Assembly: GCA_016124195.1 (NCBI GenBank) | Contig: WGOE01000008.1 | Coordinates: forward strand, 104,682-146,880 | Origin: a bacterium | Lineage (GTDB): Bacteria > Pseudomonadota > Alphaproteobacteria > Rhodobacterales > Rhodobacteraceae | Direction of reading: 5' to 3' | DNA length: 42,199 nt | In this document: piece after piece, positions 1 to 42,199 of the stretch | Numbering within the stretch: position 1 is the stretch's first letter | Layout: each line of letters starts with the position of its first letter | The notes under the pieces: model-generated | What the model was told of the DNA's origin: nothing | Databases searched by the model: none | Seen by the model: only the letters and a program-made list of their open reading frames with translations | Position numbers and translations under genes: made by a program

Positions 1-1260
1 GGCCTTCTCGGCTTCGTCCTGCAGGAAGTCGTAAAACTCATCCTTGGCGATCTTAAACCCGAAGCGCTCGCGGATCGTGTGGCGCAATCGGACAACAGCA
101 GCGTCATCCAGCCGGGGACCGAAGCCCGCCAGACCTTCGACGATATAGCGCTCGTTAAACGTGTCCTTGGTCAGCCTGACGCCCAGCTTGTGCAGCGCCA
201 CCCGCCAGTTGTGCAGCGTGTTGTGCGGCTTGCCCTCGTCGTTCAGCGTAAACTGCATGGCCTCGTCGGCCTGCACCACCTTTTGGCCAGATCGGATTTG
301 TTTGCGCGCATAGCGCTCGGCATTCCTGCCCGCCTCCAACACGCTTTCAGATATGCCAAAGCCGGGGTCCAGCAGTAGGCCCAGGATCACCTCACCCGGC
401 ACCTTGCCGCGCAAGAGCTGGCACACCGCGTCGAACAGCCATGCAGACCGGCTGTCGTCGCCCTCTTTGGGCGGTTCGTCGGGGTGTCGGCCAATGTTCA
501 CGATCACCCATGCGCGGTCAGGCACATCGGGGTACGCGGCCTGCAGCGCGGCCAGATCATCGGTTTTCACCATGTCGCCCACCGGAGGCAGGTCCGGCAA
601 GGGTGTGTCGCCAAGGGTGGCGGGTTTCTCAATCTTGGAGCCACCTTTGCCAAAGCTCTCAAGACGATACGAGGCATCGGTCCAGTGCAGCAGCGCGGTT
701 TCGCGATCCACCCGGCCCTTGGCGCGTTTCTTGGCATCTGGCAGGTTCTTGGTGCCGGGCAAGCGCAACAACCGGGAAACATCATGGGTGCCAGTGTCGC
801 CCCCGAAGATATCGCACAGCCAGATATTGGCGTCCTCGGCGCGGGCAATGTCGGTGGTCGGTTCGGTCAGCTTCCACAGCGCCTGATAGCCGTTGCCCGA
901 CGACACAATGGCGGTTGGTTCTGGCACCCCTTTGGGCGGTTTCGTCAATAGGCCCAGAGCTTCCTCGCGCCATGCGTCGGGGTCCACCTTTTCGGGCGGG
1001 TCCACGTCCACATGCAGATGCGTCACCGACACGATATCGGCCTTCGAGGCGCGGTTGTTGCCCAAGGCGTCGCTGGTCAGACCGACCGTGTAGTAGAAGT
1101 TCCAGCCCGCAATGCGGTCAGCAAGAAACTTCTGCATCATGTTGATCTTGGTCGGGCCGAAGGTGGCCGCGACGATTGCGCCGTCAGGTTTCTTGGCAGC
1201 GATAGCCCAAGGGCCTTCGGGTTGCAGCTTTCGCAGGTAGGTGATCGGGTCATTGTTCAT
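1..1260 (-). CDS. Primase-like replication protein of a mobile element (3' end cut by window edge)
   Basis: The frame is open from the ATG at 1260 to the left edge without a stop, so 420 residues are visible and the C-terminus is missing. Near residue 80 is the motif HLHVDVDP, a histidine followed by two acidic residues, which resembles the metal-binding motif of archaeo-eukaryotic primases of the RepB/primase-polymerase type found in plasmids and phages. Further on, SSGNGYQALW and a segment around RLLRLPGTKN also match the usual layout of such primases. A helicase or VirE-like domain would be expected in the missing part. The neighbours (AlpA-like protein, integrase, tRNA fragment) support a replication role in an integrative element. 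I see no exact family match, so the call is a class-level one. Confidence 0.7.
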   Translation of the reverse strand, partial: MNNDPITYLRKLQPEGPWAIAAKKPDGAIVAATFGPTKINMMQKFLADRIAGWNFYYTVGLTSDALGNNRASKADIVSVTHLHVDVDPPEKVDPDAWREEALGLLTKPPKGVPEPTAIVSSGNGYQALWKLTEPTTDIARAEDANIWLCDIFGGDTGTHDVSRLLRLPGTKNLPDAKKRAKGRVDRETALLHWTDASYRLESFGKGGSKIEKPATLGDTPLPDLPPVGDMVKTDDLAALQAAYPDVPDRAWVIVNIGRHPDEPPKEGDDSRSAWLFDAVCQLLRGKVPGEVILGLLLDPGFGISESVLEAGRNAERYARKQIRSGQKVVQADEAMQFTLNDEGKPHNTLHNWRVALHKLGVRLTKDTFNERYIVEGLAGFGPRLDDAAVVRLRHTIRERFGFKIAKDEFYDFLQDEAEKA

Positions 1261-1343
1261 TGTCGTTTCCTCGCGTTAGCGAGGGTCGTGGCGCGATTGA
1301 CCGGGGGTTCTGTCGGCTGGTCGTAGTAGGCCACACCCCCGGA

Positions 1344-1583
1344 TCAGTACTCGTCGTCACAGAATGAGCCGCGTGTGGATTGCGGCAGGATGGTCGGCTT
1401 TCCGGCCTCAGCCATCCGATCATGCATCCAAGCATCGACTTCGCGTTCAATGTAAGCGATGCGCTGGGGGCTGATCTTCACAGGGGCTGGGAACAGGCCA
1501 CGCTGGACCATTCCGCGCAAGGTGCGCTGTTTGATGGAAGTGCGCTCGGCAACTTCCTCTTTCGTCAAAAACTTCTCTGCCAT
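1344..1583 (-). CDS. AlpA-family helix-turn-helix regulator/excisionase-like protein
   Basis: This 79-residue protein starts with MAEKFLTKEEVAERTSIKQ, the usual N-terminal winged-helix motif of AlpA (phage regulatory) and DNA-binding excisionase proteins. The helix-turn-helix covers about residues 6-30, followed by FPAPVKISPQRIAYIEREVDAW, in which R-I-x-Y/W-x-E-x-E/D-V-x-x-W is typical of AlpA. In related islands such proteins control integrase expression and excision. It lies between the primase and the integrase on the same strand, with 83 bases to the primase start, so it probably belongs to the element's leading operon. The last eight residues are an acidic tail of no known role. Confidence 0.82.
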   Translation of the reverse strand: MAEKFLTKEEVAERTSIKQRTLRGMVQRGLFPAPVKISPQRIAYIEREVDAWMHDRMAEAGKPTILPQSTRGSFCDDEY

Positions 1584-1650
1584 GTCATTTCTCCGTAGTT
1601 GGCGGACATGGCATCTGTGTGCCGCAAGAGATGCGGCGGAAAAACGAGGG

Positions 1651-2256
1651 CTAAATCGTCATTCGGTCATTATGGCGCATCCAGTCGAGCGCGTTGCGGA
1701 GGTGTTTCACCTCGTAGCCGGGGTACAAATATTGACAGATCAGCAGCAGAAGCCGCCTATTTTCCTGCAAGTCCCGTGGTTTAAGACCATCTTGCAGGGG
1801 GCGAAACTGCCATGATGCGTCATAGAATTCACGAGCTTCCCAGAAGCCAATGACCAACTGAGCCACCGGCACAATCTGAGAAAGCCCAATGGGGCGATAA
1901 TAAACTGTGTGGTAGTTCTGTTTGATCTCGGACCCTTCGCCTCGGCCAAAGTTGATTACTTTCCACATCTCACCCAACGCGAATTGGTCGCGGTACTTTG
2001 ACGGTTTGCGCTTGCCGGTCATTCCATTGCGCCAGCGCCACCAATCGTCTGCCTCGTAAAAGGCGTCTATGGCGGCGTCCAAGAGGGCAGCAACGCTTTC
2101 GGGTTCCAGCCCTGCCCACCTTTTCCTTGGGTTCGGGGGAAGCTGGTCAACGATCAGCAATGTCTGTGCGCGACGATCATCAAGCGGCCAGAGCGTTTCT
2201 TTCTCAATGCGTTCCCGCTCGGCCAATTCCGCCGGATCGTCTTCGTGTTCACTCAC
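1651..2256 (-). CDS. Hypothetical protein of the mobile element
   Basis: A 201-residue protein I do not recognise. It begins with GTG at 2256, and its first 8 bases overlap the 3' end of the integrase gene, which suggests translational coupling and makes it likely to be a real gene. The N-terminus is highly charged (MSEHEDDPAELAERERIEKE). The middle is rich in tryptophan and other aromatics (FYEADDWWRWRNG and later QNYHTVYYRP). There are no membrane segments and no signal peptide. The mobile-element context suggests an accessory role, but nothing in the sequence reveals a function. Confidence 0.65.
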   Translation of the reverse strand: MSEHEDDPAELAERERIEKETLWPLDDRRAQTLLIVDQLPPNPRKRWAGLEPESVAALLDAAIDAFYEADDWWRWRNGMTGKRKPSKYRDQFALGEMWKVINFGRGEGSEIKQNYHTVYYRPIGLSQIVPVAQLVIGFWEAREFYDASWQFRPLQDGLKPRDLQENRRLLLLICQYLYPGYEVKHLRNALDWMRHNDRMTI

Positions 2257-3448
2257 CGACCAACTCCATCACATGCGCCGCATAGCGGTTCACAGCCTCG
2301 CGCCGTTCTGGCAGGTAGGCGTAGAGGTCGTAAACCCCGATCACCCCTTTGGGCTTGTGGTTGATAACCCGCTCGGCAATGTCCGGTGTGACGCCCAAGG
2401 CGGGCAAGCGGGTGCGCAAGGTGCGGCGCAGGTCGTGCATGGTGAAGTCTTCGGCGGCATCACCGCAGGCCTCGTCCAGCATGTCGGCCATCTTGGTCCC
2501 GGCGCTCATTGGCACCCGGCCCCCGGTTGTCGAGAAAATGTAAGGCCCGTTGAAGCGGGGCAGCGATTGCAGAATTGCCCAAGCGGCATCAGAGAACGGC
2601 GACAGGATCGGTTCCGATGTCTTGGTACGGTCGGCCTGCAGCAACAGCCCGCGCCGGGTCAGATCAATCTCATCCCATGTGGCGCGGGCCAATTCGTTCT
2701 TGCGCAGGCCGGTCAGCATCAAGAGCTGGATCAGCGGCCCAAAGGGGTAGCGCAGCGCACTAGCCGCCTGCCAGACCGCTTTCAGCTCGTCATCGTCCAA
2801 GACACGGGTGCGGGGCTTGTACGAGATATCCTTGCGGCGCATCCCAAGCATGATGTTGGCCGGGACGATATCGCGCTGGTGGGCAAAGCCCCAAAGCCGG
2901 GTCAGGTATTTGCGGATTTCCCGCGCGGTGCCAGCCCGACCGCTGGCGACGTAGCTGTCAAGCAGAGCGTTGATGTCGGCCAGTCTGATTTCGGTCATGG
3001 GGCGAGGCCCAAGGGTGGGGATGATGTGCATGGCAAAGCAACTGCGCATCGTGGCAATGGACTGGATATCGGCAAGGTCCATCATCGTGTTGGCGACCTT
3101 TGCGAGCGTTCCGTCATAGCGGGACGCCACCACTTGGGCTTGTTCGATCTTCGGGTCAATCCGGCGGTCTGCCTTGTCGGTCATCTCAAACGCCTTGCGA
3201 CGGGCTTCGGCAAGGCTGACGGCGGGATATGCGCCCAGCGAGATACGCTTCTGTTTGCCGCGCAGCTCGCGCCCGGTGTCGGTCAGGCCACCCTCGCCCA
3301 AGACGCGGTAGATCACGCTCCACGCCTTGTCGCCGGTATGGCTGATGCGCAGCACGAGACCCTTGGTGTCGTCGAGGTATTCTTCGCGCCCGGTGGCAGG
3401 CACAGGCAGGTTCTGGATCGCTTTGTCGGTCAGTCGCTTCTTCGGCAT
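2249..3448 (-). CDS. int: Tyrosine integrase, P4 type with N-terminal DUF4102
   Basis: This 399-residue site-specific recombinase inserts and excises the element. Residues 1-95 form the arm-binding DUF4102 domain (LTDKAIQNLPVPATGREEYL, then ISLGAYPAVSLAEARRKA). A SAM-like core-binding domain follows, and the catalytic domain starts near residue 215. The catalytic set is visible: R249 in LTGLRKNEL, K276 in DRTKTSEP, H338 and R341 in HDLRR, H364 in INHK, and the nucleophile Y373 in GVYDLYAYL. Length and motif order are normal for the family, so it looks intact. The start codon lies 161 bases from the tRNA-Thr fragment at 3610-3654, which is the presumed attachment site. The gene reads away from that site. 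Confidence 0.95.
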   Translation of the reverse strand: MPKKRLTDKAIQNLPVPATGREEYLDDTKGLVLRISHTGDKAWSVIYRVLGEGGLTDTGRELRGKQKRISLGAYPAVSLAEARRKAFEMTDKADRRIDPKIEQAQVVASRYDGTLAKVANTMMDLADIQSIATMRSCFAMHIIPTLGPRPMTEIRLADINALLDSYVASGRAGTAREIRKYLTRLWGFAHQRDIVPANIMLGMRRKDISYKPRTRVLDDDELKAVWQAASALRYPFGPLIQLLMLTGLRKNELARATWDEIDLTRRGLLLQADRTKTSEPILSPFSDAAWAILQSLPRFNGPYIFSTTGGRVPMSAGTKMADMLDEACGDAAEDFTMHDLRRTLRTRLPALGVTPDIAERVINHKPKGVIGVYDLYAYLPERREAVNRYAAHVMELVGE

Positions 3449-3609
3449 GGGATGCTCCGGGTTTCGCTTGGGGGTGCGGCGGGGTGTTTTCTGTGCCGTA
3501 CTCGCTCGCGTCCTGTATGTCCCGGTCTGCCGCTAAACGGCAACAAAATAGTGCAAAAACAGTCTCATGATGCCGCTGTTGCGCTCCGTTGCGCTTGGCG
3601 AGCTTCTTT

Positions 3610-3654
3610 TTGGTAAGGGAGAGGTCGAGAGTTCAATCCTCTCTTGCAGCACCA
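3610..3654 (+). other. att site: 3' fragment of tRNA-Thr(GGT)
   Basis: The stretch reads as the 3' part of a tRNA from the anticodon loop onward: TTGGTAA (anticodon GGT), 3' anticodon stem GGGAG, variable loop AGGTC, T-stem GAGAG, loop TTCAATC, T-stem CTCTC, acceptor strand TTGCAGC, discriminator A and CCA. The upstream sequence does not supply a 5' half: no D-arm, and CTTCT does not pair with GGGAG. So this is a truncated copy, not a tRNA gene. Tyrosine integrases commonly recombine in the anticodon loop of tRNA genes, and the integrase starts 161 bases away. An intact tRNA-Thr(GGT) should mark the other end of the element, left of the window. Confidence 0.85.
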
Positions 3655-4271
3655 TTTTCCAAAGAAAATATCCTTGCGGTTCAGTGTTATGTGCTGAATT
3701 TGTGTCTCCCTGTGCCGCGTTTTACCCACCTTTGTCGGCGCGGCGGGCCCCTTTGATCGTCGGCTTTCTTGCCGCGCCCGTGCGGCATGGTTCGCAACAA
3801 GGCGTGGGTCGGCTTGGCGGTGAATTGGCGGCGGGTCCAAGCGTCTTCTGCTTCCCCGGACGACGCGCGGCAAGAAGGTCCAACGAAATGAAGGCCGGTG
3901 CAGGTCGGGAATGAAGGTTTCGTCTATAAACGCGGTTCAGGCGCGCGTGCAGTCCGGAAATTTCACGTCCTTGCTTTGCGGCTCGCTTCCGGTCTTCCTC
4001 GCGACGGAATCGGACATCGGCGGGGCGATGGATCTGCACAGGGTCTTTGCGCCAGACGCAGACCCAACCGCCGCGCATGATGTTGCGGGCGATGGCGCCG
4101 GCTCTGGCCTTCCGGTGTCGAGGGTTGCCGGGAAAAGTCCAGCTTGAGGACGGCCAGCTTTCAAGGATGATGCTGAAAAAGCCATCGGGCCTTTCGGCGT
4201 ACCAAACGCCAGCCGGATCGGAGGCGGGCAGGGCTGCCCCTGTCCAGAATTGGGGCAGAGCCGGGTCAACC
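3655..4271. other. Stretch without a supported gene (decayed host flank)
   Basis: About 620 bases between the attachment site and the IS66 remnant. Several open frames of 60-118 codons exist on both strands, but none has a ribosome site, recognisable motif or conserved-looking composition. They are rich in Arg, Pro and Ala as expected of GC-rich non-coding sequence. The part next to 4272 may be degenerate downstream DNA of the IS66 element, but no second IS66 end or tnpB/tnpC motif could be found. Confidence 0.5.
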
Positions 4272-4505
4272 CTAACGGATTGCAGGCCAGTCTGAAACTG
4301 ACAGGGGGTTGGCCTTCACCCCCCGCCGACGCGCAACCTCGTCCAGGGTCACAGCCGTGATCGACGCCTCGGCCACGACCGGCCCCTTCGCCTCATCCGA
4401 CCAGCGCCGCCTCGACACCAGAGCGGTCGGAAGCTCCACAAACCCTATGGCCTCCATATGGCGCTCCCGATGGGCTCCCATGCAAATATCCACGCGGGAC
4501 CGCAT
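4272..4505 (-). pseudogene. Remnant of IS66-family tnpA (OrfA)
   Basis: The 77-codon frame contains PTALVSRRRWSDEAKGPVVA and then VTLDEVARRRGVKANPLSV, which match the helix-turn-helix of IS66-family TnpA proteins (pattern R-R-W-x-D-x-x-K-x-x-I-V-A-E...V-x-x-V-A-x-R-x-x-V-x-x-N). It stops soon after the helix-turn-helix (SVSDWPAIR), where a normal TnpA continues for roughly 50-60 residues. No TnpB or TnpC follows, so it is a dead fragment. The true start is probably the ATG for MEAIGFVELP inside this frame. Confidence 0.72.
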
Positions 4506-4510
4506 CGCAG

Positions 4511-4552
4511 TTTACGGATTCAGCCGGAAGGTGGGGTCAAGACGGCGCTTAC
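4511..4552 (-). mobile_element. One terminal end of a truncated IS66-family element
   Basis: On the minus strand the sequence from 4552 begins GTAAGCGCCGTCTTGACCCC. IS66 ends start with GTAAGCG, and the tnpA remnant follows in the correct orientation 47 bases inside. No matching opposite end was seen in 3655-4271, so the element has lost its other side. The end lies 65 bases from the stop of the LacI-type regulator, so the insertion landed just behind that operon. Confidence 0.65.
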
Positions 4553-4616
4553 GGTCACCGGGGCGGCCATGCGCGAAGCTTGCCGCCTGCCATAAAGCGA
4601 CCTTCTGCCGGCCGGG

Positions 4617-5618
4617 TCAGGCGGATTCGGTGGCCCGGGACGAACCTCGAATCACCAGGGTGACCGGGGTGCGCACCTCTGGAGGCGGGCGGATACCTTC
4701 GTTCAACCAGGCCAGGATCGCCTCGGCCGAACGACGGCCAAAGCCTTCGATGTCGCAATGGACCGAGGTCAGGCCGGGCAGGGATTGCCCGGATTCCTCG
4801 ATGTCGTCAAAACCCACAAGCCGAAAGTCATGACCGACGCGGATGCCCTTGTGCGTCAGGCCGGACAGCATGCCCAGGGCCACCAGATCGTTGAAACACA
4901 AGGCCGCATCGAAACGGCCCGGCGCCGCCTCGGCCTCGGCGCGACCGAAGGCGCGGGTGGGGCGGCCAAGCGTCACATGCGGTTCGAGGCCTTCCGCCTG
5001 CATGGTGCGCAGATAGCCTGACATACGCTCTTCGGTCACGGCACGGCCCTCGACACCGCCGACAAAGGCAATGCGACGGGCGCCCTCTTCGATCAGGTGC
5101 CGGGTCGCCAGCGCCCCGCCATTGCCGTAGTCGGGCACCGAAAAGGGGAAAAGGTCGGTGCGGTCGCTGACCTTGCGCAAGACCTGCAGGGCGGGGACCC
5201 CGGCGCGCTCCAGAAGGGCGAAGGCATCCTCGTCGCCGTAGGCGGGCGAGATGATCAGGGCGGATACCCCGTGTTCGACCATCCCCGCGATGGCGCGCTG
5301 CTGAAGCTTGGGGTCCTCGTCGGTATTGGCGAGGACGGCGGCAAAGCCGGCCTCGGACAGGGCCATCTGCACCGATGTCGCGAATTCGGTGAAGAAGGGA
5401 TTGCGCAGGTCGTTGATCACCAGCCCGATCAGCCCGACCTGGGACGAGCGCAGATTGGCCGCCGCCCGGTTGTAGACATAGCCGATCTCGGCCATGACGC
5501 GGCGCACGTCCTCACGCGTGGCAGAGGCGACGGTGGGGCTGTTCTGCAAGACAAGGCTGACAGTGGATTTCGAAACACCCGCCGCCTTTGCCACGTCGAT
5601 GATCGTCGGTCTGGCCAT
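4617..5618 (-). CDS. LacI-family transcriptional regulator
   Basis: A 333-residue regulator. Residues 4-50 form the LacI helix-turn-helix and hinge (TIIDVAKAAGVSKSTVSLVL, then NRAAANLRS). The rest is a periplasmic-binding-like effector domain (GLIGLVINDLRNPFFTEFA; FDAALCFNDLVALGMLSGL; DFRLVGFDDIEESGQSLPGL). Length is normal. It is the last gene of the unit that begins with the CoA transferase at 17559 and lies 55 bases behind the GMC oxidoreductase. It is the only LacI protein in the window, and LacI-type palindromes sit in the promoters at 17646-17690 and 21956-22000. It is therefore the probable repressor of both units, with a sugar or sugar derivative as likely inducer. It would also control its own expression. 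Confidence 0.93.
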   Translation of the reverse strand: MARPTIIDVAKAAGVSKSTVSLVLQNSPTVASATREDVRRVMAEIGYVYNRAAANLRSSQVGLIGLVINDLRNPFFTEFATSVQMALSEAGFAAVLANTDEDPKLQQRAIAGMVEHGVSALIISPAYGDEDAFALLERAGVPALQVLRKVSDRTDLFPFSVPDYGNGGALATRHLIEEGARRIAFVGGVEGRAVTEERMSGYLRTMQAEGLEPHVTLGRPTRAFGRAEAEAAPGRFDAALCFNDLVALGMLSGLTHKGIRVGHDFRLVGFDDIEESGQSLPGLTSVHCDIEGFGRRSAEAILAWLNEGIRPPPEVRTPVTLVIRGSSRATESA

Positions 5619-5673
5619 TCTTGCCCCTTTGGCCCCTGTTTCCCAACGCGGCAGGGCCCTGTCCAGCGAATTC

Positions 5674-7245
5674 TTAGGCGCCTCGGATCATGTCGGCCGC
5701 CTTTTCGGCGATCATGATCGTGGCGGCATTGGTGTTCGAAGACACGACCTGCGGCATGACCGAGGCATCGACGACGCGCAAGCCCGCGATGCCGCGCAGG
5801 CGCAACTGCGGATCGACCACGGCCTCGGCGTCCGAACCCATGCGGCAGGTGCCGGCCGGGTGATGGTCGGTCTTGGCATGGCTGCAGGCATAGTCGAAAT
5901 AATCCTGATCGGTCCGCACCTTGGGGCCTGGCAGACGTTCGGCCAGGACATAGGGTTTCAGCGCCTCCTGCGCCATGATCTCTTGCGCGAGTTTCAGACC
6001 CCTGATCGACATGTCGCGGTCATAGGGGTCGGCCCAGTAATTCGGGTCGATCAGCGGGGCGGCCTTCGGGTCTGCGCTGGCCAGCCGCACCGTGCCACGC
6101 GACCGGGGCCGCAGCAGTGCCGAGTTCAGCGTGACACCGCCCTGCGGCATCGCCGCCACCCCCGCCTCGATCCCCGAGCCGAGGCCAAGATGGAACTGGA
6201 TGTCGGGCTGCGGCGCATCCGTGTCGGCCCACCAGAAGCCCCCGGTCTCGAACAGGCTGGAGGCGACCGGGCCCTTGCGGGTCAGCAGGTATTGCAGTCC
6301 CGCCACCGCCGACCACAGGGGCTTGGCATAGCGGTCATAGGTATGCGGCCCGGTGCATTCGGCGATCACGAACAGATCGAGGTGGTCATGGAAATTCGCC
6401 CCGACGCCGGGTTGGTCCAGCACAACCGGGATGCCCAGCGACCGCAGATGATCCGCCGGACCGATGCCCGAAAGCTGCAACAGCCGGGGCGAGCCAATGG
6501 CGCCGGACGACAGGATCACCTCGCGGTCGGCCCGCACCACGCCCTGCCCGGCCAGATCCACGCCCACGGCCCGGCCCTGTTCGACCACGATCCGCAGAAC
6601 CTGCGCCCCGGTCATCACCGCAAGGTTGGGCCGATGCCGCGCCGGCCCCAGATAGGCCTGCGAGGCGGAAGAGCGGCGCACCCTGCGTTGGGTCAACTGG
6701 TAATAGCCCACGCCCTCGGGAGCCTCAGAAGTCAGGTCGGGGTTGAAGGGGATGCCCAACTGCCCGGCGGCGGCGAAATAAGCCTCGCAGATCGGCAGGG
6801 GCGCGGCGGGACGGCTGACGCCAAGCGGCCCGCCTTTGCCATGCCAGCGGTTGTCGAAGCTGTCATTGTCCTCGGCCTTGCGGAAATAGGGCAGGACGTC
6901 TTCATAGCTCCAGCCCGCGCAGCCCATCTGGCGCCAGTTGTCATAGTCCAGCGGATGACCGCGCGTGTAGATCTGCGCGTTGATGGTCGAGCCGCCGCCC
7001 AGCACCTTGGCCTGGGTGAAGCGGACCACCCGGTTCTTCAGGTGTCTTTGCGGAACCGTCTGCCAGCCCCAGCTTCCCAGCCCCTTGGTCATCTTCGCAA
7101 AGCCCGCCGGGATCTTGTAGAACGGATGCCAGTCGCGCGGGCCGGCCTCCAGCAGCAGGATGCGCAGATCGGGATCCTCCGACAGCCGCCCGGCCAGAGT
7201 GGAGCCGGCCGAGCCGCCGCCCACGATGATGTAATCCCAAGCCAT
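5674..7245 (-). CDS. GMC-family FAD-dependent alcohol dehydrogenase (choline dehydrogenase-like)
   Basis: A 523-residue flavoenzyme of the glucose-methanol-choline family, which oxidises primary or secondary alcohols to aldehydes or ketones. The FAD dinucleotide fold is at the N-terminus (DYIIVGGGSAGSTLAGRLSE). GMC signature 1 lies near residue 80 (KVLGGGSTINAQIYTRG) and signature 2 near 250 (SGAIGSPRLLQLSGIGPA). The catalytic His is in HHPAGTCRMG, and the C-terminal VVDASVMPQVVSSNTNA completes the active site. A GTG at 7251 is also possible, but the ATG at 7245 has better spacing from AGAGGA. There is no signal peptide, so it is probably cytoplasmic. Its place behind the SDR and in one unit with an aldehyde dehydrogenase suggests the two act in sequence. 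The substrate is unknown. Confidence 0.93.
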   Translation of the reverse strand: MAWDYIIVGGGSAGSTLAGRLSEDPDLRILLLEAGPRDWHPFYKIPAGFAKMTKGLGSWGWQTVPQRHLKNRVVRFTQAKVLGGGSTINAQIYTRGHPLDYDNWRQMGCAGWSYEDVLPYFRKAEDNDSFDNRWHGKGGPLGVSRPAAPLPICEAYFAAAGQLGIPFNPDLTSEAPEGVGYYQLTQRRVRRSSASQAYLGPARHRPNLAVMTGAQVLRIVVEQGRAVGVDLAGQGVVRADREVILSSGAIGSPRLLQLSGIGPADHLRSLGIPVVLDQPGVGANFHDHLDLFVIAECTGPHTYDRYAKPLWSAVAGLQYLLTRKGPVASSLFETGGFWWADTDAPQPDIQFHLGLGSGIEAGVAAMPQGGVTLNSALLRPRSRGTVRLASADPKAAPLIDPNYWADPYDRDMSIRGLKLAQEIMAQEALKPYVLAERLPGPKVRTDQDYFDYACSHAKTDHHPAGTCRMGSDAEAVVDPQLRLRGIAGLRVVDASVMPQVVSSNTNAATIMIAEKAADMIRGA

Positions 7246-7280
7246 CTTCACCGATCCTCTTGTTTCTGGCCGTCACGTCG

Positions 7281-8036
7281 TCAGCGGCGCGGGATGGACA
7301 GCCCGCCATCCACCGGCACGATCGCCCCAGTGGCAAAATCCATCGCCCCCAGCGCCATCGGCACCACCACCCGCCCGATATCGGCAGGTTGCCCCCAACG
7401 GCCCGCCGGCACCAGCCCGCCCGCGATGCGCGCCTCGTATCGGGCACGAATATCATGGCTCATCTCGGTCTCGATCAGCCCGGGGCGAAGTTCGAAGACC
7501 CCGATCCCCTCGGGGGCCAGCCGAACCGCGAAAGCCTCGGCCGCCATCGAGGCCGCGGCCTTCGAGATGCAGTATTCGGCCCGGTCGACCGAGACCATGC
7601 CGGCCGAAACCGAGGTCACGAAGATCAGCGCACGGTAATCGGCCGCACCCTGCGCCAGCATGCGGCGGGCGACCTCTTGCGCCAGAAAGAAGCTGCCGCG
7701 CAGGTTGATGTCCAGAACGAAGTCGAAATTCGCAGGCTCGATCGCCAGCATGTCGCCCGCCATCCGCGACGGCACCCCGGCGTTGGAGACCAAGGTGGTG
7801 ATCGGCCCGCAGTCGGCTTCGATCCGGGTCACGAGGTCGGCGACCTTGCCCACCTCTTTCAGGTCGTGCTGGAAATAGCGCGCGCCGGGCAACTGCGACA
7901 GCGCGGTGCCGATGATGGGATGGGTGGCGCGGGCCTGCCCGATCAGGGCGATGGCAAAGCCCGCCTCGTGCAGCGCCTCGGCAATGCCCAGACCCACGCC
8001 CTGGTGGCCCCCGGTGATGACTGCCAGACGTGTCAG
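7281..8036 (-). CDS. SDR-family oxidoreductase, apparently starting at CTG
   Basis: A short-chain dehydrogenase/reductase of about 251 residues. The first standard start codon in frame (GTG at 7997) would cut the glycine-rich cofactor motif in half. The in-frame sequence upstream, [20 protein letters not shown], contains the full motif TGGHQGVG. The best fit is therefore CTG at 8036, which overlaps the TGA of the preceding ATPase gene (CTGA) and lies 7 bases behind GAGGAAAGGA. Other family motifs are VSNAG, the catalytic Ser in VTSVSAG and YCISK (YxxxK). The C-terminus [15 protein letters not shown] is typical. It probably oxidises or reduces a hydroxyl in the pathway fed by the importer. The fold is certain, the substrate is not, and the start is inferred. 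Confidence 0.88.
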
Positions 8037-9145
8037 GGCGCGATCCTTTCCTCGGTCCTGGGGTCGAAGGCCACGGCCTTTTCCATGTTCACGGCGAAGT
8101 CGAACTCCTGTCCCGCGGCGGCAGAGGCATCGGCGCGCATCCGGGCGATGGCGTCGCGCCCGCCCAGGGTCATGGTCACGAAAGTATCCGCCCCGGCCGG
8201 TTCGGTCACGGTGACGCGGTTCCTCAGGGCCACGATGTTGGCAGACTTGCGGTCAGCGCCCTCGGGATCGGTGATCGCCTCGGGACGGATGCCCAGAAGG
8301 ATGTCGCGGCCCTCCCATCCCGCGAGGTTGCCTTGCGAAAAGCGCAAGAACTGCGGCGCGCCCTCGCTGTCGGTGATCAGCGCGTAGGGCGCCCCGGCCT
8401 GCATCTGCACCTTGGCGGGCAGGATGTTCATCGCCGGGCTGCCCATGAATGTCGCCACAAAGATGTTGGCCGGCGTATCGTAGATCTGTTTCGGCGTGCC
8501 CAGTTGCTGGACGAAGCCCTTGTTCATCACGGCGATGCGGGTCGAAAGGGTCATCGCCTCGATCTGATCATGGGTCACATAGACGATCGTGGTGCCAAGC
8601 TTCTGGTGCAGCTTCTTGATCTCGGTCCGCATGTCGACGCGCAGCTTGGCATCGAGGTTCGACAAGGGTTCATCGAACAGAAACACATCCGGATCGCGCA
8701 CCAGCGCCCGCCCCATGGCGACGCGCTGGCGCTGACCGCCCGACAATTGCCCCGGCTTGCGGTCCAGAAGATGGTCGATCTGCAAGAGTTTCGCGACCTG
8801 GGCCAGCGCCTTGTCCCGTTCGGGTTTGGGCACGCCGTGCATTTCCAGGCCGAAGGTCATGTTCTGGCCCACGGTCATGTTGGGATAAAGGGCATAGCTT
8901 TGAAACACCATGGCAATGTTGCGCTTGGAGGGGTGAACCCCGTTGATCACCCGGTCACGGATGGCGATCTCGCCGCCCGAAATCGCCTCGAGCCCGGCGA
9001 TCATGTTCAGAAGGGTGGATTTGCCGCAGCCAGAGGGCCCGACGAGGACAAGGAACTCGCCCTCCTCGACAGCAATATCGACGCGGTGCAGGACCTCGAC
9101 CGGGCCATAGGATTTGGTGACGTTGCGGATATCGAGAAAGCCCAT
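8033..9145 (-). CDS. ABC sugar importer ATPase (UgpC/MalK type)
   Basis: A 370-residue ATP-binding subunit of a CUT1-type sugar importer. Walker A is [13 protein letters not shown], the Q-loop region is [13 protein letters not shown], the signature is [15 protein letters not shown], Walker B is [12 protein letters not shown], and the switch histidine is in [10 protein letters not shown]. Residues from about 240 form the C-terminal TOBE-like regulatory domain usual in MalK/UgpC proteins. It follows the second binding-protein gene by 54 bases and overlaps the SDR start by 4. It is the only ATPase beside the two permeases, so it should drive both of them. Confidence 0.96.
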
Positions 9146-9199
9146 GTCAGTCCTCTTTGCGTTGATGCCCCCACCGCAGGGCGGCAGGGGCAGGCGGTG

Positions 9200-10444
9200 T
9201 CACTTGGCGGCCGCGATGGCATCGGCCAGGGCGGCGGTGGCGGCTTCCGGCGTCTCGTCCGAGTTGAAGAAGGTCGTGATCACATCGGTCGCGGCCCCCA
9301 CGATCGCGGCCTTGGCGGCATGAGTGCCGGCAAAGGTGGGCACGGCGGTGCCGGCCTTGTCATTGGCGGCAAGGCTGGCGGCGGTGGCCTGCGCGCAGGC
9401 ATCCATCGAAGACAGATCAACGTCCGACCGCGCCGGGATCGCCCCCTTGGCCTTGTTGAAGGCGATCTGCACGGCAGGGTCCATGATGGCCGAGGCAAAC
9501 ACCTCTTGCCCCTTGATCTTGTCAGGATCGGTCTGGGCGAAGAGCGAGAAGGAATTCACAAGATAGACAAAGGCATCGCCCTTGGCTTTCGGCACCGGGA
9601 TGCAGGCGTAATCCGTGCCGGGCTTCTTGCCGGCATTGGTGAATTCGCCCTTGGCCCAGTCGCCCATGATCTGCATCGCGGCATCGCCCTTGATCACCAT
9701 GGCGCTGGCGAGGTTCCAGTCGCGGCCGGGGGCGTTCTTGTCCACCATGCCGCGCAGTGCGGCCATCTCCTTGAAAACGGCGACCATCTGCGGCCCGCGC
9801 AGTGTGGCGTCATCCAGATCGACCAGCGCCTTGCGGTAGAAATCGGCGCCGCCGACCCCAGCCGCCACGGCTTCGAACATATAGGCCTCCTGCCAGGCCT
9901 GACCGCCGTGGGCGAGAGGGATGATCCCGGCCGCGCGGAATTTGGGGGCCAGCGCGTTCAGGTCTTCCCAGGTTTTGGGATAGGGGGCGCCGATCTTGTC
10001 GAAGGCGGCCTTCGAGGCCCAGATCATGTCGGTCCGGTGCACGTTGGTCGGCACCGAGACCCAGTGCCCGCCGACCTTGGTGAAGTCCTTGACCGCCTGG
10101 GGCAGCACCGCGTCCCAGTTCTGCGCCGCGGCCAGCGCATCGACATTGCCCAGCATCCCCGCCTCGGCCCAGTCGAGGATGTTCTGACCCAGGATCAGCA
10201 CGGCCGCCGGCGGGTTGCCGCTGGCGATCCGGGTCTGCAGCGCGGTCTTGGCCTGGTCGCCGCCGCCGCCCGCCACCGGCTCATCCGTCCAGGTCACACC
10301 TTGCGAGACAACCTTGTCGCGCACCGCGCCAAGCGCTGCGGCCTCGCCGCCAGAGGTCCAGAAATGCATGACCTCGACTGAGGGATTGGCAAACGCAGGC
10401 CCCGCCAAGCCAAGGATCAAGGCCGCAATGGACAAGTGTCTCAT
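9200..10444 (-). CDS. Sugar ABC transporter substrate-binding protein (copy 2)
   Basis: A 414-residue periplasmic binding protein of the CUT1 family. The start at 10444 gives a clean signal peptide (MRHLSIAALILGLAGPAFAN) and is preceded by AAAGGAAC. The mature part begins [16 protein letters not shown], usual for this family. It is clearly a paralogue of the protein at 12403-13653: both share [40 protein letters not shown] and KPGTD. The two differ in ligand-pocket-like segments such as NVHRTDMIW versus NLHSTNWVW. Its place between the permease and ATPase genes is unusual, since these operons normally carry a single binding protein at the front. It may present a second ligand to the same permease. 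Confidence 0.95.
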   Translation of the reverse strand: MRHLSIAALILGLAGPAFANPSVEVMHFWTSGGEAAALGAVRDKVVSQGVTWTDEPVAGGGGDQAKTALQTRIASGNPPAAVLILGQNILDWAEAGMLGNVDALAAAQNWDAVLPQAVKDFTKVGGHWVSVPTNVHRTDMIWASKAAFDKIGAPYPKTWEDLNALAPKFRAAGIIPLAHGGQAWQEAYMFEAVAAGVGGADFYRKALVDLDDATLRGPQMVAVFKEMAALRGMVDKNAPGRDWNLASAMVIKGDAAMQIMGDWAKGEFTNAGKKPGTDYACIPVPKAKGDAFVYLVNSFSLFAQTDPDKIKGQEVFASAIMDPAVQIAFNKAKGAIPARSDVDLSSMDACAQATAASLAANDKAGTAVPTFAGTHAAKAAIVGAATDVITTFFNSDETPEAATAALADAIAAAK

Positions 10445-10541
10445 TCTGTAGTTCCTTTCTCTCGTTCGCCCGAGTTCCGTTGCAAGGCTGGGCATGGGTT
10501 GAACAGGACCGTCGGGCGGTTGCCGCCGCCCGGCGGTCGGC

Positions 10542-11420
10542 TTAGCCCTTCACCGACCCCGCCATCAGCCCGCGCACGAAGTAGCGGCCAGCGACGATGT
10601 AGACGAAGAGGGTGGGAAGTGCGGCTAAGATGGCCCCCGCGAAGTGGACGTTGTATTCCTTCACCCCGGTCGAGGATTGCACGAGGTTGTTCAGCGCCAC
10701 CGTCATCGGCTGCGAGGTGCCGCCAAACGAGGCGCCGAACAGGAAGTCATTCCAGATGTTGGTGAATTGCCAGATCACCGACACAACGGCGATCGGCCCC
10801 GACACCGGCAGGAGGATGCGCCAGAAGATGCGGAAAAACCCCGCCCCGTCGATCTGCGCCGCCCGTACCAGCTCGGTCGGGAAGGCGGCATAGTAGTTGC
10901 GGAAGTAAAGGGTGGTGAAGCCAAGGCCATAGACGACATGCACCAGCACCAGCCCGGGCACCGACCCGGCCAGACGCAGCTTGCCCAAGGTCACCGCCAT
11001 CGGGATCAGCACGATCTGGAACGGGATGAAGCAGGAAAACAGCATCAGCCCGAAGACCCAATTGTCACCGCGAAAGCGCCATTTGGTCAGGATATAGCCG
11101 TTCAGCGCCCCCAGCACGGTCGAGATCGCCACGGCCGGCACGACCATCAGGATCGAGTTGAGGAAATAGGGCCGCAGCCCGGTCGGCTCCACCCCGATCT
11201 GCGCGGTGGACCAGGCCGAGGCCCAGGCCTCCAGCGTCCAGACCCTGGGCAGGGCCATCATGTTGCCGCCGGTGATCTCGGACAGGGGCTTCAGCGAGTT
11301 CACCGCCATGACGTAAAGCGGCAGCATGTAGAACAGCGCGAAAAGCACGAGGATCAGGTAGAAGAACACCCGCGCTATCCGGCCGGTCGAGACGGCGGTG
11401 TCTTGCGTGACGGCGGACAT
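10542..11420 (-). CDS. ABC sugar importer permease (MalG type)
   Basis: A 292-residue inner-membrane permease. The N-terminal segment (RVFFYLILVLFALFYMLPLYVMAVNSLKP) and several later hydrophobic stretches give about six transmembrane helices. The EAA-like loop that contacts the ATPase reads LVRAAQIDGAGFFRIFWRIL and is followed by LP. The C-terminus RYFVRGLMAGSVKG is typical of MalG/LacG-type permeases. The ATG at 11420 overlaps the TGA of the first permease gene, so the two are translated together. Confidence 0.95.
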   Translation of the reverse strand: MSAVTQDTAVSTGRIARVFFYLILVLFALFYMLPLYVMAVNSLKPLSEITGGNMMALPRVWTLEAWASAWSTAQIGVEPTGLRPYFLNSILMVVPAVAISTVLGALNGYILTKWRFRGDNWVFGLMLFSCFIPFQIVLIPMAVTLGKLRLAGSVPGLVLVHVVYGLGFTTLYFRNYYAAFPTELVRAAQIDGAGFFRIFWRILLPVSGPIAVVSVIWQFTNIWNDFLFGASFGGTSQPMTVALNNLVQSSTGVKEYNVHFAGAILAALPTLFVYIVAGRYFVRGLMAGSVKG

Positions 11421-12313
11421 CACTTCTTCTCCTTCAGTTCGGCGTAGATGTAGGGAACCATGATCGCGGCCACCGTCATCAGCATGATGACCGCGGACGA
11501 GGCGCCAATGCCCATCTGGTTGCGGGTGAAGGTGTAGGAATACATGAAGGTCGCCGGCAGTTCGGTGTCGCGGCCCGGTCCGCCTCCGGTGAGCGCGATC
11601 ACCAGGTCATAGGATTTGACGGCCAGGTGCGCCAGGATGACGAAGGCCGACATGAAGGCGGGGCGCAAGAGCGGGATGACGATGCGCCGGTACAACTGCC
11701 AGGTCGAGGCGCCGTCGATCTGGGCGGCCTTGAGGATCTCGTTGTCGATGCCGCGCAGGCCGGCCAGAAACATCGACATCACGAAGCCCGAGGTCTGCCA
11801 GACCGCCGCCAGCACGATGCAATAGATGGCGTAGCGACCGTCCTTGATCCAGCCGAACTGGAACGAGGTCCAGCCCCATTGCTGCAGGATGTGTTCAAGG
11901 CCGATGCCGGGATCGAGGAACCATTTCCAGGCGGTGCCCGTCACGATGAAGGACAGCGCCATCGGGTAAAGGTAGATCGGCCGCAGCATCCCCTCGCCCC
12001 GGATCTTCTGATCGAGGAAGATCGCCAGCATCAGGCCGATGGCCATGCTGAAGCCGATGTAAAGGCTTGCAAAAACGCCGATGTTGGCGATCGCGGTGTG
12101 CCAGTTGTCCAGCGCCCAGAGGCTCCGGTAGTTTTTCCAGCCGACGAAGGTCCACAGGGGCAGCATCTTCGATCCGGTGAAGGACAGAAGGATGGTGAAC
12201 AGGATGAACCCGTAAACGAAGAACAGCGTCACCGCGAAGGACGGTGCCAGCACCAGCTTCGGCAGCCATTCCTGTAGGCGCGTGCGGATATCGGCCTGGG
12301 CGGAACCAGACAT
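11420..12313 (-). CDS. ABC sugar importer permease (MalF type)
   Basis: A 297-residue permease with about six transmembrane helices (for example LVLAPSFAVTLFFVYGFILF near the N-terminus). The EAA-like loop reads ILKAAQIDGASTWQLYRRIV and is followed by IPLLRPA. It pairs with the MalG-type subunit that starts in its stop codon. It lies 89 bases behind the first binding protein. The C-terminus ends in a short charged tail (AELKEKK), as is common for this subunit. Confidence 0.95.
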   Translation of the reverse strand: MSGSAQADIRTRLQEWLPKLVLAPSFAVTLFFVYGFILFTILLSFTGSKMLPLWTFVGWKNYRSLWALDNWHTAIANIGVFASLYIGFSMAIGLMLAIFLDQKIRGEGMLRPIYLYPMALSFIVTGTAWKWFLDPGIGLEHILQQWGWTSFQFGWIKDGRYAIYCIVLAAVWQTSGFVMSMFLAGLRGIDNEILKAAQIDGASTWQLYRRIVIPLLRPAFMSAFVILAHLAVKSYDLVIALTGGGPGRDTELPATFMYSYTFTRNQMGIGASSAVIMLMTVAAIMVPYIYAELKEKK

Positions 12314-12402
12314 GGCGTTGCACTCCTGCGACCGGCAGCGTGCCGGAGGGTTTCAGGGAACGGGTGGCAGGCAAGGCGCCCCGGGCGCCCTGCCCGTTCC
12401 GG

Positions 12403-13653
12403 TCACTTCGCCGCGGCGATGGCGTCGGCGAGCGCCTTGGCGGCCTCGGCCCCATCCTTGTACTTGCCGTTCATGGCACCGGTGACGATGTCATATTCGG
12501 CGTTCTTGATGGCGGCCGGCGCCGCGTGCCCCTGCGCCATCGAGCCGACCAGCGTGCCCTTGGCATTGGCCTCGGCCAGGTCGGCGATGCCCTTCTTGCC
12601 GCAGTCGTCAAAGGCGGTGTCGGGCACATCGGTGCGCGCGGGAACCGAACCTTTGACCACGTTGAAGGCCGACTGGAACTTCGGGCTTTCGATGGCCGAG
12701 GCCATGGCCTCCTGCGCGGCTTTCTTGTCGTCGCCCACCTTGAACATCGCGAATTCGTCAGAGTTGAACGCGACCGCCCCCTGGGTGCCCGGGAAGCGGA
12801 TGCAGACGAAGTCGGTGCCCGGCTTCTGGCCCGCCTTCAGGAACTCGCCCTTGGCCCAGTCGCCCATGAACTGCATGCCCGCGTCGCCCTTGATCACCAT
12901 GGCCGAAGCGAGGTTCCAGTCGCGGTTCGAGAAATTGGCATCAAGGTAGGACGACAGCTTGATCAGGCGATTGAAGGCCTCTGCCATCTGCGATCCGCCG
13001 AGCGCCGCCGGGTCAAGGTCCACGAAGGCCTTCTTGTAGAAATCCACCCCCTCGGCCAGCACCAGGCTGTCGAACATCGTCGCGTCCTGCCAGGGCTGGC
13101 CACCATGGGCGATCGGCGTGATGCCATCGGCCTTCATCTTGTCCAGCACCGCCACCAGTTCATCCCAGGTGGTCGGCGCGGCGAGGCCGGTCTTGTCCAG
13201 CGCGGCCTTGTTGATCCAGACCCAGTTGGTCGAGTGCAGGTTGACCGGCGCCGCGACCCAATGCCCGTCATATTTGGCAAAGCGCTGGATGGCCTGCGGG
13301 ATCACCTTGTCCCAGCCCTCCTTGGCCGCGACGTCGTCGAGGTTGCCCAGCGCGCCCTGCTCGGCCCAGTCCTGAATGTCAAAGCCCAGCATCTGCACGG
13401 CGGTCGGCGGATCGCCGGCATTGACGCGCGCCTTCAGCGTCGTCATCGCCGCCTCGCCGCCGCCCCCGGCCACCGGCATGTCCACCCAGCCGATGCCCTC
13501 GCCCTTGAGCATGTCCTTCAGGACGTTGAGCGCGGCCGCCTCGCCGCCCGAGGTCCACCAGTGCAGCACCTCCACATCCGTGGCGCGTGCCAGGCTCGTC
13601 GTCATCGCCAGAATCGCAGCTGCGGTCACAGCCTTTCCGAAAAATCCACGCAT
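12403..13653 (-). CDS. Sugar ABC transporter substrate-binding protein (copy 1)
   Basis: A 416-residue periplasmic binding protein of the CUT1 family. It has a signal peptide ([20 protein letters not shown], then cleavage near LARA). The mature protein starts [16 protein letters not shown]. It stands at the usual position in front of the two permease genes and is preceded by a GGGAGGA ribosome site. The paralogue at 9200-10444 shares many blocks with it, so the pair comes from a duplication inside the operon or from recruitment of a relative. The cognate sugar cannot be named from the sequence. The flanking oxidoreductases suggest an oxidisable sugar, polyol or glycoside. Confidence 0.95.
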
Positions 13654-13707
13654 CGGTCATCCTCCCGTTGGTTGCGTGCCAGTTCTTCGCGACCCCTGAC
13701 CACAGTG

Positions 13708-15225
13708 TCAGATTGCCTTCACCCAGGGTGCACGTGTGCGGCCAACCCGCATCACGAGGCTTTTCACCTCAAGGAATTCCTCCAGGCCGTAAGAGCCGAT
13801 CTCGCGGCCCAAGCCCGATTGTTTCATGCCCCCGAAGGTGACTTCGGGGAATCCGTCCATCCAGGTGTTGGTCCAGACGGTGCCGGCCCGGACGCGCTGG
13901 CCAAAGGCCAGACAGGTGTGGACATTCTCGCTCCAGACCCCGGCGGACAGGCCGTAGGCCGCGTCATTGGCAAGTTCTATGGCCTCGTCCAGCGTGCGGA
14001 AGGTCAGGACCGACAGAACCGGCCCGAAGACTTCTTCGCGCGCGATCGCCATGTCGGCGGTGACGCCCGTCACCACGGTCGGCGCATAGAACTGGCCGGA
14101 CAGGCCCTGCACCTGCAAAGGCGCGCCGCCCAGCACGACCCTGGCCCCCGCCTGTTCCGCCGCGCGGACATGGGCGTCGATCTTGCTGCGGTGTTCGGGC
14201 GTCACGATGGCGCCGACCTGCGTGTCGGGGTGCAAGGGGTCGCCAAAGGCCACCTTGCGGCTAAGCGCCACGACCCGCGCCACGAAGGCCTCGGCGATAT
14301 CCGCATGCACGATGATCCGGCTGCCCGAATTGCAGCACTCGCCCGCGTTGAAATAGATGCCGAAGGTCACGGCATCGGCGGCGCTTTCCAGATCGGCGTC
14401 CGGAAAGATCACCTGCGGGTTCTTGCCGCCCAGTTCCAGCGCGACCTTCTTGAGGCTCTTGCCCGCCTCCGCCGCGATGGCCCGGCCCACGGCGCTTGAT
14501 CCGGTGAAGGTCACCATGTCCACCTCGGGATGGCTGACCATGCGCGCGCCGACCGGCTGGCCAAGGCCCAGCACGATGTTGACCACGCCCGCGGGCAGCC
14601 CCGCCTCGCCCAGCAGTTCTCCCAGCATCGCCGTGGTCGAAGGCGTCAGTTCCGAAGGTTTGACGACGCAGGTGCAGCCCGCGGCCAGGGCGAAGGGCAG
14701 CTTCTGCGACAGGATCCAGATCGGGAAATTCCACGGCGTGATGACCGACACCACGCCGCGCGGCTCTTTCAGCACAACGCCCAGCATGTCGGGGCCCAGC
14801 GTGTTGTGGCTGTCGCCCTTTTGCGTCCGGGCCAGCGCCGCCGCATAGCGCCAAAGGTCGGCCGAGCCCGAAACCTCGCCCCGGGCCTGGGTGATCGGCT
14901 TGCCGGTTTCAAGACATTCCAGCAGCGTCATGCGTTCGACATTGGCCTCGATCAGGTCGGCTACCCGCAACAGGATGGCGGCGCGGGCCTTGCCGCTGGT
15001 CGCAGCCCAACCGGCAAAGGCGGCGCGAGCGGCCGAGACGGCGGCATCGACCTCAGCGGTCGCACCTTTCGCGGCACGGCTGACCACAGTGCCATGCGCC
15101 GGCGAGACGCGCTCCAGCACGGCGCCATCGGCGCTGTCGCAAAAGCGCCCGGCGATCAGGTGGCGGGCGTGGAACACCGGAGGAAGCGGCGTTCCGGTGG
15201 CGCCGATCAGGGTCAGGGTGTCCAT
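13708..15225 (-). CDS. NAD(P)-dependent aldehyde dehydrogenase (betaine-aldehyde-dehydrogenase-like)
   Basis: A 505-residue aldehyde dehydrogenase, the normal length for the family. The oxyanion Asn lies in ITPWNFP (about 163-169), the cofactor loop in FTGSSAVGRAI, the general base is E264 in LELGGKNP, and the nucleophile is C298 in FNAGECCNSGSR. It starts one base after the stop of the enoyl-CoA hydratase and precedes the binding-protein gene by 54 bases. It could oxidise the aldehyde made by the GMC enzyme or the SDR to an acid, which the CoA transferase at the head of the operon could then activate. That order is inference. Confidence 0.94.
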   Translation of the reverse strand: MDTLTLIGATGTPLPPVFHARHLIAGRFCDSADGAVLERVSPAHGTVVSRAAKGATAEVDAAVSAARAAFAGWAATSGKARAAILLRVADLIEANVERMTLLECLETGKPITQARGEVSGSADLWRYAAALARTQKGDSHNTLGPDMLGVVLKEPRGVVSVITPWNFPIWILSQKLPFALAAGCTCVVKPSELTPSTTAMLGELLGEAGLPAGVVNIVLGLGQPVGARMVSHPEVDMVTFTGSSAVGRAIAAEAGKSLKKVALELGGKNPQVIFPDADLESAADAVTFGIYFNAGECCNSGSRIIVHADIAEAFVARVVALSRKVAFGDPLHPDTQVGAIVTPEHRSKIDAHVRAAEQAGARVVLGGAPLQVQGLSGQFYAPTVVTGVTADMAIAREEVFGPVLSVLTFRTLDEAIELANDAAYGLSAGVWSENVHTCLAFGQRVRAGTVWTNTWMDGFPEVTFGGMKQSGLGREIGSYGLEEFLEVKSLVMRVGRTRAPWVKAI

Positions 15226-15226
15226 T

Positions 15227-15991
15227 CTAGTCGCCTTTGAAATCCGGTTTGCGTTTGGCGCGGAAGGCCGCGACGCCTTCGGCCTTGTCGGCGCTGGCTG
15301 CCGTCATGCCCGAAGCCAGCGCCTCGATCATCGCCGGGGCATCCTCGCCACGGCCGGCGTGGATCATGTATTTCGCCACCTCGGTCGCCTGCGGTGAGGT
15401 TTCTTCCAGCCGGGCCGCGATGGCCAGTGCCGCATCGCCGGGGGTGTCGGAAACCTCGGCGACAAAGCCCAGGGCCAGGGCACGTTCGGCTGTCAGCCTG
15501 CGCCCGAACAGCGCCATTTCCTTGACCACCGGCTCGGGCAAAAGCCGGACCAGCCGCTGCGTACCCGACCAGCCCGGCACGATGCCCACGCCGGTCTCTG
15601 GCAGGGCCAGCGTGGCCTTGGGCGCCATAACCCGGATGTCGCAGGCGCTTGCCAGTTCCAGCCCGCCGCCGAAGGCATGGCCCTGCAAGACGGCGATGGT
15701 GGGCCGCGACAGCCGCGCGAGCCGGTCGAAGATCCGGTGCCCGTCGCGCACCCAAAGCCGGGCAAACTCGACCGGGCTCAGCCCGCCCCAGGCGTTGATG
15801 TCGGCCCCGGTGCAAAAGGCGCGCTCGCCCTCGGCGGTGACCAGCACACCGCGCACCGCGGGGTCGCGCTCCACCGTGTCAAGATGGTCGGACAGGGCCT
15901 GAAGCATGTCCACCGTCAATGCATTCAGCTTGGCCGGGTTGTCGAGCCGCAGTTCGGCAAGGGCGCCATGCCGGATCAGATGCACGGTCAT
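15227..15991 (-). CDS. Enoyl-CoA hydratase/isomerase family protein
   Basis: A 254-residue crotonase-fold protein. The ATG at 15991 overlaps the stop of the CoA transferase (ATGA) and is preferred over a GTG nine bases upstream. The oxyanion-hole segments are FCTGADINAWGG and GHAFGGGLELASACDI. Both catalytic Glu positions of true hydratases are present: one in GGGLELA and one in LPETGVGIVPGWSGTQRL. It is thus likely an active hydratase rather than a divergent member. Coupling with a CoA transferase suggests that a short or hydroxylated acyl group is activated to its CoA thioester and then hydrated or dehydrated. The exact acyl group is unknown. Confidence 0.93.
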   Translation of the reverse strand: MTVHLIRHGALAELRLDNPAKLNALTVDMLQALSDHLDTVERDPAVRGVLVTAEGERAFCTGADINAWGGLSPVEFARLWVRDGHRIFDRLARLSRPTIAVLQGHAFGGGLELASACDIRVMAPKATLALPETGVGIVPGWSGTQRLVRLLPEPVVKEMALFGRRLTAERALALGFVAEVSDTPGDAALAIAARLEETSPQATEVAKYMIHAGRGEDAPAMIEALASGMTAASADKAEGVAAFRAKRKPDFKGD

Positions 15992-17559
15992 GGCTGCCAC
16001 CCCATGCGGCCCTGCGCCAGGATCGACAGCGGCAACAGACGCGCGTCAGGCGCCAGCCTGACCCGGCCGCCGCTGGCCGCCACGATGTCGCGTTCGGGCT
16101 GGATGCCGGGCATGATCTCGGTCGCGACCAGCCCCTCGGGCGTCAGCCGGATCACGCAGCGTTCGGTGACGTAAAGCACCTTCTGACCCTGCGCCACCGC
16201 GCGCTTGCCCGAGAAGGTGACGTGTTCCACCTTCTCGACCATCTTGGTGAACTTGCCGGGCTTTTCGACGCTGACGCCCGCCTCGGTCAGCGCAATCTCT
16301 GCCCCCGCCTCGAACCAGCCGGAAAATACGATCTCGCGGGCATGGGCGGTGATGTCGACGAAACCGCCGCAGCCCGCGGTCAGATAGGGCTTCTTGCCCA
16401 GTTTCGAGACGTTGACATTGCCTTCGACGTCGACCTCAAGGAACGACAGGAAAGTCATGTCGAAGCCGCCGCCCTGAAAATAGGTGAACTGGTTGGGCGA
16501 GGGCATGAAGGCATCGGCATTGCTGGCGCAGCCGAAGGCAAAGCCGGTCAGCGGCATGCCCCCCACGGCGCCCTGTTCGATGGCCCAGGTCACCGCCTGG
16601 GGGGCGCCTTCCTCCAGCAGGACATAGGGCACCATGGCCGAGATACCGAAGCCGAGGTTGGCGGTCATACCGGCGCGCAGTTCCATCGCGGCACGGCGCG
16701 CGATGATCTTCTCCACACCATGCGGGGCCGGGGCGAAACTGTCCCAGGGCCGCATGACCTCCCCCGAAATGGCCGGGTCGTAGGGGGTTTCGCAGGTCTG
16801 CTTCTGGTCGGGGTCCAGCACGATCAGGTCCACCAGATGGCCCGGCACCCGCACGTCATGCGGTCGCAGGCTGCCGCGCGCCGTCACCCGCTTGACCTGG
16901 GCAATCACAAGCCCGCCATGGTTGCGCACCGCGATGGCCTGATCAAGGCCGCCCAGATAGGCGCCTTCGTGTTCATAGGTCAGGTTGCCGTGCTCATCCG
17001 CCGTGGTGGCGCGCAGGATGCAGACATCGGGCACGATGTTGGGGAAGTGCAGCCAGGTCTCGCCGCCGAAGTCCACCCGCGCCACTATCGGGGCGGCAGC
17101 GCCCCTGGCGTTCATGGCACAGCCCTCGCGGACCGGGTCCACAAAGGTCTCCAGCCCGACCTTGGTCAGAACGCCCGGCTTGCGCGCCGCCACATCGCGG
17201 TGCATGTCGAACAGGATGCCCGAGGGCACGTTGTACGCCGGGATCCGATCCTCGACGATCATCTTCCAGATCTCGGGCATCGGCAGGTTCGACGCGCCCG
17301 AGGGATAGGAGCCGGCAATGACGCGCGCCAGCAGCCCGTCCTGCGCGATATGATCCATGCCCTTGACGCCGTACATGTCGCCCGCCGCGATCGGATGGAT
17401 CGAGGTGATTGCGCGCGGATGCCCCTCGGCCCGGAAGCGGGCGCCGATGGCCTGCAGCATCTTGTCGGGGCAGCCCAGCGCGGACGAGGATGAAACGGTC
17501 AGCACAGCCCCGTCAGGGATGCGCGCCGCCGCTTCTTCCAATGACACCTGCTTGCCCAT
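15988..17559 (-). CDS. Family I CoA transferase (acetate/propionate CoA-transferase type)
   Basis: A 523-residue protein in which the two halves of a family I CoA transferase are fused, as in YdiF/Pct-like enzymes. The N-terminal half contains SSSSALGCPDKMLQAIG and GMDHIAQDGLLARVIAG. The catalytic Glu is expected in AIEQGAVGGMP, in the position of the family's E-x-G-x-x-G-G motif. It moves CoA from a donor such as acetyl-CoA to a carboxylic acid. It is the first gene of the long unit: its ATG at 17559 follows the operator-bearing promoter at 17646-17690. A CoA-transfer step at the head of a sugar-uptake operon is unusual and hints that the substrate carries, or is converted to, a short carboxylic acid. 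Confidence 0.92.
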   Translation of the reverse strand: MGKQVSLEEAAARIPDGAVLTVSSSSALGCPDKMLQAIGARFRAEGHPRAITSIHPIAAGDMYGVKGMDHIAQDGLLARVIAGSYPSGASNLPMPEIWKMIVEDRIPAYNVPSGILFDMHRDVAARKPGVLTKVGLETFVDPVREGCAMNARGAAAPIVARVDFGGETWLHFPNIVPDVCILRATTADEHGNLTYEHEGAYLGGLDQAIAVRNHGGLVIAQVKRVTARGSLRPHDVRVPGHLVDLIVLDPDQKQTCETPYDPAISGEVMRPWDSFAPAPHGVEKIIARRAAMELRAGMTANLGFGISAMVPYVLLEEGAPQAVTWAIEQGAVGGMPLTGFAFGCASNADAFMPSPNQFTYFQGGGFDMTFLSFLEVDVEGNVNVSKLGKKPYLTAGCGGFVDITAHAREIVFSGWFEAGAEIALTEAGVSVEKPGKFTKMVEKVEHVTFSGKRAVAQGQKVLYVTERCVIRLTPEGLVATEIMPGIQPERDIVAASGGRVRLAPDARLLPLSILAQGRMGWQP

Positions 17560-17645
17560 CAGCCGCCCTTTCCATTGGTCGCACCGTTTCGGCCCCTGAA
17601 GGGCCTGACCGGCACCTCAGAGAATAATCGCGCGATTCTTCCCAT

Positions 17646-17659
17646 TGGGATCGTTCCAA
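17646..17659 (-). promoter_or_regulatory. LacI-type operator, downstream copy of unit B
   Basis: On the minus strand this reads TTGGAACGATCCCA, matching 12 of 14 positions of the palindrome TTGGAACGTTCCAA shared by the four sites in this window. It lies just downstream of the likely -10 region, near the expected transcription start. Its centre is exactly 22 bp from that of the copy at 17668-17681, about two helical turns. Confidence 0.7.
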
Positions 17660-17661
17660 AT

Positions 17662-17690
17662 TTATTACTGGAACGTTCTATACATGTCAA
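17662..17690 (-). promoter_or_regulatory. Promoter of the CoA-transferase unit
   Basis: On the minus strand TTGACA at 17690-17685 is a perfect -35 box, followed by a 17-base spacer and TAATAA as a weak -10 at 17667-17662. The leader to the ATG at 17559 would be about 95 bases. The promoter of the other unit (21972-22000) has the same design: TTGACC, a 17-base spacer with the operator, then TAACCA. Confidence 0.6.
17668..17681 (-). promoter_or_regulatory. LacI-type operator inside the promoter spacer of unit B
   Basis: The minus strand reads ATAGAACGTTCCAG, matching 11 of 14 positions of TTGGAACGTTCCAA, with the central CG typical of LacI-family operators. It lies inside the 17-base spacer between the -35 box (17685-17690) and the -10 region, so a bound repressor would block RNA polymerase. 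Confidence 0.75.
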
Positions 17691-17725
17691 TCAGGGGAGG
17701 TTCTTCTTTTGCCGATCAAACTCTG

Positions 17726-17742
17726 CGGTCCGCAGCGGACCG
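17726..17742 (-). terminator. Possible terminator hairpin behind the kinase gene
   Basis: A perfect 7-bp stem CGGTCCG/CGGACCG with a 3-base loop lies 28 bases after the kinase stop. A second hairpin (GACCCC/GGGGTC, 17756-17771) overlaps the stop codon. Only a short T run (TTT) follows, so the terminator is weak if real. It separates the kinase unit from the promoter of the next unit. Confidence 0.4.
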
Positions 17743-17769
17743 GTTGCGCGGCCCCGACCCCAAGCGGGG

Positions 17770-18708
17770 TCAGACCAGCCTGGGCAGATCGGCCATGGCA
17801 GAAGCGGTGGCCCGGGCGCCGTTGTGGCGCAGCACGACGGCCGACAGCGCCTGCCCGGCGCGAAGTGCGGCTTGCGGCGGCAGGCCGGTCAGGCGCGCGG
17901 CGAGGTAGCCCGCGTTGAAGGCATCGCCCGCGCCGGTCGTATCGCGGATGCCGGTGACCGGCGGCGTGTCGAAAGTCTCTGCCCGGCCCGCGATCAGACA
18001 AGTCACCGGACCGGCGCCATCCTTCACGACGACCTCGGCGACACCGGCCTGCCTGAAGCGTTCGATGGTGGCGGCGGGCGAGGTGTCGCCCCAATGCGCC
18101 GCCTCGTCGTCAAAGCTGGGCAGGCCGATATCGGTCAGCGTCAGCATCCGGGCAATGGTGTCGCGCAGCGCGGCGGCCGAGGTCCAGAGGCGCGGACGGA
18201 TGTTCGGATCGAAAGACACCACCGCCCCCGTAGCGCGAGCCTCGGCCAGAAGGCCGAAGAGGCGCTCGCGGGCCTCGGGCGACAGGATCGCCAGCGTGAT
18301 GCCCGACAGATGGATCAGCGAAGCTCCCGCCAGCGCCGCCCGCAAGGCGCTTTCGTCATCGGCCAGATGCCGGGCGGCAGAGGTCTCGCGCCAGTAGTGA
18401 AAGCTGCGCTCCACCCCGTCCAGCTGGATCAGGTACAGCCCCATGCGGCGCGTCTCATCCCGAAACACGCCCGACAGCCCGAGGCCATCGGCGGCCATTT
18501 CGGCGGCGAAGGCATCTGACAGGCTGTCGCGGCCGATCCGCGTCACCATTCCGACCTCGGCAGCCGGGCCCAGCCATTGCGCCATGTGCCAGGCGGTGTT
18601 GAAGGTGTCGCCGGCAAAGCCGCGCCGGTAGAGGCCACCTTCGACCGGAGCCATTTCGACCATGGCTTCGCCGATGGCACAGACCTTGCGGCCTTTGAAA
18701 GCTGTCAT
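17770..18708 (-). CDS. PfkB-family sugar kinase, KDG-kinase-like
   Basis: A 312-residue ribokinase-fold kinase. The frame is open further upstream, but the ATG at 18708 overlaps the stop of the flavoprotein gene (ATGA) and gives a proper N-terminus (KVCAIGEAMVEMAPVEG, then YRRGFAGDTFNTAWHMA). The C-terminal signature DTTGAGDAFNAGYLA holds the catalytic Asp and the anion hole. The G-x-A-G/GDTFNTA start and overall length match 2-dehydro-3-deoxygluconokinase best. If so, the unit converts its sugar to 2-keto-3-deoxy-gluconate or a relative and phosphorylates it for Entner-Doudoroff aldol cleavage. No aldolase is in the window. A fructokinase or other PfkB substrate cannot be excluded. Confidence 0.9.
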   Translation of the reverse strand: MTAFKGRKVCAIGEAMVEMAPVEGGLYRRGFAGDTFNTAWHMAQWLGPAAEVGMVTRIGRDSLSDAFAAEMAADGLGLSGVFRDETRRMGLYLIQLDGVERSFHYWRETSAARHLADDESALRAALAGASLIHLSGITLAILSPEARERLFGLLAEARATGAVVSFDPNIRPRLWTSAAALRDTIARMLTLTDIGLPSFDDEAAHWGDTSPAATIERFRQAGVAEVVVKDGAGPVTCLIAGRAETFDTPPVTGIRDTTGAGDAFNAGYLAARLTGLPPQAALRAGQALSAVVLRHNGARATASAMADLPRLV

Positions 18709-20771
18709 GCACTGGCCTCCGGCACGGACGCGGCTTGATAGATCGCGCCGGTCAGCCAGGCGGGCCAGTCGCGTTCGAAGAAGTTCTTCGCCGTGGCATC
18801 GAAGGGCCGGTTGGGCCGCGTCGTCAGGTGAAAGGCGCCGTCTTCCCAGCGGACGAGGATCTGTTCGGCCCGGTCCTCGGGGCGTTCCTGCCGGAAACGG
18901 CAGGCTTCCAGCGGGCCAGAGGCAGTCATCGGCAGACCCACGCCCGCAGCGTCGCAGATCGCCCGGGCGCCCCGGCTGCCGCCGCCCGCCGAAATATAGT
19001 GGTCCAGCGCCGCCAGAACCGCTTCGGAGGCCAGTGCCATCTGCTGCCATTGCACTGCGCGGGCCGCCTCGGCCGGGCGCGCAAAGCCTAAGCCCGTGGC
19101 GCGCAGGCGTTGGTTCAGGGCCCGGGCACCCTGCAACGCCTCATGCACGGCGTGGGGGGTGCAGAGGGGGCCGGCGTGGTCGCTCATCCGCGCCTGAACC
19201 TCGGCCCGGATCGCGCGGACCGGGGCGCCGCCGGGCTGCAAGATCGTCTGAAGGTGGGCTATTGCCTTGGCCAACCCCTCCGGCGGGCCATCGGGCAGGG
19301 CCGGGCGCAGATGTGCCGCATGTTCGGCCACGCGCGTGCCAAAGACCTGACCCGAATTCAGCGCGGCGCCACCGGGGCGCGTCACACCGTGCGTACCCGC
19401 CGCCTCGCCCACGGCGTAACAGCCGGCCAGACTGCTGCGCCCCCAGACATCGACCGCGATGCCGCCGTTCATGTGCTGGTTGTTCACAGCAAACTCCAGC
19501 GGTTCCGCCGCGATATCCACCTTGTAGCGGCGGTAAAGCTCGATCGCCAAGGGGTTCATGTGGCGCAGCCGGTCGATCGGCAGGCCCTGCAGCGCCCCGG
19601 CCGAGGTCAGATACTCCTTCACATCCGCGTCCAGCCGGTCGAGGCTGAAGGGCAGGTCGATGGATCCGGGGTTGCGGTTGAAATCGAGGAAAACCCGCCG
19701 CCCCGCCTGCCCCTCCCGCAGGATGGCCAGGTCGATCAGGCTGGATCCGAAATCCAGCATCCGCGTGGCATGGAAGGGCCATTGATAGCCCTTGCGAAAG
19801 ATGTTGGACGCCATTTCCTGCGTGCTGCGGTAGTAGCCTGCCAGAAAGTGATGCTCCTGCCCGGCGGCATCGACCGAATAGACATGCGGCAGGGCCTGGA
19901 CATAGGTGCCCGACAGGTTCCAGGGAAAGCCCTCGCGCCGGGTGCCGATGCCGAACTGGCTTTCGGTCAGATTGACCAGCGTGATCCCGGCCTCGAGTGC
20001 CAGGCCAAGCGCGCCGAAACAGCCGTTGGGATAGACGCTGTCGCGGTACAACTCTCCGGGGCCGCCCGCGGCAAGAACAATCACCGGGGCGGCAAAGACG
20101 GTCAGGCCAAGAGGATTGCCCTCCCCGCGCGCCTGATTGCGCAGGGCCAGTAGCCCCGTCACCCGGCCCTGCGCCCGCAGGATCGCCACCGCGGTCGTGT
20201 GATTCAGGATCGGCACGCCCAACCGGATCGCCTCGGCAGCCAGGACCCTGACCATCAGGCGCGAGGTGCGCGGCCCGCAACTGGTGGCCCGTCCCGTCTC
20301 GTCATGGTCGGTCTGATAGCGCAACGTCCCGCCCAAGGGGTCCTGCGGCAGGGGCAGGCCCAGATATTGCAGCGAGGCCATGGCGCGGACCGAGCCCACC
20401 GCCTCGACATAGGCGGTATCCGCGTCCATCGCGCCACCGGCCCGCACCGCCTGCGCCATGGCCTCGAAATTGTCGCCCCGGTCGGCGGTGTTGGCGGTGT
20501 GCAGCGTCTGCTTGTCAGACCCCGAACAGGCCGAGGTGCCACCCCAGGCGCTTTGGCTCAGCACCACCACATCGACGCCGCGCCGCTTCAGTTCGACCGC
20601 TGCGCGCAGGCCCGCGGCCCCGCTGCCCACGATGCAGGCCGGGCTGCGGATCAGGGGCAGGGTCAGACCCGCGACCGACACCGTCTCGCCAGACGGCCGT
20701 TCAGGCGGCAGGCGCGGCATTTCGACATCGGTCAGCGCGTCAAGGATGTCTTGCGGAACGTCGATGCTCAT
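18705..20771 (-). CDS. FAD-dependent oxidoreductase of the succinate dehydrogenase/fumarate reductase flavoprotein family
   Basis: A 688-residue flavoprotein. An N-terminal extension of about 40 residues precedes the FAD fold (ACIVGSGAAGLRAAVELKRR). The capping-domain region holds TDHDETGRATSCGPRTSRLM. The family motif is NNQHMNGGIAVDVWGRSSLA, followed by GCYAVGEAAGTHGVTRPGGA and LNSGQVFG. The C-terminal helical part resembles that of fumarate reductase and L-aspartate oxidase. No iron-sulfur or membrane-anchor subunit is adjacent, so it may work as a soluble oxidase or dehydrogenase with another acceptor. It is placed between a Gfo/Idh dehydrogenase (9-base gap) and the kinase (4-base overlap). 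The substrate, probably an oxidised sugar or sugar acid, is unknown. Confidence 0.88.
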   Translation of the reverse strand: MSIDVPQDILDALTDVEMPRLPPERPSGETVSVAGLTLPLIRSPACIVGSGAAGLRAAVELKRRGVDVVVLSQSAWGGTSACSGSDKQTLHTANTADRGDNFEAMAQAVRAGGAMDADTAYVEAVGSVRAMASLQYLGLPLPQDPLGGTLRYQTDHDETGRATSCGPRTSRLMVRVLAAEAIRLGVPILNHTTAVAILRAQGRVTGLLALRNQARGEGNPLGLTVFAAPVIVLAAGGPGELYRDSVYPNGCFGALGLALEAGITLVNLTESQFGIGTRREGFPWNLSGTYVQALPHVYSVDAAGQEHHFLAGYYRSTQEMASNIFRKGYQWPFHATRMLDFGSSLIDLAILREGQAGRRVFLDFNRNPGSIDLPFSLDRLDADVKEYLTSAGALQGLPIDRLRHMNPLAIELYRRYKVDIAAEPLEFAVNNQHMNGGIAVDVWGRSSLAGCYAVGEAAGTHGVTRPGGAALNSGQVFGTRVAEHAAHLRPALPDGPPEGLAKAIAHLQTILQPGGAPVRAIRAEVQARMSDHAGPLCTPHAVHEALQGARALNQRLRATGLGFARPAEAARAVQWQQMALASEAVLAALDHYISAGGGSRGARAICDAAGVGLPMTASGPLEACRFRQERPEDRAEQILVRWEDGAFHLTTRPNRPFDATAKNFFERDWPAWLTGAIYQAASVPEASA

Positions 20772-20780
20772 GAGGCCCCC

Positions 20781-21926
20781 TCAGATGCGCGCAATATCCA
20801 CCCAGCGTCGTTCGCGCGAGGATTGCATGCAGGCCTCGACGATCTGGCAGATGTGGTGGCCCACCTCGAAGGTCGGCCACATCGGCTGACCGGTGACGAC
20901 GGAACGGGCGACTTCCCAGGCTTCGATGATCTTGGTCTCGTTATAGCCCAGCGCGAAATTCGCCAAGGGCAGAAAGGCACTGTAATTCGGATTCTCGGGC
21001 CCGACGTCGATGGCCCTATAGCCGCGCCGGCCGGTGCGGTCGTCGTTGGTATAGAAATGCAGGCGGTTGATCTGGTCATAGTCGAAGACGAGGCTGCCCT
21101 TGGTGCCATAGACCTCATAGGCCTGATGGAACTTGCGCCCGGTGGCGACCCGGCTGAAATCGACGATGCCGGCAGCGCCATTCTCGAACCGGCAGAGCAT
21201 GTTGCTGGCGTCCGGGTTGGTCACCGCGGCCCAATCCTGCGATGCGGCGCCCTGCCCCTCGGCCACGGGGCGGCGCGGGGTGACGATCAGGTTGTCGGCG
21301 ATCAGCGACGAGACGCGGCCGACCAGAAACTCCATGAAGCTGAAGACATGGCTGCCGGTATCCCCGACGATGCCAGTCGGCGCCAGCGTGCCATCCGCCC
21401 GCCACATCATCGGGGCCAGGGGGTCGCCGAACACATCGACATGCTGGCAGCCCTTGAACAGGCGGATCTCGCCGATCTCGCCCGAGCGGATGATCTCGCG
21501 CGCCATGTCATGCACCGGGTTGCGCGGAAAGCCGTGGCCCACGCGGGTGATGACGCCCTTGGCCCGGGCGAGGTCGGCCAGTTCGCGGGCCTGCGCCGCC
21601 GTATCGGCCAGCGGCTTTTCGCAATAGACATGCTTGCCCGCCAGAAGCGCCGCCTTGGCCACCGGATAATGCAGGTTGTCGGGCAGGCAGATATCGACCA
21701 GATCGACATCCGGCGCCGTCACGACCTCTTGCCAGTCGCGCAGGATCCGCGCCCCCGGCGCACGCGCGGCCAGCGTGTCGGTGTCAGGGCTGGAGGACAC
21801 CAGAGCCACAATGCGGGCCCGCGCCTCGGCCACGCCGAAGAAATGCGGCAGGCTTTGCCAGGCCATGGTGTGAACCTTGCCCATCCACCCCGAGGCGCCC
21901 AGGACTGCGACTTTGACTTCGGACAT
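20781..21926 (-). CDS. Gfo/Idh/MocA-family NAD(P)-dependent sugar dehydrogenase
   Basis: A 381-residue oxidoreductase. The N-terminal Rossmann fold reads VKVAVLGASGWMGKVHTMAW. The family motif YCEKPLADT (E-K-P with catalytic Lys) comes near residue 98, and the second domain contains GDTGSHVFSFMEFLVGR, where D and H are the usual catalytic positions. Members oxidise inositols, sugars and amino sugars at a ring hydroxyl. It is the first gene of the flavoprotein-kinase unit, and its start lies about 30 bases downstream of the operator pair at 21956-21991. It probably performs the first or second oxidation of the imported sugar. Confidence 0.93.
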   Translation of the reverse strand: MSEVKVAVLGASGWMGKVHTMAWQSLPHFFGVAEARARIVALVSSSPDTDTLAARAPGARILRDWQEVVTAPDVDLVDICLPDNLHYPVAKAALLAGKHVYCEKPLADTAAQARELADLARAKGVITRVGHGFPRNPVHDMAREIIRSGEIGEIRLFKGCQHVDVFGDPLAPMMWRADGTLAPTGIVGDTGSHVFSFMEFLVGRVSSLIADNLIVTPRRPVAEGQGAASQDWAAVTNPDASNMLCRFENGAAGIVDFSRVATGRKFHQAYEVYGTKGSLVFDYDQINRLHFYTNDDRTGRRGYRAIDVGPENPNYSAFLPLANFALGYNETKIIEAWEVARSVVTGQPMWPTFEVGHHICQIVEACMQSSRERRWVDIARI

Positions 21927-21955
21927 GCTTCCCCCGAACTTGTAGAATCGACATT

Positions 21956-21969
21956 ATGGAACCTTCCAA
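21956..21969 (-). promoter_or_regulatory. LacI-type operator, downstream copy of unit A
   Basis: The minus strand reads TTGGAAGGTTCCAT, 12 of 14 matches to TTGGAACGTTCCAA. It lies just downstream of the -10 region. Its centre is exactly 22 bp from the copy at 21978-21991, the same spacing as in the other promoter. Confidence 0.72.
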
Positions 21970-21971
21970 TC

Positions 21972-22000
21972 TGGTTACTGTAACGTTCCAAATTGGTCAA
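21972..22000 (-). promoter_or_regulatory. Promoter of the Gfo/Idh unit
   Basis: On the minus strand TTGACC at 22000-21995 is a near-perfect -35 box. A 17-base spacer follows, then TAACCA as a poor -10. The -10 is weak in both promoters of this regulon, so an activator or an extended element may be needed, or the true -10 may lie slightly elsewhere. Confidence 0.55.
21978..21991 (-). promoter_or_regulatory. LacI-type operator inside the promoter spacer of unit A
   Basis: The minus strand reads TTGGAACGTTACAG, 12 of 14 matches to TTGGAACGTTCCAA. It lies within the spacer of the promoter at 21972-22000, in the same position as its counterpart at 17668-17681. Confidence 0.77.
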
Positions 22001-22233
22001 CTGCCATTGCAGCAAAATGCCTCCGGGTCGGTCCGGGGGCATGGATGCAATCGGCGCCGCCCGAGCCGGTGAGTTTGTCTGCTTTCGGACTCGTCTTGTC
22101 GCCACGAAGAGTCATCGCAAACTCCATCGCAGGCAATGTCTCAACCGCTGAAAGGACTACCCTATCCCGCCGCGATCACCAGACGCGCGGCGCGATCAAG
22201 CCTCGCCTGCGAGAGGAGCCGGGCACTGGCCAG

Positions 22234-22998
22234 TCAGGGCGAAACCATGGTGATGAAGTCCCTGACCAGCGTGTCAAAAAGATGCGGCTTTTCGAAATGC
22301 ACGTTATGGGCGGCATTCGGCACGACGGCGAGGTCGGCGCCCGGGATGCCGCGCCACAGGGTCTCGGGCTGCGACCAGGGGTAGGAGCGGTCCTTGCTGC
22401 CCCAAAGCACCAGCGTTCTTGTGCGGATGTGGGCCAGAGCGGGCCGGCCGTCCCAGGCCTCCCAGGCGTCAAGGCTGGCAAGCGCCGCTTGCAGACTGAC
22501 CTTGCGCCCAAGCGTCCGGCACAGGTCGAACTGCGCGGCCTTCTCGCCCTCCAGAAACCAGGTGGCGGCGATCCGGCTGGCCGTGTCGGCCATGCCCTCG
22601 TTCTGGAAACGGGCGCGCGATTGGGCGATGGTTTCGAACCGGCCCGGCAAGACGCCAAGCGGCCCGGTACCGTAAAGCACAAGGCTGCGCAGGCGGTCCG
22701 GGGCAAGCCGCGCCATTTCCTGCACAACCATGCCGCCCATCGAATGGCCCAAGAGGTCGAATTCGGCAATGCCGAGGTGATCCAGCAGGTCCAGCACATC
22801 CTTTGCATGCGCCTCGATCGTGGCTGGCGCGGTCAGCAGGGCGCTTTTGCCAAAGCCGGCGAGGTCGGGGCAGATCACGTCACGGCTGGACGCAAAGGCG
22901 GCGAGCTGCGCCGACCACATCGCACTGCCGCCCAGAAAGCCATGCACCAGCACCAACGCGGGCCCGCTGCCGCTTCGCGTATAGGACAAGATCGCCAT
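22234..22998 (-). CDS. Alpha/beta-fold hydrolase (enol-lactonase/esterase type)
   Basis: A 254-residue hydrolase. The ATG at 22998 is preferred to an upstream start because GGAAAGGTAAC precedes it and the fold begins at once (AILSYTRSGSGPALVLVHGF). The nucleophile Ser is in LLGHSMGGMV, the acid is likely Asp in LVLWGSKDRSYPW, and the catalytic His is in NAAHNVHFEKP. It resembles 3-oxoadipate enol-lactonases. It is the last gene of the sulfonate operon, 63 bases behind the HpsN-like gene. It might release a sulfonate from an ester or amide conjugate, but nothing in the sequence fixes the substrate. Confidence 0.9.
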   Translation of the reverse strand: MAILSYTRSGSGPALVLVHGFLGGSAMWSAQLAAFASSRDVICPDLAGFGKSALLTAPATIEAHAKDVLDLLDHLGIAEFDLLGHSMGGMVVQEMARLAPDRLRSLVLYGTGPLGVLPGRFETIAQSRARFQNEGMADTASRIAATWFLEGEKAAQFDLCRTLGRKVSLQAALASLDAWEAWDGRPALAHIRTRTLVLWGSKDRSYPWSQPETLWRGIPGADLAVVPNAAHNVHFEKPHLFDTLVRDFITMVSP

Positions 22999-23061
22999 TC
23001 TGGCTGTTACCTTTCCGCAAGGCATGGTCCTGACCCGACGGGGTCAGGGCCGCCGGTCCTG

Positions 23062-24369
23062 TCACGTCTGCGCATCGGCGCGCAGATCAAAGCTGTCGTT
23101 GGGGAAGAACTTTGCCAGCCGGATGTCGGCAGAGCGCGCGTGCCCCTCCATCCCCTCCAGCCGCGAGATGCGGGCGGTGGCCTCGGCCAGCGGGCGCGCG
23201 GCGGCCCGGGTCGCGCGTTGCCAGGTCACGGTCTTCATGAACTTGTGCACCGAAAGGCCGCCGGTATAGCGCGCCGCCCCCGAGGTCGGCAGAACATGGT
23301 TCGGACCCGAGGTCTTGTCGCCAAAGGCAACGGTGGTCTCTTCGCCCAGAAACAGCGAGCCGTAAGAGCTGAGCCGGTTCAGCCACCAGTCCAGACCCTG
23401 CGCCTGAACGTGCAGATGTTCGGGGGCGAAGCGGTCGGCGACCTGCGCCATCTCTTCGGCATCGGTGCACAGGATGACCTCGGCGAAATCGGCCCAGGCG
23501 GCGGTTGCGCTGGTGCGGTTGACCTCGGGCAGCGCGGCGATCAGTTCGGGCACCCGGGCCATCACCCGGCCGGCCAGCGCCTCGTCGGTCGTGACAAGCC
23601 AGACCGGAGAATTATAGCCATGCTCGGCCTGCCCGACGAGGTCGACCGCAACGAGTTCGGCGTCGGCAGTGGAGTCGGCCACGACCATGCTGTCGGTCGG
23701 GCCGGCGAACATGTCGATGCCGACCTGCCCGTAAAGGATGCGCTTGGCCTCGGCCACATACTGGTTGCCGGGGCCGACGAGGATATCCGCCTTAGGCACG
23801 CCGAACAGACCATTCGCAATCGCGGCGACCCCCTGAACCCCGCCGAGGTTCAGGATGACATCGGCGCCGCACAGATCCATCGTGTAAAGGATCGACGGAG
23901 GAATGCCGATCCCCGGGCGCGGCGGCGAACATGCCGTGATATGGGGAACGCCTGCGACCTTGGCCGTGGTGATCGTCATGATGGCGCTGGCCACATGGCT
24001 GTAGCGCCCGCCCGGCACGTAGCAGCCAGCCGCCGAAATCGGAATCTGCCTTTGCCCGGCCATCAGGCCCGGCAGGATCTCGACCGAGAAATCGGTGGCC
24101 GAGGCGCGCTGTGCCTCGGCAAAACGGCGCACGTTGTCATGGGCAAAGCGGATGTCGGCCTTCAGCTTTTCGGGCACCTGGGCCGCCGCGGCCCGGCGCG
24201 CCGCGTCGGAAACGACGATTTCGCCATCCCAGCGGTCCAGGTCGACCGCGAACTTGCGCGCGGCGGCCTCGCCCCCCATGGCGATCTCGTCCAGCATCTT
24301 TTCGACCGCGGCCCGCACGTCACTGTGGCCGGTTTCTGCGGTCCGACCGGCTTTCTTCAGGTAAATCAT
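23062..24369 (-). CDS. hpsN: HpsN/histidinol-dehydrogenase-like NAD-dependent dehydrogenase for a sulfonated alcohol
   Basis: A 435-residue member of the histidinol dehydrogenase fold, closest in my recollection to sulfopropanediol dehydrogenase HpsN. Such enzymes oxidise a primary alcohol to a carboxylate in two NAD-dependent steps. Zinc ligands match the family: Q247 and H250 in VGQAEHG, D351 in FGDKTSGPNH, H375 in LSVHKFMK. The catalytic pair is E317-H318 in APEHLHV. The ATG at 24369 is preferred over an in-frame start 19 codons upstream because the fold begins MIYLKKAGRT. It stands directly behind the tauC-type gene in an operon with cuyA and a racemase but without suyAB or hpsOP. That suggests an amino-alcohol sulfonate (cysteinolate to cysteate) rather than dihydroxypropanesulfonate. 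The substrate is inference. Confidence 0.85.
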   Translation of the reverse strand: MIYLKKAGRTAETGHSDVRAAVEKMLDEIAMGGEAAARKFAVDLDRWDGEIVVSDAARRAAAAQVPEKLKADIRFAHDNVRRFAEAQRASATDFSVEILPGLMAGQRQIPISAAGCYVPGGRYSHVASAIMTITTAKVAGVPHITACSPPRPGIGIPPSILYTMDLCGADVILNLGGVQGVAAIANGLFGVPKADILVGPGNQYVAEAKRILYGQVGIDMFAGPTDSMVVADSTADAELVAVDLVGQAEHGYNSPVWLVTTDEALAGRVMARVPELIAALPEVNRTSATAAWADFAEVILCTDAEEMAQVADRFAPEHLHVQAQGLDWWLNRLSSYGSLFLGEETTVAFGDKTSGPNHVLPTSGAARYTGGLSVHKFMKTVTWQRATRAAARPLAEATARISRLEGMEGHARSADIRLAKFFPNDSFDLRADAQT

Positions 24370-24385
24370 GGGTTTGGCTTTCAGG

Positions 24386-25252
24386 TTACATTCTGCCCTT
24401 CCAGGGCACGACGCGCCGCTCGACAAAGCGCATCAAAAGGTCGAAGGCGAAGGCGATGATGGCGATGACGAAAATGCCCATGATCACGACGGGGGTCTGC
24501 AGGAACTGGCTCGCCGACAGGACCATATAGCCAAGCCCCTTGGTTGCCGCGACCATTTCGGCGGCGACCAGCGTCGTCCAGCCAAAGCCGATGCCGACCC
24601 GCATGGCGGTCAGGATCTCGGGCATGGCGGAAGGCATGATGACAAAGCGCAAGACCTGCCAGCGCGTCGCACCAAAGGAATAGGCCGCGTGGATCTGTTC
24701 GATGGCGGCCGATTTGACGCCCGACCGCGCCCCAAGCACGATCGGCGCAAAGACCGACAGGAAGATCAGCAGCACTTTCGACGTCTCGCCGATGCCGAAC
24801 CAGATAATCATCAGGGGCAGATAGGCCAAGGGCGGAATGGGGCGGTAAAACTCGATCGGCGGGTCGAAAAGACCGCGCATCACCGGGCTCATCCCCATGG
24901 CAAGGCCAAGCGGCAGGCCGATCACGCAAGCCAGAAGGAAGGCGCCGAACACCCGCACCGTCGATATCATCAGATGCGACAGGAAGGGCGTGCCGGTGAA
25001 CCCCTCGTTCCAGACCGCAAAGAATTTGGTCACGATCGTCATCGGCGCTGGCACGAACAGGGGCTTGACCCAGCCCATGGCGGTGACCAGCCACCAGACG
25101 GCGAAGAACAGCGCGATGGAAAATGCCGAAAGCCACAGCGTGTTGCCCTGACCGGGCACGCCATAGATCTCACCCGGTTTGGTGGGGCGGGCCCGCGACA
25201 GGCGCGCGATCAGGCCGGCTTGCGGGCGCGGCGACGGAGTGACTTGGGTCAT
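24386..25252 (-). CDS. tauC: Sulfonate/taurine-type ABC transporter permease
   Basis: A 288-residue permease of the TauC/SsuC/NrtB family. After a cytoplasmic N-terminus there are about six transmembrane helices (TLWLSAFSIALFFAVWWLV; VFGAFLLACVIGLPLGLAMG; LLIFLSVFAPIVLGARSGVK). The ATPase-contacting loop reads IHAAYSFGATRWQVLRFVIM and ends in PSAMPEI. The ATG overlaps the stop of the ATPase gene (ATGA). It works with the products of the two preceding genes to import the sulfonate. Confidence 0.92.
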   Translation of the reverse strand: MTQVTPSPRPQAGLIARLSRARPTKPGEIYGVPGQGNTLWLSAFSIALFFAVWWLVTAMGWVKPLFVPAPMTIVTKFFAVWNEGFTGTPFLSHLMISTVRVFGAFLLACVIGLPLGLAMGMSPVMRGLFDPPIEFYRPIPPLAYLPLMIIWFGIGETSKVLLIFLSVFAPIVLGARSGVKSAAIEQIHAAYSFGATRWQVLRFVIMPSAMPEILTAMRVGIGFGWTTLVAAEMVAATKGLGYMVLSASQFLQTPVVIMGIFVIAIIAFAFDLLMRFVERRVVPWKGRM

Positions 25253-26037
25253 GCGGAGGCCTCCTCGTCGGCAAAGATGATCTTCAGCACATCTTCGCGC
25301 AGGCGGATGAACTCTGGCGACGCCTTGACCTGGCGGGCGGGCATGCCGTCCAGATAGCGGCGCGAGAAGGGCAGGTCGAAGGTATGGGTGATCCGGCCTG
25401 GGCGCGGCGACATGACGACCAGCTTGGTGCCCATGAACAGCGCCTCTTCCACGCTGTGCGTGATGAAGAAGATGGATTTGTGGGTATCGCGCCAGATCCG
25501 CAGGATCAATTCCTGCGCCTTTTCCCGCGTCAGCGCATCCAGGGCGCCCAGCGGCTCGTCCATCAGCAGGATCTGCGGATCGCAGGTCAGGGCCCGGGCA
25601 ATGCCCACCCGTTGCTGCATCCCGCCCGACAGCTTGTAGACCGGCGCTTTCTGGAAGCCGTCCAGCCCCAGAAGGCCCACGAACTTGTTTGCCGTCTCAT
25701 AGCGCTGCGCCTTGTTGACACCCTGGATCTGCAGCCCGAAAGCCACGTTGTCCAGCACGTTGAGCCACGGGAGCAGCGCATGCTTTTGAAACACCACCGC
25801 CCGGTCGGCGCCCGGCCCCTCGACCCGATGACCGCCAAGGTTCAAGGTCCCGGTGCTGGGCGACAGGAACCCCGCGATCAGGTTGAGCAGCGTCGATTTC
25901 CCGCAGCCCGAAGCCCCAAGCGCCACGACGAATTCATCATCGTCGATGGTCAGGTTGATCTTGCTCAGGGCAGAAACCGGAGGGCGTCCGTCCGCCGCAG
26001 GAAAAACCACCGAGACATCATCGATTATCAGCCCCAT
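25249..26037 (-). CDS. tauB: Sulfonate/taurine-type ABC transporter ATPase
   Basis: A 262-residue ATPase of the TauB/SsuB family. Walker A is [13 protein letters not shown], the signature is LSGGMQQRVGIARAL, Walker B is ILLMDEPLGALD, and the switch His is in FITHSVEEALFMG. VFQKHALLPWLNVLDNVAFG is typical of this subfamily. It follows the binding-protein gene by 61 bases and overlaps the permease start. Confidence 0.94.
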   Translation of the reverse strand: MGLIIDDVSVVFPAADGRPPVSALSKINLTIDDDEFVVALGASGCGKSTLLNLIAGFLSPSTGTLNLGGHRVEGPGADRAVVFQKHALLPWLNVLDNVAFGLQIQGVNKAQRYETANKFVGLLGLDGFQKAPVYKLSGGMQQRVGIARALTCDPQILLMDEPLGALDALTREKAQELILRIWRDTHKSIFFITHSVEEALFMGTKLVVMSPRPGRITHTFDLPFSRRYLDGMPARQVKASPEFIRLREDVLKIIFADEEASA

Positions 26038-26098
26038 AGGCCGTCTCCCACATTGGCAGAGGGGTCTTGCCCGGAATTACCCGGGCAAGACATCGCAC

Positions 26099-27088
26099 TT
26101 ACTTGGAGGCGGCCTCGGCGTAGGAGGCGTTCACGAAGGCTTTGTAGTCGTCCTTGACCGCATCGATCCGGCCCGCGCCCTTGAGGAAATCGGCCGTGGC
26201 CTTGATCGTGGCCGGGGCACCGCCCAGCCAGGTCGCGGTGATCTGGGTCGACATCGGCAGGAAGGTGAACCCGCTGAGGATGTCCGGCACCTGGGCCGGG
26301 TCGGCACCTGTGGCCTTGGCAAGGGCCTTGGCCTCGGCGCTGTCGGCCGTCCAGGCCTTCGGGTCCTTCAGATACATGCCGTTGACCTTGTCCACAGCCT
26401 TGAGGAAGGTCACGATCTTGTCCTTGTTCGCTTCGCCGAACTTGGTGTTGACCACCCAGCCGTCAAAGGTGGGATAACCCCACTCGGCGGTCTGGTCGGC
26501 ACCCACGATCAGCTTGCCGGACTTCAGGATTTCGGATTGCACCGGCTGCCAGATCCAGGCCGCGTCGATCACGCCCTGATCCCACGAGGCCGCGATCTGG
26601 TCGGGCTTCATGCTCATGATCGTGACATCGCCTTCCGAGATGCCTTCGTGCTTGAGGGCCCCCATCAGCGAGAAATGCGCCGTCGATCCGACCGGCACCG
26701 CGATGCGCTTGCCCTTGAGGTCGGACACCTTCTCGATGCCCGACCCGTTGTGGGCGATCAGGGACTCGGCCTTGCCGATCACGTCCGAAAAAGCAATCAA
26801 CTGCAGGTCAACCCCCTGGCTGGCCGCGATCGCCAGAGGCGAGGAGCCCAGTTCAGACAGCACCACGTCGCCCGAGGCCATGGCCGCGATGACATCGGTG
26901 CCGGAATCGAACTTGCGCCATTCGATGTCCCAGCCGGTGGCCTTTTCCAGGTCTTTGGTGGTCGACAAAAGCTGCATCGGGGTCGGGTTGCCGAAATGGC
27001 CGATGATGATCTTTTCGGCATTGGCAGCACCCGCGAACAGGGCAGAGGCCGCCAGGCCGATGACGAGACGCTTGAGATTGAGTTTCAT
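26099..27088 (-). CDS. tauA: TauA-like sulfonate-binding periplasmic protein
   Basis: A 329-residue binding protein with signal peptide MKLNLKRLVIGLAASALFAG and cleavage near ANA-EK. The mature start IIIGHFGNPTPMQLL and the segments ELGSSPLAIAASQGVDLQLI and WQPVQSEI match TauA of taurine importers. It lies between the racemase and the ATPase genes. The operon's enzymes act on cysteate-type sulfonates, so the ligand may be cysteate, cysteinolate or a relative instead of taurine. No taurine dioxygenase or taurine dehydrogenase is nearby. Confidence 0.9.
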   Translation of the reverse strand: MKLNLKRLVIGLAASALFAGAANAEKIIIGHFGNPTPMQLLSTTKDLEKATGWDIEWRKFDSGTDVIAAMASGDVVLSELGSSPLAIAASQGVDLQLIAFSDVIGKAESLIAHNGSGIEKVSDLKGKRIAVPVGSTAHFSLMGALKHEGISEGDVTIMSMKPDQIAASWDQGVIDAAWIWQPVQSEILKSGKLIVGADQTAEWGYPTFDGWVVNTKFGEANKDKIVTFLKAVDKVNGMYLKDPKAWTADSAEAKALAKATGADPAQVPDILSGFTFLPMSTQITATWLGGAPATIKATADFLKGAGRIDAVKDDYKAFVNASYAEAASK

Positions 27089-27126
27089 GGGTCGGTCGCT
27101 CCTTGTTGTGTCATGTCTTCTTGTTG

Positions 27127-27843
27127 TTATTTTTCCGCCAGTTCTGGTCTGGCGTTTTCGTCCAAGGCAAATGCCTTGATAGCGTCTACGAGCCGATCGA
27201 GCGTGTCAAAGGCTACGGCCTCTTTTGCCACGGAATCTGCGATCAGGGAAAATTCTGTACAGGAAATCATCTGGACACTCGCGCCACGCGCGAAAAGATC
27301 ATCTGATGCCTGCCGCAGCGCCTGCCGTGCGCCGGGTTGCGCGCCCTCGGCCTTGATCTGCCGGATCGCGGCCAGCATCGCGGGCTCGTCGGCGGCATAA
27401 AGCCCGGTCAGCCCGTGCCGCGCCAGGGCCGCATCGAACAGGCCGACCTTGCGGATGGCGGGCGAGCCGATGATTCCGATCACCCGGTTCGGCCCGGCCA
27501 ACCGCGCCGCATGGGCAACCGAAAGCTCGACCATGTCAAGAAATGGCACCGCCACCGCAGCACGAATCGCGGGGGCGTAATGATGGGCGGTGTTGCAGGG
27601 CATCGCCAGCGCCTCGGCCCCGGCGCCGACCAGACGGCGTGCCATCGCAGCCAGCACGGGGCCCGGGTCTTCGCCTGTACCCTCGATCAGATGGCGAATG
27701 CGCGAGGGCACCTGCGGGTTCTGATCGACGATCAGCGGAATATGGTCGGCGTCATCGCGGGCCGGCACGGCATCCAGCACCTTTTGCAGGATCAGAATAG
27801 TGGCCTGCGGCCCCATGCCGCCCAGAATTCCGACCCGCCGCAT
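27127..27843 (-). CDS. Aspartate/glutamate-racemase-family protein, possible cysteate racemase
   Basis: A 238-residue PLP-independent racemase. Both catalytic cysteines are present: C83 in AMPCNTAHHY and C195 in MISCTEFSL. The N-terminus RRVGILGGMGPQAT is typical. The ATG at 27843 is chosen over an adjoining GTG, with GGGAGGGG seven bases ahead. Its place between cuyA and the sulfonate importer suggests that the substrate is cysteate, the sulfonate analogue of aspartate. It would convert the D form into the L form used by CuyA. That role is inference; an aspartate racemase role would not explain the context. Confidence 0.85.
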   Translation of the reverse strand: MRRVGILGGMGPQATILILQKVLDAVPARDDADHIPLIVDQNPQVPSRIRHLIEGTGEDPGPVLAAMARRLVGAGAEALAMPCNTAHHYAPAIRAAVAVPFLDMVELSVAHAARLAGPNRVIGIIGSPAIRKVGLFDAALARHGLTGLYAADEPAMLAAIRQIKAEGAQPGARQALRQASDDLFARGASVQMISCTEFSLIADSVAKEAVAFDTLDRLVDAIKAFALDENARPELAEK

Positions 27844-27924
27844 CACGCGACCCCTCCCGATCCGGTGACAGGCACCTCGGGCATTCTGGTCCAGCGATGT
27901 GGGCTGCGCCGTGCGTCCATCTGA

Positions 27925-28947
27925 TTATTGGGCGGCCACGGGGGCTGCGTCACCCGTCAGGACATGGTCATAGCCGAACAGCGCCGCCGAACCGCCAGTG
28001 TGCAGGAAGACCACGCGCTCTCCCTTCTTGAAGCGACCCTTGCGGCAATAGTCGATCAGGCCGGCCGCGCCCTTGCCGGAGTAGACCGGGTCAAGCAGGA
28101 TGCCTTCCAGTTCGGCGAACATGCGGATTGCTTCAATCGTGTCGGCGCGGGGGATGCCATAGCCCGGCCCGACATAGCTCGAATCGGCCACGACATCGCC
28201 ACGCGCAACCACATCCGGGCAGCCCAGCTTTGCCGCGGTCAGTTGCGCCAGCTTGAAGACGTTTTCCTCTTGCTTTTCCTTGGGGGCCCGGACGCCGATT
28301 CCCAACAGCGGGATGCCCGCGTTGATCGCCTTCAACCCGGTGATCAGGCCGGCCTGCGTGCCCGCGCTGCCGGTGGCCGTGACCAGATGGTCGATGACCA
28401 AAGCCCGGTCATTGGCCTGCGACACCAGTTCAAAGGCGCAGTTCACATAACCCAGCGCACCAGTGGCATTCGACCCGCCGCCCGGAATGACATAGACCTT
28501 GCGCCCCTCGCTGCGCAGCTTTTCGGCAACCGTCTCCATTTCGGCCTGCATGTCCATGCCGCCTGCACGTTTGGAGGTGCTGGCGCCATGCAGATGATCC
28601 AGCAAGACATTGCCGTTGTTGTTGTAATTGGAGTCGTTCGACCCGGTGCGATCTTCCAGCAGCAAGTGGCAAGCCATGCCAAGCTTGGCCGCAAAGGCCG
28701 CCGTCTGGCGCGCATGGTTGGACTGGGTGGCGCCCTGCGTCATCACCGTGTCGGCGCCCATGGCCTGCGCTTCGGCCATCAGGAATTCCAGCTTGCGCGT
28801 CTTGTTTCCGCCGGTCGAAAGCCCGGTGCAATCGTCCCGCTTGATCCAGATTTCCGGCCCGCCCAATTCTTTCGACAGCCGGTCCAGCTTTTCCAGAGGT
28901 GTGGGCAGATGGGCGAGAAAGACACGAGGAAAACGAGCGAGGTGCAT
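27925..28947 (-). CDS. cuyA: L-cysteate sulfo-lyase CuyA
   Basis: A 340-residue PLP enzyme of the ACC deaminase/D-cysteine desulfhydrase family. CuyA splits L-cysteate into pyruvate, ammonium and sulfite. The PLP lysine is K49 in [14 protein letters not shown], and the substrate-binding Ser-Asn-His is at 76-78 in [11 protein letters not shown]. The start [21 protein letters not shown] is as I recall it for CuyA of roseobacters. D-cysteine desulfhydrase is the main alternative, but the TauABC-type importer, the HpsN-like enzyme and the divergent LysR gene favour CuyA. It is the first gene of the operon, so its promoter is in the 109-base gap shared with the LysR gene. Confidence 0.85.
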
Positions 28948-28990
28948 GGGGTATCCTTGTCAAGACTTGCGCCTCACAACTATCAGCGCG

Positions 28991-29046
28991 GCATAACACG
29001 ATTGCAAATGCGAAATATCTCACTTAACTTGCAAATCTTGCAACTC
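28991..29046. promoter_or_regulatory. Divergent control region between cuyA and the LysR gene
   Basis: The gap 28948-29056 is AT-rich for this genome. It holds TTGCAAAT at 29002-29009 and 29029-29036, and TTGCAAC at 29038-29044. The first two are 27 bases apart. Since TTGCAA is itself palindromic, these are candidate LysR half-sites, as LysR proteins commonly bind the gap to their divergent target. The assignment is inference. Confidence 0.5.
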
Positions 29047-29056
29047 AGAGGGTCCC

Positions 29057-30004
29057 ATGCGGCTGGAGTGGCTTGAAGACATCCTTGCGGTGGCCCAAAC
29101 CGGTTCCTTCAGCGAAGCCGCCGAACGGCGCAACCTGACCCAGTCCGCCTTTTCGCGCCGCATTCAGCACATCGAGGATCAGGTCGGCGCACCCCTGTTC
29201 GACCGCACCCGCAAGCCGGTGCAGCTGCTCAAGCACACTCAGGCGCAAAGCGAACAGATAGCGCTGCTGGCCCGGCTGTTGCGCCAGCTTGGTGCCGATC
29301 TGCGCCGGGGCGACCGGATGTCCGAGAACACGCTGGTCATCTCGAGCCAGCACTCGCTGACCACCAGCCTGACGCCCTCGATCATCAAGGACATCAACCG
29401 TCACCACAGCGACATCTTCATCCGGCTGCGGTCGGCCAATCTGGCGGATTGCTTTGCCCAGCTTCTGTCGCGGCAAGCCGATATCCTCATCGTCTACCGC
29501 CTGCCCGAGACCGAACATCCGATCCTCGGGGCCTATATCGAAAGCAACACGATCGGGCTGGAACGCCTTGTCCCGGTCATTGCGCCCGCCGCCGTGGCCG
29601 GGCTGCAGGCCAGCCGGGATCGGGGCGAGATGCCCTATGTCGCCTACCCGGCCGATGTGTTTCTGGGCCAGGTGCTGGAACGCAAGATCCTGCCCCGACT
29701 GCGCAGCACGATCGAGGCCGCGCCCCGCGCCGAAACCGCGCTGACGCTGGCCTCGATCGAGATGGCCACGATGGGCATAGGGGTGGCCTGGGTGCCGGAA
29801 TCGCTCGCCCGCGACCGCATCGCGGCGGGAAATCTGACCGATCTGTCGGACGACCTGCCCAGTTGCGCGCTTGAGGTGACGGCGGTCCGGCTGATCGGCA
29901 AACCCGGCCGGGCCGAAGTCGCCGTGTGGGAGAGGTTGCGGCATTACCAGCATCCCGGCACCCCACGGCCGGACGTGCCCGCACCTGACCCTGCCAAGCG
30001 GTGA
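29057..30004 (+). CDS. LysR-family regulator of the sulfonate operon
   Basis: A 315-residue regulator. The N-terminal helix-turn-helix reads MRLEWLEDILAVAQTGSFSE, then AAERRNLTQSAFSRRIQHIE, followed by GAPLFDRTRKPV. The effector domain begins near residue 90 (TLVISSQHSLTTSLTPSIIK). It is transcribed away from cuyA with a 109-base gap, the usual arrangement for a LysR activator and its target operon. The co-inducer is probably the sulfonate or a pathway intermediate. It ends 57 bases before the stop of nsrR, with a shared hairpin between them. Confidence 0.93.
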   Translation: MRLEWLEDILAVAQTGSFSEAAERRNLTQSAFSRRIQHIEDQVGAPLFDRTRKPVQLLKHTQAQSEQIALLARLLRQLGADLRRGDRMSENTLVISSQHSLTTSLTPSIIKDINRHHSDIFIRLRSANLADCFAQLLSRQADILIVYRLPETEHPILGAYIESNTIGLERLVPVIAPAAVAGLQASRDRGEMPYVAYPADVFLGQVLERKILPRLRSTIEAAPRAETALTLASIEMATMGIGVAWVPESLARDRIAAGNLTDLSDDLPSCALEVTAVRLIGKPGRAEVAVWERLRHYQHPGTPRPDVPAPDPAKR

Positions 30005-30011
30005 TTTGCGG

Positions 30012-30044
30012 GCGGGGCCGGGGACTATGACCTGCCGGCCCCGC
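30012..30044. terminator. Bidirectional terminator hairpin between lysR and nsrR
   Basis: A perfect 10-bp stem GCGGGGCCGG/CCGGCCCCGC with a 13-base loop sits between the stop codons of two convergent genes. There is no T run on either side, so it would act as a stem barrier or need Rho. Confidence 0.6.
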
Positions 30045-30060
30045 GCGCTGGCCTGGGCCC

Positions 30061-30504
30061 TCAGGGCTCGGACCGGGGCGCAGGTGGCGCAAAGCTGAAG
30101 GCGGAAGCTGGAAGCGCCATGTCTGCCAAGGTCATCTGATCGAAGGCCCCCAGAAAGGCCGAAACCGCCTTGCGCCCAACGGCAGGCAGGCGGCAAGGCC
30201 CGACGATGGGGCAGGCCTTGCCGTCCTGAAAACATTCGAACACGCCGAAATCGGTTTCGGTGACGCGCAGCACGGCGCCCAGATTGATCTCGTCCGGCCG
30301 CTTGGCCAGATGATAGCCGCCCGTCCGCCCCTTGATGCCACGCAGAAAACCGGCGCGGGTCAGTTTCAGCACGACCTTTTTCAGATGCCCCTGCGATATT
30401 CCGAAAATCTTGGCGGTTTCGTCGATGGTCAGCCGATCCTGACCCCGCGCGGCGGCAATCATCAGAACGCGCAGGGCATAGTCGCTGAACTTGGTCAGGT
30501 GCAT
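30061..30504 (-). CDS. nsrR: Rrf2-family NO-sensing regulator NsrR
   Basis: A 147-residue Rrf2 protein. It begins MHLTKFSDYALRVLMIAAAR and carries a winged helix (IDETAKIFGISQGHLKKVVL, then GIKGRTGGYHLAK). Three cysteines that bind the iron-sulfur cluster stand at C91, C98 and C104 (CFQDGKACPIVGPC), close to the spacing in known NsrR proteins. NO destroys the cluster and relieves repression. It is divergent from nosR, so it probably reports NO to the nitrous oxide reduction genes or to NO detoxification. The frame is also open upstream, but the ATG at 30504 gives the family's normal N-terminus. Other Rrf2 members are possible; the Cys pattern favours NsrR. Confidence 0.87.
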   Translation of the reverse strand: MHLTKFSDYALRVLMIAAARGQDRLTIDETAKIFGISQGHLKKVVLKLTRAGFLRGIKGRTGGYHLAKRPDEINLGAVLRVTETDFGVFECFQDGKACPIVGPCRLPAVGRKAVSAFLGAFDQMTLADMALPASAFSFAPPAPRSEP

Positions 30505-30565
30505 GGGGCAAGACTCTCTCTTCGGGACCTTTGTCATATTCTGCATCAGGAATGTTTGATTGGAA

Positions 30566-30579
30566 ATGACCCAAATCAA
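30566..30579 (+). promoter_or_regulatory. FNR/NNR-like box near nsrR
   Basis: ATGACCCAAATCAA differs from the consensus TTGAC/T-N4-ATCAA in one half-site base and is 12 of 14 identical to the box at 30628-30641. It lies 62 bases from the ATG of nsrR and may serve nsrR on the minus strand or act as a second site for nosR. Confidence 0.55.
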
Positions 30580-30627
30580 GCGCAATTGCCATGCGTGTGT
30601 TCCTGGGGTCGAAAAAGGATAGACCGT

Positions 30628-30641
30628 TTGACCTAAATCAA
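30628..30641 (+). promoter_or_regulatory. FNR/NNR-like box upstream of nosR
   Basis: TTGACCTAAATCAA matches TTGAC/T-N4-ATCAA, the target of FNR-family activators (FnrP, NnrR/NNR) that switch on denitrification genes under low oxygen or NO. It is 34 bases from the proposed nosR start. The position is close, so the transcript would have a very short leader, or the nosR start lies downstream at 30688. Confidence 0.75.
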
Positions 30642-30675
30642 GGGGCACGGCAATTTGATCGGGCATAGCTGGCCC

Positions 30676-32880
30676 ATGACACATTCTATGCGCTCCTTCC
30701 TGATCCGCCTGGTGCTTGGCCTTGTCGCCGCACTGGTTCTGTCCTTGCCCGGCCGGGCTGACACTGTCCTGTCGAAATTCCTGCCGACGATCCAGGCGCC
30801 CGACCTTGTGGCCGGGGCCGAAGGCTTCGGGCCGATCCGACAGGATCTGGCGGTGGCGCCGGTGCTCAAGGGCGGCCAGACGATCGGCTGGGTCTTCGTG
30901 ACCTCGGATTTCGTGGGCACCACGGGATATTCGGGCAAGCCGATCCACACGATGGTCGCCGTGGGGCTGGACGGCAAGATCATCGGCGTCAAGCTGGTCA
31001 AACACTCCGAACCCATTGTTCTGGTGGGCATTCCCGATGCCAAGATCAAGGCGCTTGCGGCCAGCTATGTCGGGCTGGATCTGGTCGCGATGGCCAAGTC
31101 GGGTGGCAAGCACGATCTGAACATCATCTCGGGTGCCACGGTGACGGTCATGGTGGTGGACGATTCCATCCTGCGCTCCGGCCTCAAGGTGGCACGGGCG
31201 CTGGGTCTGGGCGGGCTTGCGCCGGAAGTGGCCGCCGGCCCCACGGTCGAGATCGACCCCGCGGCCAAGGCCCCCGCCGACTGGACCGCGATGGAGGGCG
31301 ACGGCACCCTGCGCCGCCTGTCCCTTGATGTGGGCCAGGTGAATGAGGCCTTCGCCGCCCTGAACGACCCGCGCGCCACGGCCAAGCCCCTGACCGACCC
31401 GCCGGACAGCACCTTCGTCGAGATGCAGGTGGCGCTGGTTTCGGTGCCGGCCATCGGTCAGGCCCTGTTGAGCGCCGCGGATCAGGCCAACCTGCAGGCC
31501 TGGCTGCAGCCGGGCGATCAGGCCCTGATGATCGTGGGCAAGGGCATCTATTCCTTCAAGGGCTCGGGCTATGTGCGCGGCGGCATCTTCGACCGGATCG
31601 TGCTGGTGCAGGATGACGTGTCGGTCCGCTTCCATGACCGCGACCACAAGCGGCTGGGCGCGATCAGCGCCAAGGGCGCCCCCGATTTCTCCGAGACCGA
31701 TCTGTTCCGCATCCCGGCCGCCAGCGGGTTCGACCCGCTCAAGCCGTTCCGCATCCAGCTTCTGGTGCAACGGCAGGTCGCGGCGATCGAGAAGGACTTC
31801 ATCACGTTCGATCTGGGCTACCAACTGCCGCCGCGCTATCTGCGCAAGATCGCAGCCCCCGTGGTGGCCGCAGCCCCGGTGCCGGATGAGACAACCGCCC
31901 AATCGGCGCTGTGGCAAAAGATCTGGATCGGCAAGAAGGTCGAGATCGCCGTCCTTGTCACCATGCTGGCCGTGCTGACGCTGGTCTTCTTCTTCCAGAG
32001 CCTCGCCACCCGCAATGCGCGCCTGTTCTACTGGTTCCGCATCGGCTTCTTGACCGTCACGCTGGTGTTCCTGGGCTGGTATGCCGATGCGCAACTGTCG
32101 GTCGTCAACCTTATGGCGCTGTTCGGCGCGCTGGTGAACGGCTTCAGCTGGCAGGCCTTTCTGTTGGACCCGCTGACCTTCATCCTGTGGTTCTCGGTCG
32201 CGGCGGCGCTGTTGTTCTGGGGCCGGGGCGCTTATTGCGGCTGGCTCTGCCCCTTCGGCGCCCTGCAAGAGCTGACCAACCAGATTGCCCGCGCCTTGCA
32301 CATCCCGCAGTGGACATTGCCCTGGGGGCTGCACGAACGGCTCTGGCCCTTGAAATACATGATCTTCCTTGGCCTTTTCGGCGTGTCGCTGATGTCGATC
32401 GACCAGGCCGAACACTATGCCGAGATCGAGCCCTTCAAGACCGCGATCGTCCTGAAATTCGTGCGCGCCTGGCCCTTCGTGGCCTATGTGGCGGCGCTTT
32501 TGATGGCGGGCCTGTTCGTGGAGCGTTTCTACTGCCGCTATCTCTGCCCGCTGGGCGCGGCGCTGGCGATCCCGGCGCGCCTGCGGATGTTCGACTGGCT
32601 CAAGCGCTATCACGAATGCGGCCAGCCCTGCCAGACCTGCGCCAATGAATGCCCGGTTCAAGCCATCCATCCCACGGGCGAGATCAACCCGAACGAATGC
32701 GTGAACTGCCTGAATTGTCAGGTGCTTTACCAAAGCAAGACCAAGTGCCCCGTCGTCATTCGCCAGATCAAGCGGCGCGGCGCGGTCGGCCATGTCGAGG
32801 CGCCTCTGCGGATGCCCCAGCTTCGGGATCCGGGCGACCTCATCAACCATCCCAATGTGAAAGGACCGAAAAATGTCTGA
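30676..32880 (+). CDS. nosR: NosR, membrane flavo-iron-sulfur protein for nitrous oxide reduction
   Basis: A 734-residue protein needed for expression and electron supply of NosZ. A signal/TM segment ([20 protein letters not shown]) leads into a periplasmic FMN-binding domain (about 70-180, including [16 protein letters not shown]). Further TM helices start near residue 430 ([19 protein letters not shown]). Two C-x-x-x-C-P motifs ([10 protein letters not shown] about 519, [10 protein letters not shown] about 620) and a polyferredoxin tail ([18 protein letters not shown]) follow. The ATG at 30676 is chosen; 30688 is possible. Its last 8 bases overlap nosZ. Length and architecture are complete. 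Confidence 0.96.
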
Positions 32881-34801
32881 TACTCGAAAGCCCGGATTGA
32901 GCCGGCGGGGACTTTTTGGCGCAACGGCCGGCGGGGCAGCCCTGCTGGGTGGCCTGGGCGGCTCGCGTCTGGCGCTGCTGGCGGGGGCGGCCGGCGTGAC
33001 CGCCGCCACCGCGGCCGACGCCGCAGCCACGGGGGCCGAAGTGCCGCCGGGCCAGCTGGACGATTACTATGGCTTCTGGTCCTCGGGCCAGACGGGCGAA
33101 CTGCGCATCTTCGGCGTGCCATCTATGCGCGAGATGATGCGCGTGCCGGTTTTCAACCGCTGCTCGGCCACCGGCTGGGGGCTGACCAACGAGTCGCTGA
33201 AAATCCTGACCCAGGACCAGACGCCCGAGAACAAGGCCTTCCTGGCCAAGCGCGGGCTCAAGGCCTTCCAGAACGGCGACCTGCACCACCCGCACATGTC
33301 CTTCACCGATGGCACCTATGACGGGCGCTATCTGTTCATGAACGACAAGGCCAACACCCGCGTCGCCCGCATCCGCTGCGACATCATGAAGCCGGACAAG
33401 ATCATCGACATCCCGAACGCCCATGACATCCACGGCCTGCGTCCGCAGAAATACCCGCGCACCGGCTATGTATTCTGCAACGGTGAACACGAGGCGCCGC
33501 TCGTCAACGACGGCAAGATCCTCGACGATCCCAAGCAATATGTGACGATCTTCACCGCGGTCGATGGCGACACGATGAAGGTGGCCTGGCAGGTCATCGT
33601 CGACGGCAACCTCGACAACGTCGATGCCGATTACCAGGGCAAATACGCGATCTCGTCCTGCTACAACTCGGAAATGGGCATGAACATCCCCGAGATGACG
33701 GCAAGCGAGACCGACTGGGCCGTGGTCTTCAACATCAAGCGCATCGAAGAGGGCGTGAAGGCCGGCGACTACAAGGAGATGAACGGGGTTCCGGTGCTGG
33801 ATGGCCGGCACGGGTCGAAATACACCCGCTATATTCCGGTCCCGAACAGCCCGCATGGCGTGAACACGGCGCCGGACGGAAAGTACGTGGTCGTCAACGG
33901 CAAGCTGTCACCGACCTGCACCGTGCTTGACCTGTCCAAGATCGACGAGATGTTCGAGAAGGACCTTGATCCGCGCTACGCCGTCGTGGCCGAGCCGGAA
34001 CTGGGCCTCGGCCCGCTGCATACGGCCTTTGACGGGAAGGGCAACGCCTTCACCACGCTGTTCCTCGACAGCCAGGTCGTCAAATGGGACATCGACAAGG
34101 CGATCCGCGCCTTTGCCGGCGAAAAGGTCGATCCGATCATCGCCAAGATCGACGTGGAATATCAGCCGGGCCACAACCACACCTCGATGGGCGAAACCAA
34201 GGAGGCCGATGGCAAGTGGCTGATCTCGCTCAACAAGTTCTCGAAAGACCGTTTCATCAACGTAGGCCCCCTCAAGCCCGAGAACGACCAGCTGATCGCC
34301 ATCTCGGACGGCAAGTTCGAAATCGTCCACGACGGCCCGACCTTCGCAGAACCGCATGACTGCATCATGGTGCGGCGCGACATCGTCAACCCGCTCAGCG
34401 TCTACAAGCGCGACGACCCGATGTGGGAAGACGCCCGCAAGATGGCCGAAGCCGATGGCGTCAAGCTGGAAGACGGTGCCGATCAGCCGATCCGCGATGG
34501 CAACAAGGTGCGGGTCTACATGTGGTCCTCGGCGCCGACCTTCAGCCTGGAAAAGTTCACGGTGAAAGAGGGCGACGAGGTGACGGTCACCATCACCAAT
34601 GTCGATGACGTTGATGACCTGACGCATGGCTTCACCATCTCGAACTACGGTGTGGCGATGGAGATCGGGCCGCAGGCCACCGCCTCGGTCACCTTCACCG
34701 CCGACCGGCCGGGCGTGCACTGGTTCTACTGCCAGTGGTTCTGCCACGCGCTGCACATGGAAATGCGCGGCCGCATGTTCGTCGAACCGAAGGCGATCTG
34801 A
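32873..34801 (+). CDS. nosZ: Nitrous oxide reductase NosZ (clade I, Tat-exported)
   Basis: A 642-residue periplasmic multicopper enzyme that reduces N2O to N2. The twin-arginine signal is [13 protein letters not shown] (R11, R12) and cleavage comes near residue 50. CuZ histidines lie in the propeller (DLHHPHMSF near 136, [39 protein letters not shown]). The C-terminal cupredoxin carries CuA with [20 protein letters not shown] (about 616-635), preceded by the ligand His in LTHGFTI. The Tat signal and the nosR-Z-D-F-Y-L-X order place it in clade I, typical of denitrifying alpha-, beta- and gammaproteobacteria. All visible copper ligands are intact. Confidence 0.98.
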
Positions 34802-34802
34802 G

Positions 34803-36125
34803 ATGCGCGCCGGTCCCGGCCTTGCCCTTTGCCTGCTGGCGCTGCCCGCGCTGGCCGAAGAGGTGCGCGTGCCGCCGGGGCCGGGCGCCCTGCAAACCGC
34901 CATCGCCGGGTCACAGCCCGGCGATGTGCTGATCCTGTCGGCCGGAACCTACCCCGGGCCTTTCGTGATCGACCATCGGCTCACCCTGCAGGGCGTGCCG
35001 GGTGCCGTGCTGGATGGCCAGAGCAAAGGCACGGTCGTGACCCTGACCGGCCCCGACGTTACCTTGAAAGGGATCGAGATCACCCGCTCCGGCGACCGCA
35101 ACGAAAACATCGACGCCGGCGTCAAGATCGTGAAAGGCGCAGACCGCGCCGTGATCGAGGACAACCGCCTGACCGACAACATGCACGGCATCGACGTGCA
35201 TGGTGGCGCGGACTGCGTGGTGCGCCACAACGTGATCGAGGGCCGCCAGGACCCGCACATGAACCTGCGCGGCAATGGGGTCTATGTCTGGAATGCGCCC
35301 GGCCTGATCGTCGAGGACAACGACATCCGCTTTGGCCGCGACGGGATTTTCGCCAACGCCTCGTCGCATGACATCTTCCGCAACAATCTGTTCCGCGACC
35401 TGCGCTTTGCCGTGCACTACATGTACACCAAGGACAGCGAGATTTCCGGCAACATCTCGATCGGCAACCACCTTGGCTTTGCCATCATGTATTCCGACCG
35501 GGTCAAGGTCACCGGCAACATGTCGCTGGGCGACCGCGATCACGGGCTGATGATCAACTCGTCGAACTCTTCCGACTTTTCGGGCAATCTGGTGCGCGGT
35601 GCCGACAAATGCACCTTCCTTTATGCCGCCAACAAGAACCTCTTCGCGGGCAACCGCTTCGAAGGCTGCCAGATCGGCATCCACTTCACTGCAGGCTCCG
35701 AAGGCAACGCCGTGACCGGCAACGCCTTCATCGGCAACCGGACCCAGGTGAAATACGTGGGCACCCGCCATATCGAATGGAGCTTTCAGGGTCGCGGCAA
35801 TTTCTGGTCGGATCATCCGGCCTTCGACCTGAACGGCGACGGCATCGCCGACAGCCCGTTTCGCCCCAACGACCTGATGGATTCCATCCTATGGTCGCAA
35901 CCCGACGCCCGCCTGCTGATGGGGTCGCCCGCCGTGCAGTTGATCCGGTGGAGCCAGTCCTCCTTTCCCGCCACCCTGCCCGGCGGCGTGATCGACAGCC
36001 ATCCGCTGATGACCGCCCCGGTCATCCCCGTTCCCGCAGAAATCGCCGCGATGGAGGCCCTTGTGGCCGACCGCTGGCTGAAAGCCCCCGCAGATGCCGA
36101 CACTGACGCTGCAACGTCTCACTAA
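34803..36125 (+). CDS. nosD: NosD, periplasmic copper-site maturation protein
   Basis: A 440-residue protein with a signal peptide (MRAGPGLALCLLALPALAEE). It consists mainly of parallel beta-helix (CASH) repeats with patterns such as VIEDNRLTDNMHGIDVHGG, GLIVEDNDIRFGRDGIF and SGNISIGNHLGFAIMYSD. It works with the NosFY transporter in building the CuZ site, which also needs sulfur. The start ATG follows the nosZ stop by one base, and the 3' end overlaps nosF by 32 bases. The real start is inside a longer open frame; the signal peptide and the distance to nosZ fix it. Confidence 0.95.
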   Translation: MRAGPGLALCLLALPALAEEVRVPPGPGALQTAIAGSQPGDVLILSAGTYPGPFVIDHRLTLQGVPGAVLDGQSKGTVVTLTGPDVTLKGIEITRSGDRNENIDAGVKIVKGADRAVIEDNRLTDNMHGIDVHGGADCVVRHNVIEGRQDPHMNLRGNGVYVWNAPGLIVEDNDIRFGRDGIFANASSHDIFRNNLFRDLRFAVHYMYTKDSEISGNISIGNHLGFAIMYSDRVKVTGNMSLGDRDHGLMINSSNSSDFSGNLVRGADKCTFLYAANKNLFAGNRFEGCQIGIHFTAGSEGNAVTGNAFIGNRTQVKYVGTRHIEWSFQGRGNFWSDHPAFDLNGDGIADSPFRPNDLMDSILWSQPDARLLMGSPAVQLIRWSQSSFPATLPGGVIDSHPLMTAPVIPVPAEIAAMEALVADRWLKAPADADTDAATSH

Positions 36126-36987
36126 GACCTACGGCAGCCTGCGCGCGCTGTCAGAGGTCTCGCTCACCGTCGCCCCGGGCGAGCGGGTGGCCCTTTTGGG
36201 TCACAACGGCGCAGGCAAATCCACGCTGATGAAGATCATCCTTGGCCTGATCCCCTATGACACGGGCAGTCTGCAGGTCACCGGCGCCGCGCCGGGTTCG
36301 GCCGAAGCGCGCCGCAATGTCGCCTATCTGCCGGAGAACGCGGCCTTTCACCCGGCCCTGACCGGGCTGGAGCAGATGCGCCACTACCTGGCCCTGCGCG
36401 GCGAAAGTGCGGCGCTGGCCATGGGCCTTCTGGACCGCGTGGGACTTGGCCCCGCCGCCCGTCGCCGCATCGGCACCTATTCCAAGGGCATGCGGCAGCG
36501 CGTGGGCCTTGCCCAGACGCTGATCGGCAAGCCGCGCCTTCTGGTGCTGGACGAGCCGACTTCCGGGCTTGATCCGGTCTCGCGCCGCGACTTTTACGAA
36601 CTGCTGGACGGTCTGGCCGCCGATGGTGCCTCGATCCTCCTATCCTCGCATGCCCTGACCGAGGTCGAGGCGCGGACCGACCGCATCCTGATCCTTTCGG
36701 GCGGGGTTCTGGTGGCCGAAGGCGCGTTGGCCGATCTGCGCCGGACCGCCGCCTTGCCGGTGGCCTTTCACATCACCCCCCGCGCCGGGGCAGCGGCGAG
36801 TGTCGCCGCCGCCCTGCCAGAGGCCAGGGTCCACACGGGCAACCTGACGTTGACCTGTGCGCAGGAAGACAAGCTGCGGCTTTTGTCGCGGATCATGGCC
36901 CTGGGCGATCAGATCGCCGATGTCGATATGGTCCCGCCCTCGCTCGAAGACATCTACAGCCATTTCAGCAAGAGGGCCGGGCAATGA
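36094..36987 (+). CDS. nosF: NosF, ABC transporter ATPase for NosZ maturation
   Basis: A 297-residue ATPase. Walker A is LLGHNGAGKSTLMK, the signature is YSKGMRQRVGLAQ, Walker B is LLVLDEPTSGLD, and the switch His is in LLSSHALTEVE. It pairs with NosY, whose start overlaps its stop (ATGA), to support CuZ assembly together with NosD. The C-terminal 80 residues form the usual extension of this ATPase class. Confidence 0.95.
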   Translation: MPTLTLQRLTKTYGSLRALSEVSLTVAPGERVALLGHNGAGKSTLMKIILGLIPYDTGSLQVTGAAPGSAEARRNVAYLPENAAFHPALTGLEQMRHYLALRGESAALAMGLLDRVGLGPAARRRIGTYSKGMRQRVGLAQTLIGKPRLLVLDEPTSGLDPVSRRDFYELLDGLAADGASILLSSHALTEVEARTDRILILSGGVLVAEGALADLRRTAALPVAFHITPRAGAAASVAAALPEARVHTGNLTLTCAQEDKLRLLSRIMALGDQIADVDMVPPSLEDIYSHFSKRAGQ

Positions 36988-37805
36988 ACCGCATTCTCGC
37001 CACCTCGCAGACCGAGTTTCGCATCGCGCTGCGCAACCGCTGGGTCGCGATTTCCATCGCGATGATGGGGCTGTTTTCCCTGGTGCTTTCGGCGGCGGGG
37101 TCATCGGCCACCGGCACGATAGGTGCAGACCGGCTGTCGGTCGTGGTGGCCAGCCTGACCAGCCTTGCGGTCTATCTGGTGCCTCTGGTGGCGCTGTTGA
37201 TGTCGTTCGACGCCATCGCCGGCGAGGTCGAGCGTGGCACCCTGCCGCTGCTTCTGACCTATCCGGTGTCGCGGCCGCAGATCCTGATCGGCAAGCTTCT
37301 GGCGCATCTGGCGATCCTGACGCTGGCGGTGGCAGTGGGATATGGCATCGCGGCACTCGCTGCACTGGCACTTGACCGCGGCGCCGTGGCGGGGCTGCCG
37401 GCCTTGTGGCGCCTGATGTGGTCCTCGGTCGTCCTCGGTGCCACGTTCCTTGGCGTGGGCTATGCCGCATCGGCCGTGGCGCGCCGGCCATCGGGCGCCG
37501 CGGGTCTGGCAATCGGCCTCTGGCTCGGTGTGATCGTCCTATACGATCTGGGGCTGCTTGCGGCCATCGTGGCGGACAAGGGCGGTGTCTTTGCCGCCAA
37601 GGTCTTTCCGCTGGCTCTGCTGGCCAATCCGGCGGATGCGTTCCGGCTTTATAATCTGGCGGCCTCGCAGGCGACTTCGGCCGCGGCGGGGGTGGCAGGG
37701 GCGGCCTCGACAATACCCGTCTGGGCCTCGCTAAGTTCGATCCTGGCCTGGCCCGTGTTGGCGCTGGTCCTGGCCACCGCAAGCTTTCGCAAGGTGACAC
37801 CATGA
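36984..37805 (+). CDS. nosY: NosY, permease subunit of the NosFY transporter
   Basis: A 273-residue integral membrane protein with about six helices (WVAISIAMMGLFSLVLSAAG; LTSLAVYLVPLVALLMSFDA; LLAHLAILTLAVAVGYGIAA; LAIGLWLGVIVLYDLGLLAA). The cytoplasmic segment EVERGTLPLLLTYPVSRPQI is typical of ABC-2 permeases. It overlaps nosF and nosL by 4 bases each, so the three are coupled. Confidence 0.95.
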   Translation: MNRILATSQTEFRIALRNRWVAISIAMMGLFSLVLSAAGSSATGTIGADRLSVVVASLTSLAVYLVPLVALLMSFDAIAGEVERGTLPLLLTYPVSRPQILIGKLLAHLAILTLAVAVGYGIAALAALALDRGAVAGLPALWRLMWSSVVLGATFLGVGYAASAVARRPSGAAGLAIGLWLGVIVLYDLGLLAAIVADKGGVFAAKVFPLALLANPADAFRLYNLAASQATSAAAGVAGAASTIPVWASLSSILAWPVLALVLATASFRKVTP

Positions 37806-38347
37806 AACGCCTGATCGTGATGCTGATGCTGCTGGCCGCCTGCAAGGAGGACGCCGCCCTGCCGCTGCCGGTGGCCCTGACAGCAGATTCCACCGGCTAT
37901 TTCTGTCAGATGGACATGCTGGGCCACCCCGGCCCCAAGGCGCAGATCCATCTGGCGACCTATCCCGGCAAGCCCCTGTTCTTCAGTCAGGTGCGCGATG
38001 CGGTGGCCTACCTCAGGATGCCCGAACAGATCGACACCATCACCGCCACCTATGTCAGCGACATGGGCGCCGCCCCCAGTTGGGCCGATCCCGGCGCCGC
38101 CAACTGGATTGCCGCGGACCAGGCGGTCTATGTCGTGGGCTCTGCCGCCAAAGGCGGCATGGACGCGCCCGAATTCGTGCCCTTCGGCGACCCGGCCAAA
38201 GCCCGTGCCTTCGCCGCGCAGAACGGCGGTCAGGTCATGACACTGGCCCAGATCCCGGCCGAGGCCATCGCGGTTTCCACCCCCGCAGCAGCCCCGGACG
38301 CCGATATCGCCGCCCGCCTGCACGCCCTTTCCGACAACGGAGGCTGA
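37802..38347 (+). CDS. nosL: NosL, outer-membrane copper chaperone lipoprotein
   Basis: A 181-residue lipoprotein. The lipobox LMLLAAC places the lipidated Cys at residue 14. The copper-binding region is GYFCQMDMLGHPGPKAQIHL, where Cys and Met can bind Cu(I). VGSAAKGGMDAPEFVPFGD near the middle is typical of NosL. It delivers copper for NosZ. The gene starts in the stop of nosY and ends one base before nosX. Confidence 0.94.
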   Translation: MKRLIVMLMLLAACKEDAALPLPVALTADSTGYFCQMDMLGHPGPKAQIHLATYPGKPLFFSQVRDAVAYLRMPEQIDTITATYVSDMGAAPSWADPGAANWIAADQAVYVVGSAAKGGMDAPEFVPFGDPAKARAFAAQNGGQVMTLAQIPAEAIAVSTPAAAPDADIAARLHALSDNGG

Positions 38348-38348
38348 C

Positions 38349-39254
38349 ATGCCCAACCTGACCCGCCGCCGCTTTCTGACCCTCACCGCCGTGGCCCTGC
38401 TGCCGCTGCCAGCCCGTGCCGCAGAAATCACCCAATGGCACGGCGTGGCGATGGGCGCCGAAGCCGCGATCTACCTCAGCCATCCCGACGCCCCCGCCAT
38501 CATCGCCCGCGCGGTGGCCGAGATCGACCGGCTGGAAAACATCTTCAGCCTCTACCGCGCGGACTCGGCCCTGTCGCGGCTGAACGCCACTGGCCGACTT
38601 GCGGCGCCGCCCTTCGAACTTCTGGAATGTCTGGCGCTGTGCAGCCGCGTGCATGCGGCCACGCAGGGCCTGTTCGACCCGACCGTACAGCCGCTTTGGC
38701 AGCTTTACGCCACAAGCTTTGCCGCCGGTCGCGCGCCAAGCCACGATGAGATTGCCGCGACCCTGAAGCAGATCGGCTTTGCGCGCGTCACCTATGACAA
38801 CGATGCGGTCCGCCTGCCCACCGGCATGGCCCTGACGCTGAACGGCGTGGCCCAGGGCTTTGTCGCCGATAAGGTGGCCGAGCTTCTGGCGGCAGAAGGG
38901 TTGACCGACATCCTGATCAACACGGGCGAATTCCGCGCCCTCGGCCGGATGCCGGGCGCCGCAGGCTGGCCGGTCAAGCTCGTCAGCGGGGGCGAGGTCA
39001 GTCTGGCCGCGCGCGCGCTGGCCACCTCGTCCCCCCTCGGCACCGTGTTCGATGCCGCGGGCACGGTGGGCCATATCCTGCACCCCGTCACCGGCCTGCC
39101 CGCCACGTCGCTGTGGACCTCGGTCTCGATCAGCGCGGCCTCTTCGGGCCTTGCTGATGCGCTGTCCACAGCCGCCTGCCTGATGCCGGACCGCGCTTCG
39201 GTCGCCCAGGCGCTGGCCGCCTTCCCGCAGACACGGATCGAGGCGCTCGTCTGA
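38349..39254 (+). CDS. nosX: NosX, ApbE-family FAD:protein FMN transferase
   Basis: A 301-residue Tat-exported protein (LTRRRFLTLTAVALLPLPAR). Family motifs are MGAEAAIYL, FSLYRADSALSRLNATG, FDPTVQPLW and LNGVAQGFVADKVAELL, followed by DILINTGEFRALG and HILHPVTGLP. It attaches FMN to the periplasmic domain of NosR, which is required for sustained N2O reduction. nosX at the end of the cluster is a feature of alphaproteobacterial nos operons. It is preceded by AACGGAGGC. Confidence 0.95.
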   Translation: MPNLTRRRFLTLTAVALLPLPARAAEITQWHGVAMGAEAAIYLSHPDAPAIIARAVAEIDRLENIFSLYRADSALSRLNATGRLAAPPFELLECLALCSRVHAATQGLFDPTVQPLWQLYATSFAAGRAPSHDEIAATLKQIGFARVTYDNDAVRLPTGMALTLNGVAQGFVADKVAELLAAEGLTDILINTGEFRALGRMPGAAGWPVKLVSGGEVSLAARALATSSPLGTVFDAAGTVGHILHPVTGLPATSLWTSVSISAASSGLADALSTAACLMPDRASVAQALAAFPQTRIEALV

Positions 39255-39301
39255 TCCTGCCTCACCCCCGGCCCTCGTGCCACTTCGCAAAGGAGACCTC
39301 G

Positions 39302-39709
39302 ATGAAGACTTTTCCCCTGATTGCCGCGCTGTGCCTCACCGCCGCCCCGGTTCTTGCCGGCGGCGATGCGACCAAGGGCGCCGACGATTTCAAGCGCTGC
39401 AAGGCCTGCCATTCCATCGTGGCCCCCGACGGCACCGCCATCCAGAAGGGCGGCAAGATCGGGCCGAACCTCTATGGCGTGGTCGGTCGCGCGGTCGCCA
39501 GCCTGCCGGATTTCAAATATGGCGACGGGATCAAGGCGGTCGGCGCCAAGGGTGTCGTCTGGGATGAAGCGATGATTGCCGCCTATGTCACCGATCCCGG
39601 CGTCTGGATCAAGACGCAGACCGGCGATGACAAGGCGGTGGCCAAGATGGCCTTCAAGATGGCGACCGGCGGCGAGGACGTCGCGGCCTATCTTGCCTCG
39701 GTGAAATGA
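39302..39709 (+). CDS. Periplasmic class I cytochrome c (c550-like)
   Basis: A 135-residue monohaem cytochrome with signal peptide MKTFPLIAALCLTAAPVLA. The haem motif CKACH has C33, C36 and H37, and the sixth ligand is probably a Met in the C-terminal segment VAKMAFKMATG. The fold resembles cytochrome c2/c550 (IGPNLYGVVGRAVASLPDFK). It follows nosX by 47 bases with a strong AAAGGAG site and is followed by a hairpin, so it may be the last gene of the nos transcript. It probably passes electrons from the bc1 complex to NosZ. A general respiratory role is possible. Confidence 0.92.
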   Translation: MKTFPLIAALCLTAAPVLAGGDATKGADDFKRCKACHSIVAPDGTAIQKGGKIGPNLYGVVGRAVASLPDFKYGDGIKAVGAKGVVWDEAMIAAYVTDPGVWIKTQTGDDKAVAKMAFKMATGGEDVAAYLASVK

Positions 39710-39717
39710 CACGCACG

Positions 39718-39741
39718 GGCGCGCTGCGACACCAGCGCGCC
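39718..39741 (+). terminator. Hairpin terminator behind the cytochrome c gene
   Basis: A perfect 9-bp stem GGCGCGCTG/CAGCGCGCC with a 6-base loop starts 8 bases after the cytochrome stop and is followed by TTACTG. The T run is short. It likely ends the nos transcript. Confidence 0.6.
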
Positions 39742-39761
39742 TTACTGCCCTATAGCCGTGC

Positions 39762-39800
39762 CGCCCCATAATAGGTATTTACAATGTCTATTATGGGGCG
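39762..39800. repeat. Perfect 13-bp inverted repeat with an AT-rich core
   Basis: CGCCCCATAATAG at 39762-39774 pairs perfectly with CTATTATGGGGCG at 39788-39800 around a 13-base AT-rich centre. The low GC stands out in this genome. It could be an operator for the following genes, a bidirectional stem, or a trace of a small mobile repeat. CATAAT occurs on both strands in the arms and could serve as a -10 box. I cannot assign it. Confidence 0.6.
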
Positions 39801-39837
39801 CTACCTCTGATCCCGGGTCTGAAACGGGGATCTCTTC

Positions 39838-40044
39838 ATGATCAATGCACCGCCAGCCAGCATGGGTCCGGCCACCACCGCAGCCGAGGTCTGCACGCCC
39901 GCAGGCGTCGCCTGCGGGGACGAGCGGGCCGAACGGATCGCGGCCTTGCCCCCGATGCGCTTCCGTCGTGCGCGCGGCAGCGATGGCAGGACCTTTGGTC
40001 TGCCCAAGCTTCTGCCCCGCATCCGAAGGGGACTGACGCCATGA
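39838..40044 (+). CDS. Small hypothetical ORF coupled to the nitronate monooxygenase gene
   Basis: A 68-codon frame from an ATG at 39838 whose TGA overlaps the ATG of the next gene (ATGA). The product is Ala/Arg/Pro-rich with no motif, signal peptide or membrane segment. No convincing ribosome site precedes it. The exact coupling is the only support; it may be an upstream leader frame or chance. Confidence 0.3.
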   Translation: MINAPPASMGPATTAAEVCTPAGVACGDERAERIAALPPMRFRRARGSDGRTFGLPKLLPRIRRGLTP

Positions 40045-41078
40045 CCGAACCCCGTCCGAACCTCCACCCCTTGCACACGCCGGTCTGCACGCTGTTGGGC
40101 TGCGATGTGCCGATCGTTCTGGCGGGGATGGGCGGAGTGGCGCGGTCCGAATTGGTGGCGGCCGTGGCGCAGGCGGGCGGCTTTGGCATGCTGGGCATGG
40201 TGCGCGAATCCGCAGACTTCATCGGGCAAGAGATCGACGCGGTGCGCGCCGGAACCGCGCGGCCCTTTGCGGTGAACCTGATCCCGGCGGCGACCGACCC
40301 TGCGCTTCTGGCGGCAGAGATGGCGGTCTGCTTCGACCGCGCCGTGCCCGCGATGTGCTTTTTCTGGGACGTGGTGCTCGAGGCCGTGGCCAAGGCAAAG
40401 GCGGCGGGCTGTCTCGTGCTGCATCAGGTGGGCTCGCTGGCGGCGGCGCGCGCGGCCGAGGCGGCCGGGGCCGATGTGCTGATCGTGCAAGGGGTCGAAG
40501 CGGGCGGCCATGTGCATGGCACGGTCGCCGCGCTGATCCTGGTCGAGCAGGTGGCGCGGGCGACCACCCTGCCCGTGATCGCCTCGGGCGGTTTTGCCAC
40601 CGGGGCCGGGCTGATCGCGGCCATGGCCTTGGGCGCGCAGGCCATCCATTGCGGCACGGCCTTTCTGGCCACCCGGGAATCCTTTGCGCATGACGATCAC
40701 AAGGCGCGGGTGATCGCAGCTCTGGCCGAAGACACCGTCCACACCGATGCCTTCGCCTTGAACTGGCCGCCGCATGCGCCGGTGCGGGTGATCCGCAATT
40801 CGGTGACCGACGCGCTGGGGCCCGTGCTGATGGGCCATCACCCCGACCACCTTCCGCGTGAGGTGATCGGCAGCGACGCGGGCCGGCCCTTGCTGAAATT
40901 CTCGACCGACTCGCCTTTGCGCACCACGACCGGCAATCTTGAGGCGATGGCGGCCTTTGCCGGCCAAAGCGTCGGGTTGATCGACACCTTGCCCACAGCC
41001 GCCGAACGGATCAGCGTGATCCTCGCGCAGGCCGAGGCCGCCTTGGCCCGCCTGCCCCGACCAGAGGCCAAGCCATGA
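40041..41078 (+). CDS. Nitronate monooxygenase-family FMN enzyme
   Basis: A 345-residue TIM-barrel flavoprotein of the nitronate monooxygenase/2-nitropropane dioxygenase family. The N-terminal block VPIVLAGMGGVARSELVAAV and the FMN-phosphate region VIVASGGF-like (LPVIASGGFATGAGLIAAMA, then GAQAIHCGTAFLATRES) are typical. LHQVGSLAAARAAEAAGADV, then VQGVEAGGHVHG, is the usual substrate-side segment. It oxidises toxic nitronates such as propionate 3-nitronate to the carbonyl and nitrite. It starts in the stop of a small ORF and shares 4 bases with the cyclo-ligase gene. The first 17 bases around its start are repeated at the start of the next gene. Confidence 0.9.
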   Translation: MTEPRPNLHPLHTPVCTLLGCDVPIVLAGMGGVARSELVAAVAQAGGFGMLGMVRESADFIGQEIDAVRAGTARPFAVNLIPAATDPALLAAEMAVCFDRAVPAMCFFWDVVLEAVAKAKAAGCLVLHQVGSLAAARAAEAAGADVLIVQGVEAGGHVHGTVAALILVEQVARATTLPVIASGGFATGAGLIAAMALGAQAIHCGTAFLATRESFAHDDHKARVIAALAEDTVHTDAFALNWPPHAPVRVIRNSVTDALGPVLMGHHPDHLPREVIGSDAGRPLLKFSTDSPLRTTTGNLEAMAAFAGQSVGLIDTLPTAAERISVILAQAEAALARLPRPEAKP

Positions 41079-41731
41079 CCGAACCCCGCCCCCTCGCCTC
41101 GTCGCCCTGCCTTGCCGGGGAGTGCGATCCGACCCATGTCGATGCCGAACAGGCGCGCGACGTGGCGCGCTGGCGCAAGGCCGAACGCCAGCGCCTGCTG
41201 GATGAACGCGCCGCCCTGCCCGTCGCAGCGCGCCATGCGGCCTCCGAGGCGATTGCGGGCCATCTGGACCGGCTGCTGGCCGACCGGTTTCCCAGCCTGC
41301 AAGGCATGACCATCTCGGCCTGGTGGCCGATCAAGGCCGAACTGAACCTGCGCGCCTGGCTGAGCGGACTGCAGGCGCGCGGCGCGCGGGCCGCCCTGCC
41401 CATCGTGGTCACCAAGGGCGCGCCGCTGGTCTTCCGGCACTGGACGCCCGATACGAAGATGGAGCGCGGCTTCTGGAACATCCCCGTCCCCGCCGAGGGG
41501 CCAGAGGTGCGCCCCGACATTACCCTGGCCCCGGTGGTGGGCTGGGACGCGGCGGCCTATCGGCTTGGCTACGGCGGCGGCTATTTCGACCGCACGCTGG
41601 CCGCCCTTGCCCCGCACCCCTTTGCCATCGGCATCGGGCTCGATGCCGCCCGGCTGGCCACCATCTTCCCGCAGCCGCATGACATAGCGATGCAGGCCGT
41701 GGTCACGGAAAGCGGGGTCTTCTGGCCCTAA
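41075..41731 (+). CDS. 5-formyltetrahydrofolate cyclo-ligase
   Basis: A 218-residue enzyme that converts 5-formyl-THF to 5,10-methenyl-THF with ATP. The family starts at RWRKAERQRLLDERAALP, about residue 32. The ATP/substrate motif RLGYGGGYFDRTLAAL is near residue 165. An N-terminal stretch of about 30 residues (MTEPRPLASSPCLAGECDPT) is longer than usual, so a later start is possible. However, the ATG at 41075 overlaps the previous stop (ATGA). In many proteobacteria this gene neighbours 6S RNA, but none could be recognised here. Confidence 0.92.
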   Translation: MTEPRPLASSPCLAGECDPTHVDAEQARDVARWRKAERQRLLDERAALPVAARHAASEAIAGHLDRLLADRFPSLQGMTISAWWPIKAELNLRAWLSGLQARGARAALPIVVTKGAPLVFRHWTPDTKMERGFWNIPVPAEGPEVRPDITLAPVVGWDAAAYRLGYGGGYFDRTLAALAPHPFAIGIGLDAARLATIFPQPHDIAMQAVVTESGVFWP

Positions 41732-42003
41732 GCCCCGGCACATCGGCCTGAAGGGATGCGGGACGGCGGCGCTGCCCTGCGACCATGCGCCGACCCTGGC
41801 GCTTGACACCCCGCGAGGCAACCAGCGCCGCAAGTCTCGGCGCAGGCCGGCACGATCGGGGCAAGTCTGAAAGGTGCCGCGCCCCGTTGCCTGGGATACC
41901 GCGGAAGGTTTGACCCACGCGGCAGCCGGGACTAGGGTCGCCCCTGATCCGGGCCGGCGCTTGACGGTTCCGGCGCAGCGGGGGCTTGGGGGGCTTTGCA
42001 GTC
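41732..42003. other. Stretch without a supported gene
   Basis: About 270 bases behind the cyclo-ligase. Open frames are short and lack ribosome sites or motifs. I looked for a 6S RNA (long helix with a central bubble) and found no convincing structure by eye. TTGACA at 41801-41806 and TTGACG at 41961-41966 could be -35 boxes, but no good -10 follows. Confidence 0.4.
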
Positions 42004-42199
42004 ATGACCTGTGTCGGCCTGGCACGACTGGCGGTGCTTTGGCTGCTGCTGGGCCCGTCATCTATGGATGCCCCCGCTCTTGCAAGGATTTTCTTCACTC
42101 ATGCGCTCGCCGCGGCTGCGGTCATCTATTCGGCCTGTTATGACGATGCGCCCCGCATCGCCGGCCTCGATGGTAAATCCGCGAGCTGGGTCCCAATCA
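42004..42199 (+). CDS. Possible small membrane protein, cut by the window edge
   Basis: An open frame from the ATG at 42004 to the right edge without a stop (65 codons). The product has a hydrophobic start (VGLARLAVLWLLLGPSS) and a second apolar stretch (ARIFFTHALAAAAVIYSACY). There is no clear ribosome site, and no family was recognised. Confidence 0.3.
   Translation, partial: MTCVGLARLAVLWLLLGPSSMDAPALARIFFTHALAAAAVIYSACYDDAPRIAGLDGKSASWVPI

Follow-up and report, generated by a model that had tools for sequence, protein, structure and literature searches.

A seven-gene operon joining an HpsN-type dehydrogenase to cysteate racemase and cysteate sulfo-lyase: a probable route for cysteinolate degradation in a Rhodobacteraceae bacterium

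The window analysed here is a stretch of 42,199 nucleotides from a Rhodobacteraceae genome (GCA_016124195.1, contig WGOE01000008.1, positions 104,682 to 146,880). It carries seven intact ORFs, all on the minus strand and preceded by a divergent LysR-type gene, and their order is the one given by an earlier sequence-only reading (cuyA, a racemase, a tauABC-type importer, an HpsN-like enzyme and a hydrolase):

29057..30004, plus strand: LysR-type regulator, divergent, 109 bases from cuyA (Pfam HTH_1 and LysR_substrate)
27925..28947, minus strand: cuyA, D-cysteate sulfo-lyase yielding pyruvate, ammonium and sulfite (NCBIfam NF052482, 553 bits, cut-off 450)
27127..27846, minus strand: cuyB, cysteate racemase (NCBIfam NF052483, 280 bits, cut-off 190)
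26099..27088, minus strand: tauA-type sulfonate substrate-binding protein (TIGR01729, 309 bits, cut-off 304)
25249..26037, minus strand: tauB-type ABC ATPase (NF008421, 340 bits, slightly below the cut-off of 357)
24386..25252, minus strand: tauC-type permease (NF007545, 315 bits, slightly below the cut-off of 342)
23062..24369, minus strand: HpsN-type dehydrogenase, proposed cysteinolate dehydrogenase using two NAD+ (613 bits to 8wwe; GGRYSH motif)
22234..23025, minus strand: alpha/beta hydrolase (PF00561)

The lyase and the Asp/Glu-family racemase called from the letters alone are thus recognised as CuyA and CuyB by curated equivalog models. Of the importer, the TauA-type protein, whose best solved relative is the taurine-binding protein 6ssy, passes its curated cut-off, and the TauB-like and TauC-like proteins come close to theirs. 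The HpsN-type ORF starts at an ATG, and an in-frame TTG would lengthen it to 24426. A promoter scan found 3 sites against 1.0 in shuffled sequences, and a terminator scan found 6 against 5.8; neither result was relied on.

The dehydrogenase scores 613 bits to the (R)-DHPS dehydrogenase 8wwe and 552 bits to the Cupriavidus pinatubonensis enzyme CpHpsN (8v35), but at most 234 bits to the HisD entries. It carries at residues 120-125 the motif GGRYSH, sulfonate-binding His included, G-R-Y-A/S-H with that His being the hallmark of HpsN (PMC11382572). Among the four HisD-family proteins of the host genome it alone has GRYSH, and the genome encodes another protein that is the better HisD (PF00815, 560 bits). 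The zinc ligands and catalytic residues Q247, H250, H410, E317, H318 and D351 (numbering of the window enzyme) are kept, so that the intact active site described earlier is there, and the scores assign the enzyme to the HpsN type. Judged by its sequence, it is HpsN-type and not HisD.

Can the residues tell the substrate? All of H126, Q248, H251, E318, H319, D352, K353, H359 and H411 of CpHpsN are present in the window enzyme, and S226 is replaced by a T that is also found in 41 of 42 rows from loci linked to HpsO or HpsP. The sulfonate-binding His is invariant in both groups compared (31/31 CuyA-linked and 42/42 HpsO/P-linked rows), as are those positions checked that serve catalysis, zinc binding or sulfonate binding, and the remaining contact positions show only conservative differences. 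Therefore, the sequence gives no sign of a change from hydroxyl to amine recognition, and we rejected reading the substrate from residues, since the catalytic positions are those of a true HpsN. The groups do diverge at 321 (H/T), 205 (Y/F) and 165 (M/A) in CpHpsN numbering, but where these residues lie relative to the substrate could not be read from the AlphaFold model, which drew on 37 of the 92 HpsN-type rows and is poor in places (pLDDT below 50 at 215-223, 337-347 and 353-381).

The claim that neither suyAB nor hpsOP accompanies this enzyme was checked by searching the host genome for SuyB, HpsO and HpsP: no suyB or hpsO orthologue was found (best matches 33% to SuyB and 42% to HpsO), and HpsP gave nothing at E 1e-70, with 9 of the 40 candidates from a first look being scored. 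No comE orthologue was found in this genome either, and a comDE-linked alpha-hydroxy acid oxidase, here called SlcD-like, has a best match of 36% there, which is not close. Nor do the protein families recognised in the operon and the genes around it include hpsO or hpsP, whose presence nearby is the selection rule for HpsN sequences in PMC11382572. The host does have xsc, in a locus that also encodes a phosphonoacetaldehyde hydrolase, a TIGR03364 oxidoreductase and a class III aminotransferase; this locus resembles one for taurine or aminoethylphosphonate use, and the idea that Xsc completes the route was rejected.

We then compared 92 HpsN-type loci, of which 31 are CuyA-linked, 42 HpsO/P-linked and 19 neither, the counts for CuyA, HpsO and HpsP being circular since these genes define the groups. 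CuyB is present in all 31 CuyA-linked loci, where hpsO, hpsP, suyB and comE have no match within the available stretch of each; conversely, CuyA, CuyB and window-type tauABC are found at none of the 42 HpsO/P-linked loci. An hps-type TRAP transporter occurs in 0/31 CuyA-linked against 24/42 HpsO/P-linked loci and LacI in 0/31 against 33/42, whereas a LysR homologue (at least 42% identity, the window's row entered by hand) occurs in 24/31 against 0/42; Fisher p-values for this table ignore relatedness. A homologue of the alpha/beta hydrolase (at least 50% identity) is found in 7 of the 31, the window counted. A subset of 80 loci comprises 24 CuyA-linked, 37 HpsO/P-linked, 1 comDE-only and 18 others, several on short contigs; in one locus counted as other (L033), the contig starts at the aminotransferase and carries CuyB and tauABC. 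Twelve annotated plasmid regions, 11 of them holding an HpsN-type gene, and 19 further stretches were hand-picked.

The transporters accompanying the CuyA-HpsN linkage vary, and include two types of tauABC, a ProX/ProV-like ABC system (L029, L087) and an annotated TRAP (L095). Paracoccus seriniphilus has both a TRAP-hpsN-hpsO-hpsP-suyAB-type locus and a separate cuyA-aminotransferase-cuyB-hpsN locus. A single origin of the linkage gave a p-AU of 0.0026 with all 31 rows and of 0.052 without L095, which lies with L088 on a long branch flagged by the tree tool, the row subsets having been chosen after inspection of the tree. As the value rests on L095, several origins are not established; perhaps the HpsN-type lineage was joined to racemase and lyase on more than one occasion.

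Among 246 genomes of the family, 127 hold 142 HpsN-type copies, 78 of them HpsP-linked, 20 CuyA-linked, none both and 44 neither, the last number implying that the HpsN-type family has further roles. Of the 20 genomes in which a copy is CuyA-linked, 18 lack an HpsP match; G128 and G172 each have copies of both kinds. In two genomes (G009 and G179) an intact CuyB adjoins an intact HpsN-type gene while CuyA lies elsewhere. A third apparent pair, in G210, was rejected as a decayed cuyA-cuyB-hpsN locus with partial CuyA and CuyB and two in-frame stops in its HpsN-type frame. CuyB is found with CuyA but without HpsN at 18 of 47 CuyB places, and 55 of 75 CuyA-like matches lie away from HpsN-type copies, so cysteate use is possible without the dehydrogenase. 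In G071, of the same genus as the host, searches for HpsN-type, CuyA and CuyB proteins gave no match within the limits applied.

The reactions of CuyA, CuyB and HpsN are already known from the literature, and it is the substrate preference of CuyA that amends the earlier proposal, in which the racemase made L-cysteate for CuyA. CuyA prefers D-cysteate (introduction of PMC11382572), as the name of its NCBIfam model also states; the direction is thus reversed, the racemase supplying D from L. CpHpsN favours R-DHPS about a million-fold over the S form, has no activity on L-histidinol and binds L-cysteate, as seen in a crystal structure and with an IC50 of 2.4 mM (PMC11382572). By CIP reasoning, L-cysteinolate is the isostere of R-DHPS. 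The algal compound, for its part, is usually named D-cysteinolic acid, as in the title of a 1963 paper by Ito that PMC8703288 cites. There is thus a mismatch between an R-specific HpsN, corresponding to L-cysteinolate, and an algal cysteinolate usually called D.

Taken together, we consider that the operon probably serves aminosulfonate catabolism, from cysteinolate through cysteate to pyruvate, ammonium and sulfite; substrate, enantiomer, imported compounds and flux are here what we infer and not what we observe. TauABC would import cysteinolate and probably cysteate too. From cysteinolate, most likely in its L (R) form, the HpsN-type enzyme would produce L-cysteate by oxidising the primary alcohol in two NAD+-dependent steps with the aldehyde as intermediate. 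Its zinc would bind the sulfonate and the 2-amino group in the way that the sulfonate and 2-hydroxyl of R-DHPS are bound in HpsN. CuyB would convert L- to D-cysteate, from which CuyA would eliminate sulfite to leave pyruvate and ammonium, and LysR probably regulates the operon. If oxidation of a CH2OH group yields cysteate, the starting compound is, by chemistry, cysteinolate; it is only the gene context that favours this role for the enzyme. The cysteinolate route of the sequence-only reading thus survives on the pairing of HpsN-type gene and racemase in every CuyA-linked locus, and on the want of close host-genome matches for hpsO, hpsP, suyB, comE and an SlcD-like oxidase, but not in its stereochemistry.

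The same genes could serve R-DHPS, an ordinary dehydrogenase giving sulfolactate that unlinked enzymes would carry through sulfopyruvate to cysteate for CuyB and CuyA. A DHPS 'CuyA pathway' of this kind is proposed for Ruegeria pomeroyi and Roseovarius nubinhibens (PMC11382572, Fig. 2c and section 2.8), the active-site residues of the window enzyme are those of HpsN, and SlcC, ComC and a cysteate aminotransferase may be present in the genome. The sequences used to define that pathway, however, had hpsO and hpsP in their neighbourhood, and HpsO, HpsP and ComE orthologues were not found in the host; the separation of the two groups of loci by hpsO/P, TRAP and LacI, and the pairing of CuyB with HpsN away from CuyA, also speak against it, and we hold it unlikely. 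It is distinctly unlikely that the operon handles imported cysteate only, the HpsN-type enzyme being a bystander or acting on another amino alcohol or diol: CuyA and CuyB do occur without HpsN, and G179 has a LysR-cuyA-tauABC-hydrolase locus without it, but the CuyA-HpsN linkage recurs across different transporter backgrounds and the sulfonate-binding His is kept in all 31 CuyA-linked rows.

Within the cysteinolate reading itself, D-cysteinolate might be oxidised directly to D-cysteate, leaving CuyB for imported L-cysteate. The common name of the algal form and the preference of CuyA for D-cysteate agree with this version, which we nevertheless regard as quite unlikely: both studied HpsN enzymes are R-specific, the residues are conserved, and in two genomes CuyB adjoins HpsN at a distance from CuyA.

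A route through L-cysteinolate may draw on a further enzyme. A DegT-family aminotransferase of keto-sugar type is encoded in 13 of the 31 CuyA-linked loci and may convert 3-hydroxy-2-oxopropanesulfonate to L-cysteinolate, which would connect D-cysteinolate or DHPS-like ketones with the pathway. As a genome-wide marker it was rejected, with a match in at least 203 of 246 family genomes at E 1e-100 (identities mostly 56-63% among the matches listed); the host has a 59% copy on another contig, adjoining an MFS gene. More tentatively, and with slightly less than even confidence, we suggest that one HpsN-type lineage is devoted to cysteinolate oxidation and, with CuyB and CuyA as partners, forms a self-contained pathway to pyruvate that Alphaproteobacteria from aquatic and soil habitats share with at least one Pseudomonas, the DegT aminotransferase perhaps feeding it L-cysteinolate.

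Cysteinolic acid is widespread in marine microalgae, where its cellular content can exceed that of DMSP (PMC8703288). In the open-access texts drawn on, subscription literature lying outside the scope, no bacterial enzyme consuming cysteinolate is described. If confirmed by an enzyme test, the operon would account for a missing step in aquatic sulfur cycling, and an HpsN-type gene adjoining cuyB would be a marker for cysteinolate flux in genomes and metatranscriptomes. A Tara Oceans survey counted HpsN homologues as DHPS dehydrogenases by bit score (PMC11131964); some of those so counted may then be something else.

In conclusion, the pathway is a probable new variant built from known enzyme families. 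With HpsN of C. pinatubonensis (8v35/9cp7; 59.5% identity over 98% to one HpsN from this species) and R. pomeroyi (8wwe) the window enzyme shares family, GRY[AS]H, zinc and catalytic residues, but the partners of HpsN are hpsO, hpsP, suyAB or comDE, TRAP and LacI, whereas here they are cuyA, cuyB, tauABC and LysR. HisD shares the superfamily and the four-electron chemistry on an amino alcohol, its solved members remaining far from the window enzyme (at most 234 bits, against 613 to 8wwe). The cysteate degradation encoded on the R. pomeroyi megaplasmid has the lyase CuyA in common with the window, but no racemase or HpsN is annotated or matched by tblastn in the surrounding 19 kb. Finally, the DHPS 'CuyA pathway' (PMC11382572, Fig. 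2c) shares HpsN, CuyA and the products pyruvate, ammonium and sulfite; it uses sulfolactate, sulfopyruvate, an aminotransferase, hpsOP and SlcD, whereas the genome of the window, where searches for hpsO, hpsP and an SlcD-like oxidase found nothing close, would reach the same products from cysteinolate.

The seven minus-strand genes of the operon are intact and follow the order that the sequence-only reading had given them, with the LysR gene divergent. Pfam families were assigned to the operon proteins; CuyA, CuyB and the TauA-type protein passed curated cut-offs, and the TauB- and TauC-like proteins fell slightly below theirs. Past the LysR gene lie genes for a NosR-like protein (under cut-off) and a TAT-type NosZ nitrous-oxide reductase (window 30655-34801), followed to about 39254 by ORFs that look by eye like further nos genes. 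Downstream of the operon (20781-21926) is a Gfo/Idh/MocA oxidoreductase gene, whose top match, levoglucosan dehydrogenase, scored 289 bits against a cut-off of 650.

Four HisD-family genes occur in the genome (4.26 Mb in 18 contigs), and only the window's copy carries the HpsN motif GGRYSH, the corresponding motifs of the others being GGTASY, GGRFPL and GGKFPM. The GGRFPL and GGKFPM paralogues, neither HisD- nor HpsN-like, form a divergent pair (L005 13418-16282; contig C13, ~331.4-334.3 kb) with a putative ABC importer and amidase around it, judged by eye, and an SDR-like gene adjoining. Compared with solved structures, the window enzyme scored 613 bits against the R. pomeroyi (R)-DHPS dehydrogenase, 552 against CpHpsN and at most 234 against histidinol dehydrogenases. 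The top Foldseek match of its predicted model, in which the active-site loops are poor, was 9cp7, CpHpsN with bound L-cysteate, with a loose fit (rmsd ~22 Å). The catalytic, zinc and sulfonate residues are the same in CuyA-linked and HpsO/P-linked enzymes and do not separate the two groups, so that only gene context points to a substrate.

That context was drawn from 92 HpsN-type loci: the window, the best 80 from a contig scan (at least 68% identity; neighbourhoods of up to 10 kb per side) and 11 hand-picked plasmid regions. CuyA is linked to 31 of them and HpsO/P to 42, with none linked to both, one to comDE only and 18 classed as other. CuyB accompanies 31/31 CuyA-linked loci versus 0/42 HpsO/P-linked ones, in groups that CuyA and HpsO/P themselves define and in counts that ignore kinship among loci. 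The same division holds for LysR (24/31 versus 0/42), TauC of the window's type (19/31 versus 0/42) and a DegT aminotransferase (13/31 versus 0/42), and conversely for the hps-type TRAP transporter (0/31 versus 24/42), LacI (0/31 versus 33/42) and SuyB (0/31 versus 21/42). Because neighbours were counted at fixed identity limits, other kinds of transporter were missed; an annotated TRAP transporter is present in L095, which is CuyA-linked, and L096, which is HpsO/P-linked, has a taurine-type binding protein at the stretch edge.

Other arrangements were also seen. In five stretches without a cuyA or hpsOP match (L050, L062, L076, L078 and L136), the HpsN-type gene adjoins taurine-type tauABC with xsc in the same stretch, and all but L136 also have a tpa-like gene. 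Seven hand-picked stretches (L120-L126) pair the HpsN-type gene with a divergent LysR gene and lack cuy/hps matches, with a lepA-like gene (by eye) nearby in L120, L123 and L125; L130 and L134 have the same pair, but with cuyA and cuyB adjoining. In L137 and L070, which lack hpsO/hpsP matches, the gene adjoins comDE.

In a tree of 95 rows (the 92 loci and the genome's three other HisD-family proteins), the window falls in a supported 13-row set of 12 CuyA-linked rows and L008, whose contig starts just before the gene. A single origin of all 31 CuyA-linked rows was rejected at p-AU 0.0026, but with the long-branched L095 left out only at 0.052.

Among 246 genomes of the family (HpsN-type limit E 1e-140; linkage within 12 kb), 127 hold 142 HpsN-type copies, of which 78 lie near HpsP, 20 near CuyA, none near both and 44 near neither. 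Of the 20 genomes that have a CuyA-linked copy, 18 lack an HpsP match; both kinds of copy occur in P. seriniphilus, G128 and G172. There are 75 CuyA-like matches, spread over 71 genomes, so most of them are not close to an HpsN-type copy. CuyB was placed at 47 sites across 45 genomes. Both CuyA and HpsN accompany it at 19, CuyA alone at 18, HpsN alone at 3 and neither at 7, and no HpsP linkage was seen for any of the 22 HpsN copies in its vicinity. The HpsN-only arrangement is intact in G009 and G179, both with CuyA elsewhere; in G179 the cuyB-hpsN pair and a LysR-cuyA-tauABC-hydrolase locus lie on separate contigs. A racemase beside the dehydrogenase and away from the lyase is the pattern expected if the dehydrogenase makes cysteate. 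The third place, in G210, proved to be a decayed cuyA-cuyB-hpsN locus (L142, ~3.3-5.8 kb), where CuyA and CuyB match only in part and two in-frame stops interrupt the HpsN-type frame.

A DHPS route was sought in the window's genome. Searches gave no close match for hpsO, hpsP or suyB, which the sequence-only reading had found missing from the operon: best matches reached 42% for HpsO and 33% for SuyB, and HpsP had none at E 1e-70 (9 of 40 first-look candidates scored). ComE reached 35%, and the oxidase that we label SlcD-like 36%. Xsc is present (931 bits; L112 6370-13161, contig C5); its neighbours, a class III aminotransferase, a TIGR03364 oxidoreductase and phosphonoacetaldehyde hydrolase, suggest joint taurine and aminoethylphosphonate use.

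The proposed cysteinolate route stands as to its genes and their linkage, with its substrate argued from context. According to PMC11382572, CpHpsN binds R-sulfolactate and L-cysteate in like manner, is inhibited by L-cysteate and has no detected activity on L-histidinol; PMC11131964 gives R. pomeroyi HpsN activity on L-histidinol at 691-fold lower efficiency. When we apply the CIP rules, L-cysteinolate corresponds to L-histidinol and is isosteric with R-DHPS; the HpsN-type product should therefore be L-cysteate, which CuyB must then racemise. The racemase had been thought to make the L form for CuyA; since CuyA prefers D-cysteate, that direction is reversed. The HpsN-type enzyme would convert L-cysteinolate to L-cysteate, and CuyB would supply D-cysteate to CuyA, a route that fits the operon content. 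L-cysteinolate as substrate sits uneasily with the common name of the algal compound, D-cysteinolic acid. The DegT aminotransferase of 13 CuyA-linked loci, from a family mainly of keto-sugar enzymes, might, as a guess, form L-cysteinolate from the ketone. In the window's genome a DegT aminotransferase gene adjoins an MFS transporter gene (L111 9419-11916, contig C10), and the operon-type aminotransferase has a match at E 1e-100 in 203/246 family genomes.

The open-literature passages searched described no catabolic enzyme for cysteinolic acid, and open-literature searches on CuyB, on systematic names, and on cysteinolic acid combined with either cysteate or CuyA gave nothing further on point. 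The pathway is probably a new variant built from known enzyme families.
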